Made by a program: the position numbers and the translations under genes. This document shows positions 1 through 64,000 of a stretch of 64,000 nucleotides of DNA, in pieces (within the stretch, counting starts at the first letter, position 1; each line of letters begins with the position of its first letter). The DNA is taken from positions 1 to 64,000 of the forward strand of contig NZ_JAKZEW010000008.1 in NCBI RefSeq assembly GCF_022548875.1, in the 5' to 3' direction. The notes under the pieces were generated by a model. It did not search any database and was not told where the DNA came from. It worked only from the letters and a program-made list of their open reading frames with translations. The DNA is from Glycomyces sp. L485. GTDB lineage: Bacteria > Actinomycetota > Actinomycetes > Mycobacteriales > Micromonosporaceae.

Positions 1-590
1 ATTCGACACACCGGGCTCATCCCCGCTCGCGCGGGGAGCACTCACTGCGCCACTGCTGTACACTACGCATCCAGGGCTCATCCCCGCTCGCGCGGGGAGC
101 ACGGTAAACGTGCGGCACCAGTGTCGCGCCGCCGTGGCTCATCCCCGCTCGCGCGGGGAGCACACATGCATCCCAGCGAACACATCGGCGGACGGCGGCT
201 CATCCCCGCTCGCGCGGGGAGCACTCGAAATTGTCCGCCGCGAGACCCTGGATTACGGGCTCATCCCCGCTCGCGCGGGGAGCACCCTACCCATACAACC
301 AAACACGGGTACCGGCCGGGCTCATCCCCGCTCGCGCGGGGAGCACGGGCTCCGTGCCGCTTAATGCCTAGGATGAGAAGGCTCATCCCCGCTCGCGCGG
401 GGAGCACGTCGCCACGTCCGAACGGGGCATCATCGTAAACGGCTCATCCCCGCTCGCGCGGGGAGCACGGTACCGGCCGTTAGAATCGACGCTAGGCGGT
501 TGGCTCATCCCCGCTCGCGCGGGGAGCACATAAGTTCCGAAAGTCGGAACGCTTCCGAGTCGGGCTCATCCCCGCTCGCGCGGGGAGCAC
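1..590 (-). CRISPR. Type I-E CRISPR array, ten repeats visible
   Basis: Ten identical 28-nt repeats begin at 14, 75, 136, 197, 258, 319, 380, 441, 502 and 563. Each starts GGCTCATCCCC and ends CGGGGAGCAC on the plus strand. The period is exactly 61 nt, giving nine complete 33-nt spacers; bases 1-13 are part of a tenth, so the array continues beyond the left edge. The reverse complement, GTGCTCCCCGC...GAGCGGGGATGAGCC, is the usual actinobacterial I-E repeat orientation. The array is therefore read leftward, in line with the cas genes, with the leader at 591 and up. The repeat core forms a CCCCGC/GCGGGG hairpin, the expected Cas6e substrate. No repeat is degenerate, so the leader-distal end is not in view. 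Confidence 0.98.
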
Positions 591-705
591 ACTTCGTGTC
601 CTTGGACGATCACTACCCAGTCCACCATTTTGCATTAATCACCACTGTAGATGATACTTCTTCGATCCCAGCGACTTCATCCACTGCAGCAGCTCATCGG
701 GCAAA
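591..705 (-). promoter_or_regulatory. CRISPR leader between cas2 and the array
   Basis: The 115 nt between the cas2 stop and the first repeat are AT-richer than their surroundings close to the array, including TTTTGCATTAATCACC near 632-647. This is the leader position expected for I-E systems, holding the pre-crRNA promoter and the spacer integration signal. No single promoter was chosen. Confidence 0.7.
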
Positions 706-1050
706 TCAACTTCCGAATCTGCGTCGCTTTGAAGCTTTACTCCAGCCTGGTTTCAACTTGCCACCAGTTCGACTTGCTGATGCCGGGCGCTTCATCAGCG
801 TCACGCCGTCGAAATCCACTGGTTCCCACTGATGATCATGCGCTTCGAAGGTGTAGCCCTGTTCGTTGTTCGTCTGGTACACCAGCAGTGCCCTTCCCGA
901 GCCGGCAAGTTCTTGGACCCTGGCCCACAAGCGCTCCCGTACCCGCCTGCTCAGCTTCCCTACGAACACTCCCGCCGAAATCTCGAGCATCCACTGGGTC
1001 AGATGCCCGCGCAAGCCTGCGGGGCATGCGGTCAACACGATCACCGTCAT
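706..1050 (-). CDS. cas2: Cas2, type I-E (CRISPR adaptation)
   Basis: This 114-residue protein is the structural half of the Cas1-Cas2 spacer integrase. The N-terminus MTVIVLTACPAGLRGHLTQW, the ISAGVFVGKLS segment and the NEQGYTFEAH...WEPVDFDG block are typical of the I-E Cas2 (YgbF/CasF) family, which is distinct in sequence from classical Cas2. The lysine/arginine-rich tail ending near KASKRRRFG is also usual in actinobacteria. The start overlaps the cas1 stop by one base (TGATG). It is the last cas gene before the leader. Confidence 0.96.
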   Translation of the reverse strand: MTVIVLTACPAGLRGHLTQWMLEISAGVFVGKLSRRVRERLWARVQELAGSGRALLVYQTNNEQGYTFEAHDHQWEPVDFDGVTLMKRPASASRTGGKLKPGWSKASKRRRFGS

Positions 1051-2060
1051 CAGAACGGCACCTCCGATTCTCCGGGTCTCTGTCCGTCGGGACCAGTGGT
1101 CTCGCCATAGTTCCTTCCCCCAGGTACCGATTCGCCCATTTCATCCCAGAGCGTTACTTCAGCAGCCTGCATCCAATAGTCCTCTTGGGCGTCCGCCGTT
1201 TCCGGAACAGGTTCTTCGGAACCGAGCAGGCCGCGGATGTCCCGCACACATCTGGCAAGGATCTTTCCGGAACGCATCGCGTCTCGGACCGCATGTCGGA
1301 TCGCTGAGGAGACGTCATTCGGCCTGTCAGCCACCACGTTGAAGGCCACCGGGATGGTGATCTCGGCCTTGTACAGGTCCGCGATGTCATATACGAATGC
1401 GCGGGAATGACCCGAGTGGATGAATCCTAGCGCAGGCGACGCACCCAGCGCTACTGTTACCGCGTGTACCATGCCATACAGGCATGAATGGGCCACGGAC
1501 AGCGCCTTGTTGATCGGATCACCTGCATCGAAGTTCTCCGGGTCGAATTTCCGCGAGCCCCACGTGACGCCAGTCCGCTCCGAGTGGTCCTTGTAGCAAC
1601 GGTGGACCCGGGCTCCCTCGCGCCCGCGCAGTTGCTGCATAGTCAGTGTGAAGACGTCGTCGTCTTCTGGGAACCGCATGGCGTACATCCGCCTGGCCAC
1701 GCCGAGACGCAGCGAACGGTTGCTGACAAGCTTCGCCTGCGACTCGATGAGCCCGGTGGTCTCGGCGAGTGGACGGCCATGCGCGTAATAGCGTACGCCG
1801 AACTCCCCAACCCAGATCACCGTCGCGCCGTTTTCGGCCAGCAGGACCATGGCCTGGTGCGTCACCCGCGTCCCCGGGCCAAGCATGAGCACACCAAGGC
1901 CGGCTGCGGGCACATGGACGACTCCCGCGGCGTCGGTGATGGTCACGGCATTCGCGTCCCGTCCCAGCGTGCTTCGCTCCGTGTACAGGAACGACAACCG
2001 GTCCTCGACTCGAACCAGGTCCGGAAGCTCGGGTGGGGGGACACCGGGAAGAGCGGTCAT
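1050..2060 (-). CDS. cas1: Cas1, type I-E integrase
   Basis: This 336-residue protein is the catalytic subunit of the spacer-acquisition integrase. The expected metal-binding residues are visible: E148 (GREGA), H215 (GFIHSGH), D225 and D228 (YDIAD). Their spacing (67, 10 and 3) equals that of E. coli Cas1 E141, H208, D218 and D221. The C-terminal 60 residues are acidic and proline/glycine-rich, as usual for the family tail. The ATG overlaps the cas6e stop by 4 nt, so it is co-translated with the interference genes. No lesion is visible and the adaptation module looks functional. Confidence 0.97.
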   Translation of the reverse strand: MTALPGVPPPELPDLVRVEDRLSFLYTERSTLGRDANAVTITDAAGVVHVPAAGLGVLMLGPGTRVTHQAMVLLAENGATVIWVGEFGVRYYAHGRPLAETTGLIESQAKLVSNRSLRLGVARRMYAMRFPEDDDVFTLTMQQLRGREGARVHRCYKDHSERTGVTWGSRKFDPENFDAGDPINKALSVAHSCLYGMVHAVTVALGASPALGFIHSGHSRAFVYDIADLYKAEITIPVAFNVVADRPNDVSSAIRHAVRDAMRSGKILARCVRDIRGLLGSEEPVPETADAQEDYWMQAAEVTLWDEMGESVPGGRNYGETTGPDGQRPGESEVPF

Positions 2061-2743
2061 GACATGCTCCCTGCCACCGGGGCCAGGGTGAGCATCCCGC
2101 AGCCGTATGCTTTGGCTTTGCCGATACCAGTTACCAGGGTGCGGCGCATGGTGTCGGGGTCCTCGATCTGCAGCACGCCCTCGAAGGTCGCGACTCTGAG
2201 GTCCACCGGCGGGCCGCCGTCCTTGCTGAATCTCAGCCAGGACCGGTCTCGGACTTCGACGTTCAGATCCCCATCGTGTTTATCTGCGATGGAGAACCCT
2301 CGCGCCGAGCAGCGGTCGAGCAGCCATTGCAATTGCTGTGCGACGGTGACATGCGCCAGCCGCTGCCCTTGCTTGCCCGGCCGCAAGTGGACATGATGGA
2401 CGGGGTTGGCAGTCAACCGGAAGGCCCACTGCTGCCCCGCCCCCAGCGTCTCGAGCAGCTTGTCGTACGGGCGGGTGTCCCAACCCTCGGCGAAGCCTCG
2501 CACCGGCCAGCCGGCCTGCTCAACCAGGTGTGTCAGGTCCGGCTCCTCTGGACTGGCGATGTATAGGAGCGCGCTGTGCCGAGAATCTCGATCGAGTCGC
2601 CAAAGTATCCGCGCTTCGTCGGTGGCCAGCCGCTCGGGTTCTGGGAACCCGTGCAAGACAGCTGCATGCAACTTCTGCGGCGAGGCCATGACGCGCCGGG
2701 CGCCCATGCGGGCGGTATTGAATCGGAAGCGGGTCAGATACAT
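2057..2743 (-). CDS. cas6e: Cas6e, crRNA-processing endoribonuclease
   Basis: This 228-residue RAMP protein (CasE/Cse3) cuts pre-crRNA at the repeat hairpin and stays bound to the crRNA 3' end in Cascade. The N-terminus MYLTRFRFN and a histidine in the QKLHAAVLHGFP helix, the usual catalytic His region, are present. The C-terminal glycine-rich loop GIGKAKAYGCGML is also present. The frame is open upstream to 2911, but that part overlaps cas5. The ATG at 2743 lies one base after the cas5 stop and fits the family start. Confidence 0.95.
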   Translation of the reverse strand: MYLTRFRFNTARMGARRVMASPQKLHAAVLHGFPEPERLATDEARILWRLDRDSRHSALLYIASPEEPDLTHLVEQAGWPVRGFAEGWDTRPYDKLLETLGAGQQWAFRLTANPVHHVHLRPGKQGQRLAHVTVAQQLQWLLDRCSARGFSIADKHDGDLNVEVRDRSWLRFSKDGGPPVDLRVATFEGVLQIEDPDTMRRTLVTGIGKAKAYGCGMLTLAPVAGSMS

Positions 2744-2744
2744 G

Positions 2745-3443
2745 TCAGCCCCCGAAAAAGGCGAACGGGTCGTGGCTTGCCTGGCGTGCGTCCGGGTTGT
2801 CGATGGTGACGGATTCACGGACCACCTGCCGCCACGAGTACTTGCGGTGGCGAGGGTCGAAGCTGACCGGCTGATCCCTAACCGACTCACCGCCCTCATC
2901 CGGGCGCGCATCGCGGACGACCTGGAGCGTTACTATGGTGTGCTGCCGTCTGCGATGGTGCTCTGAGGCTTCCCACCGGTGGTTTGTCAACACGGTCTCC
3001 AGTAGCCTCTCATCCGTGCCGGCGAGCACCGGTTTGCCTGGCGGGCAGGATCGCCGGCCGAGATACGGCAGGAAATACGGGCGTCGAAGGGCCTCTACTA
3101 GGCTATCGATAAGGGTCTGGTCGCCTTCAACTGCGGCGAGGAATACCGCGTCGGTGAGATAGAAGCGGTCGGCGAGTGCCGCATCGGCCTTCGGATCGTC
3201 GAGCGGTCGCGAGGTCTGATAGTCGCGCAGCACGGTCCCAGGTTGGTCCACTCTGACGCCGAAGCGCACCCCGAGCAGCTCGGTGATCGGCTCAGTGCGA
3301 CGCATGCCCTTTGCCGCGGCTAGCATGCCCAGCACCCCGCTCTTGGACGGCGCGTAGTCGGTGAGGCGGCGGCCAAAGCGGCTGGAGGTCCCCCACGATT
3401 GCATCGGCCCGGCCAGTCGCATCAACAGAGTCTTCCTGAGCAT
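2745..3443 (-). CDS. cas5: Cas5e, Cascade crRNA 5'-handle subunit
   Basis: This 232-residue RAMP protein (CasD) binds the crRNA 5' handle and caps the Cas7 filament. The N-terminus LLMRLAGPMQSWGTSSRF is the family signature, with an arginine-rich region (RRTEPI) and the motif PYLGRRSCPP in the middle. The ATG overlaps the cas7 stop by one base. The length is normal. Confidence 0.96.
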   Translation of the reverse strand: MLRKTLLMRLAGPMQSWGTSSRFGRRLTDYAPSKSGVLGMLAAAKGMRRTEPITELLGVRFGVRVDQPGTVLRDYQTSRPLDDPKADAALADRFYLTDAVFLAAVEGDQTLIDSLVEALRRPYFLPYLGRRSCPPGKPVLAGTDERLLETVLTNHRWEASEHHRRRQHTIVTLQVVRDARPDEGGESVRDQPVSFDPRHRKYSWRQVVRESVTIDNPDARQASHDPFAFFGG

Positions 3444-4552
3444 CAGGACTCACCGATCCGCTCGGTGACGAGTTCGGCCGCGCCGTCGAGCAGCCCTGTG
3501 ATCGTGGTTTCTTCGCCGGCCTCGGCCAAGGATTTCGTGCGGGAGCCCACACACAGGGCCCAGGCTCTCACTGGGACCTGCTCATAGGTGTCAGCAATGT
3601 CTTCCAGTTGCTTGGCGAGGAGTTCACACGCGGCTTCGACGCGACCCTCGTGCTGCCTGATCGGTTGCTCGTAGGCACCGACGAGGTTGATCGCCTGGGT
3701 GTCGCGGACGGTTACCAGGACCGCCTCGGGGAGGGTGCGGTTGGCGAAGGTGTTCATCTTGCCGCTGGGCATGCTCGTGATGAAGCTCTGCAGGAACGCA
3801 CGGGTCGCCCGGACTGTCGCCTCGTCGTCCCCGAGATTCTCACAGAGCCGGTCGACATCAACAGTGGCGTAGCGGTAGAGCGTCGCGGAGTTGAATTCGA
3901 CGGTCCCGATCATCCCGGCACCGGTCTCATCTTGCTCTTCCTTCTCGTCGTCGACGGCGGTGAAGTAGTCGAACTCGGTCTCCACCGGATGGACGCTGAT
4001 TGCGTGGGCCACTTGGCAGGCGGCGTCGACGTTGAGCGCGGCGTCATCGGCGATCATGCGTCCGAAGAGGGCCACGTCAATCGAGTTATGATCTTGAAGG
4101 ATTCTCTTCAGCGCCTTCTTGTCGGGCTTCTCTCCCGAACGGGCCGTCGCGACAATGGCCCCGGCAAGGTTCTCGATCTGGTTGGTGCTGAGGAAGACCA
4201 GATATCCGGGCTCCTCGATCTCGTTGTCCTTCTTCTGGACTTTGACCTTGATGCCACCTTCGCTGAAGGCCTTGACTGTCAAGTCCCGTGCCTGCTCCTC
4301 GAGTTCCGGCGCGAGCGCCGTAACCCGGTTCGCTACAAGTCTGACGATCTGCTTCGTTCGCCACCCCAGGTCGGCACCGTCTAGGGTCTCGCGGAAGTCG
4401 AGCCGGACGGCGCGCTTCCAGGACTGGCTGGAGACTCGCGCACGGCGCGCCCCTCCGTAGACTGCGGTCTTCGGCGAGCCGGTGTCGTCCCGGTTGAGAT
4501 TGGCCGGCGGAACGGTCTGCAGAGCATGGATATCGATAATGGTGCGGGACAT
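3443..4552 (-). CDS. cas7: Cas7e, Cascade backbone subunit
   Basis: This 369-residue protein (CasC/Cse4) would form the six-subunit filament along the crRNA in Cascade. Family features are the N-terminus IDIHALQTVPPANLNRDDTG followed by PKTAVYGGARRARVSSQSWKR, and the later AFLQSFITSMPSGKMNTFANRT block. A Shine-Dalgarno AAGGAG inside the end of cse2 precedes the ATG, and the gap to cse2 is 2 nt. Confidence 0.97.
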   Translation of the reverse strand: MSRTIIDIHALQTVPPANLNRDDTGSPKTAVYGGARRARVSSQSWKRAVRLDFRETLDGADLGWRTKQIVRLVANRVTALAPELEEQARDLTVKAFSEGGIKVKVQKKDNEIEEPGYLVFLSTNQIENLAGAIVATARSGEKPDKKALKRILQDHNSIDVALFGRMIADDAALNVDAACQVAHAISVHPVETEFDYFTAVDDEKEEQDETGAGMIGTVEFNSATLYRYATVDVDRLCENLGDDEATVRATRAFLQSFITSMPSGKMNTFANRTLPEAVLVTVRDTQAINLVGAYEQPIRQHEGRVEAACELLAKQLEDIADTYEQVPVRAWALCVGSRTKSLAEAGEETTITGLLDGAAELVTERIGES

Positions 4553-4554
4553 GG

Positions 4555-5232
4555 CTACTCCTTCTTCTCGATGCCATCGTTGTGATTTGGTCTCCGTTGC
4601 GGTCTGGCGCGCAGGTACTCACGACCCCAGAGCGATCGAACGCGCTCAGCGCCGGTCAGTCCGGCCACGGGGTCAGGGCCGCGCTGGAACATGCGTAGGT
4701 CGTCAACGAACAATCCATAGTCGAACCCGATGTCCGCATCCCGGAGTCGAACAATCAAGCCCCTCGCATGGTGGCTGAGTTCGCCGTAAGTCGCGGCGGT
4801 GCCGAGCGCAGTGAAGCGCTCGTAAACGGTCTCCTCATTCACAGCACCGGCCGCGAGACGCTGTATGGCCGCGGCAAGACTCGTTCCGTTCACGTGCATG
4901 CCATGCTCATGGCGCGACTGCTGATGGAGAGACCACAACGTGACCGCGGTGTGGAGCGCCCGTTCAGCATCGCTCGGCCCTTCGGAAGGCAGGTGCTCGA
5001 GGTCCAACAGTGCGTCAGGGAGCCAGCAGGCCTCGGGGACACTGGCGGCTCCGGGCTCCTCCTTGATCGCCTGCCGCAGCTGAGCGAGGGAGCTGACAGC
5101 ATTGGGACGGCCGTTGAGGAACTGCCGCTGCAACTCGGCGATGACTTTGGCCGCATGCTCCCCCAAGGGCTTTCGACGCCGTCGGTAGCGGGATTCGCGG
5201 GTTGCCGGTCGGGGATTGTCGTCGGTGTCCAT
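4555..5232 (-). CDS. cse2: Cse2/CasB, Cascade small subunit
   Basis: This 225-residue, mainly alpha-helical protein dimerises along Cascade and stabilises the displaced DNA strand. The basic N-terminus (RYRRRRKPLGEHAAKVIAEL), the LHTAVTLWSLHQQSRHEHGM block and the arginine-rich C-terminus match actinobacterial Cse2. Its ATG overlaps the cse1 stop by one base. Sequence conservation is low in this family, but the gene order leaves little doubt. Confidence 0.93.
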   Translation of the reverse strand: MDTDDNPRPATRESRYRRRRKPLGEHAAKVIAELQRQFLNGRPNAVSSLAQLRQAIKEEPGAASVPEACWLPDALLDLEHLPSEGPSDAERALHTAVTLWSLHQQSRHEHGMHVNGTSLAAAIQRLAAGAVNEETVYERFTALGTAATYGELSHHARGLIVRLRDADIGFDYGLFVDDLRMFQRGPDPVAGLTGAERVRSLWGREYLRARPQRRPNHNDGIEKKE

Positions 5233-6884
5233 CAGTCGGTCCCCTTTGCTTCAGTCCGTTCTGGGAATGCGAGCGGCAGCGCCGCCCGGATACTGCGGCG
5301 GAAGGCGATCTCAGCGGCTGCGCTGTTGCGGCGAAAGTCGCCTTCTTTGCGTCCCTTCCAAGCCGCCGTGCCGCTGGAGGCCGCCAGCCGGGCGGCGAGG
5401 TCGAGCACGGTCGTGCCGACTGTCTGCTGCCACGAGGCCCGCTCACGGTCGGTGTCAATATCGACGCTCAAGCGCGCGAGCCACTGGCGGTATTCGGTGT
5501 CGAGCGTGGCATAGGCGGCCTCGGCAGCAGTTTGTCCAACTCCGGCGACGTTGTCCCGGTCGCCGGCCGCCCGGGCCAGATCACGGGCAAGAGCGGCGAG
5601 AGCACTCACCGCCTTCTCAGCGTCAGCGGCGGCTGCGGTGACCGCGGTGGCAAGTTCGGGATGCTCGGTGTCAAAGACCGCAGCGGCGAGGCTGAGGCTG
5701 TCGTCGACCAGGTCGTTGATGACCGCTTCTTGCGTGCCATATGCGATTCCCGTGATGTGGTACTTGATCCGACGGTCTCGGGCGAGGGCCCCGCTGTTCT
5801 GGGTGCGGGCTACCCAAAGCAGCGCTAGGGGCGGGAGGGCATCGTCGCTCGCCGTGGGGCGTCCAGTGGTAGCTGGAAGTGCGGCTGCGAGCCCCCTCCA
5901 GATGTTCCTGCTCGGATTGTGCTGTCGGGGCAGGTACACCGCACGCCCCATCTTCAGTTGCCGTTCCTGGTTCTTACTGCGGCGCCATGCCGCCATCGGT
6001 TCGGTCTTGAACTGGTCACGCAGCTCGAGCTTGTCGCCTTGGCAGATGATCGCACCGGTGACGCCGCTCTCATCGAAGACCAGGTTGAGCCGGCGTGACT
6101 GCCACGTGTACAAGTCGAGCAGGCCTAGCGGGGTCCCTTCCGAGTCCCGCTCTTCCGGTGCTGGTCCGTGCGACCCTCGCTCCCAGACCGGTACGTCGCC
6201 CGGATCGATCTCGGCCCCGTGCTCATCGAGGAACTCGTCCGGAATCAGGTTCAGCAGCAGCGTCTCAGTGAGGTTGTCACCCTCGGGATAGATCGCCCCG
6301 ACCCGTCCGAGTGAGCCCGGGCCTATTGGAAAGGACTTGCCGCCTTTCATCCTCGGGTCGCCTACTGCAGCGCCTTTGATACCGGAGAGGTCGAACGCCT
6401 GGCAGTGGACAATCCAGCGGGCGGCCTCAGCGAAATCGATCCGTTCGAGCCCGTCGGCGGCCCGCATCGCGTATTTCGGTCTCCCGGTGGGAATGTCGGC
6501 GATGAATGCAGACAAACTGGCCTCTTCCTTCTTGGTCTGAAGGTCGGCGACCTGATAGAACGGCGTCTGTAGGTGCAGCAGGTCGAAACGATCACGGTAA
6601 CGATTCAAGTAGTGCGTAACGTCATCGACAGGGAACCTGCCTGCCCGCCACATTGCCCCCCACTCCTCGGTGCTCTCTGGTCCTTTGATGGAGCTGTGCA
6701 GAATGGCCAGCGCCAGCCGGAGAATCGGAAGCGCCTGGGTCGGGATGTCGCCGAGCAGACGCGTGTAGTCGCTTGAGTTCGCAAATAGCCCGGTGAGGGA
6801 GAGCGATTCGACAGTGCCGTCGTGTCGCTGGGCGAGCAGCCAGGGCTCGTCGATGAGGTTGAAACTGAGGTTCACAGTGTCCAC
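5232..6884 (-). CDS. cse1: Cse1/CasA, Cascade PAM-recognition subunit
   Basis: This 550-residue large subunit (Cas8e) recognises the PAM and recruits Cas3. The N-terminal FNLIDEPWLLAQRHDG and SLTGLF segments, the IPTQALPILRLALAILHSS segment and the MQLPRQ-like region (VYLPRQHNPSRNIWRGL) are family hallmarks. The frame is open far upstream only because it shadows cas3. GTG at 6884 is preceded by GAAGGA at six bases, and a second GTG at 6875 overlaps the cas3 stop as GTGA. The upstream one is preferred. Either start leaves a short overlap with cas3. Confidence 0.94.
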   Translation of the reverse strand: MDTVNLSFNLIDEPWLLAQRHDGTVESLSLTGLFANSSDYTRLLGDIPTQALPILRLALAILHSSIKGPESTEEWGAMWRAGRFPVDDVTHYLNRYRDRFDLLHLQTPFYQVADLQTKKEEASLSAFIADIPTGRPKYAMRAADGLERIDFAEAARWIVHCQAFDLSGIKGAAVGDPRMKGGKSFPIGPGSLGRVGAIYPEGDNLTETLLLNLIPDEFLDEHGAEIDPGDVPVWERGSHGPAPEERDSEGTPLGLLDLYTWQSRRLNLVFDESGVTGAIICQGDKLELRDQFKTEPMAAWRRSKNQERQLKMGRAVYLPRQHNPSRNIWRGLAAALPATTGRPTASDDALPPLALLWVARTQNSGALARDRRIKYHITGIAYGTQEAVINDLVDDSLSLAAAVFDTEHPELATAVTAAAADAEKAVSALAALARDLARAAGDRDNVAGVGQTAAEAAYATLDTEYRQWLARLSVDIDTDRERASWQQTVGTTVLDLAARLAASSGTAAWKGRKEGDFRRNSAAAEIAFRRSIRAALPLAFPERTEAKGTD

Positions 6885-9724
6885 ACCTGCAATCCTTCGT
6901 CTTTGTCGTAGTCGAGGTGGCGCCCGGCGATTTCGGTACCTTGCTCGAGGTCGATGTCCAAGACCAGCTGCCCTTCCAGATATCGGGAGACCTGCCAAGA
7001 TTCGATCCAGTCGTGGCGCTGTTCGAGTTCGTCGATCACGGCCTGTCCGGAAAGCTCGATCGGCAAGTTCAAGGTGGTACCGGCAACGGTTCTGGCCAAG
7101 TCTTCTTCCGGGCATGTCGTGGTCGGCAGTTCGATACCTCCGTGGCGTTTCAGCCATGGGAGGGTGGTGTAGCGGTTTCCATCGCGAGCGATGAGGAGTA
7201 CTTCGATCGAGTCGGCCTGGAGGTCTCGGACCATCGCTCGTCCCTCGCGGCACTCTTCGTCGTCGAGGTGGCTTCCGGCGTAGAGCCATCCGAGGATGGC
7301 CTTGCCCGGCTGCTGCGGGGATTGGAGCCGGAAGTCCTTCGCTCGGCGACGCTTGTCGGCTTGCATCTTCAGGTCCTCGGCCTGCGCAGCAGCGATTGAT
7401 TCGTGCCACTGGTCCGGTCCCAGCGGTATATCGCTGTAGGCGGCCTGGACGAGCGGAGCGATCTGGGCCGGGAGTTCGAGCTTGGCTCCATCTTGGAAAT
7501 ACGGGAACAGCGCCGCAGCCGATCGCAACAGAGACCATCGTCCGTATACCCAAATCGATCCGTACACCGGTTCGGGTGGGACGCTTGTCCAGTCGGCTCC
7601 GGTCAGATAGCAGCGGGCGGGCCTGACCCGCTCGGGGCGATGGTGGCGGTGGAGACGCCCTATTCGCTGAAGCACCAGGTCGACGGGGGCTAGATCGGTG
7701 ACGAGGACGTCGAAGTCGATGTCCAGACTCTGCTCTGCGACCTGGCTCGCCACAACGATGTGTCGGCTGGGCCGGTCGCCTCCTCCGGACGGGCCGAACA
7801 GGACTCGGAGGAGCTCGTCCTTGTCAGCGCGGTCCGGGGCGGCAAACCGTGAGTGGGCGACCGTGACGGGGATGCCGGCGAGTTCCTTGCGCAGATAGCC
7901 GGAAGTGTTCTGAACGCGGCGGACAGTGTTTCGGATGATCAGGGCGCAGCCGCCGTCGGCCAGTTCATCGTGCAGGACGGCGGCCAAGATGGCCGGATCG
8001 TCTTCAAGGGTGCGTACCTCGACGCTGGTCGAGCGCCCCGAGGGCTCGGTGACCGCAACCATGGCAGGTCCGTCGGATCCGCCGGTGATTACGGCCGGAT
8101 ATCCGATATCTCCCGACAGATGCGCAATGAGCTCCCCTGTGGAATCCTGCGTCCGGCCTCGACGACGGCTTTGCGCAGGCTGCGGGCCCCTCCTGCCTCG
8201 TTCATACGCCGCCATGAGGTCACGGCGGCGACCGGCTGGGAGCGTCGCAGAGAGGATGATGACGGGAACACCATAGGCGGCGAGCCATTCCAGGGCCATA
8301 TCCAGGTACACGCCCATGTAAACGTCGTAGGCATGTGCCTCGTCTACGATGACGACTTTGCCCGCCAATCCGAGGTGGCGCAGAGCAAGATGCTTGGCCT
8401 TGAGCGCGCCAAACAGCAACTGATCGATGGTGCCGACCGCAAAGCTGTTGAACATGGCTTTCTTGCGCCCGGCCATCCACCAGTGGGCAATCAAGACAGC
8501 AGGTCTCTCGTCCTTGCGCTCATCCTGGGCGATCGCGGCCGGTGCTCCACGGTAGAAGAGCTTGGTGTACGCAGTGTTGAAGAACGCCTTGGAGTGAGCG
8601 AGAGAGACACTGTGGGCGCCACGCCGCCGCTGCCGGTCCGGAAGCCTCCGGGCCCATTCGAGAACTCGAGCGAACATGGCGTCAGAGGTCGCCTGGGTTG
8701 GCAGGGCGATATAGCAGCCACCGGCACCGCTTCGGGCGGCGAGTGTCTCTGCGGCCAGGAGAGCGGCCTCGGTCTTTCCTTCACCCATCGGGGCTTCGAT
8801 GATCATGAGCCCAGGGGCCGGCATGTCGGCCGCGGCGGCAAGAGCCTCTCGCTGGACAGGTCGAAGACGGCAGCTCTCGGGCAGTCCGAACCGGGAGGTG
8901 AGCACGAACTCGGATGGCTCGGGGCCAACGGCATTCCAAGGAGCAGTCAGATCAAGCTCGGCGAGAGCGTCGTGGATGCGGCGCGAGTCATAGGCGGTGT
9001 CCTCACGGTACGGAAAGAGCGCAGGATTGCTGGCGATCCAGTCGGCCATGATCACCAAGCCCGTGAGGAGTACTTGCACCGGCTGTGAGAGCCTGGCGTG
9101 GTCCCACGCCGAAAGCCGGTGGGCAGCGCCGGTGGACTCGGCGACCCAGTCGAGCAGTTCGTACTGAGTCTGCCGCCAGAGCGCTCCGTCGCCGGGCGAC
9201 CAGCCGAGCAGCGAAGGGCGGTCGAGGGCCTGTTTGTACTGCAAGTCGTCGGGCGGGAGCCCGTGGTGGCCACCGACCACTACGCTGAACTGCTGGGTGC
9301 GATTGACCTGCCAGCGATATCGTTCGAATATCCACTCGTCGAGGATGATCATGCCCGCCGTTGCGTGAGGGGCCAGTCTGCGATCTGCCGCGACCTGCGG
9401 GCGGGCGATGAGCCCTTCGTATTCCATGACGGTGAACAGGTCGCGGACCTGAACGGCAAAGGCGGGGCTTACCTTACCGATGTCATGTACGCCGGCAAGC
9501 CAGGCGCACAAGGTCAGAGCATCAGCTCGGCCACCAGGAAGTGCGGCCGCGATCAGGTCACGAGTAGACGCGGGCAGGAAGTGTTCGTACAGGTGACGCG
9601 AAACGGCAGCCGAGTCGGACAGGTGCCGGTGCAGCGGCATCCAACTGCCATCGTCGTCGAAGGAGGACTTCCCCCAACACCGCCTCGCGGCTGAGGAGAG
9701 CCCACCAGCATCCCATTCGGCCAT
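6872..9724 (-). CDS. cas3: Cas3, HD nuclease-helicase
   Basis: This 950-residue effector nicks and degrades DNA marked by Cascade. The N-terminal HD nuclease shows H32/H34, H80-D81 in GVHDIGK, and HH at 153-154. The SF2 helicase core follows with Walker A APMGEGKT (311-318), DEAH at 461-464 and a motif III SAT shortly after. A QRIGRLHRH motif VI lies in the second helicase domain. The start is ATG with GGGAG upstream. It heads the run of eight cas genes, which are joined by overlaps or gaps of at most 2 nt and so are probably one transcript. Confidence 0.97.
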   Translation of the reverse strand: MAEWDAGGLSSAARRCWGKSSFDDDGSWMPLHRHLSDSAAVSRHLYEHFLPASTRDLIAAALPGGRADALTLCAWLAGVHDIGKVSPAFAVQVRDLFTVMEYEGLIARPQVAADRRLAPHATAGMIILDEWIFERYRWQVNRTQQFSVVVGGHHGLPPDDLQYKQALDRPSLLGWSPGDGALWRQTQYELLDWVAESTGAAHRLSAWDHARLSQPVQVLLTGLVIMADWIASNPALFPYREDTAYDSRRIHDALAELDLTAPWNAVGPEPSEFVLTSRFGLPESCRLRPVQREALAAAADMPAPGLMIIEAPMGEGKTEAALLAAETLAARSGAGGCYIALPTQATSDAMFARVLEWARRLPDRQRRRGAHSVSLAHSKAFFNTAYTKLFYRGAPAAIAQDERKDERPAVLIAHWWMAGRKKAMFNSFAVGTIDQLLFGALKAKHLALRHLGLAGKVVIVDEAHAYDVYMGVYLDMALEWLAAYGVPVIILSATLPAGRRRDLMAAYERGRRGPQPAQSRRRGRTQDSTGELIAHLSGDIGYPAVITGGSDGPAMVAVTEPSGRSTSVEVRTLEDDPAILAAVLHDELADGGCALIIRNTVRRVQNTSGYLRKELAGIPVTVAHSRFAAPDRADKDELLRVLFGPSGGGDRPSRHIVVASQVAEQSLDIDFDVLVTDLAPVDLVLQRIGRLHRHHRPERVRPARCYLTGADWTSVPPEPVYGSIWVYGRWSLLRSAAALFPYFQDGAKLELPAQIAPLVQAAYSDIPLGPDQWHESIAAAQAEDLKMQADKRRRAKDFRLQSPQQPGKAILGWLYAGSHLDDEECREGRAMVRDLQADSIEVLLIARDGNRYTTLPWLKRHGGIELPTTTCPEEDLARTVAGTTLNLPIELSGQAVIDELEQRHDWIESWQVSRYLEGQLVLDIDLEQGTEIAGRHLDYDKDEGLQVWTL

Positions 9725-9787
9725 CCCACCACTCCCAAAACGGGTGAGCAGATCGCATCAACCGAGCCCACCTCGTAAATCCAGGAA

Positions 9788-9805
9788 ATCACAGAGAGTG
9801 ATCAC
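9788..9805. promoter_or_regulatory. Dyad upstream of cas3
   Basis: ATCAC (9788-9792) and GTGAT (9798-9802) form a perfect inverted repeat with a 5-nt spacer. GTGATCAC at 9798-9805 is itself palindromic. The site lies about 65 nt upstream of the cas3 start, where an operator of the cas operon would be expected. No convincing -35/-10 pair was fixed, so a regulatory role is inference. Confidence 0.35.
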
Positions 9806-9841
9806 GGGTTCCGTGTTGACGCAAACGCGCGCAGGATAAAA

Positions 9842-10009
9842 CAATCCCCTAATCTCAGCGCGGCCATGCAAGTCGCCGAACGAGCCGGTCACGGCGTCGC
9901 AGCCTTGCTACGGATCTACGCGTAGTGCCAGGCAGGACAGGGCGAAGCAGCACGTTCGCGGTTCGAAGCTATGTTGAAAGACGCCAATATAGGATATTTA
10001 GCTAACTAA
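9842..10009 (+). pseudogene. C-terminal remnant of a tyrosine integrase
   Basis: Read in the frame of 9866, the stretch gives MQVAERAGHGVAALLRIYA, then TAG at 9923. It continues in the same frame as CQAGQGEAARSRFEAML to a TAA at 10007. Actinobacterial phage and integrative-element integrases end with VAEWAGHSVxVLLRIYAKCxxGQxEAARRR, so the TAG replaces the lysine codon AAG by one base change. This tail contains the AGH motif and the catalytic tyrosine (here Y in RIYA). Nothing recognisable of the rest of the gene lies upstream. It is a nonsense-broken fragment, left by an excised or decayed element. Confidence 0.75.
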
Positions 10010-10292
10010 AGGATGTCATAGGTGATAACTGTGCCTTTCAGCCTTAGAGCATTATCCGCACTATACGGAATTTTCTGCTACAGAATCCGCCAGAGGCGGA
10101 CGCAGGCCGGCTACTTCGCGGCGCGGTTCATTCGCAAGCACGCACGCCGGCGGCGGCTTCTACGATCAGCGAGGTCAGCGACGCCGTGGCCACCGAGCTC
10201 GAAGAATCACGCGATCGTCCGCTTGGGAATCTGATCACCTTGGCCCACAAACTATCTGACGCGCCCAGTCCAGGACCGCTCGAAACGGTCGG
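10010..10292. other. Non-coding scar with two adjacent hairpins
   Basis: No gene is supported in this 283-nt stretch. Two perfect inverted repeats lie side by side: TTCTG-CTA-CAGAA (10073-10085) and CCGCC-AGA-GGCGG (10087-10099). From about 10142 the plus strand has codon-like composition (reading TPAAASTISEVSDAVATEL), but no start or family was recognised. It may be more debris of the element that left the integrase tail. Confidence 0.4.
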
Positions 10293-11510
10293 TCAACGGC
10301 CGGCCAGGCCGATGTTGAGGCTGGAGACGAGCTTCATGTAGTCGCCGAACGCCAGCTCGACCTCGCCGAGCTCCAGGCTGTAGCGGGCGACGCCGTACTC
10401 GTGCCGCCGGTCGGCGGCGGGCCGGGCGAGGACGCTTTCGAGACGCCCGGCGTCCCTCTCGGTCCACCGCGCGCCGATCTCGGCGTAGAGCTTCGGGACC
10501 TCGCTGTGCGGGTCCGAGTTGAGGCGGTGGTACGGCACGTCGACGATCGCGTCGGCCGGGAGCGAGATGCGCGACTGCCTGCCGCGATCGACCGACTCGA
10601 CCAGCAGCTCCAACGCGAGCTCGCCGATGGCATGCAGGTCGGGGCGCCGCTGGTACATGGACCAGGCAGTCTCCATGAGACTGCACAGCGACCCGATCGC
10701 CGTGGTCGGATCGCGGTGCGTCCAGACGAAGGTCGCGTCGGGAAAGACCTTCCGGATGACGTCGAGGTCCGCCAAGTGCGCCGGATACTTGAGGATCCAC
10801 CGCTTCGGCTCGCGCCCGTGCTGGAGCACCTGGAGGGCCTGCTTCAGGTACTCGTAGTCGGGCGTTGTGTCGCGTTCGGCGATCCAGGCGCGGTACTCGG
10901 GCATCGGCGCTCGGAGGATCAGGGGGAAGGTCCCGTGCGGCAAGAGGAACATGGACTCTTCGGGCTTGTCCGGGCGGATGGGGTGGATGACCTCCCACGA
11001 CGGCGCGAGCCTCGTGGCCGTCTTGGTCAGCTTCCCGAGGGCTTTGATGCGTTTCTGGAGCACCACGGGATCGGTTTCGAGGTCGGTGTGCAGCATCTCG
11101 AACATCCTCGGGCCGCGGTGGCCGTCCGAGGCTGCGAGGATCTTGTGGGCCAGCGTGGTCGCGGTCCGCGGCAGGCCGACGACGAAGATCGGCGCCTCGA
11201 TCTTCTCCTCGGCGATCTCCGGGTTCGCTGCGATCAGGTGCTGGATCCGCAGGTAGTTCTCCAACCGCTGCTTAGCGTCGGTGAGTCCCGACTGCCAGCC
11301 CAGCGGCGTCAGGTCCGGCTCGTCGGCGAGGCATTTGAGCAGGAATCCCTGCTCCGCGATGAAGGTCTCCGCGCCGTCGATGGGGATGTCCGAGGACTTG
11401 GCGATCTTCCAGACCTCCTCGTCCCAGGTCGCTTCCGGTCGCCTCCTTCCTCTCGTGGTGGGGGCGAGCAGGATGTTCAGGGCCTTGGCGGCGGTGCTGG
11501 TCCGAGGCAT
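10293..11510 (-). CDS. Sulfotransferase family protein
   Basis: This 405-residue protein resembles the PAPS-dependent sulfotransferase_3 family, which moves sulfate from PAPS to a hydroxyl or amine of an unknown acceptor. The phosphosulfate loop is VVGLPRTATT, 90-100 residues from the start. A 3'-phosphate motif follows in FVWTHRDPTTAIGSLCSL. There is no signal peptide or membrane segment, so it is cytosolic. An in-frame GTG at 11531 would add seven residues; ATG at 11510 is preferred but its Shine-Dalgarno (GAGAGGA) is about 12 nt away. It stands alone between the integrase scar and the glycan locus. Confidence 0.82.
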   Translation of the reverse strand: MPRTSTAAKALNILLAPTTRGRRRPEATWDEEVWKIAKSSDIPIDGAETFIAEQGFLLKCLADEPDLTPLGWQSGLTDAKQRLENYLRIQHLIAANPEIAEEKIEAPIFVVGLPRTATTLAHKILAASDGHRGPRMFEMLHTDLETDPVVLQKRIKALGKLTKTATRLAPSWEVIHPIRPDKPEESMFLLPHGTFPLILRAPMPEYRAWIAERDTTPDYEYLKQALQVLQHGREPKRWILKYPAHLADLDVIRKVFPDATFVWTHRDPTTAIGSLCSLMETAWSMYQRRPDLHAIGELALELLVESVDRGRQSRISLPADAIVDVPYHRLNSDPHSEVPKLYAEIGARWTERDAGRLESVLARPAADRRHEYGVARYSLELGEVELAFGDYMKLVSSLNIGLAGR

Positions 11511-11630
11511 CGGGGGTGCAGTTCCTCTCACTCTGCGATGCCCAAAGGGGAGGGGCGTCGCGAACCTGTCCGACCAGCCTACATCGCTCCCTTCACACTG
11601 TGACCGTCTCGCAACGGTAGTGCCGCCCTC

Positions 11631-13709
11631 TCAGTCCTCCTTGACGAGTCGGATCGCGGCGCTGGCGTAATCGTCCGGTGCCAGTCGCAGGTGAAGTCCG
11701 TGAGCGGCGAGAACAGCTCCATGGTGGACCCGGTCGGTGCCCGCCTCGCGGTAGCGCGCGGCCGGATCGAGCCCGTGGAGCCGCAGCGGCGGATCGTCGT
11801 GACCGAAGCTCCTCCCCCGCCGCCAGGCCAGGACCGCGACCTCGTCGCCGAGCCGGAACTGCGCGCCCCTGACCTCGCCGGCCCGCAGCGTGGTGCGGCG
11901 GCCATGCTGGACGGTGGGCCGAACCTCCTTGTAGGCCGCCACCAGCTCGGCGCCGCGCTCAAGCTCCGATTCGCTCCACGCCTCCAGGTCGCCGCCCACT
12001 GCGAGGACCCCGGCCATCGCCACGTGGAAGCGGAAGTCCAGCGGGACCTCCCTGCGGGTGAACGGGTTCGGCGAGTCGGTCACCCACGTCCCCATCACAC
12101 GCGCCGGGTAGACCTGCGCGAAGCCCTCCTGGATGTCGATCCGGTCGACCGCGTCGGTGTTGTCGGAGGTCCACACCTGGTCGGTGCGGCCGAGGATCCC
12201 GAAGTCGACCCGGCCACCGCCCGATGCGCACGACTCGATGCGCACGTGCGGGTGCTTCTCGCGGATCGCGTCGATGACGCGGTAGAGGTTCCGTGTGTGC
12301 CCCTCCCACAGGTCGTCGGGGTGTTCGGCGCCGGGCCAGCCGGCCTCGGTGAACGACCGGTTCATGTCCCACTTGACGAAGTCGATCTCGTTCTCGGTCA
12401 GGAGCCGGTCGAGCCGATCCTCCATCCAGGCTCGGACGTCGGTGCGCGCGATGTTGAGGACCAGCTGGTTCCGCATCTCGGTCCGACGCCGGTGGGGCTG
12501 GTGGTACACCCAGTCGGGATGCGCCCGGTACAGGTCCGAGTCCGGGTTGACCATCTCGGGCTCGACCCAGATCCCGAAGCGCATCCCCAGCCCGTGGACG
12601 TGTTCGATGAGCGGGCCGAGTCCCTTGGGGAACCGGTCGGGGTTCGGCGTCCAGTCCCCCAGCCCGGCCCCGTCGTGGGTGCGCGCGCCGAACCAGCCGT
12701 CGTCCATCACGAACAGCTCGCAGCCCATCGCCGCGGCCTTGTCTGCCAGCGCGGCCTGGCGGTCGGCGTCGATGTCGAACTCGGTGGCCTCCCAGGAGTT
12801 GTAGAGGACCGGTCGCAGTTCCTCGGGGTGTGGGAGGACGTGGGCGAGCGCGTACTGGTGCCAGGCGTCGGCCGAGGCGGCGAAGCCGCCTTCGGTGTAC
12901 ACGCCGGAGCTGAGCGGGCTCTGCCAGGACTCGCCGGGTCCGACGGTGATCGCTACCGGGTCGTGTCCGGCGCCGGCGGAGACGGCGACGCGGTCGGCGA
13001 CGGTGCGTTCGACGCCGATGCGCCACGTGCCGCTCCAGGCGAGGGTGGTCGACCATACGGGTCCTGTGTGTTCGGTGGCGGTGCCGTCGTCGAGGGCGAG
13101 CCACGGGTTGGCCTGGTGGCTGGTGAGTCCGCGCCGCGATCCGAAATGGGTCTCGCCGTATGCGAGTTCGTTGCGGGTCAGTTGGGTCTCGGCGCCCCAT
13201 TCGCCGTGGAGGCGGCTGAGGCGGTAGCCCTCGAGTCGCGGGAGGACCCAGGTGGCGGAGTCGGCGCGGACGAGTTCGACCGGTTCGGTCTTGCGGTTGC
13301 GGACCGACAGGCGCCGTTCGATGACGTCGGTGTCGGGGCGGGTGGTGTATTCGACCGCGATGTCGAGGCGGTAGTGGGGGTCTTCGAATTGCAGGCGCAG
13401 GCGTCGTTCCTCGGTCTCAGCGTGGGTGAAGCGCAGTTCGAGGTCTCTGGTGCCGTCGGCGAAGCGGACTTGGAGGCCGTTCTGGCCCCAGCGCAGGGCC
13501 GAGCCGGGGCTCAGGTCGAGTCTGGCGTCGAGTCCGTCGGTGGCGGGCCGGGGTGCCGGAGCGGGGAGGTCGAGGAGGGAGGCCGCCTGCTCGGTCGTGA
13601 GTGCTGGGCCCCAGTGGAGCCCGTGGAGGCGGTCCTCGTCGTCCAGGGCCACGACGTAGCTGGTGTTCGGGGTGTCGACGGTCCAGATCCGGGGTTCGCG
13701 CTTGGGCAT
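11631..13709 (-). CDS. Alpha-galactosidase, GH36
   Basis: This 692-residue retaining alpha-galactosidase would remove terminal alpha-galactose from imported oligosaccharides. It has the full GH36 layout: an N-terminal beta-sandwich (about 1-290), a (beta/alpha)8 domain (about 295-610) and a C-terminal sheet. The nucleophile is D448 in FVKWDMNR and the acid/base is D516 in SDNTDA. MDDGWFGAR, WVEPEMVNPDSDLY and ESCASGGGR are substrate-site motifs. No signal peptide is present, so it is cytoplasmic. It starts directly after the lacI stop (TGAATG) and is the last gene of the importer operon. Confidence 0.95.
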   Translation of the reverse strand: MPKREPRIWTVDTPNTSYVVALDDEDRLHGLHWGPALTTEQAASLLDLPAPAPRPATDGLDARLDLSPGSALRWGQNGLQVRFADGTRDLELRFTHAETEERRLRLQFEDPHYRLDIAVEYTTRPDTDVIERRLSVRNRKTEPVELVRADSATWVLPRLEGYRLSRLHGEWGAETQLTRNELAYGETHFGSRRGLTSHQANPWLALDDGTATEHTGPVWSTTLAWSGTWRIGVERTVADRVAVSAGAGHDPVAITVGPGESWQSPLSSGVYTEGGFAASADAWHQYALAHVLPHPEELRPVLYNSWEATEFDIDADRQAALADKAAAMGCELFVMDDGWFGARTHDGAGLGDWTPNPDRFPKGLGPLIEHVHGLGMRFGIWVEPEMVNPDSDLYRAHPDWVYHQPHRRRTEMRNQLVLNIARTDVRAWMEDRLDRLLTENEIDFVKWDMNRSFTEAGWPGAEHPDDLWEGHTRNLYRVIDAIREKHPHVRIESCASGGGRVDFGILGRTDQVWTSDNTDAVDRIDIQEGFAQVYPARVMGTWVTDSPNPFTRREVPLDFRFHVAMAGVLAVGGDLEAWSESELERGAELVAAYKEVRPTVQHGRRTTLRAGEVRGAQFRLGDEVAVLAWRRGRSFGHDDPPLRLHGLDPAARYREAGTDRVHHGAVLAAHGLHLRLAPDDYASAAIRLVKED

Positions 13710-14750
13710 TCATGCGCCTTTCGAGGTTCGCGGGTCGGGTGGGCCTGAGGTCTCCCTGACGATGAGTTCGGGTGCTCTCCAGGCGGGTCTGGGCCGGTTG
13801 CCGCGGCGTTCGAGGCGGCGGCGCAGTAGCTCGAAGGCGCCGCGCCCGACTCCGCGGAAGTCGAGGTCGACGGTGGTGAGCGCGGGCGTGAGGTAGGCGG
13901 CGAACGGGCGGTCGTCGAAGCCGATGATGCTCAGGTCGCCGGGGATTGCCCGTCCGGCCAGGTGGGCGGCGCGCAGGGCGCCGAAGGCGAGGTCGTCGTT
14001 GCCGCAGAGGATCGCGGTGACGGCCGGGTCGTCGAGGAGTTCGCGGGCGGCCTCGTAGGCCGAGCCGATGCCCCAGCCGCATTCGACGGGGGCGGGGATC
14101 TCGCGTCCGGCTTCGGCCAGCGCGTCGGACCAGCCGAGTCTGCGTCCGGCTTTGGACGGTATGGCGAGGTGGTGGACGGTCTTGTGGCCGAGGTCGAGCA
14201 GGTGGCGGGTGGCGCGGGCGGCGGCGCCGCGGTCGTCGAGCGTGATCCGCCAGTCCTTGTCGTCGGGTTCTTCGCTGAGGTGCTCGCCGCCGGTGGCGAC
14301 TATGGCGTTCGGCTGCGCCTGGCGGAGGGCGCGCATGGCGCGGCCGGTGGTGTCGTCGTGGGCGATGACGATGGCGGGTGACCCGGCGTGCGGGAGTCTG
14401 GCCATGACGTCGGCGTCCGAGTAGGGCTCGTCGGGGTCGAGGACGGATATCGAGACGGAGTACCCGGCGGCGCGGGCGGCCTCTTCGATGCCGCCGAGGG
14501 TTTCGGCGGAGCCGTAGAGGGTGGTGTCGGTGGTGAGGACGGTGACCGACTGCACGGTGCCGCCGGCGAGTTCGCGAGCCAGCCGGTTGGGCCGGTAGTC
14601 GAGCGCGGTGACGGCGGCGAGCACCTTGGTCCGTGTGGCGTCCGCGACCAGCGGCGAGTGGTTGATCACCCGCGACACGGTCTGGTGGGACACTCCGGCC
14701 AGCTTGGCCACGTCCATGAGGCTCGCGGCCTTGCGGGTTTCGGTGCGCAT
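13710..14750 (-). CDS. LacI-family regulator of the GH36/importer operon
   Basis: This 346-residue regulator has an N-terminal helix-turn-helix (SLMDVAKLAGVSHQTVSRVI, about 10-30) and a hinge helix (YRPNRLARELAG). A periplasmic-binding-like sensor domain completes it. It lies inside the operon between the binding protein and GH36, so it probably controls its own transcription. The palindrome in the promoter at 17988-18000 is a candidate target. The ligand is unknown; the neighbours suggest a galactoside. Confidence 0.92.
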   Translation of the reverse strand: MRTETRKAASLMDVAKLAGVSHQTVSRVINHSPLVADATRTKVLAAVTALDYRPNRLARELAGGTVQSVTVLTTDTTLYGSAETLGGIEEAARAAGYSVSISVLDPDEPYSDADVMARLPHAGSPAIVIAHDDTTGRAMRALRQAQPNAIVATGGEHLSEEPDDKDWRITLDDRGAAARATRHLLDLGHKTVHHLAIPSKAGRRLGWSDALAEAGREIPAPVECGWGIGSAYEAARELLDDPAVTAILCGNDDLAFGALRAAHLAGRAIPGDLSIIGFDDRPFAAYLTPALTTVDLDFRGVGRGAFELLRRRLERRGNRPRPAWRAPELIVRETSGPPDPRTSKGA

Positions 14751-14780
14751 GTCAGTCGGTCACCTTCCTGGGTCCTTTCG

Positions 14781-16103
14781 TTATCCGGCGTTGGCGGTCT
14801 CGGCGACCGTGGTCGCCGCTTCCTGGGCGTCCCTGCTGCCCAGCCAGACCTCGTTGAATTCCTCCATGGCGATCTGGGCGTAGACGGAGTCGTTGAGCGA
14901 GAGCGGGTAGCCGATGTTCGGTCCTTCGGCCGCGGTCTGGAAGCCCGAGACGTCGACGCCTTCGCCGGCCCAGTAGTCGGTGAAGCCCTGGTTCAGCGAG
15001 GAGACGCCCGGCCAGACCGAGCCTAGGTCGGTGGCAATGCGCTGCGCCTCTTCGGATCCGAGGAATTCGACAAGTTCCCAGGCCTCGTCGGGGTGTTCGG
15101 TGCCGGCGTAGATGGCGTGGGAGAGCCCGTTGATGACGGTGCCGTCCCCGGCGGGGCCCGCGGGCAGCGGTCCTACGGCGAGGTTGCCTTCGTCGAGGCC
15201 GTCGCGGTAGGCGCTGAGGGTCCAGGAGCCGTCGGTGGCGGTGGCGGACTGGCCGGCGGACACGAATTCGTAGGTGAGTCCGCCGTTGGGCTGGTTGGAG
15301 GAGGTGGCCGGGACGGCGACCTGCCAGCGGTTGTAGAGGTCGGCGGTGAACTGGATCGCTTCGACGCATTCGGGCGTGTCGAGGGTGTACTCCTCGAACG
15401 GTCCGGGCTGGAGTTCGCAGCCGTTCTGGACTCCGTAGTTCCACCAGTCGGTCTGGCCGGTGGAGGAGGACATGGCGACGCCGTACTGCTCGACGTTGTC
15501 GGGGTCGAACTCGGGTGAGAGGGCGTTGTCGCCGTCGGCGTCGATGGTGAGGCGCTGGAGGAATTCGACGTAGCTGCCGCCGTCGTCGGGGTTCCATTCC
15601 AGGTCTTCGATCTCGGCGGGGTCGATGCCGGCGGCTTCGAGCGCGTCGATGCGGTAGACGAGGGCGATGGAGTCCCAGTCCTTCGGGAGACCGTACTGCT
15701 CGCCGTCGTAGGCCCATGAGTCGTAGAGGGCGGCGGGGTAGGCGGAGGTGTCGAGGCCGGCCTGGTCGATCTGCTCGGTGATGGGCAGCAGCACGTCCTG
15801 GTCGGCGAAGGTCGGGAATTTGGAGACGTGGTTCCAGAACACGTCGGGTGCGCTCTGGGCGGCGAGCTGGGTGTCCAGGGCCGTCCAGTAGTCGTCCCAA
15901 GGGTTTTGTTCGAGTTCGACGGTGATGTCGGGGTGGTCTTCGTTGAAGGCGTCGATCATCGCCTCGACGGCGGGGCGCTGGTTGTCGTCCCAGAAGGCGT
16001 ATCGCAGCGTGACGTTGCCGTCATCGCCTCCGCCGCAGGCGGCGAGGCCTGCCGGGGCGGCGACGGCCAGTGCGGCGGCTGCCGCCATTCGCGTCTTCCT
16101 CAT
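14781..16103 (-). CDS. Sugar ABC transporter substrate-binding lipoprotein
   Basis: This 440-residue family 1 solute-binding protein has a signal peptide ending in a lipobox (GLAAC, cysteine about residue 23), so it is a membrane-anchored receptor. YAFWDDNQRPAVEAMIDAF, the VFWNHVSKF segment and the C-terminal LAVGPLPAGPAGDGTVINGLSHAIY region match MsmE/UgpB-like proteins. A GAAAGG about eight bases before the ATG serves as ribosome site. With the two permeases upstream it forms the first importer of the locus, likely for galactosides given GH36. Confidence 0.93.
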   Translation of the reverse strand: MRKTRMAAAAALAVAAPAGLAACGGGDDGNVTLRYAFWDDNQRPAVEAMIDAFNEDHPDITVELEQNPWDDYWTALDTQLAAQSAPDVFWNHVSKFPTFADQDVLLPITEQIDQAGLDTSAYPAALYDSWAYDGEQYGLPKDWDSIALVYRIDALEAAGIDPAEIEDLEWNPDDGGSYVEFLQRLTIDADGDNALSPEFDPDNVEQYGVAMSSSTGQTDWWNYGVQNGCELQPGPFEEYTLDTPECVEAIQFTADLYNRWQVAVPATSSNQPNGGLTYEFVSAGQSATATDGSWTLSAYRDGLDEGNLAVGPLPAGPAGDGTVINGLSHAIYAGTEHPDEAWELVEFLGSEEAQRIATDLGSVWPGVSSLNQGFTDYWAGEGVDVSGFQTAAEGPNIGYPLSLNDSVYAQIAMEEFNEVWLGSRDAQEAATTVAETANAG

Positions 16104-16145
16104 CCTTCTTGCCTTTCGTGAGAGGTCGCATCGGTGTCGGAGTGG

Positions 16146-16964
16146 TTACTTCATGCCGCTCAGGGCGATCGAGCGGACGATATGGCGCTGGAAGAGCAGG
16201 AACACGGTGATGAGCGGCAGCAGCGCCATGGTGGAGGCCGCGAGGATCAGGTGGTATTCCTGGTTGAACTGGGACTGCATCTGCGCGATGCCGCGGGTGA
16301 TGACTCTGGTGGACTCGGAGTGGGTGATGATCAGCGGCCACAGCAGGTTGTTCCAGGTGTTGACGAAGCTGATGATGGCGAGGGTCCCGAGGATGGGTTT
16401 GGACATCGGGATCATGACGCGCCACAGGATGGTGAAGGTCCCGGCGCCGTCGATGCGGGCGGCCTGCTCGATGGACTCGGGGATGGTCTTGAAGTACTGG
16501 CGCACGAGGAACACGCCGTAGGGCATGAGGAAGCCGAACACGAACGGCAGGATGAGCCCGACGTGGGTGTCGACGAGGCCGAGTTCGCGGACGATGATGA
16601 ACGTGGGCACCAGGGTCACGATCTGGGGCACCATCATGGTGGCGATGTAGGCCCAGAACAGGACGTCGCGTCCGGGGAAGTGCAGGCGCGCGAAGGCGTA
16701 TGCGGCGAGGGTGGAGAACACCAGTTGCCCGGCGGTGACGGCCACGGCCACGATGAGCGAGTTGACGACGAACGTGGAGAAGTCGTAGCGGCTCCACACT
16801 TCGGTGAAGTTCGACAGGATCGGGTTGGCCGGCAGCGCCCACGGCTCGGAGGAGAGGATGTCCTGTTTCGACTTGAAGGCGGCGTTGACCGTCATCAGGT
16901 AGGGGCCCAGTGAGATGAGCGCTCCGGCGAGGAGCACGAGGTAGAGGAGGATCTTCTTGACCAC
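16146..16964 (-). CDS. Sugar ABC transporter permease (MsmG type)
   Basis: This 272-residue inner-membrane permease has about six hydrophobic segments. The EAA loop, contacting the ATPase, is EQAARIDGAGTFTILWRVMIPM. GTG at 16964 is chosen because AGGAG lies five bases upstream; the longer open frame is a shadow of the preceding permease. The gap to that permease is 8 nt. Confidence 0.93.
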   Translation of the reverse strand: MVKKILLYLVLLAGALISLGPYLMTVNAAFKSKQDILSSEPWALPANPILSNFTEVWSRYDFSTFVVNSLIVAVAVTAGQLVFSTLAAYAFARLHFPGRDVLFWAYIATMMVPQIVTLVPTFIIVRELGLVDTHVGLILPFVFGFLMPYGVFLVRQYFKTIPESIEQAARIDGAGTFTILWRVMIPMSKPILGTLAIISFVNTWNNLLWPLIITHSESTRVITRGIAQMQSQFNQEYHLILAASTMALLPLITVFLLFQRHIVRSIALSGMK

Positions 16965-16972
16965 GGTGGCTC

Positions 16973-17932
16973 CTAGCTGAAGTCGTAGACGGTGCGCTTG
17001 CGGAAGAACAGGACTTGGAGCAGCGTGATCGCCGCGATGATGCCGAACAGGATCACGGCGAGCATCGAGGCGTAGCCGGCGCTGCGCTGGGTGAACGACT
17101 CCAGGTAGATCTGGTAGTTGAGGGTGGATGTGGCTCCGGCAGGTCCGCCGCCGGTCATGACGTGGATGGTGTCGAAGACCTGGAAGGAGCCGATGACGCT
17201 GGTGATGAGCACGAACAGCATCGCCGGGCGCAGCAGCGGCATGGTGATCTTGAAGAACTGGTAGGTCTTCGAGGCGCCGTCGACGTTCGCGGCCTCGTAG
17301 AGCTGCGTCGGGATGGCTTGGAGGCCGGCGAGGAAGAACAGCATGGTGTAGCCGGTGTACTGCCAGACGTTGACCGAGGCGATGACGGGCATGGCCCAGG
17401 ATGAGTCGGTGAGCCAGGCCGCGCCGTCGACGCCGAACAGGCCGAGGAATTTGTTCAGGCCGCCGAAGGTGGGGTCGAACACCCACCGCCAGATGACGCC
17501 GAGGGCGACCGGCATGGCCATCCACGGCAGAACGTAGATCACTCGGAATGCGTTGCGGGCCTTGATTTTCGCGTTCATCGCCAGCGCCAGGAGCAGTGCC
17601 AGCACGGTCTGGGCGGGGATGTTGAGCAGCACGTAGTAGAAGGTGTTGCCGATCGACTGGATCGCCCGGTCGTCCCCGGCGAGGTCGCGGTAGTTCGCAA
17701 GGCCCACGAACTCGGGGTCGGACAGGAAGTTCCAGTCGTAGAAGCTGAGGGCGACGACCACGATGATCGGCGCTATGAGGAAGACCGTGAAGCCGATGAT
17801 GCTCGGCGCGAGCATCGCGTAGGCCTCGGCGGCCGAGCGCAGGTGTCTGCGGTGGAGCGACTTGCGTCGCCCGGGATTGCTGTTAGCGTTCACAGGAGGC
17901 GTGGGCGAAGTTGCTTCTCGAAGAGTCTCCAT
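16973..17932 (-). CDS. Sugar ABC transporter permease (MsmF type)
   Basis: This 319-residue permease is the partner of the downstream MsmG-type protein. It has six hydrophobic segments after a 35-residue polar N-terminus, and the EAA loop is YEAANVDGASKTYQFFKITM. The start is uncertain: ATG at 17932 and an in-frame TTG at 17941 both lack a strong Shine-Dalgarno. First gene of the operon, about 40 nt below a good promoter. Confidence 0.92.
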   Translation of the reverse strand: METLREATSPTPPVNANSNPGRRKSLHRRHLRSAAEAYAMLAPSIIGFTVFLIAPIIVVVALSFYDWNFLSDPEFVGLANYRDLAGDDRAIQSIGNTFYYVLLNIPAQTVLALLLALAMNAKIKARNAFRVIYVLPWMAMPVALGVIWRWVFDPTFGGLNKFLGLFGVDGAAWLTDSSWAMPVIASVNVWQYTGYTMLFFLAGLQAIPTQLYEAANVDGASKTYQFFKITMPLLRPAMLFVLITSVIGSFQVFDTIHVMTGGGPAGATSTLNYQIYLESFTQRSAGYASMLAVILFGIIAAITLLQVLFFRKRTVYDFS

Positions 17933-17976
17933 AGCGTCCAAGCTGGTCTTGAAGGGGAGTCAAACGATGTTCGTCG

Positions 17977-18005
17977 ATGTTAGGGTTCACAGTTTCTGTG
18001 GTCAA
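17977..18005 (-). promoter_or_regulatory. Promoter with operator for the first sugar importer
   Basis: On the minus strand the -35 box is TTGACC (18000-18005) and the -10 box is TAACAT (17977-17982), with the optimal 17-nt spacer. A perfect inverted repeat CACAG-TTT-CTGTG (17988-18000) fills that spacer. A repressor bound there would block the polymerase, so it is the best candidate operator for the LacI protein at 13710-14750. The 15-mer at 17979-17993 recurs with one mismatch at 17881-17895. Confidence 0.65.
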
Positions 18006-18145
18006 GATCTCTGCGTAACAATTCGACAACAGCGTTGGCATCGCACCTTGCAGGCTCCGGCCATTGAGGAACGACGAGTCGGCCCGAAGGCGCCTCGGCC
18101 CGCGTGCCCATGCAGCCGATGAAGTCCGCGCGGCCGCATGACGAG

Positions 18146-18183
18146 GGAGCGGCCCGGAACGCCGAGGCGTTCCGGGCCGCTCC
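18146..18183 (-). terminator. Strong hairpin terminator after the GH1 gene
   Basis: Two perfect 18-nt arms (18146-18163 and 18166-18183), very GC-rich, lie nine bases beyond the GH1 stop codon. They separate GH1 from the importer promoter on the same strand. There is no long T-tract, as is common in actinobacteria. Confidence 0.85.
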
Positions 18184-18191
18184 ACCCCCGT

Positions 18192-19472
18192 TCAGCCGGC
18201 GGGCACGAGGCAACTCAGCGGCGGGTCGATGAGGGAGCAGATCGACTGCCGGACCACCGGATCGTAGTCCGCGGCGACGCCTCCAGCTGCGATGACACCG
18301 GTGTAGGCGTCGACCCCGTCGGTAGGCCGGCGGACCAGGTCCGGATCGTTCACCGCGTCCACCGTGTAGAGACCGAAGCGGGGCGTGTAGCTCCCCCACT
18401 CGTAGTTGTCGGTGATGCTCCAGTAGCTGTAGCCGATGACGTCCATGCCGTCCTGCCTCGCCCGCTGGATCCAGTAGACGTGGTCTTCGAGGTGCTCCGC
18501 CCGAGTCAGGCCGTCCTCGCGCGGGGCTCCGTCGGCGGTCGGCACGCCGTTCTCGACAATGTAGAGCGGTTTGTCTGGGAACTTGTCGTGGTAGTACCGC
18601 AGCGTGTAGTAGATCCCGTCGGGCTGGGCGGCGACCTCGCCTCCGGTGAGGGCCCGCGCCGCGGTCAGGTTGTCGAGGCTGAGGCCGAAGTAGTAGTCGA
18701 TGCCGACGAAGTCGAGCTTGCCGGCGATCTTGTCGAGGAAGACCGCGTCGAACAGCCACGGGGTCAACGGAATGAATGCCAGGTTGCTGGTGACCGGGGC
18801 GCCCGGGTCGAGTTCGCGGACGAGGTCGTAGGCGTTGCCGTGCGCCCGCGCGAGCCTGTCGAACAGCCAGGGAGCGTCGAGCCAGGTGGCGGCACCGTTG
18901 TCGATCTCGTGGAAGACGTACAGGGTCGGTTCGTTGAACGTCACCCACTTGACGCCGAGCCCTGCGTAGCGGCCGGTTATCAGCTCGGCGTAGGCGGTGA
19001 AGTCCGCGATGGTCTCCTCGTTCCTCCAGCCGTCCTGGTCGGCGACCCAGCCGGGGTGGACCCAGTGGTTGAGGGTGATCATCGGGGTCATGCCCGCGTC
19101 GAGAATGTGGGCGACGACGTCGTCGTAGTAGGCCAGCTCGGCCTGGTCCCATTCGCCCGGCGCCGGTTCGACGCGCGCCCATTCGATGCCGAAGCGGTAG
19201 ACCTCGACGCCCATGTCGGCGGCGAGTCCGATGTCCTCGGCGTACCGATGACGGAAGTCGACGGCGTTCAGGTACGGCTCCTTGGTCTCGGAGTACCGCA
19301 GCCAGTTGCTGTCGGGGGCGTCGCCTTCAGACTGGAATCCCGAAGAGGAGACGCCCCATAGGAAGTCGTCGGGAAGCGGCCCGACGGTCTCGGAGGCGGA
19401 GGCCGGTGCGGCGACGATGAGCATCGAGGCGACCAGGACGAGGCAGGTGGAGAGTCCGCTGAGTGCGCGCAT
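18192..19472 (-). CDS. Secreted GH1 beta-glycosidase
   Basis: This 426-residue protein has a Sec signal peptide (about 1-27, ending APASA) before a GH1 TIM barrel. The acid/base is E181 in VTFNEP and the nucleophile is E307 in YIVENG. The FLWGVSSSGFQSEG start and the WSITDNYEW motif near the C-terminus are family marks. GH1 enzymes are usually cytosolic, so export is notable. A beta-glucosidase or beta-galactosidase role is possible; the neighbours favour galactosides. The ATG at 19472 has AAGGAG nine bases upstream; the longer frame lacks support. Confidence 0.9.
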   Translation of the reverse strand: MRALSGLSTCLVLVASMLIVAAPASASETVGPLPDDFLWGVSSSGFQSEGDAPDSNWLRYSETKEPYLNAVDFRHRYAEDIGLAADMGVEVYRFGIEWARVEPAPGEWDQAELAYYDDVVAHILDAGMTPMITLNHWVHPGWVADQDGWRNEETIADFTAYAELITGRYAGLGVKWVTFNEPTLYVFHEIDNGAATWLDAPWLFDRLARAHGNAYDLVRELDPGAPVTSNLAFIPLTPWLFDAVFLDKIAGKLDFVGIDYYFGLSLDNLTAARALTGGEVAAQPDGIYYTLRYYHDKFPDKPLYIVENGVPTADGAPREDGLTRAEHLEDHVYWIQRARQDGMDVIGYSYWSITDNYEWGSYTPRFGLYTVDAVNDPDLVRRPTDGVDAYTGVIAAGGVAADYDPVVRQSICSLIDPPLSCLVPAG

Positions 19473-19758
19473 GGGGAATTGCTCCTTACTCCCGGTATCG
19501 TCCATATTCATGGTATTCGATGGAGCTGCCTCGCGACACCGCCGAGGCCAGGTTTTCTCACAGCAAGGCAGCGGCCGGACCCCGTCCAACCGTGTCCGGC
19601 CGCTTGCGACGTGAGGGAATGCCCGCCCAGCCGCCCCGCTGCTGCTGGACATCCGGGCCGAGGCCGCGGCCCTCGAAACCGGCTCGACTCATGCAGACTC
19701 GACGTACCAGACCCGGATACAGGGGTCACGAAGTTCACTCGGCACGGAGGTAGACAAA

Positions 19759-20520
19759 GTGAAGCGCATCGGCATCATCGGGGCAGGCGAGATCGGTCGG
19801 GCCATCGTAGTGGGACTTTGCGACGGGGACGAGTCACCGTCGGTGTTCCTCTCTCCTCGTGGAGCCCGCACGGCCGCAGAGCTGTCCGCCCGCTATGAGG
19901 AGGTACAGGTCTGCGCCGACAACCAGGACGTGGTAGACCGCTCCGAGGTCGTGATCATCGCCGTACGCCGCCAAGACCGGCACGAAGCGCTCGCCGGCTT
20001 GAAAGTGGACGATGACAGGATCGTGGTCAACGTGATGGCCGGAGTCGCCAACGAGGACCTGCGCCAGACGCTGGCCACCGACGCCCCGCTGGTACGGGCC
20101 ATCCCCTTGCCTGCCGTATGCGAACGCCGCTCGGTCACGGTGACGCACCCGGCGCATCCGGCAGTGGATTCCCTCTTCGAGTACCTGGGCGGGGTGCTCC
20201 CAGTCGCGGACGAGGCGGCCTTCAACGTCTTCTCCGCGCTGACCGGGACGCTGACCACCCACTACCGGTATCTCGCCACGCTCACGTCTTGGGCGGCAGA
20301 CCAAGGCGTCGCCTCCGACGACGCCGACCGCTACATCCGCGGACTCTTCCAGGGCATCGGGCGTGCCCTGAGCGACGAGACCCGCTCCCTGCACCAGCTC
20401 GCCGCCGACCACGAGACTCCGAACGGCAACAACGAACGCATCCGAACCGCATGGTTCGGCCCGGACAACGCTCAGGCCCTGAACAAGGCTCTCGACGACC
20501 TCCTCGACGACCTGACTTAG
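19759..20520 (+). CDS. Pyrroline-5-carboxylate reductase-like protein
   Basis: This 253-residue protein has an N-terminal Rossmann fold (RIGIIGAGEIGRAIVVGL) and the layout of NAD(P)-dependent ProC-type reductases. VVNVMAGVANEDLRQTL and the RAIPLPAV segment correspond to the ProC mid-region. The C-terminal dimerisation helix is less typical (GLFQGIGRALSDETRS), so the substrate may not be P5C. The GTG start has GGAGG eight bases upstream. No proline genes adjoin it. Between this gene and GH1 (19473-19758) no further gene is seen. Confidence 0.75.
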   Translation: MKRIGIIGAGEIGRAIVVGLCDGDESPSVFLSPRGARTAAELSARYEEVQVCADNQDVVDRSEVVIIAVRRQDRHEALAGLKVDDDRIVVNVMAGVANEDLRQTLATDAPLVRAIPLPAVCERRSVTVTHPAHPAVDSLFEYLGGVLPVADEAAFNVFSALTGTLTTHYRYLATLTSWAADQGVASDDADRYIRGLFQGIGRALSDETRSLHQLAADHETPNGNNERIRTAWFGPDNAQALNKALDDLLDDLT

Positions 20521-20705
20521 CCGGAACCGACCCCGCGGTGATCTCGCCGAGCGCGGCTCAGCGCTTGCCTCCGTGGAACAGGGCGTCCAATCCTACTGCG
20601 AGACAACCAAGATCGGGGAGTCTTCACCGAGTTCGGCGTCCCGGACTCGGGCCGCGGCCTCAAGCGCGCGGGCTTGGCCCCTCCGCCTTTACGATGTTCG
20701 CCTGC

Positions 20706-21320
20706 CTACAGCTCCAACAGTCCGCGTCTGATCGCGGAGGTCACGGCCGCCGTGCGGTCCTTGACTCCCAGCTTCTGGTAGCTGCGCAGCAGGTGGGTCT
20801 TGACGGTGGCCTCGCTGATGTGCAGCCGCCGCCCGATCTCGGCGTTCGACGCTCCGTCGGCGACCAGGCGCAGCACTTCGAGTTCCCGGTCGGACAGCCC
20901 CTGGCCGCGCGGGGACCGCACCGCACCCACCAGCCGCGCCGCCACCGAAGGGGCCAGGACCGTCTCACCGCGCGCCGCGGCACGGATCGCCCGCACCAGA
21001 TCGGCGGTCGGCGTGTCCTTCAACAGGTAGCCGACCGCCCCTGCCGCCACCGCCCGGACGATGTCGGCGTCGGTCTCAAAGGTCGTCAGCACCACCACGT
21101 TCGCCGTGGCCGCCAGGCGCTTCGTGGCCGCGACACCGTCGCCGCCGGGCATGCGCAGATCCATGAGTATGACGTCCGGGGCGAGCGACGCGGCCGTCAC
21201 CACCGCCTCCTCGCCCGAACCGGCCTCCCCGGTCACCTCGATGTCCGGCTCGTTGGCCAGCATCCCGCGCAGCCCCGACCGCACGACCGGATGGTCGTCG
21301 ACCAGCATCACCCGGATCAT
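20706..21320 (-). CDS. NarL/LuxR-type response regulator
   Basis: This 204-residue regulator has a receiver domain with acidic pocket D8-D9, phosphoacceptor D54 (ILMDLRMPG) and the conserved lysine in YLLKDTP. A C-terminal LuxR helix-turn-helix follows (LSDRELEVLRLVADGASNAE then IGRRLHISEATVKTHL). It overlaps the kinase stop by 4 nt and is last in a four-gene cassette, whose ABC exporter it probably controls. Confidence 0.96.
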   Translation of the reverse strand: MIRVMLVDDHPVVRSGLRGMLANEPDIEVTGEAGSGEEAVVTAASLAPDVILMDLRMPGGDGVAATKRLAATANVVVLTTFETDADIVRAVAAGAVGYLLKDTPTADLVRAIRAAARGETVLAPSVAARLVGAVRSPRGQGLSDRELEVLRLVADGASNAEIGRRLHISEATVKTHLLRSYQKLGVKDRTAAVTSAIRRGLLEL

Positions 21321-22456
21321 GCGGGCACCTCCAGCCTCACCGCGACGCCGCGGCCCGGCGCCGAGTCCACTTCGAATGTCCCGCCCAGGCCGATCACCCG
21401 GTTGCGAACGCCCCGCAGCCCGAACCCCGCCGAAGGAGCTTTCGGGTCGAACCCGGGGCCGTCGTCGGTGACCGACACCGCCACGGCCCCGTCCTGGAAG
21501 TCGACGGACACGCGCGCGGCGGCGCCGGCTGTGTGCTTGTCGACATTGCGCAGAGCCTCTTGGACCGCGCGCACCAGCACCACCGCCGTAGCCTGCGGCA
21601 GCCTGCGGGTTTCCCCGTCGACGACCAGAGCCGCACCGGCCGCTTCGGTCAAATCGGCGAGCGAGTCCTCCACATTGATCGCCTCGCCCCCACCCGGAGA
21701 CAGCGCCTCCACCATCGCCCGGGCCTCGGCCAGGTTCGCGCGGGAGGTCTGCTCGATCAGGCGCAGCTGCTCGTCGCGCTGCTCCTTCTCAGTGGCCGTG
21801 CGCGACGCCTGCGCCAGCATGACGATGCTGCTCAACCCCTGGGCGACGGTGTCGTGGAGCTCAGCCCCGAGGCGCTGGCGCTCGGCGGCGACACCGGCCT
21901 CGTGAGACAGGCGCTTCACTTCGGCCCGGCTGGCTTCGAGCTCCTCGATGAGCAGGTAGCGCTCGACACTCTGGTCGATGATGCGGTAGATGAACGCGCC
22001 GATGGCGACCGAGGCGGAAGCGGTGACCGAGCATACGAGCAGCGACCACAGCACCTGGGTCGACGACGCGCCATCGAACGCGTCCTCCAACGCGGGCACG
22101 AAGTTCAGTGCCACCACCACCGGGACGGTCGCTCGCAGCGGCCCGATCCAGAACAAGTGGGAGATGAGCGGGAACAGCATCAGGAACGCGATGCCGTCGA
22201 CCAGAGCCAGGGGGACGAACAGCGCCAGCACCCCGAAGCGGTATACGTGCGCGGGCACGCCGTCGCGTTCGTCGATGACGAGGCGCCTGCCCAACAGCAG
22301 GTACCACAGCACCAGGGCGGTCATCCACAGTGCAGCGGCGATGGCGTCGCCCGCGGAGTCGGCGCCGAGCACGAGCATCACCGACACGGCCACGGTGGCG
22401 AACGCGTATGTCCACTCCCAGTAGCGGAAGCTCCGGTTCCAGGCGTGCGGCCTCAT
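21317..22456 (-). CDS. Sensor histidine kinase (NarX/DesK-like)
   Basis: This 379-residue kinase has about five hydrophobic segments (residues 17-155), a coiled linker (about 160-190) and the HisKA_3 site H201 in ERQRLGAELHDTVAQGLS. An HATPase domain ends it, with VQEALRNVDKH and TDDGPGFD...GFGLRGVRNR. The ATG overlaps the permease stop (ATGA); longer reading frames run into the permease. No extracellular loop is large, so it probably senses a membrane or cell-envelope cue. Confidence 0.94.
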   Translation of the reverse strand: MRPHAWNRSFRYWEWTYAFATVAVSVMLVLGADSAGDAIAAALWMTALVLWYLLLGRRLVIDERDGVPAHVYRFGVLALFVPLALVDGIAFLMLFPLISHLFWIGPLRATVPVVVALNFVPALEDAFDGASSTQVLWSLLVCSVTASASVAIGAFIYRIIDQSVERYLLIEELEASRAEVKRLSHEAGVAAERQRLGAELHDTVAQGLSSIVMLAQASRTATEKEQRDEQLRLIEQTSRANLAEARAMVEALSPGGGEAINVEDSLADLTEAAGAALVVDGETRRLPQATAVVLVRAVQEALRNVDKHTAGAAARVSVDFQDGAVAVSVTDDGPGFDPKAPSAGFGLRGVRNRVIGLGGTFEVDSAPGRGVAVRLEVPA

Positions 22457-23256
22457 CGGGTGAGGCTGCTTCGCCAGCGGAAGGTCGTCAGGCACAGCAC
22501 CAATCCTCCAGCACACCACAAGGCGAGTACGATCGCCACCCGGTCCAGCTCCCAGCGCCCGGCCGGCTCCAGTTCGGCCATGTGATCGGGCAGGAGTGCG
22601 GCGCGGAAGCCCTGGGCGAGCCACTTGATGGGGAAGACCGCGCCTAGGTCGGCCATCCAGCCGGGCAGGGCCTGGTGCGGGATGTAGACGCCGGAGATGA
22701 AGAGCAGCACCGTATAGGGCACCATCGTGATCGCTCCGGCGCTGCGGGCGCTCCGGGCCAGGCTCGAAGCGGCAATGCCCAGCAGGGAGCAGGCGGTGAC
22801 CCCCAAGACGAACAGCCACGCCATGGTGAACCAGGAGACGGGGTCGTGGAGCAGCGGGAGGTCGAACATGACCGCGCCGATCGCCAGCAGCAGCGCCAGT
22901 TCGGCGAGGCCCGCGACGACGACCAGCACGATCTTCCCGAGGAAGAACGACACCGGCGGCATGGGCAGGGCGCGCAGCCGCTTCAGGGTGCCGTCGTCGC
23001 GTTCGACGGCCAGGGCGGAGCCGAGGTTGACGAACGAGGTCGACACGATGCCGGCGGCGGCGAAGCTCGCGGTGAGGACCTGACCGCCGGTCACGCCGCC
23101 CCTGCTCACGTCACCATCGAAGATGGATCCCAGCAGCAGGAGCAGCAGCGCCGGAAAGGTGAAGGTGAACACCACTGAGGCCCGTTCGCGGAAGAACTGC
23201 TTGAGTTCAATGGAACCGCGGTGGGCTCCCAGTGCCATCGCGTTCGGCATGCTCAT
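22453..23256 (-). CDS. ABC-2 type exporter permease
   Basis: This 267-residue protein has about six membrane segments and the ABC-2 motif region AVERDDGTLKRLRALPMPPV between segments. It pairs with the upstream ATPase, with a 4-nt overlap, as a drug- or lipid-type exporter. The substrate is not evident. Confidence 0.92.
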   Translation of the reverse strand: MSMPNAMALGAHRGSIELKQFFRERASVVFTFTFPALLLLLLGSIFDGDVSRGGVTGGQVLTASFAAAGIVSTSFVNLGSALAVERDDGTLKRLRALPMPPVSFFLGKIVLVVVAGLAELALLLAIGAVMFDLPLLHDPVSWFTMAWLFVLGVTACSLLGIAASSLARSARSAGAITMVPYTVLLFISGVYIPHQALPGWMADLGAVFPIKWLAQGFRAALLPDHMAELEPAGRWELDRVAIVLALWCAGGLVLCLTTFRWRSSLTR

Positions 23257-24086
23257 GCGTTCACCTCCTGGCCGATCAGACGCAGATAGGCGTCTTCGAG
23301 GGACCGGCGGGTGACGGCGAGGTCGGGGATCTCGCCCTGATAAGCGTCGCCGAGCTCGGCGACCAGCGCGGTCGGCGCGGTGGTGGTGCGGCGCCCGTCG
23401 CGCCAGGACACGGTGGCTTCGCGGTCGTCGACGAGGTCGGCGACGGTTCCGGCGGCGCGGATGCGGCCGGCGGCGATGACGGCGATGCGGTCGGCGAGGG
23501 CTTCGGCCTCGTCGAGGTAGTGGGTGGTGAGCAGGGTGGTCGTGCCGTCGGCGGCGAGGGAGCGGATGAGGTCCCAGAACTGCCGGCGGGCTTCGGGGTC
23601 GAACCCGGTGGTGGGTTCGTCGAGGAAGAGCAGCTCGGGATTGCCGACGACGCCGAGGGCGACGTCGACGCGGCGTCGTTGGCCGCCGGAGAGCTGGCGG
23701 ATCTTACGGTTCGACTGGTCGGTGAGGCCGACTTCGGCGATGACCTTATCGGGGTCTCGGGGGCTCGGGTAGTAGGCGGCGAAATGGCGGACGACTTCTC
23801 CGACGGTGAGTTCGAGCAGGTCGGAGGCGTTTTGGGAGACGATGCCGACGCGGGAGCGGAAGCGCCGGTCGGCGTCGGCGGGGTCGGTGCCGAGGACGGT
23901 GACGGCGCCGCCGTCGCGGGGTCGCTGGGCGGAGAGGATCTCGACGGTGGTGGATTTTCCGGCGCCGTTGGGGCCGAGGACGGCCAGGGTCTCGCCTCGA
24001 TGGACATCGAGGTCGAGGTCGGCGACCGCGACGGTGTCCCGGTAGGACTTGCGCAGGCCTCGCACTCGGATGGCTGTGTCGTTCAT
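23253..24086 (-). CDS. ABC exporter ATPase
   Basis: This 277-residue nucleotide-binding subunit shows Walker A GPNGAGKST, Q-loop SQNASDLL, signature LSGGQRRRVDVAL, Walker B LLFLDEPTTGFD and the H-loop TTHYLDEAEAL. The type is the DrrA/CcmA-like exporter ATPase. It is first in an operon of ATPase, permease, kinase and regulator joined by 4-nt overlaps. It is divergent from the GH43-CBM42 gene. Confidence 0.96.
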   Translation of the reverse strand: MNDTAIRVRGLRKSYRDTVAVADLDLDVHRGETLAVLGPNGAGKSTTVEILSAQRPRDGGAVTVLGTDPADADRRFRSRVGIVSQNASDLLELTVGEVVRHFAAYYPSPRDPDKVIAEVGLTDQSNRKIRQLSGGQRRRVDVALGVVGNPELLFLDEPTTGFDPEARRQFWDLIRSLAADGTTTLLTTHYLDEAEALADRIAVIAAGRIRAAGTVADLVDDREATVSWRDGRRTTTAPTALVAELGDAYQGEIPDLAVTRRSLEDAYLRLIGQEVNA

Positions 24087-24176
24087 GGGGCCAATCCTGG
24101 CCGGATCCGGTCGCGCCGGTGACGTCCGCTCGGCCGATTTGCGGTGTCCACTGGTCGGTGGACACCGGGATCGGAG

Positions 24177-24223
24177 TCAATATATTGATGTTGTTGACTT
24201 TTTCGATGAATTGTGGATACGGT
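24177..24223 (+). promoter_or_regulatory. Promoter of the GH43-CBM42 gene
   Basis: TTGACT (24194-24199) and TACGGT (24218-24223) are separated by 18 nt. A perfect palindrome TCAATATATTGA lies just upstream (24177-24188). The spacer element TTTTTCGATGAATTGT is nearly shared with the promoter of the GH30 gene at 28439-28468, which suggests a common regulator. Confidence 0.6.
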
Positions 24224-24330
24224 TGTTATCGGTCACTTTCCTCTTCTGCGGCACTTGCGCCCTCCGGCACGGGCGCGATTCCACTTCCCCAACCTCGATC
24301 CACGCCGCCTCCTCAGAAAGGCACTGCACG

Positions 24331-25698
24331 ATGCCCTCACGTCGAACAGTCCTCGCGACCGCGCTGACCTCGGCCGTCGCCGCCGCCATCCCGGCCGGAT
24401 CCGCTTTCGCGCAGACCAGCGGGGCCTACGCGATGGTGTACTTCAAAGAGTCGCCGAACGAGACCGACGACAGCTACGCGCTCCACCTCGCCGTCAGCAC
24501 CGACGGCCTGGAGTGGACACCGCTCAACCAGAACGACCCCGTCGCCGTCCCGACCGCGGGCACGCGGGGATTGCGCGACCCGTTCGTGCTTCGCAAGCAG
24601 GACGGCACCTTCACCGTGCTCGCCACCGATCTCAATGGACGCGTGTTCAACCTCGACAACGAGTACATCCACGTCTGGGACTCCCCCGACCTGACCACCT
24701 TCACCGGGTACCGGCGGGTGCATCTGCACGACATGCCGACGCACTCATGGGCGCCGACGGCATTCTGGGACCCCTCACGGGGCCGGTACGCCGTCGTCTA
24801 CTCGGCCTACAACGGCGTCCGGGACGTGCTCATGGTCAACTACACGACCGACTTCGTCGACATGGGCTCTCCGCAGGTCTTCTTCGACCCCGGCTTCAAC
24901 GTCCTCGACGGTGACGTGCTCGTCCACGGCGGCGTCTTCTACCTGGCGTACAAGAACCTCGCCGACAACGACCTCTACGTCTCCCGATCGGCCACGGGAG
25001 CGCCCAACAGCTTCACGACCCTGACCGACGGCCTCCGCCAGGGCGACGCGATCGAAGCGCCGATCCTCGTCGAGTCCCACGCGGGCAACGCCTTCTGGCT
25101 GTGGGGCGACTCGTTCGTCCCGGACAACGCGGTGTTCTACGCCTGGCGGTCGACCGACATCGACGGCGACTCCTGGTCGGCGCTCGGCCAGCGCGAATAC
25201 ACGCCGCCGATGAGCGCCAAGCACGCGAGCATCGTCCCGATCAGCGCGGCCGAGCGTGACGCGCTCATCGACCACTGGGGCGCGCCGCTGTGGAACCGGC
25301 TCAAGTCGTACAACTTCCCGGGCCGCTATGTGCGCCATGCGGACGGACTGGCGAGGATCGACCCGTTCCCGATGGAGCCGCCGGCCGGCCAGCAGTGGCG
25401 ACTGGTGCCGGGGCTCGCCGATCCCGCCGGGGTGTCGTTCGAGTCGGTCGATGAACCGGGCCGTTACCTGCGGCATTCGGGCTACGTCCTGCGGCTCGAC
25501 GGGGACGACGGGACGGCGCTGTTCTCGGAGGACGCGACGTTCCATCGCACCGCGGGCCTGGCCGATGCCTCCTGGTCGTCGTTCCGGTCGCACAACTTCC
25601 CCGACCGGCACATCCGCCACTCGGACTATGCGCTGCGCATCGACCCGATCGGCGATGCGACCGGCCGCGCCGACGCCACCTTCCGCGTCACCGCTTAG
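24331..25698 (+). CDS. Secreted GH43 arabinofuranosidase with CBM42
   Basis: This 455-residue protein has a signal peptide (about 1-28, twin arginine at 4-5, ending SAFA). A GH43 five-bladed propeller follows (about 30-310), with likely catalytic Asp in LRDPF (83) and Glu in IEAPIL (242). The C-terminal AbfB/CBM42 module (about 315-455) has repeats such as SYNFPGRYVRHADG, DEPGRYLRHSGYVLRLD and SHNFPDRHIRHSDY, which bind arabinofuranose. The layout matches the exo-alpha-1,5-L-arabinofuranosidase of Streptomyces avermitilis (GH43_26 with CBM42). It would debranch arabinan and arabinogalactan outside the cell. Confidence 0.9.
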   Translation: MPSRRTVLATALTSAVAAAIPAGSAFAQTSGAYAMVYFKESPNETDDSYALHLAVSTDGLEWTPLNQNDPVAVPTAGTRGLRDPFVLRKQDGTFTVLATDLNGRVFNLDNEYIHVWDSPDLTTFTGYRRVHLHDMPTHSWAPTAFWDPSRGRYAVVYSAYNGVRDVLMVNYTTDFVDMGSPQVFFDPGFNVLDGDVLVHGGVFYLAYKNLADNDLYVSRSATGAPNSFTTLTDGLRQGDAIEAPILVESHAGNAFWLWGDSFVPDNAVFYAWRSTDIDGDSWSALGQREYTPPMSAKHASIVPISAAERDALIDHWGAPLWNRLKSYNFPGRYVRHADGLARIDPFPMEPPAGQQWRLVPGLADPAGVSFESVDEPGRYLRHSGYVLRLDGDDGTALFSEDATFHRTAGLADASWSSFRSHNFPDRHIRHSDYALRIDPIGDATGRADATFRVTA

Positions 25699-25716
25699 CG
25701 ATCGGGTCCGACAAGA

Positions 25717-25800
25717 GTGTCGAGTCGGTCAATGAACCGGGCCGTTGCCTGCGGCACTCGGACTACGTCTTGCGACTCGACGGAGACGACGGGACCTCCA
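25717..25800 (+). pseudogene. Fragmentary duplicate of a CBM42 repeat
   Basis: These 84 nt repeat 25432-25518 of the preceding gene at roughly 87% identity, with a 4-nt deletion near the start. The copy reads ESVNEPGRCLRHSDYVLRLD in one frame. It starts 18 nt after the stop of the intact gene. It is a remnant of a tandem duplicate or a second CBM42 gene. Confidence 0.75.
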
Positions 25801-25900
25801 CCGAAGTCGTCCACTGACCCAGGGCGAACCTGCCCTGAGCTCGACGCTCACCCGTCGGACGGGGAATGGCGCTGGGCAGGACGCGACGGGGCCGAATAGA

Positions 25901-25936
25901 GAACGCCCCATCCTCGCTACTCGGATGGGGGCGTTC
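25901..25936. terminator. Bidirectional terminator between convergent GH43 and GH30
   Basis: GAACGCCCCATCC (25901-25913) pairs with GGATGGGGGCGTTC (25923-25936), one G bulged, around a 9-nt loop. It lies between two convergent genes, 25 nt from the GH30 stop. Confidence 0.85.
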
Positions 25937-25961
25937 TTCGGGAGCGGGTTTCGCTCGAGGT

Positions 25962-28397
25962 CTAAGCCGCGTTCCGCGCCCACTGCTGGTTCTGGCCGCC
26001 GTTGCAGTCGTACTGGATCAGTCGGGTACCGTCCTCGGCGGAGCTGCTCGGCACGTCCAGGCACCTGCCCGAATGGCGCGCGATCAGGCTCACATGGCCG
26101 GAGCCGGCGTCCTGGACCTCCCACTGCTGACTTTCACCGCCGTCGCAGGACTCCTGGACGGCCCTGGCGCCGTTGGCCGTCGAGGAATCCTCCACAGCGA
26201 GGCACTTGTCCGAGTGCTGGGCGACGATCTGGAAATAACCGTTGCCGAGGTCCTGGAACTGCCAGGTCTGGTTGGATCCGCCGTTGCAGCCGTACTGAGC
26301 GATCTCGGCGCCTTCGGCGGTGGACTCGCTGATCACGTCGGCGCACTTGCTGGAATGCCTGGCGGTGAGCGTCACCGGACCGGTCCCGGTGCCGCCGCCC
26401 TCCTGCTCGGTGACCGTCCAGCGCTGGTTGGTCCCGGAGGTGGGGGTGTAGGTCTCGACCGGGGACCCGTCGGCGGTCTCGTTGCCCCACACGTCGAGCA
26501 GGCGGCCGGTGGCGGCGTTGACGAAGGTGTAGGTCCCGTCGCCGGTGGTCGACATGACCCACTGCGCGGCGGTGCTCGGGGTACCTGAACCTGCTTCGAG
26601 GACCGCGTTGCTGCCGCTGGCGGCGAGGCGCTGGCCGGTGGCGGCGTTGGTGATCGAGTACCGCTCGCGGTGAGTGTCGCCGCTCGTCAGCTTCTCAATG
26701 GACCACAGCTGCTCGTCGGTGTCGCTGTCGGTCCGCAGGACCACGCCGTCTCCGTCAGGGGCCAGCGAGCGGTCGCTCTGGACGCCGTCGATGCGGTAGA
26801 GCCCACCGGGCTGGATGAGCGCGGCGTCGGAGGCCACGCCGGAGACGCCGTCGACCACGAAGGTCGTGACCGACTTGGCCGGGACGGACAAGGTCGCGGT
26901 CGTGCCGTCGACGGCGACGGGGCTTCCTTGGACGAGGTAGCCCTCACCGCTGGTCGTGACCGGAGTGACCGACGCACCGGAGGCGATGGCACCGAACTTC
27001 GACAGGTCGAGGGTGATGGTGCGGCTCGAGGTGCTGCGGTTGACATGAACCAGGGTCGCAGCGGTGCCGGAGGACTTGATGGCGGCGGTCGTGTCGACGT
27101 CGTCGACGCCGATGAAGGTGTCGCCCGGCTCGATGTAGTGGGTGAAGTTGCGGATCGTCTGGTACTTGGTGTTGGTCTGGATCGGGCAGGTCTCGAGGGT
27201 GTCCGAGGCGTCGCAGTCGAACGGGATGTGGATGCTGCCCCAGTTCCCGCCGCCTTCCTGCTGCGGTATGGAATCCTCGATCGGCTGCCAGAACACCCAT
27301 GCCGACGGCTCGAGCTCCCGCATGTCGTCGACGATGCGGTCGGCGATGCCCAGGCCTGTCTCCATCGTCTCGTAGTCGGTCCCGTTGTTGAAGCTGCCCT
27401 CGACCTCGCTCATCCACAGGGGCTTGTCGTCACCCTTGGCGAGGTCGCGCACGCTGGTGCGCTGACCGGTGCCGTAGGTGTGGACGTTGAGCTGCTGAAC
27501 CGCGTCCCGCGCGGACTGGGAGTAGTCGTTCCAGTTGGTGGTGAACCGGCCGGGGTTGGTCTCGTCCATTGCGGAGATGACCGCGTCGGTGCCCGCGCCG
27601 TTCAGCGCCTGCTGGAGGGCGAGGATGACCTGCTGCTGCGAGGCGGGACCGGCGTGGGCGCCTTCTTGGCGGCCGCCGGTGGGCTGGACTCCGTCAGGGC
27701 CGAGGGTGGTGCCCCAGTATGACGTGTTCGGCTCGTTGAGCGGGTTGACGGTGTCGAAGGTGATGCCGTGGCGGGTCTCGAGCTCCTCCATGACGCGGAC
27801 CAGGTAGGTCGCGAAGTCGTCGACGGTGTCCGGCCGAATCTGGTCGTCGCTGGAGTCGAATCCGCCGGAGGCGTAGCCGGAGACTGTCTGGAAGTACGGC
27901 GGGGAGTTCGAGAAGGCCTCCCAATGGGTGACGTCGTCCTTGATCTGGTCGATCCACCAGCGCTGGTTCGGATCGGCGTCCCAGTCCCAATGGGACGCGT
28001 TGTTCGGGTCCCACCAGTCCTTGTCCTCGTGGGTGGTTCCGGGCGGTGCGGCCCAGAAGCCGTCCATGTCGGCCCCGTCCTTCATGTAGGACGAGTCGAT
28101 GTTGGGCGCGTTCTCGCCGGCGATGTTGTAGCGGGCGATGTTGAGGTTCAGACCCTGCTCGCCGAAGACCATGTCCACCAGTTGGTTGCGGATCTCGTCG
28201 GGGTAGCCGCCGGTGGCGTTGGACATCCAGACCAGACTGGTGCCCCAGCCTTCGAACGTCTCGTGTTGGTAGGAGGGGTCCGGGGTCACGGTCACGGCCG
28301 TCTGGGCGGTGGCCGGTGCGGCTGGTATCGAGGCGATGGCGGCACCGACGGCGAGTGCGACCGCACCCGCCAGAGGACGGAAGATTCTTCGGGGCAT
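25962..28397 (-). CDS. Secreted GH30 glycosidase with ricin-type lectin domains
   Basis: This 811-residue protein has a signal peptide (about 1-31) and a GH30 catalytic barrel with side sheet (about 35-520). Acid/base E222 is in NPLNEPN and nucleophile E331 is in LWMSEVEGSF. Two CBM13 regions follow: a diverged one (about 545-690) and a classic three-repeat trefoil (about 695-811) with HSSKCADV, HSDKCLAV and HSGRCLDV, each ending in a QxW. The N-terminal FEGWGTSLVWMSNATGGYP resembles endo-beta-1,6-galactanases of subfamily 5. That target, the side chains of type II arabinogalactan, fits the neighbours but is inference. Confidence 0.88.
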   Translation of the reverse strand: MPRRIFRPLAGAVALAVGAAIASIPAAPATAQTAVTVTPDPSYQHETFEGWGTSLVWMSNATGGYPDEIRNQLVDMVFGEQGLNLNIARYNIAGENAPNIDSSYMKDGADMDGFWAAPPGTTHEDKDWWDPNNASHWDWDADPNQRWWIDQIKDDVTHWEAFSNSPPYFQTVSGYASGGFDSSDDQIRPDTVDDFATYLVRVMEELETRHGITFDTVNPLNEPNTSYWGTTLGPDGVQPTGGRQEGAHAGPASQQQVILALQQALNGAGTDAVISAMDETNPGRFTTNWNDYSQSARDAVQQLNVHTYGTGQRTSVRDLAKGDDKPLWMSEVEGSFNNGTDYETMETGLGIADRIVDDMRELEPSAWVFWQPIEDSIPQQEGGGNWGSIHIPFDCDASDTLETCPIQTNTKYQTIRNFTHYIEPGDTFIGVDDVDTTAAIKSSGTAATLVHVNRSTSSRTITLDLSKFGAIASGASVTPVTTSGEGYLVQGSPVAVDGTTATLSVPAKSVTTFVVDGVSGVASDAALIQPGGLYRIDGVQSDRSLAPDGDGVVLRTDSDTDEQLWSIEKLTSGDTHRERYSITNAATGQRLAASGSNAVLEAGSGTPSTAAQWVMSTTGDGTYTFVNAATGRLLDVWGNETADGSPVETYTPTSGTNQRWTVTEQEGGGTGTGPVTLTARHSSKCADVISESTAEGAEIAQYGCNGGSNQTWQFQDLGNGYFQIVAQHSDKCLAVEDSSTANGARAVQESCDGGESQQWEVQDAGSGHVSLIARHSGRCLDVPSSSAEDGTRLIQYDCNGGQNQQWARNAA

Positions 28398-28438
28398 GGG
28401 CTACTCCAGGGGAAACGGTTGCCAGGGACGCGTTCCCC

Positions 28439-28468
28439 AGCCTAACTACAACCCATAGAAAAAGTCAA
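28439..28468 (-). promoter_or_regulatory. Promoter of the GH30 gene
   Basis: On the minus strand TTGACT (28463-28468), 18 nt, then TAGGCT (28439-28444). From the -35 box it reads TTGACTTTTTCTATGGGTTG, against TTGACTTTTTCGATGAATTG at 24194. Box sequences and spacing are the same as at the GH43-CBM42 promoter. Confidence 0.6.
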
Positions 28469-28514
28469 CATCCTCGATGTTCGCGACTGCCCGAGATCAT
28501 CGGTCGCGCGGCCA

Positions 28515-29555
28515 TCAAGCCCCACTCGACGGTCCGATGCCTCGGGCACCGTCGTGCGTCCGGGCTTCGAGCATTCCCGCGAGGGCCGCTGCGGTACGGG
28601 CCACGGATCGGTCGTCGTCGTGGGCCAGCCGCTGTAGAACACCCAGTGCGACGGCGGCCGGCATCTCGGCGAGTGCCTGGACCAATCGCATCCGCACCGC
28701 GGAGCTCCCGTGGGATGCGGCAAGTTCGTCGACCAGCGCGCTTCTGATTCGGCCCGCCCTTTCCGGGTCCCGTGCCAACGTCCCCAGGACCTCGGCCGCC
28801 TCGACGTCGTTCGCGCCCTCCACCACCATGTCGACGAGTATCGGCACCGCTTCGGACCTCCCGCCCGCCCCCAACGTCAGAGCGGCGTGCCTGCGGACCG
28901 TCGTGTCCGGGTCCTCGAGAGCGTCGACGAGCACCGCTGCCGCCTCGTCACCGGGGATCTCGGTGAGCGCCAGCACCGCGCGTCGCCTAACCTCGACGTT
29001 CTCCGATCCCAGGCCCGGTGCCAGGCTCGCCACGACGTCGTGGTCCGCCCTTGCGAGTGCCCACCGCAGGGCCCCTGCGACGTTCGGATCGGATTCGGCC
29101 AGAATCGCCTCGGCCAGCACCTGGGCCGGCGCATCCGCCGCCGGGGCCAGCACGGCCTGCTGTCGCCGCGCGGCGTTCGGCGAGCCGAGCCCGTGCAGGA
29201 GTTCGACGATGCTCAGGACGTCCTCCCAGCCGGAGGGGTCCGACGAGTCGACCGCGCGGAGCCGCCCCAGCAGCTCCTGCTCCCGGCTCAGTCGCCCTTC
29301 GGCCTCTCGGATGAGATCGCCGATGAGCGCGGACGGCGTGAAGCCGGGATCCTGGAGAACGCGTCCGATCTGACGCAGCGACATGCCCAGAGTTCGCAGG
29401 CTCTCCACGTGGAAGATCCGCCGGATGTCCTCGTCGGCGTATTCGCGGTAGCCGCCCACCGTACGGCCGGTCGGCCGCACCAGTCCGAGGGCGTCGTAGT
29501 GTCTGAGCATCCTGGCGCTCACGCCCGATCGGCGCGCCACCTCACCGATCAGCAC
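28515..29555 (-). CDS. MerR-family regulator fused to HEAT repeats
   Basis: This 346-residue protein begins with a MerR winged helix (MLIGEVARRSGVSARMLRHY, DALGLVRPTGRTVGGYREY) and a short coiled helix (about 75-115). About five HEAT-type helical repeats (about 130-335) follow, such as SENVEVRRRAVLALTEIPG and DPDTTVRRHAALTLGAGG. The HEAT part replaces the small-molecule domain of ordinary MerR proteins and suggests protein-protein signalling. It overlaps the next HEAT gene by 7 nt. The target is probably its own promoter at 30247-30277. Confidence 0.88.
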   Translation of the reverse strand: MLIGEVARRSGVSARMLRHYDALGLVRPTGRTVGGYREYADEDIRRIFHVESLRTLGMSLRQIGRVLQDPGFTPSALIGDLIREAEGRLSREQELLGRLRAVDSSDPSGWEDVLSIVELLHGLGSPNAARRQQAVLAPAADAPAQVLAEAILAESDPNVAGALRWALARADHDVVASLAPGLGSENVEVRRRAVLALTEIPGDEAAAVLVDALEDPDTTVRRHAALTLGAGGRSEAVPILVDMVVEGANDVEAAEVLGTLARDPERAGRIRSALVDELAASHGSSAVRMRLVQALAEMPAAVALGVLQRLAHDDDRSVARTAAALAGMLEARTHDGARGIGPSSGA

Positions 29556-30235
29556 GCTGTTCCGGTCTCCCGTTCCCCGCCGAGCGCGACGATCCGTTTC
29601 GCCTCGTCGACGGCGAGCTCGAAACCGGCGTCCGGGTCGCGCAGGAGCCGCACCGTGGCGATCGCATGCGCGCAGACCTTGGCGTCATCGCTTCCCATCG
29701 CCGTCCGAAGCATCGGCTCGACCTCCTCTCCGAGCGTGACGAGGGCGCGGCTGAGACTGAGCTGCACCTCCCGATCTCCGCGACCGAGCTGCAAGGCAAG
29801 TTCCTCGGCCAAGTCCTGCTCTTGCCCCTCAGGCACGAGGACGACGGCGGCACGCCATGCGCTCCGGGCGACCTCGTCGTCGGAGTCGCGCAGCAGGGAC
29901 CTGGTGATCGCGGGCCATGCTCTCGCGTCCCCGATCTTGGACAGTGTATGCAACGCCTGGCTCCGGGCTTGAGCGCGCTCCGAGCGCAGCTGGGTGCGCA
30001 GTCTCGGCACAGTGGAGTCCGATGGGAGACGGGTCAACGCCCATGTGAGCATGTCGCGCACGTAGAAGTCGGGCTCGATCGCGCACCGCGCCACGAGGGC
30101 GTCGACCAGAGCGGGATCGGGGCGGGTGCCGACCGCGAGCGCGGCCTTGAGCCGCGTCGACGAGTCGCCGTCTGCCAAAGCGTCGATCAGATGCGTATCC
30201 AGTGGATCCGTGCGTGGCGAGTTGATGTGGACCAC
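29549..30235 (-). CDS. HEAT-repeat protein, partner of the MerR-HEAT regulator
   Basis: This 228-residue, soluble, all-helical protein consists of HEAT repeats, for example DPALVDALVARCAIEPDFYV and KIGDARAWPAITRSLLRDS. The upstream-most GTG is at 30244, but the MerR-type promoter would start transcription near 30240. GTG at 30235, read almost leaderless, is therefore preferred. Its overlap with the MerR-HEAT gene and shared fold suggest the two proteins interact. No enzyme motif is seen. Confidence 0.75.
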   Translation of the reverse strand: MVHINSPRTDPLDTHLIDALADGDSSTRLKAALAVGTRPDPALVDALVARCAIEPDFYVRDMLTWALTRLPSDSTVPRLRTQLRSERAQARSQALHTLSKIGDARAWPAITRSLLRDSDDEVARSAWRAAVVLVPEGQEQDLAEELALQLGRGDREVQLSLSRALVTLGEEVEPMLRTAMGSDDAKVCAHAIATVRLLRDPDAGFELAVDEAKRIVALGGERETGTAC

Positions 30236-30246
30236 CTCCGGCACCC

Positions 30247-30277
30247 AGTCAAGACCTTGTCACAGTGTCAATGTCAA
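30247..30277 (-). promoter_or_regulatory. MerR-type promoter and operator
   Basis: On the minus strand TTGACA (30272-30277) is followed after 19 nt by TTGACT (30247-30252), the over-long spacer typical of MerR-controlled promoters. The spacer carries an inverted repeat, GACCTTGTCAC and GTGTCAATGTC around one base (30253-30275, 9 of 11 pairs matching). This is the expected site for the MerR-HEAT protein, implying autoregulation. The -10 box is weak. Confidence 0.6.
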
Positions 30278-30464
30278 GCGTGCGGGCGAAATCGATCGGC
30301 AACTCGATGAGTTCGATCTGTCCCATATGGCGGGGCGTCCACCCTGCCACGCGCGACCTCGAAATACCACGCCCGATCCAACGGCATCGACCGCCGAACC
30401 TACGCGGGTTGCGAGCGGTTGCGACAATCGGAGCCCTGCAACCCCACTCGCCTCGAGGAGCCCC

Positions 30465-31178
30465 ATGACGCGATCCTCCGACGTCCGCGAATTCGAGGTC
30501 GCCGTGGCCGATCGGCTGCGCACCCGCGACCTGGTCCTGTTCGCCATCGCCGTCGCGGCGCTGGTGGCGGCGCCATGGATGATGATCGGCGCGGGCTCCG
30601 ATCCGGTCTCCTACCGGGACGCCAGCGGGTTCGAGAAGGAGACGCCGGCGTGGATGGGGGTGCCGATCCTCCTCGCGCCGCTGCTGGGCTGGTCGGGGAT
30701 CAAGGCCTACCACCTGTTGCGGCGGCCGGCGGCGGCGATAGTCGGACCGGACGGCATTCGCCTGTACCCCGAGGGCCTTCACGGGCTGTACATGCGGATG
30801 ACCGTGCCCGTCGTCGACCTTCCCTGGGGAGAGGTGGAGCAGGTGGTGCTGTGGCGGCTGAGGCGGAAGCTGCTGTGGCTGTTCCCGGCCTGGGAGTCAC
30901 ACGTGGGGGTCGAGAAGACGACCGAATGGTACGAAGTCTCGCAGAGGGAACCCACTGAGCGCCAACGGCAGAGCCGGGAGGTGCGGCCAAACGGTTCGCC
31001 GGTGCGCCTGGGTTCCATGTTGAAATCGCGCAGTGTCCGCCTCTCACCGCGAGCGGCGGTCCAGATCGCGGAGGCCGCAGCCCGTTTTGCGCCGAGAGTC
31101 AAAGTCGTCGACGAGCGCTACCACGGACGATCCGAACTGATCGAACCGAATCCGTCCCGGTCGACTACCGTCGACTAG
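30465..31178 (+). CDS. Membrane protein of unknown function
   Basis: This 237-residue protein has two membrane segments (about 22-42 and 67-85) near the N-terminus. A soluble C-terminal part carries a PH-like or YcxB-like pattern (GPDGIRLYPEGLHGLYMRM, then VDLPWGEVEQVVLW). The ATG at 30465 has GAGGAG about five bases upstream; the longer frame starts inside the divergent promoter region. No family was firmly recognised. Confidence 0.7.
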   Translation: MTRSSDVREFEVAVADRLRTRDLVLFAIAVAALVAAPWMMIGAGSDPVSYRDASGFEKETPAWMGVPILLAPLLGWSGIKAYHLLRRPAAAIVGPDGIRLYPEGLHGLYMRMTVPVVDLPWGEVEQVVLWRLRRKLLWLFPAWESHVGVEKTTEWYEVSQREPTERQRQSREVRPNGSPVRLGSMLKSRSVRLSPRAAVQIAEAAARFAPRVKVVDERYHGRSELIEPNPSRSTTVD

Positions 31179-31213
31179 CCCGGACCGCAGCCGATACCGG
31201 TCGGCAGCGGGTG

Positions 31214-31260
31214 GGACACCTGGAGAGCCCGGTGCGCTGCAAGGCGCACGCCGGGTGTCC
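31214..31260 (+). terminator. Hairpin after the membrane-protein gene
   Basis: GGACACC (31214-31220) pairs with GGTGTCC (31254-31260), with inner pairs TGCGC/GCGCA and CCCGG/CCGGG. It begins 35 nt after the stop codon. A compound stem without a T-tract. Confidence 0.6.
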
Positions 31261-31340
31261 TCAGCGGCCGGTCTTCCCGGTCGGTCAGGGTTCTCGATGC
31301 CTGCGGGTGTGGCAAATCGTGGGTTCTCGTTGAGCAGTTG

Positions 31341-31407
31341 TTGTTTTTGTGGACGCACACGGCTATGCTGAACCGATCGTTATATCGATAAAAACTGATG
31401 TTTCGAT
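31341..31407 (+). promoter_or_regulatory. Promoter region of the acetylesterase gene
   Basis: TTGTTT (31341-31346) and TATGCT (31364-31369) are 17 nt apart. Downstream lies an AT-rich patch with ATCGTTATATCGAT and an imperfect dyad ATCGATAAA...TTTCGAT, a candidate operator. The rest of 31179-31509 holds only the hairpin at 31214 and a leader of about 135 nt. Confidence 0.45.
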
Positions 31408-31509
31408 GGAGTCGGTCCGGCCAGCCCGGCACGGTCGTGTCACCGCCTCCGCATTCCTGCCGCCTCGGCAGGGACAACTGGACATAACCCCAGCACGCAC
31501 GGAGCAAAC

Positions 31510-33024
31510 ATGCGAACCTCCCCGAACCGACGGCTGAAAGCGCTGTCGGCGATTGTCGCGGCCGCAGTAGCGGTCGTGTCCTTCTTCGTCCTCAACCCGT
31601 TCAGCGCCTCGGCCGCACCAGACACCGATGCCTGGTACATCATCGAGTCCCGGCACTCGGGCCTGGTATTCGACATCGAGGGCGCCTCGACGCAGACCGG
31701 CGCCGAGCTGGTCCAGTGGAACCGCACGGACGCGCAGAGCCAGCAGTTCCGGTTCATCGACTCAGGCGACGGCTATTACCGCATCCAGGCCCGGCACTCG
31801 GGCATGGTCCTCGACGTGTGGGAACGGAATCCCGACGACGGCGCCACGATCGCCCAGTACAACGACCAGAACGGCACCAACCAGCAATGGCAGGTGCAGG
31901 AGAGCGGCGGTTACGTCACCTTCGTCAACCGCTTCTCCGACAAGGCCCTCGACGTGTGGGCGAAATCCACCGAGCCCGGCGGCCGTATCAGCCAGTACAC
32001 GGCCAACGGCGGGGCCAACCAGCAGTTCGAGCTCATCCGCGTCGACGGCGGCGACCCGGGAGGCGGCGGTGGCGGCGAGATCGAGGGCTGCTCCGGCACC
32101 GCGCCCATCGTCTGCCGCTTCGACGTCGCCCCCGGCACCTACGACGTCACCGCCGTCCTCGGCGGCGACCAGGCGGGCTCGACCGTCGTCACCGCCGAGA
32201 CCAGGCGCACCATGCTCGGAGCGACGCAGACCGCCGCCGGGGAGCTGGTGACGGAGAGCTTCACCGTCAACGTGCGCAACCCCGAGGGCCAGCCGACCGG
32301 ATCCACCGGCAGTCCAGGACTCGACCTGTACTTCGGCGGGCAGGCGCCGCGGCTGAGCGATCTCACCGTCACTCCCAGCGGGCAGCGGCAGCTCTTCCTC
32401 GCCGGTGACTCCACCGTCTGCGACCAGTCCACGCGTCCGTACACCGGCTGGGGGCAGGAACTGCCGCAGTTCTTCAACCAGGGCCTGTCGGTCGCGAACT
32501 ACGCCGACTCCGGAGAGAGCTCGGGGTCCTTCCTGGCCAACTCGCGGCTCTTCCCGACCATGCGCCCGCTCATCGGAGACGGGGACGTGGTGCTCATCCA
32601 GTTCGGGCACAACGACAAGCAGACGAGCGCCGCGGACTTCCGCGCCAACCTCACCAGGATGATCGCCGACGTGCGGAACCAGGACGGCACTCCCGTTCTG
32701 GTCACACCGATCGTCCGTCGCTGGTTCAACTCCGACGGCACGCTCAACAACGGCACCGCCCTGCACGTCAACGGGGTCGGCGCCGACCTGCCCGCCGAGA
32801 TGCGCCAGTTGGCGCAGCAGCAAGGCGTGGGGCTGATCGACCTGACCGCGCTCACCAAGCAGCGGGTGGAGGAACTCGGCCCGGAGGGATCCAAGTCCCT
32901 GTTCCTCACCAACGAGGCGGGCGACAACACGCACACCTCGGAGCACGGAGCGACGGAGTTCGCGCAGATGGTGCTCGACGACCTGCGAACTCAGGGAATG
33001 CTTCCCGCCGACCTGTTCCGCTGA
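31510..33024 (+). CDS. Secreted CE12-like acetylesterase with N-terminal CBM13
   Basis: This 504-residue protein has a signal peptide (about 1-36, SASA), a ricin-type trefoil (about 40-178) and a glycine-rich linker (180-190). A small beta-domain and an SGNH hydrolase domain (about 293-504) follow. Catalytic residues are S301 (AGDST), N368 (FGHND) and D472/H475 (DNTHTSEHG). The architecture matches rhamnogalacturonan acetylesterases, which deacetylate pectin backbones. It sits next to pectin and arabinogalactan enzymes. The start is inferred from the signal peptide, with GGAG a few bases upstream. Confidence 0.9.
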   Translation: MRTSPNRRLKALSAIVAAAVAVVSFFVLNPFSASAAPDTDAWYIIESRHSGLVFDIEGASTQTGAELVQWNRTDAQSQQFRFIDSGDGYYRIQARHSGMVLDVWERNPDDGATIAQYNDQNGTNQQWQVQESGGYVTFVNRFSDKALDVWAKSTEPGGRISQYTANGGANQQFELIRVDGGDPGGGGGGEIEGCSGTAPIVCRFDVAPGTYDVTAVLGGDQAGSTVVTAETRRTMLGATQTAAGELVTESFTVNVRNPEGQPTGSTGSPGLDLYFGGQAPRLSDLTVTPSGQRQLFLAGDSTVCDQSTRPYTGWGQELPQFFNQGLSVANYADSGESSGSFLANSRLFPTMRPLIGDGDVVLIQFGHNDKQTSAADFRANLTRMIADVRNQDGTPVLVTPIVRRWFNSDGTLNNGTALHVNGVGADLPAEMRQLAQQQGVGLIDLTALTKQRVEELGPEGSKSLFLTNEAGDNTHTSEHGATEFAQMVLDDLRTQGMLPADLFR

Positions 33025-33039
33025 TCGCCGGGGCCACGC

Positions 33040-33189
33040 CGCACCAGACGAACCCGCAACCCGACACTGATGCACGACATGCAGTACCGGATCGCGATCG
33101 CCTGGCAGAGCACCGGTTACAACCGGCCGCGCTTCTCCATTGGAAGCGGCGTCACCGCCTATTCCAGGCCGGACATCCACACCTCATAG
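33040..33189 (+). pseudogene. C-terminal remnant of a PL11 rhamnogalacturonan lyase
   Basis: In the frame of 33070 the sequence reads NPTLMHDMQYRIAIAWQSTG, then YNRPRFSIGSGV, and ends with TAG at 33187. Rhamnogalacturonan lyases of family PL11 end with a very similar TLMHDPQYRVAIAWQNTAYNQPPH...FLG segment. Only this last 45 or so residues remain, directly after the acetylesterase stop codon. It has no start and no catalytic part, so it is a deletion remnant. Confidence 0.75.
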
Positions 33190-33216
33190 GGCACCGGCGC
33201 CCCGGGCGCCGGTGCC
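33190..33216 (+). terminator. 27-nt perfect palindrome, terminator
   Basis: GGCACCGGCGCCC and its complement surround one base. It follows directly on the PL11 remnant stop and probably was that gene's terminator; it now ends the acetylesterase transcript. Confidence 0.75.
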
Positions 33217-33318
33217 GGACGGCCCCGGGGCGCGCGGTTCTCAGACGGCGGCCGTCCAAGCCGCGGCCGCCGTCGCCGCACCGCAACCGCAAGGCCGACA
33301 GCAAGGAGGCACCTTCGC

Positions 33319-35157
33319 ATGAAACGCCGAACCGACGCCGACTCGGCAACCGGCACGCGGCATCGCCCGCTCGGACTCGCCGTGGCTGCGATCGCCATGC
33401 TGACCGCGCTTCTCGCCTTCACCGCGGTCCCGGCATCCGCGGCCGCGCCTACGCTCGGATCGCCGAGCGTCACCACGCTCACCACCAACGGCCGCACCGC
33501 GTTGACGTACACCGGCTACATGAACGGCGAGTCGTTCCAGCAGGACGGCATCACGACGTTCAACGGCTGGCAGTACACGGCCTGGTGGGACCAGGACGGC
33601 TACGCGAACCTCGCCCGCCGCGCGGTCGATGCGAGCTCGTGGCAGACGGTGCGCCTGACCGATTACCGGACCACTTCGACGGACTCGCACAACACGATCT
33701 CGATCGGCATCTCCGGGCAGGACGGCACGATCCACCTCTCCTTCGACATGCACAACTCGGTGCTGAAGTACCGCAAGTCGATCGCCGGGCTGGCGACTTC
33801 GCCGTCGAGCGCGAACTGGTCGGCGGCGAGCTTCGGGTCCGTGTCGAACAGCCTCGCCGGACAGCGCCTGTCGCAGGCGACCTACCCGCGATTCTTCCGC
33901 GCCCCGGACGGGGTGCTGCAGATGAGCATCCGCACGGGCGCGAGCGGCGCGGGAGACCTGGTGCTCTTCGAATACCGCAGCGGCGCCTGGACGTACCTCG
34001 GCGAGTTCCTCAACGGGACGGGCGCCGACAACAACGCGTACCTCTTCGGCATCGAGTACGACGACACCGGGCTCGACACCAGCGACCTGCTGCACGCCAC
34101 CTGGACGGTGCGTGAGACCCCGAACGCGAGCACCAACCACGACATCTACTACGCCTACAGCAAGGACCAGGGCCGCACCTGGCGCAACAACAACGGCGAC
34201 GTGGTGGCGACGACCGGCTCGAATCCACTCGTCGCCGACTCGGCCGGGCTGCGGGTCGTCGGCATCGGGCAGAACCGTGGCCTGATGAACCAGGAGTCGC
34301 AGGTGCTCGACAGTGAGGGAAACGTCCATGTGCTCGCCTCGCATCTGCCCCCTTCGGCGCCCAGCGACGGCAACTTCGACAGCGCGCGACGGAATTCCGT
34401 GCTCGTGCACTACTGGCGCGACAAGCCCACCAAGGAATGGAACCGCCAGGTCCTGTCCTACACGGGCGTGATGACCCGCGCCGACATCGGCGTCGACTCC
34501 GAGGACAACCTGTACATCACCGGCGGCAATTCCTCCACCCGGAGACTGAGCGTCCACACCGCCTCGAAGGCCTCGGGCTGGACCGATTGGACCACCCGCT
34601 ACACCTCGAGCGTCGAGTACTACTCCGACCCGCTCCTCGACCATGCCCGGCTCCTCGACGGCGTCGTCTCGGTCTTCGCTCCCCGATACGGCGGCAGCCG
34701 GATCGAGGTGCTCGACTGGGCGACGGGACAAGGCAGCGGAAACACGGACATCGCGAACCGGAACTCCGGCAAATGCATCGACGTGCTTTCGGGCTCGACC
34801 GCCGACGGGGCGGAGATCATCCAATGGACGTGTCACGGCGGCGCGAACCAGCAGTGGGAGCTGCAAGACGCCGGCGGCGGGTACTACCGCATCGTCTCCC
34901 AGGAGTCCGGCAAGTGTCTCGACGTCAACGGCGTCTCGACCGCCGACGGCGCCCCGATCATCCAGTGGAGGTGCGGCAGCGGCGCCAACCAGCAGTGGCA
35001 GTTGCGCGACGCCGGTGGCGGCCACGTCCAGATCGTCGCCCGCCATTCCGGCAAGTGCATCGACGTGACCGGCTCCTCGACCGCGAACAGCGCACGACTG
35101 CAGCAGTACACCTGCTCAGACGGCACCAACCAGCAATGGGTCCTGCAGGCCCCATAG
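33319..35157 (+). CDS. Secreted BNR-repeat propeller enzyme with CBM13
   Basis: This 612-residue protein has a signal peptide (about 1-42, ASAAA), a BNR_4-type seven-bladed propeller (about 43-470) and a C-terminal ricin trefoil (about 475-612). The lectin repeats are NSGKCIDV, ESGKCLDV and HSGKCIDV, with NQQW endings. Propeller segments such as QDGITTFNGWQYTAWWDQDG and HNTISIGISGQDGTIHLSFD resemble the PL42 group, L-rhamnose-alpha-1,4-D-glucuronate lyases that uncap arabinogalactan-protein. That function is inference; the fold is more secure. GGAGG lies about nine bases before the ATG. Upstream (33025-33318) are a PL11 remnant and a palindrome. Confidence 0.75.
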   Translation: MKRRTDADSATGTRHRPLGLAVAAIAMLTALLAFTAVPASAAAPTLGSPSVTTLTTNGRTALTYTGYMNGESFQQDGITTFNGWQYTAWWDQDGYANLARRAVDASSWQTVRLTDYRTTSTDSHNTISIGISGQDGTIHLSFDMHNSVLKYRKSIAGLATSPSSANWSAASFGSVSNSLAGQRLSQATYPRFFRAPDGVLQMSIRTGASGAGDLVLFEYRSGAWTYLGEFLNGTGADNNAYLFGIEYDDTGLDTSDLLHATWTVRETPNASTNHDIYYAYSKDQGRTWRNNNGDVVATTGSNPLVADSAGLRVVGIGQNRGLMNQESQVLDSEGNVHVLASHLPPSAPSDGNFDSARRNSVLVHYWRDKPTKEWNRQVLSYTGVMTRADIGVDSEDNLYITGGNSSTRRLSVHTASKASGWTDWTTRYTSSVEYYSDPLLDHARLLDGVVSVFAPRYGGSRIEVLDWATGQGSGNTDIANRNSGKCIDVLSGSTADGAEIIQWTCHGGANQQWELQDAGGGYYRIVSQESGKCLDVNGVSTADGAPIIQWRCGSGANQQWQLRDAGGGHVQIVARHSGKCIDVTGSSTANSARLQQYTCSDGTNQQWVLQAP

Positions 35158-35181
35158 GAACCGATCCGCACAGGAGCGATC

Positions 35182-37581
35182 ATGCGATCAGCCAGAAGCA
35201 TCCCGGTCAAGCGCAGTGGGCGTCCGCGCCGCGCGGTCACGAGTGCTGCGGCGGCGCTCCTCCTGGTAGGGGCGGGCGTGCTCGGGACGGCGGCGCCGGC
35301 GTCGGCCTTGTACGGAGAGGCGGACATACGGCCCGTTGAGAGCAATCTGGCAGCCGGGCACTGGGTGGAGGCGACCGCCGGCAGCGGTGAGTCCACCGCT
35401 GCCCTGGCCATCGACCAGGACCCGGACACCGCTTGGTCGGCAACGGAATCCGGCCCGGGCCAATGGCTGCAACTGGACTTGGGCGGGGCCTATGACAACG
35501 TCCGCAAGGTGCACGTGACCTTCCCCGATCCCGGCGCCGTGTACCAGTATGTGGTCGAGGCCTCCCCGGACGGTGAGCAGTGGCAGGTCATCGCCGACAG
35601 GTCGGCCACCGACACCCCGGGGCTGGGTGGAGTCGACCTGTTCACCCAGCCCGGGACCAGATACGTGCGAGTCACCGTCACGAGCGCGTCGCCCGGGGCG
35701 GCGGTCGGCGTCAGCGAGCTGAAGGTCTTCAATTATCTCCGTGACGACCTGGTCCTCGGCGCTGATCTGTCGTGGATGGACAACAACCAGGACCGGGATT
35801 ACTGGGTGCATCCGCAGGAGGAGGACCGCGGCGCCGGCCCGTTCCTGCTGGACGTGATGCAGGACCGGGGTTTGGAGTACACCCGGCTTCGGGTGTTCAA
35901 CGAGCCCCGGAGCGAGTTCTCCGGAGACCCGAACGCGATCCCCTACCAGGGACCGGAGCGCACGCTGACTTCGGCGCGGTGGGTCACCGAGCGCGGACTC
36001 GGGCTGGGGATCGATTTCCACTACGCCGACTCGTGGGCCGATCCGGGCAAGCAACCCAAGCCCCGGGCCTGGGCGGAACTGGAATTCGACGAGCTGACCG
36101 AAGCGATGTACGACTACACCTACGACTACCTCAGCCGGTTGGTCGCGCAGGGCACGGTCCCGGACAAGGTGGCGGTCGGCAATGAGATCGCCAACGGGTT
36201 CATGTGGGGCAGCGAGGCGGCCGAGGCTCCGAATACGGAGGCGGTGCACGCGGGCGCGAACCCGCCGTACTTCCGCGACCAGCCGGAGATCTACCAGTCG
36301 CAGCCCGGCGGCGGCATCCTCTGGCAGTACCGGGCGTCCGAGGACCCGGACGAGTACCAGCTCTACCTGGATTCCTGGGACCGGTTCACCACGCTCCTTG
36401 CCTCCGGGATCGCTGCGGTGCGGGACGCTTCGCCGGAGACCGAAGTGGAGCTGCACTCGGTCGTCGGGCGGATCAGCGGCATGGACAAGGCGGGCGAGTA
36501 CTGGGACCAGCTGGTGACCCGGTTGAACGCCAAGGGCCAGGACTTCGACGTGCTCGGGCTCTCGTACTACCCGGAGTGGCACGGCACCCCCGAGCAGATG
36601 GAATTCAACCTGCACACGCTCGCGGCCACGTATCCGCAGTACGAACTGGAGATCGCGGAGACCTCGTATCCCGCCACCGGCGGTGGCACCCAACCCAACT
36701 CCCCGTTCCCGCGGACGGTCCAGGGCCAGGCGGACGCCATCCAGCACGTGTTCCAGATGGTCAACGACGTCGTCGACAATCGCGGCGTCGGGGCGCTCAC
36801 CTGGGAGCCGGCGAGCTTCCAGGCGATGTTCCGGTCGGTGCCGGGCATGTCCGACACCTTCGAGCCCTACGCTTCGATCGACGTCTACAACCAGAGCCGC
36901 GCCACGCACGTGCTCGAGGACACCGTCTACAGTGCGGTCCGGTCCGGGGGTACGCCGGTGCTGCCCGGCTCGGTCAAGGTCTTGACGACTGCGGACGGGT
37001 CGGTTGCGTCGGTCCCGGTCGAGTGGGAAGACGTGCCGCCGGGGGCGACCGGCACCGCCGGCAGGATCACCGTCTCCGGCACGACCGAGCACGGCGAGGT
37101 GGTCGCGGTCGTCGATGTGGTGGACGAGTACGCCTCGGTCGAGTGCGACACGGTGGTGAGCGGTACGCGATTCGGGCCGCTGTCGGTCGAGTCGGGCACC
37201 ACCTGCCTGGGCGACGGTGCCCGCGTGTTCGGCCCGGTGAACGTGGCCGAGGGCGCCGGATTGGCAGCGGACGGGGCCCGGATCACCGGCCCGGTCTCGG
37301 CCGCCGGCGCGGACGTGGTGGTCCTGTGCGACACCCGGGTCCTCGGTCCGGTGAGCTTGACCGGCGGCTCGTCGGTCACCCTCGGCAACCCCAGGACGGA
37401 CTGCGCCCCGAGCCGAGTGACCGGCCCGGTACGCGTCACCGACACGACCGGCTGGAACGTGATCGCCGGCAACGAGGTATTCGGTCCGCTGTCGTGCACC
37501 GGCAACGCTCCGGCGCCGGTGAACAACGGAGCGACCAACGAGGTGCTGGGCCCCAAGACCGGGCAGTGCGCCGGACTCTGA
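35182..37581 (+). CDS. Secreted GH53 endo-beta-1,4-galactanase, CBM32
   Basis: This 799-residue multidomain protein has a signal peptide (about 1-43), an F5/8C (CBM32) module (about 45-185) and a GH53 barrel (about 189-590). The acid/base is E335 in VGNEIANG and the nucleophile is E493 in IAETSYP. A Big_4 immunoglobulin-like domain (about 595-655) and a repeat region of GPL/GPV units near 664, 683, 702, 721, 747, 767 and 789 follow. GH53 enzymes cut the beta-1,4-galactan of type I arabinogalactan. The gene starts 24 nt after the propeller gene with AGGAG upstream, so both are likely co-transcribed. Confidence 0.93.
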   Translation: MRSARSIPVKRSGRPRRAVTSAAAALLLVGAGVLGTAAPASALYGEADIRPVESNLAAGHWVEATAGSGESTAALAIDQDPDTAWSATESGPGQWLQLDLGGAYDNVRKVHVTFPDPGAVYQYVVEASPDGEQWQVIADRSATDTPGLGGVDLFTQPGTRYVRVTVTSASPGAAVGVSELKVFNYLRDDLVLGADLSWMDNNQDRDYWVHPQEEDRGAGPFLLDVMQDRGLEYTRLRVFNEPRSEFSGDPNAIPYQGPERTLTSARWVTERGLGLGIDFHYADSWADPGKQPKPRAWAELEFDELTEAMYDYTYDYLSRLVAQGTVPDKVAVGNEIANGFMWGSEAAEAPNTEAVHAGANPPYFRDQPEIYQSQPGGGILWQYRASEDPDEYQLYLDSWDRFTTLLASGIAAVRDASPETEVELHSVVGRISGMDKAGEYWDQLVTRLNAKGQDFDVLGLSYYPEWHGTPEQMEFNLHTLAATYPQYELEIAETSYPATGGGTQPNSPFPRTVQGQADAIQHVFQMVNDVVDNRGVGALTWEPASFQAMFRSVPGMSDTFEPYASIDVYNQSRATHVLEDTVYSAVRSGGTPVLPGSVKVLTTADGSVASVPVEWEDVPPGATGTAGRITVSGTTEHGEVVAVVDVVDEYASVECDTVVSGTRFGPLSVESGTTCLGDGARVFGPVNVAEGAGLAADGARITGPVSAAGADVVVLCDTRVLGPVSLTGGSSVTLGNPRTDCAPSRVTGPVRVTDTTGWNVIAGNEVFGPLSCTGNAPAPVNNGATNEVLGPKTGQCAGL

Positions 37582-37587
37582 TCTGGC

Positions 37588-39510
37588 TCATGCGGTCGGA
37601 AGGAAGACTCGCATAGCGGAGGGGCCCCGCTGCGCCCACCGGTGGTAAGGGATGAGCTGCACGTCGCGGATGGACGATCCGTCGTCGAGTCGGGGCGTCG
37701 GCGCCGAGCGGTACGGCGGGCGCCCCGAATCGCCCGGCGGTGTCCGGACCGATGCCATCCGCACCAAGGCGCCGTCGCCGTCGGCGCGCGGAGCGACCGC
37801 GGTGTCGAGCCGGATCTCGGCGAGCGACCAGTCCTCGGGCAGATCGACCGACTCCGCGCACAGCACCAGCGGCCCGCGCTCGACCGCGACGCAGCCGCGA
37901 ACGGCGTCGATCCGAGGGTCGGGCCAGGTCAAACGGGGAGTCACCGGCAGGTCGAGCGTGAGGGCCGCGCCGGGCTCGAGCCCGCCGCGCACGTGAGCCC
38001 AGCCCGGCTCGACCGCGCTGGTGCCGGAACCGTCGGTGAATGTCGCTCCGTCAGCCCAGTGGGGCACTCTGAACCGCAGGTCGACCGGGCGTGTGGGTGC
38101 CTCGACGACCTCGACGCGCACCGCGCCCTCCCGCGGGTACTCGGTCGTGACGCGCAGCACCAGATCCCCGCCGTCGGCGAGGGCCACGCGCAGCTCTCCG
38201 GGCGCGTACTGCAGCAGGGAGACGGTGTCACCGTCCACTGAGGCCGCGTAGGCCTGCCAGGAGGCCAGGGTGCGCGCAAGGTTCGTCGGGCAGCATGAGA
38301 CGTCGAACCAGGGGGCGCGCACGCCGCCCTCGGCGCGCGGGTTGACCTCCCCCGGTCGAACGTCGGCCGCCGTGGTCCGCTGGTGCAGCGGATTGGCGTA
38401 GAAGAAGCTGCGCCCGTCGGCGCCCGGCGAAGCGGCGATCACGTTGTAGAAGGTGCGCTCGATGAGGTCGGCGTAACGCGCCTCGCCCGTGGCCAGGTAG
38501 AGCCGCCATGAGACCATGACCGAGGCGATCCCGGCGCACGTCTCGCAGTAGGCGCGGTCGGGCGGCAGCTCCCAGTCCTCGCCGAAGCCCTCGTCCTGGT
38601 GCCGCGACCCCATGCCCCCGGTGAGGTAGGTGCGGGACTCCACTGTGCGCTCCCACTGCCGGGCGACGGCGCCGAGCAGCTCCGCGTCGTCGGTGTCGAC
38701 CGCGACGTCGACCGCTCCGGCCGCCAGATACAGGGCGCGCACGGCGTGCCCGCTCCACACCGTGGCCTCGCGCACGGGGACGTCGTCCTGGAAGTACGAG
38801 GCGTCGAGCAGCGCGATGGGCTTGAGCGTCCCGTGCCCGCGCCGTTCCACGAACAGGCGCGCCTGCTCGGTGTAGCGCTCCTCCCCCAGCGCACGGCCGA
38901 ACTCCGCCAGGCCGAGCTCGATCTCGGCGTGCCCGCAGACGCCGGCGCGGCCGTCCGCACCGAACTCGCGGCACACGTGGTCGGCGGCCCTGCGGGCGAC
39001 CTCCACGAGCTTGTCCTCCCCGACGGTGCGGACGCGTGCGGCGGCGGCCTGCAGGAGGTGACCCGTGCAGTACAGCTCGTGCCCCGAGGACAGGTCCGAG
39101 TACCGCTCCGCCTGGCCCGCGTGCCCGTAGCAGGTGTTGAGGTAGCCGTCGTCGTCCTGCGCGGCGGCGATGCGGTCGACGAGCGCCTCCAGGGTCTCGT
39201 TCGGCCAGGCCCTGCCCGTGCGGCCGTGCTCCCACACGAGGGCCTCGGCCAGCTTGTAGACCTCCGAGTCCGAGAACGGCCAGCCTGGTCTGGGCCTGTC
39301 CGTCTCCCCGTCGGCGACCCTGTCGAAGTTCGCGATCCAGCCCAGGCGCTCCATCCATTCCAGGCAGTGGCGCAGCGTGGACCGGGAGTTCGACCGCTGG
39401 AGGTGTTCCCAGAAGCCTCCGGTCACGCGGAGTTCGTCCAGGGCGGCACCGCGACGCGAACCGCGGCGGGGGTCGACCGGCACGACGAGCGGGGAGGTGT
39501 TCTCTTCCAC
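37588..39510 (-). CDS. GH127 beta-L-arabinofuranosidase
   Basis: This 640-residue cytoplasmic enzyme (no signal peptide) would release beta-linked L-arabinofuranose from imported fragments. The GH127 zinc/cysteine site is complete: E323 and C325 in YCETCAG, C406 and C407 in SCCPTN. This matches E338, C340, C417 (nucleophile) and C418 of the Bifidobacterium enzyme. The (alpha/alpha)6 barrel starts with GGFWEHLQRSNSRSTLRHCL. GTG at 39510 has AAGGA seven bases upstream. It is last in the importer operon, 3 nt from the permease, and converges on GH53 with a 6-nt gap and no obvious terminator. Confidence 0.94.
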   Translation of the reverse strand: MEENTSPLVVPVDPRRGSRRGAALDELRVTGGFWEHLQRSNSRSTLRHCLEWMERLGWIANFDRVADGETDRPRPGWPFSDSEVYKLAEALVWEHGRTGRAWPNETLEALVDRIAAAQDDDGYLNTCYGHAGQAERYSDLSSGHELYCTGHLLQAAAARVRTVGEDKLVEVARRAADHVCREFGADGRAGVCGHAEIELGLAEFGRALGEERYTEQARLFVERRGHGTLKPIALLDASYFQDDVPVREATVWSGHAVRALYLAAGAVDVAVDTDDAELLGAVARQWERTVESRTYLTGGMGSRHQDEGFGEDWELPPDRAYCETCAGIASVMVSWRLYLATGEARYADLIERTFYNVIAASPGADGRSFFYANPLHQRTTAADVRPGEVNPRAEGGVRAPWFDVSCCPTNLARTLASWQAYAASVDGDTVSLLQYAPGELRVALADGGDLVLRVTTEYPREGAVRVEVVEAPTRPVDLRFRVPHWADGATFTDGSGTSAVEPGWAHVRGGLEPGAALTLDLPVTPRLTWPDPRIDAVRGCVAVERGPLVLCAESVDLPEDWSLAEIRLDTAVAPRADGDGALVRMASVRTPPGDSGRPPYRSAPTPRLDDGSSIRDVQLIPYHRWAQRGPSAMRVFLPTA

Positions 39511-39513
39511 TGA

Positions 39514-40329
39514 TCAGTCCTTCACGGCCCCGGCGGTAACGCCGGCGGCCACATAGCGCTGGGCGACGACCAGCAGGATCGCCGCGGGCAGGGACGCCAC
39601 CACGGCGGTCGCCATGATCGCGTTCCACTGTGTGGTGTTGTTGCCGATGTACTGGTAGATGCCGAGGGTGATGGGGACGAACTCGCCCGAGCGGTTGAGC
39701 GTGGAGGCGAAGATGAAGTCCGACCACGCCCACAGGAACGCGAACAGGGACACCGTGAGCGTGGAGTTGCGGCTCACCGGCAGCACGACCTTGGTGAACG
39801 TTCGCCACGGGCCGGCCCCGTCCACGCGCGCGGCCTGGATCAGTTCGCGAGGGATGCCCGCCATGAACGTCGAGTACAGCAGGACGCCGAAGGGGACGGC
39901 GATCGTCGAGTCCGCCACGATCAGCCCCCACACGGTGTTGAGCAGACCGAGTCGCACATAGATCGCGTAGAAGCCCATCGCCATGACCACGGCGGGAATC
40001 ATCTGGGCGACGAGCAGCACGAAGTTCAGCGTTCGCCCGCCCCGCAGGTTGAGGATCGCCAGCGCGTAGCCCGCCGGAGCGGCGACCACGACGGTGAGGG
40101 CGACGCAGCCGAGTCCGATGACCAGACTCGTGGCCAGCGCTGGAAGCTGCTGCGACAGTGCGGCCGAGTATCCCTCGAACGTCGGGTCGGACGGGAACCA
40201 GCGCGGCGTGCTGCGGCGCAGGTCGCCGGTCTGGGTGAGCGAGACGTTCACCATCCAGTAGACCGGGAACAGCATGAACGCGGTGAGCACCACGCCGAGC
40301 GCGGTCTTCCACCAGGATCGGGCGGTCAT
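39514..40329 (-). CDS. Sugar ABC transporter permease (MsmG type)
   Basis: This 271-residue, six-segment permease has EAA loop IQAARVDGAGPWRTFTKVVL. The ATG at 40329 overlaps the stop of the previous permease (ATGA); longer frames are shadows of it. It belongs to the second importer, whose coupled GH127 suggests an arabinose-containing oligosaccharide. Confidence 0.93.
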   Translation of the reverse strand: MTARSWWKTALGVVLTAFMLFPVYWMVNVSLTQTGDLRRSTPRWFPSDPTFEGYSAALSQQLPALATSLVIGLGCVALTVVVAAPAGYALAILNLRGGRTLNFVLLVAQMIPAVVMAMGFYAIYVRLGLLNTVWGLIVADSTIAVPFGVLLYSTFMAGIPRELIQAARVDGAGPWRTFTKVVLPVSRNSTLTVSLFAFLWAWSDFIFASTLNRSGEFVPITLGIYQYIGNNTTQWNAIMATAVVASLPAAILLVVAQRYVAAGVTAGAVKD

Positions 40330-41315
40330 GAGTTCCCCCTGGTCCGTTGTAGTCGCAAGTGGAGGAATCCGACCACGAGCGCGATGACGATGAGCAGGTT
40401 GCCGATCGCGGCGGCCGGGGAGAAGTCCGGCTGTCCCGTGCCGAAGGCCTCCCGGTAGGACCACACCGAGAGCGTGAGCGAGGCGTTCCCGGGACCGCCG
40501 GTGGTCATGATCCAGATGACGTCGACGACTTTGAGCGTGTAGATGAAGCCGAGCAGCAGGGTGATGGCCGAGACCGAGCGAAGCAGCGGGACGGTGATGC
40601 GCCAGAACTGCTCCCGGGCTGTGGCCCCGTCCAGGGAGGCGGCCTCGTAGACCTCGGCGGGGATCTGCTGGAGGCCGGCGTAGAGGATGACGAGGTTGAA
40701 CGGGATGCCCAGCCAGATGTTCGCGATGATCACCGCGGTCAACGCGGTGTCCGGGGAGGTCAGCCAGTTGATCTGCTCCCCTCCGAACGCCTCGATGACG
40801 GAGTTGATGATCCCGTTCTCGCTGTTGAGCATCCACGCCCAGGTCGAGGCCGACACGATGAGCGGCAGCAGCCACGGCACGAGGAAGAGTGCTCGCAGCA
40901 CGCCCGAGAGACGGAAGTTCGCGTGGAAGAACACCGCCAACGCCAGTCCGATGACGTACTGCAGGCCGATCGAGACGAGCGTGAACACGGCGGTGTTGAC
41001 CAGGGCGGTCGGGAACGCGTTCGAGGTGAACACCTCGATGTACTTCTCGAACCCGACGAACTCGGCGTTGCCTTGGACGAAGGCGCGCACCGTGTAGTCG
41101 TGGATGCTCAGTTCGATGTTGCGCCATAGGGGGAAGGCGTAGAACACCGCGAGGTAGGCCAGCAGCGGCGAGGCGAAGGCGAGCGCCGCCCATTGCCGGG
41201 CGGATGGCGAGTGGGTTCGGCGCCGGCGTCCGTCCTGCCGCGGTGCGGCGGGCCTGGGGCCCGCCGCACCGGGTTGGGACACACGCCCGGTCTCGCCGAC
41301 CGAGGTCGTGGTCAT
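40326..41315 (-). CDS. Sugar ABC transporter permease (MsmF type)
   Basis: This 329-residue permease has a 40-residue polar N-terminus and six hydrophobic segments. The EAA loop is YEAASLDGATAREQFWRITVPL. It lies 19 nt after the binding-protein gene and is followed by its partner with a 4-nt overlap. No ATPase is encoded nearby. Confidence 0.93.
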   Translation of the reverse strand: MTTTSVGETGRVSQPGAAGPRPAAPRQDGRRRRTHSPSARQWAALAFASPLLAYLAVFYAFPLWRNIELSIHDYTVRAFVQGNAEFVGFEKYIEVFTSNAFPTALVNTAVFTLVSIGLQYVIGLALAVFFHANFRLSGVLRALFLVPWLLPLIVSASTWAWMLNSENGIINSVIEAFGGEQINWLTSPDTALTAVIIANIWLGIPFNLVILYAGLQQIPAEVYEAASLDGATAREQFWRITVPLLRSVSAITLLLGFIYTLKVVDVIWIMTTGGPGNASLTLSVWSYREAFGTGQPDFSPAAAIGNLLIVIALVVGFLHLRLQRTRGNS

Positions 41316-41334
41316 ACGGGAGTCGCTCCGTCTC

Positions 41335-42585
41335 TTAGCTGGTCGCGTCGGCGGCTTCGGTCTGCGCCTGGGCGAGCGCCTCGGCCGGGGTGGCCGAGCC
41401 GGACAGCGCGTTCTGCACTGCGGTCCACAGCGCTTCGGAGATCATCGGGTAGTCGGTGCCGAGGTCGTCGCTGGTGCGGCCCTTGGCTTCGCGCACTGCT
41501 TGGACCCAGGGCTCCAGCTCGGGCCGGGCCTCCAGGAGTGCGGCCTGGCCGTCGGCGGTCGGCGGCACGTAGTAGGCGAAGGTGGTCGCGGTCTCGACGA
41601 AGCCCTCGGGGGTGGTCATGCACTCCACGATCTGGCGGGTGATGTCGTAGCGCTCGGTGTCGGCCTGGACGGGCGCGATGATGAACTCGCCGCCGGTCGG
41701 GGCCGGGGCGGGTCCGCCGTTCATGGCCGGGAGCCCGATGACGCCGGTCGCGAAGCCGGCCTCGGCCGCGCTGTTGACCTGCCAGGTGCCGTTGACGACG
41801 AAGCCGTACTCGCCGGTGAGGAACTCTTCCCAGGTCGTGTTCTGGGAGTTGGTGATCACCGAGTTGGGCGCGTAGCCTGCCTCGAGCCATCCGGTCCACA
41901 GTTCGAGCGCGGCGACCGCCTCGGGGGAGTCGAGTTGACGCAGGTCGGCTCCGGCGCCCCAGAACCACGGGAGGAACTGGAACGATCCTTCCTCGGTGCC
42001 GATGCCGGCGAAGGTGATGCCGCCGTTGCCGTTGCCGGTGACTTGCTCGAGCGCGGCGGTCAGCGAGTCCCAGTCCGTGATCGAGGCCGGGTCGACCCCG
42101 GCGGCGTCGAGAACCTCGGCGTTGTAGTAGATCGCCAGCGTGTTGGCGCCGATCGGGATGCCGTAGGCCTGGTCTTCGAGGACGCCGGCGGCCAGCAGGT
42201 TCTCGTCCACGCCGCTGACGTCGAGGCCGAGTTCGTCCACGGTCGTCAGCATGTCGGTCTCGGCCAGTGTGGACACGGCGGGGTTGTCGAGCAGGATGAT
42301 GTCGGGGCTGGTGCCCTCCTGCGCGGCGAGCAGCGCCTGGTTGGTCAGCGCCGTGGTATCAGAGGCGGTGCGCTCGATCGTCACTCCGGCCTGTTCACCG
42401 CAGGCGTCGACGCGCGCGGCCCAGTCGGAGCCGGCCTCGTGCTGGGGGTAGGGGTCCCACCAGGTGTAGGTGTCGGCGTCGCCCTCCTCGCCTCCCGACG
42501 AGCAGGCCGCGGCCAGTGCCAGCGATGCGACGGCGAGACCCGCCGAGGCGGATCGGGCGAGGGATGTTCTCCTGGGGTTCTTCAT
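41335..42585 (-). CDS. Sugar ABC transporter substrate-binding lipoprotein
   Basis: This 416-residue family 1 solute-binding lipoprotein has a lipobox LAAAC (cysteine about 28) after a signal peptide with arginines at 5-6. YTWWDPYPQHEAGSDW, the PDIILLDNPAVSTLAETDML region and FVVNGTWQVNSAAEAGFATG are typical of the class. AGGAGG lies about five bases before the ATG. It is the first gene of the GH127 importer operon, 60 nt downstream of lacI on the same strand. Confidence 0.93.
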   Translation of the reverse strand: MKNPRRTSLARSASAGLAVASLALAAACSSGGEEGDADTYTWWDPYPQHEAGSDWAARVDACGEQAGVTIERTASDTTALTNQALLAAQEGTSPDIILLDNPAVSTLAETDMLTTVDELGLDVSGVDENLLAAGVLEDQAYGIPIGANTLAIYYNAEVLDAAGVDPASITDWDSLTAALEQVTGNGNGGITFAGIGTEEGSFQFLPWFWGAGADLRQLDSPEAVAALELWTGWLEAGYAPNSVITNSQNTTWEEFLTGEYGFVVNGTWQVNSAAEAGFATGVIGLPAMNGGPAPAPTGGEFIIAPVQADTERYDITRQIVECMTTPEGFVETATTFAYYVPPTADGQAALLEARPELEPWVQAVREAKGRTSDDLGTDYPMISEALWTAVQNALSGSATPAEALAQAQTEAADATS

Positions 42586-42645
42586 GGTCGTTCCTCCTTG
42601 AACGGGCTCAGGTCGGCGGTGTCGCCGACCGTCGCAAAGGGATGT

Positions 42646-43674
42646 TCAGTGCCGATCGCGGGGCGGGGCGGCGGTGCTGCCCCGATCCACGAATTCGGGC
42701 GAGACGAAGCGCACGACGTGCGGAGCGTCCTCGGGGACCTGCTTCTCGATGCGGCGCACGAGTTGGCGCACCGCCATGCGCCCGAGCCGGTCGGGCGCGC
42801 TCTCGATGGAAGAGAAGGGCAGCGAGAAGGACCGGGCGAACTCGTCGGAGTAGCGCCCGATGACGGACAGGTCTTCTGGTGCGGACAGGTTCCGCTCGTG
42901 CAGCACGGTCGGCAGCGCTGCGGCGGCGGCCTCGTTGTTGAGCAGCAGTCCTGTGGCGCCGGGGTAGGCGTCGAGCAGGTCGTGCAGGCGGCGTCCGATC
43001 TCGGGTTGGGCGGACGGGCTGAAGGCGGCGTGAAGGGTGATGCCGTGGGCGGCGGCAGTCTCCAGAGCCGCGTTCTGGAGGCGCCACACGTAGGCGCCGC
43101 CGCGTTCGACCACGTGCTCGGGTTGCGAGACGAGGATCAGTTCGCGGTGTCCGAGCGCGTACAGGTGCTCGAGCATGACGCGGCCGGCCTCTTCGAAGTC
43201 GAGGTCGAAGACGTCGACTCCGGTGCAGTCGACCGGCAGACCCACCAGCGCTCCGGGCTGGGAAGCCGCGCGCAGGACCGGCAGCCGGTCGTCGTCCTCG
43301 GCCACGTTGAGCAGCACGACGCCGTCGACCATGCGCGAGTCGGTGATGCGCTTGAGCGCTTTGGGTCCGTCGGGGTCGGAGCTGAGCAGGATGTCGTAGC
43401 CGGCGTCGCGAGCGGTGTTCGCGACGCCCAGGATGTACTGCATCATGGCCGGGGGGAACTCGTCCGGCATGAACTGCGCGAACAGGGCGATCACCATCGC
43501 TTTGGAGGTGGCCAGCGCTCGGGCGCCCGCGTTCGGGGTGTACCCCATTTCGAGCGCCACCCGCTGGACCCTCGCGCGGACCTCGTCGGAGACGGAGCGC
43601 TTGCCGCTCAGGGCGTACGACGCCGTCGAGCGCGCCACGCCTGCGGCGCGGGCGATGTCCCCGATGTTGACCAC
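42646..43674 (-). CDS. LacI-family regulator of the GH127/GH-A region
   Basis: This 342-residue regulator has a helix-turn-helix IGDIARAAGVARSTASYALS with hinge YTPNAGARALATSKA, and a sugar-sensor domain. GTG at 43674 (VVNIGDI) is preferred over an upstream in-frame ATG at 43773 because AGGAGG lies about four bases away and it fits the family start. Palindromes at 43703 and 43843 lie between it and the divergent glycosidase gene. It probably controls both directions plus the importer operon behind it. Confidence 0.92.
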   Translation of the reverse strand: MVNIGDIARAAGVARSTASYALSGKRSVSDEVRARVQRVALEMGYTPNAGARALATSKAMVIALFAQFMPDEFPPAMMQYILGVANTARDAGYDILLSSDPDGPKALKRITDSRMVDGVVLLNVAEDDDRLPVLRAASQPGALVGLPVDCTGVDVFDLDFEEAGRVMLEHLYALGHRELILVSQPEHVVERGGAYVWRLQNAALETAAAHGITLHAAFSPSAQPEIGRRLHDLLDAYPGATGLLLNNEAAAAALPTVLHERNLSAPEDLSVIGRYSDEFARSFSLPFSSIESAPDRLGRMAVRQLVRRIEKQVPEDAPHVVRFVSPEFVDRGSTAAPPRDRH

Positions 43675-43702
43675 GTTTTCCTCCTCCAGCGATTGCAGAT
43701 CG

Positions 43703-43716
43703 TCGAACCGGTTCGA
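43703..43716. promoter_or_regulatory. LacI-type operator 1
   Basis: Perfect palindrome TCGAACCGGTTCGA, 29 nt before the lacI start codon. The central CG is typical of LacI operators. The same sequence recurs at 43843-43858. Confidence 0.8.
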
Positions 43717-43842
43717 ACCTAGCAGACACGGTCTGCAGAGTTCAATCTCATCTTTGCAACATTTCCGCAGCAAGCATCGCCTACATATTGATGGTCTTGC
43801 ATCGAACGGTGTTCGAAACTATCGTGAACGCTCAACCGGACC

Positions 43843-43858
43843 TTCGAACCGGTTCGAA
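43843..43858. promoter_or_regulatory. LacI-type operator 2
   Basis: Perfect 16-nt palindrome TTCGAACCGGTTCGAA, 20 nt before the start of the divergent glycosidase. A looser copy, TCGAAC-GGT-GTTCGA, lies at 43802-43816. Two strong sites 140 nt apart would allow looped repression of both genes. Confidence 0.8.
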
Positions 43859-43878
43859 TCGCTCAATGAGGAGATGTA

Positions 43879-45594
43879 ATGCACAACACAGTACGAAGGG
43901 CGTTGATCCGACTCAGCGTCCTCGCTCTGGCCCTAGGCGCCGCCGTGGCCGGACCCGCGACACCGGCCAGTGCCGCCGGCCTGACTCTCAACGTCGACGT
44001 CGGCCAGGTCGTGCGCCCGGCGACTCAGGTCGCCGCCGGCGGCCTGTACGGCGTCGGATCCGATTCCCAGCCGACCACCGACATGCTGCTCCCGCTCAAC
44101 CCGACGAGCTTCACCCAGCCCCCTCCCGGCACCACCCACCTGGGCAACGGCGCGACCGAGCCCTGCTGTGACGCGCTCGACGTCGGTCACAACATCACGC
44201 GAGCGGGCGCCCAGCAGTACATCCGCCTGCCCGACATCTACCCGACCTTCCCCTATGAGTGGCAGGGCTGGGACGACTGGGAGCAGAAGGTCACCACCAT
44301 GGTGAACGACCGCCTGGCCGCGACCGACACGACCAGCATCAGCGGCTGGGAGCTGTGGAACGAGCCCGACATCTACTGGAACTCCGGCGAGTGGGGCCCC
44401 TTCAACCCCGTCTGGACCGACACCTACAACCTGGTGCGCTCCATGGACCCGGTTACTCCGATCGTCGGCCCGAGCTTCTCGAGCTACGGCCACAATAAGA
44501 TCCTCGCCTTCATGACCCACGCCCGCGACACCGGCACGCTACCCGACGTGATGGTGTGGCACGAGCTGGACGACATGGCCTGGAACGACTTCGAGGGCCA
44601 TGTCTCCAACTACCGGTCGATCGAGAACCAGCTCGGCATCTCCCCGCGCCCGATCGTGATCAACGAGTACAACAGCTTCAACCAGATGGACATCCCGAGC
44701 GTGGCCCTGCACTGGATGAGCGTGCTCGAGCGCCACGGGGCGCGCGAGGCGCACCGCGCCTACTGGTTCGAGGCCGGCACCTTCGACGGGCTGTTCACCC
44801 TGGAGAACCAGCCGACCGCGTCGTACTGGCTGTACCGCTGGTACGGGGCGATGACCGGGAACATCGTGGAGACGACGCCCGACAGCTGGCTCGACGGCGT
44901 GGCCTCCTACGACTCCAGCCGCCAGATCGTCAACGTCGCCTTCGGCGGCGACTGGGGCGACAACACCGTGAACGTCACCGGCCTGGGCTCGTTCGGCTCG
45001 TCGGTCGACGTGCAGCTGCTGTCCACCCCGGGCTCGGGGCGCCACACGCACGTGCCCGCCCCCACCGTCATGAGCGACACCACCATGCAGGTCTCGAACG
45101 GGTCGATCTCGGTCCCCGTCAACGGCATGGACGCCGAGGCCGCCTACCAGCTCCTGATCACCCCGGCGGGCGGACCGACAACGTCGTGGCAGCAGGTCTA
45201 CGAGGCCGAGAACGCCACGGTCCTCAACGCCCAGACCCGGTCCTCGGGCGGGGCGTCGAACGGCTACTACGTCGGCGGCATCGACAACGACACCGACATG
45301 CGGTCGGACTCCTTCGTCGACTTCACGGTCAACGTGCCCGAAAGCCGCGACTACACCATGACGATCAGGTACGCCAACGGCACCGGATCGACCTCGACCC
45401 ACGGCCTGGCCTACAACGGCGGCGGCTGGAGCACGGTGTCTTACCCGCCCACGTCCGGATGGGCGCAGTTCGACACCACCGACGTGACCGTCTCGCTGGA
45501 GGCGGGATACAACGTCATCCGGCTGGCCAAGGGCTCGCCGTTCTTCGACGGCGGCACCGGGTACGCGGAGCTGGACAACATCACGCTGTCGTAA
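43879..45594 (+). CDS. Secreted clan GH-A glycosidase with C-terminal CBM
   Basis: This 571-residue protein has a signal peptide (about 1-33) and a TIM-barrel catalytic domain (about 35-340). Acid/base E162 is in WELWNEPD and nucleophile E263 is in IVINEYNSF. A small beta-sheet domain (about 340-425) and a C-terminal CBM35/CBM6-like module (about 430-571, YEAENATVLNAQTRSSGGAS) follow. The barrel most resembles GH39, whose known members include enzymes that trim arabinogalactan-protein, but GH5 or GH79 cannot be excluded. Divergent from lacI, with two operators. GAGGAGATGTA before the ATG is the ribosome site. Confidence 0.8.
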   Translation: MHNTVRRALIRLSVLALALGAAVAGPATPASAAGLTLNVDVGQVVRPATQVAAGGLYGVGSDSQPTTDMLLPLNPTSFTQPPPGTTHLGNGATEPCCDALDVGHNITRAGAQQYIRLPDIYPTFPYEWQGWDDWEQKVTTMVNDRLAATDTTSISGWELWNEPDIYWNSGEWGPFNPVWTDTYNLVRSMDPVTPIVGPSFSSYGHNKILAFMTHARDTGTLPDVMVWHELDDMAWNDFEGHVSNYRSIENQLGISPRPIVINEYNSFNQMDIPSVALHWMSVLERHGAREAHRAYWFEAGTFDGLFTLENQPTASYWLYRWYGAMTGNIVETTPDSWLDGVASYDSSRQIVNVAFGGDWGDNTVNVTGLGSFGSSVDVQLLSTPGSGRHTHVPAPTVMSDTTMQVSNGSISVPVNGMDAEAAYQLLITPAGGPTTSWQQVYEAENATVLNAQTRSSGGASNGYYVGGIDNDTDMRSDSFVDFTVNVPESRDYTMTIRYANGTGSTSTHGLAYNGGGWSTVSYPPTSGWAQFDTTDVTVSLEAGYNVIRLAKGSPFFDGGTGYAELDNITLS

Positions 45595-45621
45595 CCGAAT
45601 AAATCTGATCCGATCGGCCTG

Positions 45622-45650
45622 CCGGGCCCGCGTGACGCACGTGGGCCCGG
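45622..45650 (+). terminator. Hairpin terminator after the clan GH-A gene
   Basis: CCGGGCCC (45622-45629) pairs with GGGCCCGG (45643-45650), with inner CGT/ACG pairs, 27 nt after the stop. It also faces the minus-strand gene that ends at 45716. Confidence 0.75.
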
Positions 45651-45715
45651 CTCTACTGCTCCACTACAGGAATTCGATTCGGTCCTCCTGGCTCGCAACA
45701 GAGGTGGTCCTGGAA

Positions 45716-46399
45716 CTAGCGACTGAACCCTCGGTGCACGGGCGGGTAGGCCGGCTGCTGCGCCGGTCCTGGCTGTGCCGACTGCACGTATCCCCACTGA
45801 CTGTCGTGCCCCGCCTCGGCGCTTCGTTTCGGCGCCCACTGGCGCACGCTGCGGGTGAAGATCAGAATGAAGGTCAGCAGGACGCCGGCGAACGCAACAG
45901 TACCGGCGACGGCGTTCAACGTGAACGGGTCGACGGATCCGATGTAGTAGTTCTCGGCGGCCGGTTCCGGCACCATCCACATCAATATCAGGCAGCCGGC
46001 CGCCCAGCCCGCCAGCGGCAGCAGGAGCACGCCGCTCCAGACCGCCGTGAGAATCCGCGCCCAGCGTTTGCGCTTCTGCAAACCGATTGACGAGACGAGC
46101 GCCAAGACCATCAGAACAACTGGCAGACTCAGCACCACTGTGAACTCCAGGAGGAATTCTCCTCGCGCAAGGTCCATCGGGGTCGTCCCGGGCTCGATCA
46201 AGTCCAGCCCTGCAAATGCCCACTGCTCGCGCGCCGCGATGAGATCGACCAGGCGCTGCAGCATCAGCAAGATGAGTGCCGGCGTGGAGAGTGCGACAAC
46301 GAATACCGCCACTTGGACCCAAGAGACTGAGGCCGGTTTGCGTGGAGCCGCGAACGGATAGGCAGGCTGTCGCCGATCGTACTGGGGTGAGAATGTCAC
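45716..46399 (-). CDS. Four-segment membrane protein, unknown function
   Basis: This 227-residue protein has hydrophobic segments near 27-50, 84-108, 117-140 and 160-185, flanked by a polar N-terminus and a proline/glutamine-rich tail (QPGPAQQPAYPPVHRG). The GTG start has GAGGTGG upstream. No family was recognised; the tail resembles those of small actinobacterial membrane proteins of the DUF4064 kind. Confidence 0.65.
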   Translation of the reverse strand: MTFSPQYDRRQPAYPFAAPRKPASVSWVQVAVFVVALSTPALILLMLQRLVDLIAAREQWAFAGLDLIEPGTTPMDLARGEFLLEFTVVLSLPVVLMVLALVSSIGLQKRKRWARILTAVWSGVLLLPLAGWAAGCLILMWMVPEPAAENYYIGSVDPFTLNAVAGTVAFAGVLLTFILIFTRSVRQWAPKRSAEAGHDSQWGYVQSAQPGPAQQPAYPPVHRGFSR

Positions 46400-46944
46400 A
46401 GTGCCACCTCACGTTGGTGTCGGAATCAGTGTCAGACTACCCGTCTACGAAGGCGGCCTTGGCAAGGCGGTGTCAAGCTCCTACTTTCCGAGCGGAATGG
46501 GACGCGCTCGGCGAAGGCAAGGACCGTTGTCTCCACCTTCAACTCAGTCATATCAGGCAGCAGCTCCCGATGATCTTCGCTATCTCCTACCTCGTCGGCT
46601 TCGTGGCACTCTCCATCTGACCTGCGCGTCAGCCGCGGCTGACGAGAAATCTCGCCGTGGTGTCACAGATCGGCCCCGAGCGGTGTCTCCATGCCGAGAG
46701 ACCAACGAACGAGAAGGAGACTTGATCACAAGAGTCGCCCAGGCCGCGATCACCGGAGCCTTCGGGTCCTCACGACGAAGTTGAACAAGAGAATGCTCGG
46801 CGCGGTTCCCGACTGCCTCGGAGCGATGTGGAACAACCCGCGAGTCCTCAAGGGCAGTATGGGCAGACCCTGGGTCACACCGAGAGGGCGGCCTTCGTGC
46901 TGCGCAGGTGTTCGAGGAGCCGTATGACCGGGATACTTCCGGCA
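46400..46944. other. 545-nt intergenic stretch with an 18-nt palindrome
   Basis: No coding region is supported on either strand; open frames here lack ribosome sites and family features. A perfect palindrome, CGTCAGCCGCGGCTGACG, lies at 46627-46644. Composition drops below the local average near 46550-46600. Confidence 0.55.
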
Positions 46945-47775
46945 CTACTCAGACCGTTCGGCCGCCTGGTGCTCCTCCAACAGGGACTCGATCACCTGCG
47001 CCACGCCGTCCTCGTCGTTCGATCCGGCCCGCTGGTCGGCCGCTTCCAGCGCCTCTGGCTGGGCGCCGGCCATCGCGTACGAGCTTCCGGCCCAGGCGAG
47101 CATCGAGGCGTCATTGGGCATGTCGCCGAAGGCGATCACCGAAGCGGCATCGAAGTCTCGCTCGGCGCACCAGGCGGACAGCGCGTCTCCCTTGTTCACC
47201 CCGACCGCGTTGTACTCCAGCACGGGGAAGCTCCCCCAGTGCCAGCACACCACGCCGGGGACGTCTATGCTCCTTGCGGCCTCGAGCATCCGAGCCGCAC
47301 CGGCCGCCCGATCGACCAGCCGGTACTCGGTGACGTCGGTGCAACGCCCCAGTGCCTCCTCAAGCGAGTCCACTCGGCGCCAAGGGTCGTCATAGTGCGG
47401 GGACGCGGGGATCTGGCCAGGTTGGCTCAACACCTCGTTCCCCGTCTCGATCGCGAAGACCGAGTCGGGCAGGACGGCGGCCAATCGCCGGTGGAGGTCG
47501 CGGAGGATGTCGAAAGAGATGGTGCGGCGCAGTTCGATCGCGCCGTCGGCCGGTTCGTAGACCGCCGCGCCGTTATTGCAGATGGCGACGTCGATCACCG
47601 AGGTCAAGCCGGGGACCGCCGCGACACCGCGCGGCGACCGGGCGGTCACCGCCACGACGTGGAAGCCGCGCGTCCGGGCCGCGAGCAGTGCCTTTCGATT
47701 CCGCTCCGAGAGCAGTCGCCGCCCGTCGAGGAGGGTGCCGTCGAGGTCCGTGGCGATCACTTTGCGCTCCTGCAT
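46945..47775 (-). CDS. HAD-superfamily (Cof-type) phosphatase
   Basis: This 276-residue hydrolase of HAD subclass IIB has motif I IATDLDGTLLDG (nucleophile about D10, acid D12) and motif II VAVTARSPRG. Motif IV is VIAFGDMPNDASMLAWAG. The lysine motif VGVNKGDAL is also present. Such enzymes dephosphorylate sugar phosphates or flavin intermediates; the substrate is open. ATG at 47775 is chosen since the family begins just there. It has no close operon partner. Confidence 0.92.
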   Translation of the reverse strand: MQERKVIATDLDGTLLDGRRLLSERNRKALLAARTRGFHVVAVTARSPRGVAAVPGLTSVIDVAICNNGAAVYEPADGAIELRRTISFDILRDLHRRLAAVLPDSVFAIETGNEVLSQPGQIPASPHYDDPWRRVDSLEEALGRCTDVTEYRLVDRAAGAARMLEAARSIDVPGVVCWHWGSFPVLEYNAVGVNKGDALSAWCAERDFDAASVIAFGDMPNDASMLAWAGSSYAMAGAQPEALEAADQRAGSNDEDGVAQVIESLLEEHQAAERSE

Positions 47776-47985
47776 GACCCAAGTGTCCCCGTCCCTCTCT
47801 CGTGAGCGCAATGGATTTGGTCCGTGTCGGCGCTCAGAACGCACGAGTCCGCGGGTACACCGCGGCGATAGCCGCTCCTCGCCGAAGCACCGCCGCGCAC
47901 AAGCGGCGAATCCACTCTCCGTACCAGGGTGAGGGCGGCGCGCGCCACCGGCACGCCGGGACCGGGCGATACCAGGAGCGGATGC

Positions 47986-48020
47986 CCTGAGGGCCCCGAC
48001 CGTCGGCCGGGGCCCTCAGG
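47986..48020 (-). terminator. Hairpin terminator after the GH43-CBM13 gene
   Basis: CCTGAGGGCCCCG (47986-47998) pairs perfectly with CGGGGCCCTCAGG (48008-48020) around a 9-nt loop, 9 nt beyond the stop codon. The rest of 47776-48029 holds no gene. Confidence 0.85.
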
Positions 48021-48029
48021 GGTTCAGGA

Positions 48030-49466
48030 TCAGGCCGCGGCGATCTGCCATTGCTGGTTGTTGCCGCTGTGGCAGTCCCACTGCTGGAGCCGGGCGCCGT
48101 CAGCGGTGGACTCCTTCGTCACGTCCAGGCACTTGCCGCTGTGCCGCGCGGCCAGCCGCACGTGTCCGTCCGGGGCGTCCTGCACCTGCCACTGCTGGTT
48201 GTCGCCGTTACCGCAGGTGTACTGGATGACCTTCGCGCCGTTGGCGGTCGAGTCGTTCGCGACGTCGAGGCACTTGCCGCTGTGGGCGGCCACGATCTGG
48301 ACGTAGCCGTTGCCCAGGTCCTGCAGGTCCCACTGCTGGTTGGTGCCGCCGTGGCATTCCCACTGGGCGATTTCGGCGCCGTTGGCGGTCGAGGCGCTCA
48401 CCACGTCGGCGCACTTGCCGCTGTGCCGGGCGATGAGGTTGGAGTAGTCGCCTTCGACCCCAGTGACGGATCCGGCGTCGGTGTCGATGGTGATCTCCGA
48501 GTACCAGGACATCGTCATGGAAGTGTCGGAGTTGAAGTCCAGCGGCAGCCAGACGTACTCCGAGTCGTCGACGGTGCCGCCCATCGAGTTGCCCCAGCGG
48601 TCCCCCATGTACATGTAGGAGGTCCCTTCGCTGCCCGCCACTTCGAGCACGAAGGTGGTCTGCGAGCCGTAGCCGGTGCTGTCGCCGATGTCCTGCATGG
48701 CGCTCCACGGGCCGGCGATGTTCGTGGCCGTGGCGTACTTCTGCTGGTTGGGCGACCAGCCGCTGTTGCCCGAGGTGACCATGAAGTAGACGCCGTTGCG
48801 CTTGAACAGCGCCGGCGCCTCCCGGTACTGGCCGTCCCAGGGGTTGGCGACCAAGCTGTCGTAGGTGGTGTAGTCGGCGGTGAGCCGGAAGATGCTCAGA
48901 TCGGCATTGCCGTCGGTGGAGGTGATCTGGTAGGCCGTGCCGTCGTCGTCGACGAAGACCGTCTGGTCTCGCGAGGTGGTGCCGCTCGGCGGGCGGAAGC
49001 TCCCCTGCCAGGCGTAGTCGCCGTCGATCGTGTCGGAGACCGCGACCGCGGCGCGTGCCTCGGAGTAGTCGCTGCCGTTCTCCTTGTGCATCCACATGAC
49101 GAACTGGCCGGTGGTGCTGTTGAAGATGACCTTGGGACGCTCGATCTTGGCGTTCTGCAGCTCCGGGTCGCTGGCAGCGGTCAGGACGTGGTTACGGAAC
49201 TCCCAGGTCTTCAGGTCGGTCGAGCGGTAGGCGGAGACGGCCTCGAAGGTGTTGTCCGCGTTGCGGTTCTCGCCGAAGAAGTAGTAGAAGTCGCCGACCT
49301 TGATCACGCCGCCGCCGTGCGCGTGCACGACATTGCCGTCGGTGTCGGTGAACTGCGTCGCGTTGGTGATGGTCACCGGTGCGGCCTGCGCCGGCGCGGC
49401 CGTGGCCAGCAGTGCGACCACACTCGTGACCGCTACCGCGAGGAGTAGTCGGGATCGATGGAGCAT
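48030..49466 (-). CDS. Secreted GH43 exo-beta-1,3-galactanase-like, CBM13
   Basis: This 478-residue protein has a signal peptide (about 1-28, AQA), a GH43 propeller (about 29-345) and a ricin trefoil (about 350-478, HSGKCADV, HSGKCLDV and HSGKCLDV). The N-terminal VHAHGGGVIKVGDFYYFFGE and the IERPKVIFN and YREAPALFKRNG segments match GH43 subfamily 24, the exo-beta-1,3-galactanases that remove the arabinogalactan backbone while bypassing side chains. His-Gly occupies the place where ordinary GH43 enzymes carry the catalytic base Asp, a known trait of this subfamily. ATG at 49466 follows AAAGGAGA; an ATG 21 nt earlier is less likely. Confidence 0.88.
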   Translation of the reverse strand: MLHRSRLLLAVAVTSVVALLATAAPAQAAPVTITNATQFTDTDGNVVHAHGGGVIKVGDFYYFFGENRNADNTFEAVSAYRSTDLKTWEFRNHVLTAASDPELQNAKIERPKVIFNSTTGQFVMWMHKENGSDYSEARAAVAVSDTIDGDYAWQGSFRPPSGTTSRDQTVFVDDDGTAYQITSTDGNADLSIFRLTADYTTYDSLVANPWDGQYREAPALFKRNGVYFMVTSGNSGWSPNQQKYATATNIAGPWSAMQDIGDSTGYGSQTTFVLEVAGSEGTSYMYMGDRWGNSMGGTVDDSEYVWLPLDFNSDTSMTMSWYSEITIDTDAGSVTGVEGDYSNLIARHSGKCADVVSASTANGAEIAQWECHGGTNQQWDLQDLGNGYVQIVAAHSGKCLDVANDSTANGAKVIQYTCGNGDNQQWQVQDAPDGHVRLAARHSGKCLDVTKESTADGARLQQWDCHSGNNQQWQIAAA

Positions 49467-49663
49467 GATGGGCTCTCCTTTTTTCATATGGGTTGTTCGA
49501 TCGTCGGGTGCGGGCTCACACCTCGACGAGCTGCACGCCTTCCCATGAGGGGAATTGATTGAACGCTATCGATGCTCCCATAAGACCGGATGTTCGTGAA
49601 GGCCTTCGTCCAATGGTTTTAAAAACTTTCTCCGGCTCCGCCAGGGCATTTCGCCCGGATCGT

Positions 49664-51130
49664 TCACCTGGGCATGTATTCCACGTGCTCGATCACGCTT
49701 CGCACACCCGCCGCAGCAACGGCGAGCATTCGGCCGGTGAATCCGGTGGCGACCTCAGTGGAGAGGTACCGGCCGTCGAGACGTCCGAGCTCCCGGACGC
49801 CGTCGCCGCCGTCGAAGGACAGGAAGACGACGTCCGGACCGAGGGTCACCGGCGAGGCGCCCTCCGCTGCGGGCTCCACGGCCTCGATCCGCAACACCGC
49901 CCTCCCGGCGGCGCACGGCGCCGCTCCGAGGTCGTGCTCGATGTCGCCTATGCGGGCGGTGGCGCGGACCCGTCCGTCCTCGAAGGTCAGCCCGTACCAG
50001 TGACGGTCGTCGATCAGCAGGCGGAAATGCCCCGCCTCGGAGAAAGCCGCCTCGGCCGTCCAGGCGAGGTCGCGGACCCTGGCGCACAGCAGGCCCTCGC
50101 CCAGTTCCAGGCCGCCACCGGATCGCCGGACTGCGACGGCTTCGGGTTCGCCGCCGGGGACGACCCAGCGCGCATCGAGTCGAGGCGCGGTGAATTCGTC
50201 GGTGAAAGCCGTGTCGGCCATCGGCACGGTGTGGCGGTCCTCGTCGAAGACCGGCCAGCCGTCGACCCACTCGACCCCGGCCAGGAACGTCTCGCGTCCG
50301 AGGACGTGAAAACCCGGCGTGAACCCCTTGGGGCGCACCGCGAGATACACCGCGGCCCAGTCCCCGTCCTCAGTCTGCACCAGGTCTGCGTGGCCGGTGT
50401 TCTGGACCGGGTGCGCGAGACTGCGGTGGGAGAAGACCGGGTTGTCCGGGCACGACTCGAACGGCCCTTGAGGACTGTCCCCGCGGGCGACGGTGACGGT
50501 GTGGCCGCGCTCGGTGCCGCCCTCGGCGAGCATGAGATACCAATGACCGCCGATGCGGTACAGGTGCGGGGCCTCTGAGGCGGCCAGCCCGGTGCCCTGC
50601 CACACCGGGTACGGATCGCCCTTGAACCTTCCCGTCTCGGTGTCGAGGCGGCCCTGGAAGATCCCGTCGCCCTCGCCGTCGATCACCGTGCCCTTCCACG
50701 TCAGGAAGCACTCGCCGTCCTCGTCCCAGCACAGGTCGGGGTCGATGCCGACCGCTTCGCGCACGTACACCGGATCGCTCCACGGCCCGGCCGGATCCTC
50801 TGTCGTGACGACGGTCTGGCCCGGCTCGGGGTCGGCGACGTTCGTGGTCACGAACCAGAACCGTCCGTCATGGAACCGCAGCGTCGAGCCGTAGATCCCG
50901 CCGGAGGCCCGCCCGTCGCCGCGGCGGAACTGCGAGCGCCGGTCGAGGATGTTCCCGATCTGTTTCCACCGCAGGAGGTCTCGACTGTGGAAGACCGGTG
51001 CGCCGGGAAAGTACTCGAAGCTCGAATGCGCCAGGTAGTAGTCGGACCCCGCCCGGCAGACCGTCGGGTCCGGATAGAACCCGGGGACGATCGGGTGCTC
51101 GGCGGCCGGCATTCGCGCTGTGCTCGACAC
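49664..51130 (-). CDS. GH43 beta-xylosidase/arabinofuranosidase, cytoplasmic
   Basis: This 488-residue protein has no signal peptide. GH43 residues are D21 in GFYPDPT (base), the Asp of AVGIDPDLCWDEDG (pKa modulator) and the Glu of AASEAPHLYRIGG (acid). A C-terminal beta-sandwich (about 300-488, FTDEFTAPRLDARWVV) marks the two-domain subfamilies 11 and 12. It would act on short arabino- or xylo-oligosaccharides inside the cell. GTG at 51130 is chosen for AGGAG five bases upstream; an ATG at 51112 has none. The 200 nt upstream of GH43-CBM13 separate the two. Confidence 0.88.
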   Translation of the reverse strand: MSSTARMPAAEHPIVPGFYPDPTVCRAGSDYYLAHSSFEYFPGAPVFHSRDLLRWKQIGNILDRRSQFRRGDGRASGGIYGSTLRFHDGRFWFVTTNVADPEPGQTVVTTEDPAGPWSDPVYVREAVGIDPDLCWDEDGECFLTWKGTVIDGEGDGIFQGRLDTETGRFKGDPYPVWQGTGLAASEAPHLYRIGGHWYLMLAEGGTERGHTVTVARGDSPQGPFESCPDNPVFSHRSLAHPVQNTGHADLVQTEDGDWAAVYLAVRPKGFTPGFHVLGRETFLAGVEWVDGWPVFDEDRHTVPMADTAFTDEFTAPRLDARWVVPGGEPEAVAVRRSGGGLELGEGLLCARVRDLAWTAEAAFSEAGHFRLLIDDRHWYGLTFEDGRVRATARIGDIEHDLGAAPCAAGRAVLRIEAVEPAAEGASPVTLGPDVVFLSFDGGDGVRELGRLDGRYLSTEVATGFTGRMLAVAAAGVRSVIEHVEYMPR

Positions 51131-51205
51131 GAGGTCTCCTGACTCGACGAGGAATCGCAAGGTCCCGCAAGTCTCTCAACGGTTCGAGGAGCGCGGCCGG
51201 CCGCC

Positions 51206-52324
51206 TCAGGACATGTCGAGCGCGAGCCGCCGACCGGCGAGCCCTCGCGGGCGGTCCGCGACCCAGTCGCCCACTGTTCGGAGCACCGAGGCCGCCGCGC
51301 CCTCGTCGCCGAGGACCAGCGGTACGCCCTCGTCGGCTCCGAGGCCGATCCCGGGGTCGATCGGGATCCGCCCCAGCAGCGGGACCTCGTACCCGAGTTC
51401 GGCCGTCAGGGTCGCGGCCACCTGAGCGCCGCCGCCCGAACCGAACGGCTCCCATCTCGATCCGTCGGGCAGCTCGGCCCAGGCCATGTTCTCGACGACG
51501 CCGACGATCCGCTGCTTGGTCTGGAGTGCAACGGTTCCGGCGCGTTCGGCGACCTCGGCGGCGGCGAGGTGCGGAGTGGTCACCACCAGCGATTCGGCGT
51601 TCGGGAGCATCTGCGCGAGCGTGATCTGCACGTCCCCGGTGCCCGGCGGCATGTCGACCAGCAGCACGTCGAGGTCGCCCCAGAAGACGTCCACCAGGAA
51701 CTGCTCCAAGGCCCGGTGCAGCATCGGCCCCCTCCAGAGCACCGGAGCGTTCTTCTCGGTGAACATCCCCATCGAGATCACCTTCACCCCATGCCCGACC
51801 GGCGGAATGATCATCCGGTCCACCTGCACCGGCATGGTGCGCACCCCGAGCGCCCGCGGGATCGAGTGCCCGTAGATGTCCGCGTCCAGCACCCCGACCG
51901 AGAGGCCGCGACGCGCCAGCGCCGCGGCGAGGTTGGCGGTGACGCTCGACTTTCCGACCCCGCCCTTCGCCGACGCGACGCAGTAGACGCGAGTCAGCGA
52001 CGCCGGTTCGGCGAAGGGGACGGTCCGCTCCTCTCCCCCGCCTTTGAGCCGCTTTCGCAGGTCGGTCCGCTGCTCGTCGGTCATCACGTCCAGTTCGACC
52101 GCGACCGAGGCAACGCCGGGCACCTGTTCCACCGCGGCGGTCACGTCGGCGACGATCTTCTCGCGCAGCGGACAGCCCGACACGGTGAGCGCGACGGTCA
52201 CCGTGACCGCGCCGGCGTCGACCGCCACGTCCCGGACCATGCCCAGCTCGGTGATCGGCCGGTGGATCTCCGGGTCCTGGACGGTCGCCAGCGCCGCGGT
52301 GACCCGTTCTTTCAGATCGCTCAT
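51206..52324 (-). CDS. mrp: Mrp/ApbC-type Fe-S carrier ATPase
   Basis: This 372-residue protein has an N-terminal MIP18/DUF59 domain (about 1-90) and a P-loop ATPase with deviant Walker A SAKGGVGKSS (118-127). MGMFTEKNAPVLWRGPMLHR and LLVDMPPGTGDVQITLAQ are also visible. The family moves Fe-S clusters to apoproteins. The C-terminal CxxC of many Mrp proteins is absent (VVENMAWAELPDG), as I recall from mycobacterial Mrp. It overlaps korB by 4 nt and ends an Fe-S-rich gene run, so it could mature those enzymes. Confidence 0.93.
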   Translation of the reverse strand: MSDLKERVTAALATVQDPEIHRPITELGMVRDVAVDAGAVTVTVALTVSGCPLREKIVADVTAAVEQVPGVASVAVELDVMTDEQRTDLRKRLKGGGEERTVPFAEPASLTRVYCVASAKGGVGKSSVTANLAAALARRGLSVGVLDADIYGHSIPRALGVRTMPVQVDRMIIPPVGHGVKVISMGMFTEKNAPVLWRGPMLHRALEQFLVDVFWGDLDVLLVDMPPGTGDVQITLAQMLPNAESLVVTTPHLAAAEVAERAGTVALQTKQRIVGVVENMAWAELPDGSRWEPFGSGGGAQVAATLTAELGYEVPLLGRIPIDPGIGLGADEGVPLVLGDEGAAASVLRTVGDWVADRPRGLAGRRLALDMS

Positions 52325-53414
52325 CGTTCACTCCGTTCCGAGACGGTCCAGGTGTCGCCGCCGGCGATCACGTCCTCGATAGACGGCGGGTGTTGTTCTC
52401 GGGCGAGGACCGCCTGGTCGCGGACCTCGTCGTCGTACGCGGGCCGGGACACCGACCGGAAGACGCCGGTGACGGCGCAGGACAGGTCCTGTGTCGATAG
52501 TCGGGAGAGCGCGAACGCCGTGGACGGGTCCTCGTCGGCGGGGTCGTGGACCAGGATCGACTTCGAGTCGGCCTCCTCGCGCGGCAGCACGGCCAGTCGG
52601 CCGCGCGGGTCGCGGGCGACCACCTGCGTGCCGCGGCCGTCCTCGCCGACCGGTCCGAGATCGATCTCCTCTCCGGCGCGGAGCCGGATGACACGGCGGA
52701 GCGACTGGTCGGGGTCCTTCAGGGCGTCGAAGGCGCCGGCGTTGAAGACCGGGCAGTTCTGGTAGATCTCGACCAGTGCCGATCCGCGGTGCTCGGCGGC
52801 GGCGCGCAGCACCTCGGCGAGACCTTCCCGGTCGGAGTCCATCGACCGGGCCACGAAGCTCGCCTCGGCTCCGAGCGCCAGCGATACGGGGTTGAAGGGC
52901 GCGTCCGGCGATCCGACCGGGCTCGACTTGGTCACCATCCCCCGGTCGCTGGTCGGCGAGTACTGGCCTTTCGTGAGTCCGTAGACGCGATTGTTGAAAA
53001 GTAGGATCTTCAGGTTCACGTTCCGGCGGAGCGCGTGGATCAGGTGGTTGCCGCCAATCGACAGGGCGTCGCCGTCGCCGGTGATCACCCAGACCGACAG
53101 GTCCGGCCGCGCCACCGCCAATCCGGTCGCGATCGCGGGCGCCCGCCCGTGGATCGAGTGCATCCCGTAGGTGTCGAGGTAGTACGGGAACCGCGACGAG
53201 CAGCCGATCCCGGAGATGAAGACGATGTTCTCCCGGCGCAGGCCGAGTTCGGGGAGCATCGCCTGGACGGTGTTGAGGATGATGTAGTCCCCGCAGCCGG
53301 GGCACCAGCGCACTTCCTGGTCGGATCGGTAGTCCGCGGCCTTCTGGGGCTCGGGGTCGCTCGGGACCAGCGCGAGCCCCGAGCGCCGGCCGGCGGTCTC
53401 GGTGTCGACAGTGG

Positions 53415-53418
<4 letters not shown>
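52321..53418 (-). CDS. korB: 2-oxoacid:ferredoxin oxidoreductase, beta subunit
   Basis: This 365-residue subunit binds thiamine pyrophosphate. Motifs are VRWCPGCGDYIILN (Fe-S cysteines near the N-terminus), GIGCSSRFPYYLDTYG, ITGDGDALSIGGNHLIHALR and FNNRVYGLTKGQYSPTS. It forms the 2-oxoglutarate:ferredoxin oxidoreductase type complex with KorA, producing acyl-CoA and reduced ferredoxin. It overlaps both neighbours by 4 nt. Confidence 0.95.
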
Positions 53419-55258
<1,840 letters not shown>

Positions 55259-55262
<4 letters not shown>

Positions 55263-55597
55263 GACGCCTCGTATCCCGCGATGAAGAGCGTGTCCACGCC
55301 GATCTCGCCGGTCTTGCGCGCCCCGCCGGGCGCGCCGAGCGCGTCGCTCCGGCCCGGCAGCGGTTCGTGGAAGAACCGCGCGTTGTCGGCGATGAACTCG
55401 GCTTCGGTGTCGGGTACGTCGTCGGCCGGGAGGATCGCCTCCACCGGGCAGACCGGTTCGCAGGCGCTGCAGTCGATGCACTCGTCGGGGTGGACGTAGG
55501 CGCTCCGCGATCCGATGTAGATGCAGTCGACCGGGCATTCATCCACGCAGGCCCGGTCGGTCACATCGACGCACGCGGAACCGATGACAAAGGTCAT
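55259..55597 (-). CDS. fdxA: 7Fe ferredoxin (FdxA type)
   Basis: This 112-residue ferredoxin has cysteines C9, C17, C21, C25 and C40, C43, C46, C50 in the CxxxxxxxCxxxCP and CxxCxxCxxxCP patterns of 3Fe-4S/4Fe-4S (7Fe) proteins. The C-terminal 50 residues are the usual FdxA tail. It is the likely electron acceptor of KorAB, to which it is joined by a 4-nt overlap. It lies 27 nt after the ABC ATPase gene. Confidence 0.95.
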
Positions 55598-55624
55598 GAG
55601 AGGGAACCTTTCTGGGAATTCGGG

Positions 55625-56385
<761 letters not shown>

Positions 56386-56389
<4 letters not shown>

Positions 56390-57252
56390 GCGCCCTCCCC
56401 AGGCAGCCACCGGTTTACGCGGCGGCCCACCCGCTCGATCGCCCAGGAGGTGGTGAATCCGAGGACTCCGATGGTGAGCATGCCGGTGACCACGCCCGCG
56501 TAGTCGAGCAGCGAGTAGGACATCCAGGTCCAGTAGCCGACGCCGAACTGGCCGGAGATCATCTCGGCGCTGATCACGCAGATCCAGGCGACGCCCATGC
56601 TCACCGACAGCCCGGAGAAGATGGACGGCATCGCGCCGGGGACGACGACGTGCAGCAGGATCTGGAAGCGGCTCGCCCCGAGGGTGCGGGCCGCGTCGGT
56701 CCACACCGGCGGGAGTGCCTTCATCGCGTGGATGGTCGCCACGGTGACCGGGAAGAAGGCCGCGAAGAAGGTGATGAACACGATTCCCTGCTCGCTGGTG
56801 GGGAACAGCAGGATGGCGATCGGGACCAGGGCGATGGCCGGGATCGGCCGGGCGACTTCGATGAGCGGCCGCACGAGGGCGGCGGCGATCTTCGAGCGCC
56901 CGACGGCGATCCCGGTCAGCACCCCTGCCAGGCCGGCCAGCGCGAATCCGGAGAGGATGCGGCCCAGGCTGGAGACGACGTGCTGATAGAACACCGCCGA
57001 CTCCAGCTGGGCCGTCATCGCGGCACCGACTTCACCGGGGCCGGGAATCTTGTCGAACCGCACCCACGCGACGACGTCGTACGACGTGAGCAGCTGCCAC
57101 ACCGCCAAGGCGGCGAGGATCGGGACCGCCGGCAGCAGTCGGCGGACGGCGTGAAGCGGCGATCGGCGCGGCCGCGTCGCCGTCGCCTCGGCCGCGGGCG
57201 GCGCGGCCGGGGAGGCGGGTTCGGCGGACAGCCGTTCCTGTGTGGTCGTCAT
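56386..57252 (-). CDS. ABC transporter permease (SsuC/TauC type)
   Basis: This 288-residue permease has a 35-residue polar N-terminus and six hydrophobic segments. The SsuC-type EAA loop is DAARTLGASRFQILLHVVVP. It forms an importer with the ATPase and the lipoprotein that flank it. It lies 22 nt downstream of the lipoprotein gene. Confidence 0.94.
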
Positions 57253-57274
57253 GGGTTCGGTTCCTTCCTGGCTG

Positions 57275-58687
57275 TCACACGCGGTCGAGGGCGGCTTGGT
57301 AGTCGATGACCTCTGATCCGGTGTGTTCGGCGGCGTACGCCTCGGCGTCGGCGACGGTCGCGAACGGCAGGAGGGTCATGGTGTCCTCACCGTCGGGGTC
57401 GTGCACCCAGGTGGCGTAGTCGCCGAAGATGCGGGTTCCGGAAGCGGCGTCCGGGACGTAGAGCGCCCGGTACTGCCCGCCTTCGGCGACCAGGCGGAGC
57501 AGGCAGGTCGGGGTGGCGGCGACCTCGGTGGCGTCCGCTTCGGCCGGCCAGGCCTCGGAGGCGGTGGCGGGGTCGGCGACGTCGGCGTCGCAGACCTCGT
57601 CGTGGCCGGTGATCGCCGACGGGTTGGTCAGGGAGGTCTTGAGCGCGTCGTATTCGGAGCCGTAGAGCTCCTCGAGCGGCTCCTCGTCGACAAAGTCGCC
57701 GAGGTCGAGCGTTTCGAGGGCGCCGAGTTCTTCGAGGAACGGCAGTCCGGTCTCGACGGCGCCGACGAGCTCGTCCTTGATGGTCAGGTCGAAGGTGACC
57801 GCGCCGCCCGGTCCGTTGTACAGGTAGACGACCTCTGGCGGCAGGCCGGTGGCTTCGGCGACCGTCATCGCGGCTTCGAGGGGGTGCTCGTAGAGGTATT
57901 CGGTGGCCTCTTTCTGTGCGGCCAGGAACGCCTGCAGGACTTCGGGGTGTTCTTCGGTGTAGGCCTCCGACGCGACCACGCCGTGGAAGGTGGGGACGCC
58001 GGTGTCGCCGTCGTGGAGGAGGCGGCCCTCGCCGGAGAAGATGACCCGCTGTGGGAAGGGCACGAACTGGGCCAGTGCCGCGACCTGTTCGCTTTCGAGG
58101 GCGGTGACGCCGACCGGGGGGTCCTGGCCGAGGATCTCGACGTCCTCGGGCGACATGCCGTCCGCGTCGAGGGCGCTGACCAGGTTGCCGTGTGCGGTAG
58201 AGCCGAGGCTGGTCGAAATGATCCCGCCTTCCAGGTCGGCGAGGGTCTTCGCGTCGGACGAGGTCGGGACCACGATCTGGTTGAGCGAGCCGCGGAGGTT
58301 GTAGCCGGTGACGCTTACCCAGTCGGTCTTGACGTCGCCGAGTTCGGCGGTCTTCGCGCCGTTGACCGACAGCGGGTAGTCGCCCATCGAGCCGATGTGC
58401 ACCTTCCCGGCGATCATCTCGGCGGTCAGCGGCGGGCCGGAGGCGAAGTCGTGCCAGGTCAGGTCGTAGGTCTTGCCGGTCTCCTCAGCGGCGGCGGCGA
58501 GGTGCTCGTCGAGCAGTCCCAGCTCCCGCATGAGGGTGCCGGCGGTGACGGTGTTGATGGTCTTCGACTGGTAGCCGATGGCGACCGGGACGGTGCCGTC
58601 CTCGGCGCCGCCTGCAGCGCTACAGGCGGTGGTGCCGAGCACGGCCGCGGCGGCGAATGCGGCGGCGGCCTTTCGGGTGATGTTCAT
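57275..58687 (-). CDS. SsuA-like binding lipoprotein with NosL-like tail
   Basis: This 470-residue protein has a lipobox at C22 (LGTTAC) and an NMT1/SsuA-type binding domain (about 35-330), with IGYQSKTINTVTAGTLMREL, GSMGDYPLSVNGAK and ISTSLGSTAHGNLVSAL. A C-terminal portion (about 395-470) reads TCLLRLVAEGGQYRALYVPD, then MTLLPFATVADAEAYAAEH. This resembles the end of NosL-type copper chaperones. Usual SsuA/TauA proteins are about 330 residues, so the extension is extra. The ligand is unknown. Confidence 0.82.
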   Translation of the reverse strand: MNITRKAAAAFAAAAVLGTTACSAAGGAEDGTVPVAIGYQSKTINTVTAGTLMRELGLLDEHLAAAAEETGKTYDLTWHDFASGPPLTAEMIAGKVHIGSMGDYPLSVNGAKTAELGDVKTDWVSVTGYNLRGSLNQIVVPTSSDAKTLADLEGGIISTSLGSTAHGNLVSALDADGMSPEDVEILGQDPPVGVTALESEQVAALAQFVPFPQRVIFSGEGRLLHDGDTGVPTFHGVVASEAYTEEHPEVLQAFLAAQKEATEYLYEHPLEAAMTVAEATGLPPEVVYLYNGPGGAVTFDLTIKDELVGAVETGLPFLEELGALETLDLGDFVDEEPLEELYGSEYDALKTSLTNPSAITGHDEVCDADVADPATASEAWPAEADATEVAATPTCLLRLVAEGGQYRALYVPDAASGTRIFGDYATWVHDPDGEDTMTLLPFATVADAEAYAAEHTGSEVIDYQAALDRV

Positions 58688-58699
58688 GTGAGGAGTCCT

Positions 58700-58927
58700 T
58701 CAGCGCAGGAGGTAAGGGATGTTGACGGTCACGGCGTCGACGGGGCAGCGGGCGGCGCAGGGGCCGCAGTACCAGCACTCGTCGACGTGCATGTAGGCCT
58801 TGCCGGTCTCGGGGTGGATCGCCAGGGAGTCCAGCGGACACATGTCGACGCAGAGGGTGCAGCCGTCGATGCACTTCTCTTCGTCGACGGTGACGGGTAC
58901 ATCGGCGCGGGAGTTCGCTTGAGCCAT
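58700..58927 (-). CDS. Two-cluster ferredoxin, AprB-like
   Basis: This 75-residue protein has two 4Fe-4S motifs: C19, C23, C26, C30 (CIDGCTLCVDMCP) and C51, C54, C57, C61 (CWYCGPCAARCP). The first has the CxxxC spacing, and the second the CWxC motif, reminiscent of AprB, the electron-transfer subunit of adenylylsulfate reductase. It probably carries electrons to or from the flavoprotein at 59879-61648. It lies 34 nt downstream of the HEAT gene and 12 nt upstream of the lipoprotein gene. Confidence 0.9.
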   Translation of the reverse strand: MAQANSRADVPVTVDEEKCIDGCTLCVDMCPLDSLAIHPETGKAYMHVDECWYCGPCAARCPVDAVTVNIPYLLR

Positions 58928-58961
58928 GGGGGGTGTCCTCTCGAAGAGTCTCGGTTGGAAA

Positions 58962-59882
58962 TCAGGCGTGATGGTCGGGGTGGTCTTCCAGGGCGATGCG
59001 GGCGAAGGCGCGGACGTCGGCGTCCACGTCTCCTTGGGCGCGCAGCAGGGCCTCGCGGACGTGCGGGTGTCCGGCCAGCCGCGGCATGAGCGCCTTCACC
59101 GCGGCCTTGCGCACGTCGAGGTTCGGATCGGTGGAGGCCGTGATCAGGGGGTCTACTGTGGCTGAGACGTTCGATGCGGCCAGTGCGGTGGCCGCGGCCT
59201 GCCGGACTTCCCAGGAGGGGTCGTCGAGGGCCCGCACCGCGAGTCCGGCCGCGTCGTCGGTGCAGCCGGTCTGTGCCAGGGCGGCCAGCGAGGCGGCTCG
59301 GACCAGCGGGTCGTCGTCGTCGTGCATCCGGGTGAGCGTGGCGATCCCGCGCGGGTCGCCGACGGCGCCGATGCCGCGGGCGGCGGCGATCCGCACCCAT
59401 GGCGAGGGGTCGCCGGAGGCGGCGGCGAGGCCGTCGAGGTCGTCCAGGGAGACCATCCCGAGCACTGCCTCACGGCGCGCGCGCTCGTCGGGGTCGCGCA
59501 GGATCGAGCCGAGTTCGGCCGCGCCGGTGAGTCGGTGCCGCCACAGGGCTCCGATGGCCGCGACCCGGATCGCGGCCTCCGAGTGGTCGAGCGCCGCCCT
59601 GAGGCCGGACTCGAACTCGGGGCTCGGCTCGATGACCTCCCGCAGTTCGCGCAGCAGATCGGCGGCGCGGTCGCGCACCGCGGCGTCGGCGTCGAGGAGC
59701 GCCGCGGCGAAGACCGGTGAGGCCTCCTTCCAGTCGTCGGCGGCCTCGCTGAGCACCGAGAGGGCGGTGCGGCGCACCTCGGGGTCGGGGTCGGCGAGAT
59801 AGGAGGCCAGCTCCTCGACTTCGGGGGCCTCGTCGACGAGTTCCAGCAGGGCCAGGATCCGGCCGCTCTGCGCCGCGCTCAT
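58962..59882 (-). CDS. HEAT-repeat protein of the redox operon
   Basis: This 306-residue, all-helical protein has about eight HEAT/PBS-lyase-type repeats, such as DPDPEVRRTALSVLSEAA, DHSEAAIRVAAIGALWRH, DPSWEVRQAAATALAAS and DPNLDVRKAAVKALMPR. No enzyme motif is seen; a scaffold or assembly role for the flavoprotein-ferredoxin pair is inference. ATG at 59882 overlaps the flavoprotein stop (ATGA) and has GGAGG seven bases upstream. Confidence 0.85.
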   Translation of the reverse strand: MSAAQSGRILALLELVDEAPEVEELASYLADPDPEVRRTALSVLSEAADDWKEASPVFAAALLDADAAVRDRAADLLRELREVIEPSPEFESGLRAALDHSEAAIRVAAIGALWRHRLTGAAELGSILRDPDERARREAVLGMVSLDDLDGLAAASGDPSPWVRIAAARGIGAVGDPRGIATLTRMHDDDDPLVRAASLAALAQTGCTDDAAGLAVRALDDPSWEVRQAAATALAASNVSATVDPLITASTDPNLDVRKAAVKALMPRLAGHPHVREALLRAQGDVDADVRAFARIALEDHPDHHA

Positions 59883-61648
59883 CGCCATGCCTCCGCGAGC
59901 TCGGTGCCGCGCGGTGCGGGCGCGTCGGGGACGCCGTCGGGCCGGACGAAGCCGGGCACCGGGACGATGTACGGCGCGACCGGCCGCCGGTCGAACCGCA
60001 TCTGCTCGTTCGACGGGTCCTTGCTGAGGTTGAGGTGGCAGAACCAGTTCGCGTCGTCTTGGACCGGCAGGTCGTCGCGGGAGTGGTAGAGGCCCCAGCG
60101 GCTCTCGGTGCGAGTGAGCGAGGCGCGGGCGGCCATCTCGGCGCAGTCGCGAATGAAGGTGACCTCGGCGCACCGCATCAGCTCGTGCGGGGTGCGGGCG
60201 CCCATCTGGGCGATGTCGACACGCATCCGCTCGAACGCCTCGACTCCGAGTGTCAGGTAGCGCTCGGTCTTGGGCGGCTGGAGGTAGTCGTTGACGAAGC
60301 GGCGCAACTTGTACTCCACTTGGGGCTGGGGTGGTCCCTCCGGGTTGGACGCCGGCCGGTAGATCAGGTCGTGAGCGGCCTCGATCTGATCTTCGGGGAG
60401 TTCGGGACGGGCCGCGGTCTTGGCGTACGACGCGGCGTCCTCGCCGGCGATGTCGCCGTAAACGAACGCGCCGATCATGTAGTTGTGCGGCACGCAGGCC
60501 ATGTCGCCGGCGGCGTACAGGCCTGGGACGGTGGTCCGGGCGTGCTCATCGACCCACACGCCGGAGGCGGAGTGGCCGCTGCACAGGCCGATCTCGGAGA
60601 TGTGCATCTCGATGTCGCGCTCGCGGTAGTCGGTGCCGCGGCCGGCGTGGAAGGTGCCGCGCGTGGGCCGCTCGGTGGTGTGCAGGATCCCCTCGATCTC
60701 GCCGATCGTGGTGTCGGGTAGGTGGCTGAGCTTGAGGTAGATCGGCCCGCGGGAGCTGTCGAGCTCACGCTTGACCTCGGCCATCATCTGGCCGGACCAG
60801 TAGTCGCAGTCGACGAACCGGTTGCCTTCACCGTTGACCTGGTAGCCGCCGAACGGGTTGGCGACATAGGCGCAGGCCGGTCCGTTGTAGTCCTTGATCA
60901 GCGGGTTGATCTGGAAGCATTCGATTCCGCTGAGCTCGGCGCCCGCGTGGTAGGCCATGGCGTAGCCGTCGCCGGCGTTGGTCGGGTTCTCGTAGGTGCC
61001 GTAGAGGTAGCCGCTGGCCGGGAGGCCGAGCCGTCCGCAGGCGCCGGCGGCCAGGATGACCGCGCCGGCCGAGACCGTGACGAACTCGCCGGTGCGGGTG
61101 TCGAACCCGACCGCGCCGACCGCCCGGCCGTCCTCGGTGAGCACCCGGACCGGCATCACCCGGTTCGTCATCATGACGTTGGCGCGCACCTTGCGCGAGC
61201 GGAGCTCGCGGTAGAGGACCTTCTTGACTTCCTTGCCCTCCGGCATCGGCAGCACGTAGCTCCCGGACCGGTGGACCTTGCGGACGGCGTACTCGTCGTG
61301 CTCGTCCTTCTCGAACTTCACGCCGTAGGACTCCAGACGCTGCACCATCTCGAAGCCGCGAGTGGCGGTCCGGTGGACGGTCCGCTGGTTGACGATGCCG
61401 TCGTTGGCGACGGTGATGTCGGCGACGTAGTCCTCGGGGGTGGCCTTGCCGGGGACGACGGCGTTGTTGACGCCGTCCATGCCCATCGCAAGCGCGCCGG
61501 AGTGCCGGACATGGGCCTTCTCCATGATCAGCACCGACGCGCCGTGACGTGCGGCGGTGAGCGCCGCCATCGTGCCGGCGGTGCCGCCGCCGACGACGAG
61601 CACGTCGCACTCTAGGCGGCGCCGGTCGTCTACCTGCGGGATCTGCAT
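59879..61648 (-). CDS. AprA/fumarate-reductase-like flavoprotein
   Basis: This 589-residue protein of the succinate dehydrogenase/adenylylsulfate reductase flavoprotein family has FAD motif DVLVVGGGTAGTMAALTA (about 15-32). RHSGALAMGMDGVNNAVVPG, VILAAGACGRLGLPASGYLY and TTVPGLYAAGDMACVPHNY are also visible. HISEIGLCSGHSASGVWVDE and the C-terminal helical domain resemble AprA more than fumarate reductase. True APS reductase is unlikely, since no sat or dsr genes are near. An in-frame GTG at 61660 is an alternative start. The substrate is unknown. Confidence 0.85.
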   Translation of the reverse strand: MQIPQVDDRRRLECDVLVVGGGTAGTMAALTAARHGASVLIMEKAHVRHSGALAMGMDGVNNAVVPGKATPEDYVADITVANDGIVNQRTVHRTATRGFEMVQRLESYGVKFEKDEHDEYAVRKVHRSGSYVLPMPEGKEVKKVLYRELRSRKVRANVMMTNRVMPVRVLTEDGRAVGAVGFDTRTGEFVTVSAGAVILAAGACGRLGLPASGYLYGTYENPTNAGDGYAMAYHAGAELSGIECFQINPLIKDYNGPACAYVANPFGGYQVNGEGNRFVDCDYWSGQMMAEVKRELDSSRGPIYLKLSHLPDTTIGEIEGILHTTERPTRGTFHAGRGTDYRERDIEMHISEIGLCSGHSASGVWVDEHARTTVPGLYAAGDMACVPHNYMIGAFVYGDIAGEDAASYAKTAARPELPEDQIEAAHDLIYRPASNPEGPPQPQVEYKLRRFVNDYLQPPKTERYLTLGVEAFERMRVDIAQMGARTPHELMRCAEVTFIRDCAEMAARASLTRTESRWGLYHSRDDLPVQDDANWFCHLNLSKDPSNEQMRFDRRPVAPYIVPVPGFVRPDGVPDAPAPRGTELAEAWR

Positions 61649-61652
61649 CTGA

Positions 61653-62468
61653 TCACTCACTTTCTTCCGGGAGTTCAACGGGCTCGGGTAGGAACGGGTT
61701 GTGGACGGGGTGGCGGACGAGGAGGGTCGAGAGCGATATCCGGTCGCCGCGGAAGCGGAGGAATTCGAGGTCGACCGGGCGCCCGTCGTCGGTGTGGGCG
61801 AGGCGCTCCACATAGAGCAGCGGTGAGCCGACACGGGCTTCGAGGACGCCGGCCACGGTCGGGTCGGCCGCCACCGATTCGATGACGACCCGGGCCTCGC
61901 CGAGGGGCAGCCCGAGCTCGGACTCGATCAGCGAGAACACGTCGCGGTGCTCCAGGTCGTGCATGAGCAGCGGCTCTCCCACGTCGGCGGGCAGGTAGCT
62001 GGCGTCCAGCGACACGGCCTCGCCGTCGAGCATCCGGAGCCGCTCCAAGGCCATCACCGGTGCGCCCGGCTCGATGCGCAGCCGCTCGGCGACCAGGGGC
62101 ACGGCGGGGACGAGCTCGGCGAGCAGGATCCGGTTGGTGACCCTCGGGTACCGGGAGTCGAACGTCTCGGCCAGGCCGCGGAGCCGGTCCAGCCCGTGGT
62201 CGGCCTTCGCCGAGACCACGAACGTGCCGGAGCCTTGGATTCGGGTGACGAGGCCTTCGTCCCGCAGCAGCGCCAGTACTTCGCGGACGACGTTGCGGCT
62301 GGCGTTGAACTCCAGGGCCAGGTCGGTCTCCGACGGCAGCGGCAGGGCGCCGTAGACGCCCTCGAGGATCCGGGTGCGCAGTACGTCCCGGATGCGGCGT
62401 ACCGGCCCGGAGCGTCGGCCGCGGGCCGCCCTCGGTACCGTCTTGGTGGCTTTCATGGAAGTGATCAT
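61653..62468 (-). CDS. GntR/HutC-family regulator
   Basis: This 271-residue regulator has an N-terminal winged helix (VYGALPLPSETDLALEFNAS followed by RNVVREVLALLRDEGLV) and a C-terminal UTRA ligand domain (about 110-265, PVMALERLRMLDGEAVSLD). It is the first gene of the redox operon and overlaps an alternative flavoprotein start, so it probably controls the whole run. ATG at 62468 and 62456 are both possible. Confidence 0.92.
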   Translation of the reverse strand: MITSMKATKTVPRAARGRRSGPVRRIRDVLRTRILEGVYGALPLPSETDLALEFNASRNVVREVLALLRDEGLVTRIQGSGTFVVSAKADHGLDRLRGLAETFDSRYPRVTNRILLAELVPAVPLVAERLRIEPGAPVMALERLRMLDGEAVSLDASYLPADVGEPLLMHDLEHRDVFSLIESELGLPLGEARVVIESVAADPTVAGVLEARVGSPLLYVERLAHTDDGRPVDLEFLRFRGDRISLSTLLVRHPVHNPFLPEPVELPEESE

Positions 62469-62470
62469 TC

Positions 62471-62486
62471 GTGTGGCGTATTACAC
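62471..62486. promoter_or_regulatory. Possible GntR operator
   Basis: GTGT (62471-62474) and ACAC (62483-62486) form a short dyad around GGCGTATT, 2 nt upstream of the gntR start codon. On the minus strand TAATAC could be a -10 box, but no good -35 box was found. The rest of 62469-62631 shows nothing else. Confidence 0.3.
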
Positions 62487-62631
62487 ATCCGGGTTCCCAT
62501 CAATTACTCGGCTGTTACGCCACCCTTGCGTGGCCTCAATGACCTGCGTGAACGGTCTGCAGACGGCGAATCCGCCGCGAATTCGCCGGTATACGCCGGG
62601 GCATTTCGGGGATGCGGACCGTCCCGGGGCG

Positions 62632-63630
62632 TCAGGCGAGGGCGAGAACGCCCGCGAGGGAGGCCCCGGCGATGAACAGCGTCGAGACCGAGGCCACCAC
62701 CAGCGCCGGGCCGCTTCTCGCGGCGAGCGCGCGCAGCCGGACCGCGGTTCCCATCCCGAACAGCGCGGCCGCCAGCGTCACCTGTTGGAGCACCTCGGCG
62801 ACCGCCAGGAACCATTCGGGCAGCAGCCCGGTCGAGCGCAGGGCGACGCAGAGCACGAACCCGGCGACGAAGACCGGCACCACCGGCGGCACGGCGCCCC
62901 CGGTGCGCCGCGCCCTTCGGCGCCGCCAGGCGGCGACCGCCAGCACCACCGGGGCCAGCAGGAGGACCCGGGTCAGCTTGACGACGACCGCGAGCCCCAA
63001 CGCGAAGGCGCCGGCGCCGCCGGCCGCGCCGACGACCTGCCCGACCTCGTGCACGCTCGCCCCGACCCAGATGCCGAACGACGTCGCCGAGAGCCCCAGC
63101 GGCTCCTGCAGCAGGGGCAGCCCGACCATGGCGACGGTCCCGAAGAGGGTCACCATGCCGACGGCGACGGCGACGTCCTCTTCGTCAGCCCCGGCGTGCT
63201 CCTCCATCGCGGCGATCGCGGAGGCCCCGCAGATCGCGAACCCGGTCCCCAGGAGCAGGCTCCGCGGACCGCCGAGCCCCAGCCGGAGCCCGAGCAGCGT
63301 CGTACCCGCCAGGGTGAGCCCGAGGACCGCGGCCACCAGGCCGAGTACGGGCAGGCCGAGCGAGAGCACCGCGCCCGCCGAGAGGCCGAGGCCGAGGAGT
63401 ACGACGCCGATGCGGAGCACGCGTTTGGTCAGGGCGGCCAGCGGGACGCGGGTGCCGGTTCGGATCACGGCGATGTTTCCCGCCACGAGGCCGAGCAGGA
63501 CCGACCAGGTCAGCAGGCCGACCACCGGCACGAGCGAGTGCGCGGTCCAGGCGAGGAGGACGCCGAGCGCCAACCATCCGACCGCGACCGTGGAGCCGCG
63601 CGTGACCGTCTGTTTCAGGGGCGCCGTCAT
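62632..63630 (-). CDS. YeiH-family (UPF0324) putative sulfate exporter
   Basis: This 332-residue membrane protein has about ten hydrophobic segments. Family motifs include GFAICGASAIAAMEE and FGIWVGASVHEVGQVVGAAG. The YeiH family is annotated as putative sulfate exporter on weak experimental ground. ATG at 63630 is chosen; the longer frame lacks a hydrophobic start. It lies 163 nt upstream of gntR on the same strand and may be a separate unit, divergent from lysR. Confidence 0.88.
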   Translation of the reverse strand: MTAPLKQTVTRGSTVAVGWLALGVLLAWTAHSLVPVVGLLTWSVLLGLVAGNIAVIRTGTRVPLAALTKRVLRIGVVLLGLGLSAGAVLSLGLPVLGLVAAVLGLTLAGTTLLGLRLGLGGPRSLLLGTGFAICGASAIAAMEEHAGADEEDVAVAVGMVTLFGTVAMVGLPLLQEPLGLSATSFGIWVGASVHEVGQVVGAAGGAGAFALGLAVVVKLTRVLLLAPVVLAVAAWRRRRARRTGGAVPPVVPVFVAGFVLCVALRSTGLLPEWFLAVAEVLQQVTLAAALFGMGTAVRLRALAARSGPALVVASVSTLFIAGASLAGVLALA

Positions 63631-63701
63631 GCGCTCAACGTACGGACGGCCCCGGCCATGCGGTAGCCGTCGATTCGGCATCCCTGCCATACACTTCACG
63701 C

Positions 63702-64000
63702 ATGGCAAATGTCCCCGACCTTGCGGATCTCCAGTTGCTCGCCGATGTCGTCGCACACGGGAGCATCGGAGCGGCGGCCGCCGCTCACGGGCTGTCCCAG
63801 CCCCAGGCGAGCCGCCGGATGACCCGTCTCGAACGGCAGCTCGGCGTGCCTATCCTCGTCCGCTCGAACCGGGGCACGACTCTCACTCCCGCGGGAAAAG
63901 TGGTGGTGGACTGGGCGACGCTGCTGCTCAACGCCGCGCAGAACTTCTCGGCGTCGGTCGCCATGCTGCGCACGACGCAGCGGAACGACACGTCGGTGGC
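63702..64000 (+). CDS. LysR-family regulator, N-terminal part
   Basis: The open frame from ATG 63702 runs off the right edge after 99 codons. It holds the LysR helix-turn-helix, DLQLLADVVAHGSIGAAAAA then HGLSQPQASRRMTRLERQLG, and the following VPILVRSNRGTTLTPAGK. It is divergent from the YeiH gene with a 71-nt spacer, the usual arrangement for a regulator of that transporter. Confidence 0.9.
   Translation, partial: MANVPDLADLQLLADVVAHGSIGAAAAAHGLSQPQASRRMTRLERQLGVPILVRSNRGTTLTPAGKVVVDWATLLLNAAQNFSASVAMLRTTQRNDTSV

Follow-up and report, generated by a model that had tools for sequence, protein, structure and literature searches.

Why would the receptor of an ABC importer carry a second domain resembling a copper chaperone, and what would such a receptor bind? 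The question is raised by a gene in the window, that is, the whole 64,000-nt stretch of Glycomyces sp. L485 DNA analyzed here (contig NZ_JAKZEW010000008.1, positions 1 to 64,000), whose product had been described in a first-pass annotation, given without a strand, as a substrate-binding lipoprotein fused to a NosL-like domain. The gene, located on the minus strand, has the following features:

57275..58687, minus strand: complete gene encoding a substrate-binding protein of 470 aa (open reading frame and translation; SsuA_fam match over residues 37-338)
58598..58687, minus strand: signal peptide, residues 1-30, read from the sequence
within 58598..58687, minus strand: putative lipoprotein cysteine, residue 22, in an atypical lipobox (TTAC), read from the sequence
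57668..58597, minus strand: binding domain of the SsuA/TauA type, residues 31-340 (NMT1, TIGR01728, PDB relatives 3e4r, 2x26, and 6ssy)
57278..57646, minus strand: C-terminal domain with a NosL fold, residues 348-470 (AlphaFold, Z score to 7og7, PF05573 in homologous tails)

Residue 22 is probably the lipoprotein cysteine of the receptor, and the last ~120 residues of the 470-aa protein form a separate domain, hereafter the tail. Taken singly, the sequence of the receptor is only suggestive of NosL, with PF05573 matching at 17.9 to 19.0 bits (E 0.0042 at 17.9 bits), below the Pfam cut-off of 24. The same profile scored 28.4 and 29.0 bits over profile positions 22-125 in two homologs from one actinobacterial genus, exceeded the cut-off in tails from Paraburkholderia, Methylocystis, and Leptolyngbya (25.8, 27.8, and 29.2 bits), and reached 30.7 bits in a tail from one genome outside the class. 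NosL matched 15 of the 33 tails scanned (best E 1.5e-6) and was the sole recurrent Pfam family, no other family matching more than two of them. An AlphaFold model of the tail, built from the 33-sequence tail alignment, had a pLDDT of 91.9 and a pTM of 0.84; the full-length receptor, modeled with 6 sequences, was poor outside the tail (pLDDT 56.9). With the tail model as a query, Foldseek ranked NosL chains first and MerB second, NosDFYL complexes were among the top structural matches, and VIA-align gave a Z score of 13.6 to the NosL crystal structure 7og7 (rmsd 2.4 over 114 residues), compared with 8.3 for MerB and 3.8 for the best unrelated row. NosL and MerB have one fold in common, which originated from a duplicated treble clef (PMC4999995). 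The tail profile found no match among PDB sequences, and hhalign comparison of the tails with three actinobacterial NosLs, made with shallow alignments, was weak (E 0.005, probability 7%), so the NosL assignment rests on the Pfam scores of the homologs and on the fold. On these grounds, the resemblance to NosL is confirmed to be far beyond chance, and both the proposed domain composition and the proposed fold comparison of residues 330-470 with NosL were borne out.

NosL-like domains were also encountered in another setting: two loci encode a DeoR-type HTH regulator fused to a cysteine-containing NosL-like domain, one of which passes the NosL cut-off (L127:1123-1704, plus strand; 28.4 bits), whereas the other fails it (L129:1441-2031, minus strand; 18.5 bits). 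A 106-aa open frame (L030) with a 40% match to the tail was taken as a chance match, as most conserved positions are missing from it.

The fusion is not peculiar to this genome. The near relatives of the window in genome collections are Glycomyces and Nocardia. A tail-profile search of an Actinomycetia sample of 395 genomes matched 49, and in 48 of these the tail lies inside an open reading frame of substrate-binding protein size; the remaining match (G445) was rejected as seemingly spurious, since it has an internal stop and no module. Comparison of homologous loci showed the tail inside the receptor open reading frame throughout the family. In related genomes, SsuA-type proteins other than the fused receptor match the binding domain only, so the tail belongs to a fused-receptor subfamily. 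The fusion and its gene module were also found in Alpha-, Beta-, and Gammaproteobacteria and in one cyanobacterium, the proteobacterial distribution being drawn from plasmid records. Such records came from Paraburkholderia, Bradyrhizobium, Acinetobacter, Methylocystis, Methylobacterium, Rhizobium, Mesorhizobium, Variovorax, and the cyanobacterium Leptolyngbya; plasmid-borne modules often include a DUF971 protein and once Mrp. The profile search suggested in the first-pass annotation recovered the fusion in other genomes, and the two-domain architecture is present across phyla. Annotated records use only generic names for the module components, and no description of the fusion or the module was found in the open-access literature searched. 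The fusion of a substrate-binding protein to a NosL fold is a real, widespread domain architecture and apparently an undescribed one.

Two further records seem to contain a broken form of the fused receptor: that of Sinorhizobium americanum has its pieces in different frames, with no CDS listed (L154:6001-6432), and that of Acidithiobacillus caldus is interrupted by an IS element between pieces (L137:4950-7507). In one Paraburkholderia locus (L155:10500-13251), more sulfur genes come after the module, namely those for a luciferase-type oxidoreductase, a 3-mercaptopropionate dioxygenase, and a rhodanese.

To which pathway the receptor belongs is indicated by its neighbors in the window:

51206..52324, minus strand: Mrp/ApbC-type P-loop protein, Fe-S carrier (PF10609, 264 bits)
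52321..53418, minus strand: 2-oxoacid:ferredoxin oxidoreductase, beta subunit (TIGR02177, 249.5 bits; cut-off 261.9)
53415..55262, minus strand: 2-oxoacid:ferredoxin oxidoreductase, alpha subunit (TIGR03710, 651 bits)
55259..55597, minus strand: second ferredoxin, adjacent to the 2-oxoacid:ferredoxin oxidoreductase (translation with cysteine motifs)
55625..56389, minus strand: ABC ATPase of the TauB type (PF00005, 106.7 bits)
56386..57252, minus strand: ABC permease of the TauC/SsuC type (PF00528, 84.6 bits)
58700..58927, minus strand: 4Fe-4S dicluster ferredoxin, 75 aa (Fer4_7, 42.3 bits)
58962..59891, minus strand: HEAT-repeat protein, start codon approximate (HEAT_2, 137 bits; C-terminal part of NF010374)
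59879..61648, minus strand: PRK08275/PRK13800-type FAD flavoprotein with distant similarity to AprA (NF006131, 891.6 bits; cut-off 587)
61653..62468, minus strand: GntR/UTRA regulator of the cluster, in a conserved position (UTRA, 119 bits; GntR, 56 bits)
62632..63756, minus strand: YeiH/UPF0324 membrane protein, module membership uncertain (PF03601, 195 bits)

In transcription order on the minus strand, the receptor gene is followed by those of the permease and the ATPase. The best NCBIfam matches of the permease are TauC, NtrB, SaoP, and SsuC and that of the ATPase is the taurine ATPase, all below their cut-offs. With variations, the recurrent gene order is GntR regulator, ferredoxin, substrate-binding protein, permease, ATPase, flavoprotein, and HEAT-repeat protein. 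NF006131, the PRK08275-type flavoprotein, was detected in 46 of the sampled genomes, all 46 being among the 48 with the fusion (Fisher p 3e-58, a value in which related genomes are counted separately and independence is overstated). The two fusion genomes without the flavoprotein are G107, which has a sulfatase-type locus, and G195, whose locus (L094) encodes the importer without a flavoprotein or sulfatase module within the stretch read and counts against the explanation favored below. Across the computed data set, linkage of the receptor to either a flavoprotein/ferredoxin/HEAT or a sulfatase/FGE/SulP module is nonetheless near-obligate.

Some components vary between loci. In Tsukamurella, one 2682-bp CDS encodes the flavoprotein, and a separate HEAT gene is missing (L153:9869-12550, plus strand), as in the NF010374 flavoprotein-HEAT fusion. 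The block that follows the ATPase gene in the window (51206-55597, comprising the 2-oxoacid:ferredoxin oxidoreductase, the second ferredoxin, and the Mrp-type protein) is whole in G004 and G267 and present in parts in Nocardia, G418, and G143; the second ferredoxin is similarly placed in all five. A YeiH/UPF0324 gene is also found near the cluster in G004 and Nocardia.

In the second genomic context, found in two phyla (Actinomycetota and, in the Proteobacteria, among Betaproteobacteria), a sulfatase, FGE, and SulP replace the flavoprotein. The importer is accompanied by a GntR regulator and by a sulfatase in G107, G206, G056, and a Gordonia plasmid; FGE was seen in the G107 and Gordonia loci, and the loci of G107, G206, and G056 have a SulP transporter (the G206 sulfatase and SulP and the G056 sulfatase were assigned by near-identical translations to scanned G107 proteins). 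A Paraburkholderia plasmid has the genes arranged as GntR regulator, fused receptor, permease, ATPase, arylsulfatase, FGE, and SulP. Because two processing enzymes are paired with one importer type, the cargo is predicted to be a sulfate ester or a sulfonate. A gyrB-type gene was seen inside three of the loci combining a sulfatase with the fused receptor (L078:11412-13484, minus strand; L080:4394-6316, plus strand; L130:555-2492, plus strand).

The binding domain itself points in a similar direction. It passes the NMT1 cut-off (PF09084, 53.6 bits; cut-off 20.5) and matches TIGR01728 (SsuA_fam) over residues 37-338 with 114.2 bits, short of the cut-off of 163.5. Some SsuA-type binding proteins bind nitrate or pyrimidines instead, which, together with the SsuA_fam score below the cut-off, weakens the organosulfur reading of the ligand. 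In SsuA and TauA, the sulfonate is held by four Gln/Gly/Gly/Ser-Thr positions, the last of which corresponds to residue 164 and is a main-chain contact in TauA (PMC3839906, PMC6906117). The window protein has Q40, G84, G102, and T164 at these positions, and the equivalents of the first three are kept in 65/69, 65/69, and 57/69 family members, respectively (equivalence of Q40 was assigned by motif position, outside the printed alignment), while most members have Ala or Thr at position 164. As the sulfonate-contact positions are largely kept, an oxyanion fits better than a metal complex. We consider the protein most likely an uptake receptor for sulfur-containing organic molecules, with a predicted ligand and probably an ordinary receptor function. 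The earlier suggestion that the ligand is a metal complex found no support in these positions or in the organosulfur-related neighborhoods. It had also been noted that the idea would be refuted if the extension were common to all close homologs with known non-metal ligands; the extension is indeed constant throughout the receptor subfamily, which comes close to that case, although the ligands of these homologs are only predicted.

If the ligand is an organosulfur anion, does the tail still handle metal? Binding of Cu(I) by NosL is thought to use a CXM motif (PMC6530538). This motif occurs in none of the 69 tails examined, and 56 of the 69 lack any Met; the NosL fold has lost its copper motif in this family. 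These counts and the organosulfur neighborhoods leave the proposal that metal status is sensed during uptake unsupported. The counts also speak against the least probable of the readings considered, namely that the domain has retained a chaperone role and supplies a partner enzyme with copper. Identity of fold with NosL would suit such a role, and FGE of the variant loci is a copper enzyme; FGE is, however, missing from most loci and, in the sulfatase-type loci, is probably cytoplasmic. The nos_propeller profile had no match in the host genome, nor in the control genomes.

Two cysteines of the tail are of interest here:

57590..57592, minus strand: Cys366, placed at the CXM cysteine of NosL by alignments that are weak at that level; the Met of CXM is missing
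57503..57505, minus strand: Cys395, in the first turn of the next helix, present or absent jointly with Cys366

Both cysteines are present in 32 of the 69 homologs and neither in 37, with no tail having a single one. On a tree of the binding domain, the state of the pair needs 5 changes, at least 4 of them on well-supported branches; a second tree covered Actinomycetia alone. In an independent-pairs test, all 4 pairs agree (p 0.125), this number being too small for significance. Two isolated cysteines in an extracytoplasmic protein are usually joined in a disulfide. Since the pair changes jointly and repeatedly in an extracytoplasmic protein, a disulfide is the simplest reading, and co-occurrence suggests that Cys366 and Cys395, where present, most likely form a disulfide stabilizing a former metal site; another metal or redox site is less likely. 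A new thiolate site for Cu(I), Zn, or Hg within the old NosL site, through which metal status modulates uptake, is rather unlikely: the cysteines are kept or lost together, map to the ancestral metal site of the treble clef or its immediate vicinity (PMC4999995), and include one in the place of the CXM cysteine, but the tail alignment has no further conserved Cys, Met, or His accompanying the pair, and over half of the members have neither cysteine, with the operon unchanged. Asp363 is another potential ligand restricted to tails with the cysteines, whereas His455 is kept also in those without. Less likely still is a redox switch by which the pair would control ligand release in response to oxidation or reactive sulfur. 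The perfect pairing and the Fe-S and flavin redox enzymes encoded in the operon would suit it, but many members with that same operon have neither cysteine, and the module showed no dedicated thiol reductase.

The tail as a whole occurs in all members recovered from the different phyla and has invariant positions, Trp380 among them, which argues that it is under selection. A vestigial tail that no longer has any role is therefore very unlikely, although the metal motif is lost and the hairpin and the cysteines have been lost repeatedly. NosL docks on the ABC complex NosDFY (PDB entries), and by this analogy docking or a structural function is the most likely role of the tail in the receptor. 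We regard as improbable a working sensory or ligand-handling domain, in which the cysteine pair is a thiolate metal or redox site that gates organosulfur uptake and, in a widespread, undescribed pathway coupled to the receptor, the AprA-like flavoprotein/ferredoxin enzyme and the sulfatase act as interchangeable processors.

Overall, we favor, with somewhat better than even confidence, a receptor of an SsuABC/TauABC-like importer of organosulfur anions with a NosL-fold tail devoid of the copper motif. The cleft of the receptor would capture a sulfonate or sulfate ester and pass it to the permease for import, and inside the cell the compound would be processed by the flavoprotein/4Fe-4S system or, in other loci, by the sulfatase. 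Reduced ferredoxin would here probably be supplied by the adjacent 2-oxoacid:ferredoxin oxidoreductase (52321-55262). With less certainty, the tail may serve for docking, as NosL does on NosDFY, or for structure. Conserved across phyla, and found in all genomes of the sampled class that have the partner flavoprotein, the fusion would mark a coherent organosulfur-uptake system; the module could offer a handle on an organosulfur pathway in soil and plant-associated bacteria, and it places a NosL/MerB fold in use on an importer receptor after loss of the copper motif.

Among known systems, NosL (PF05573), the copper chaperone of nitrous oxide reductase, resembles the tail in its two-repeat fold over the full domain, in weak but significant sequence similarity, in its extracytoplasmic location, and in its association with an ABC transporter. 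In contrast to NosL, which is a stand-alone lipoprotein, the tail is fused to a binding protein, lacks CXM, and has neighbors other than nos genes. The organomercurial lyase MerB has the NosL/MerB fold in common with the tail, but the structural match is lower (Z 8.3), and no functional or genomic link to mercury is seen here. The partner flavoprotein and ferredoxin are distantly similar to AprA and AprB of adenylylsulfate reductase (AprAB), whereas the flavoprotein reaches only 148.7 bits against the AprA profile (TIGR02061; cut-off 641.75) and belongs to NF006131/NF010374. Compared with SsuA and TauA, the receptor has ~130 extra residues as a NosL-fold domain and scores below the SsuA_fam cut-off, and its enzyme partners in most loci are not SsuD or TauD; nevertheless, it has the same binding-domain family and kept sulfonate-contact positions, and the importer in the window resembles SsuABC and TauABC in its TauC/SsuC-like permease and TauB-like ATPase.
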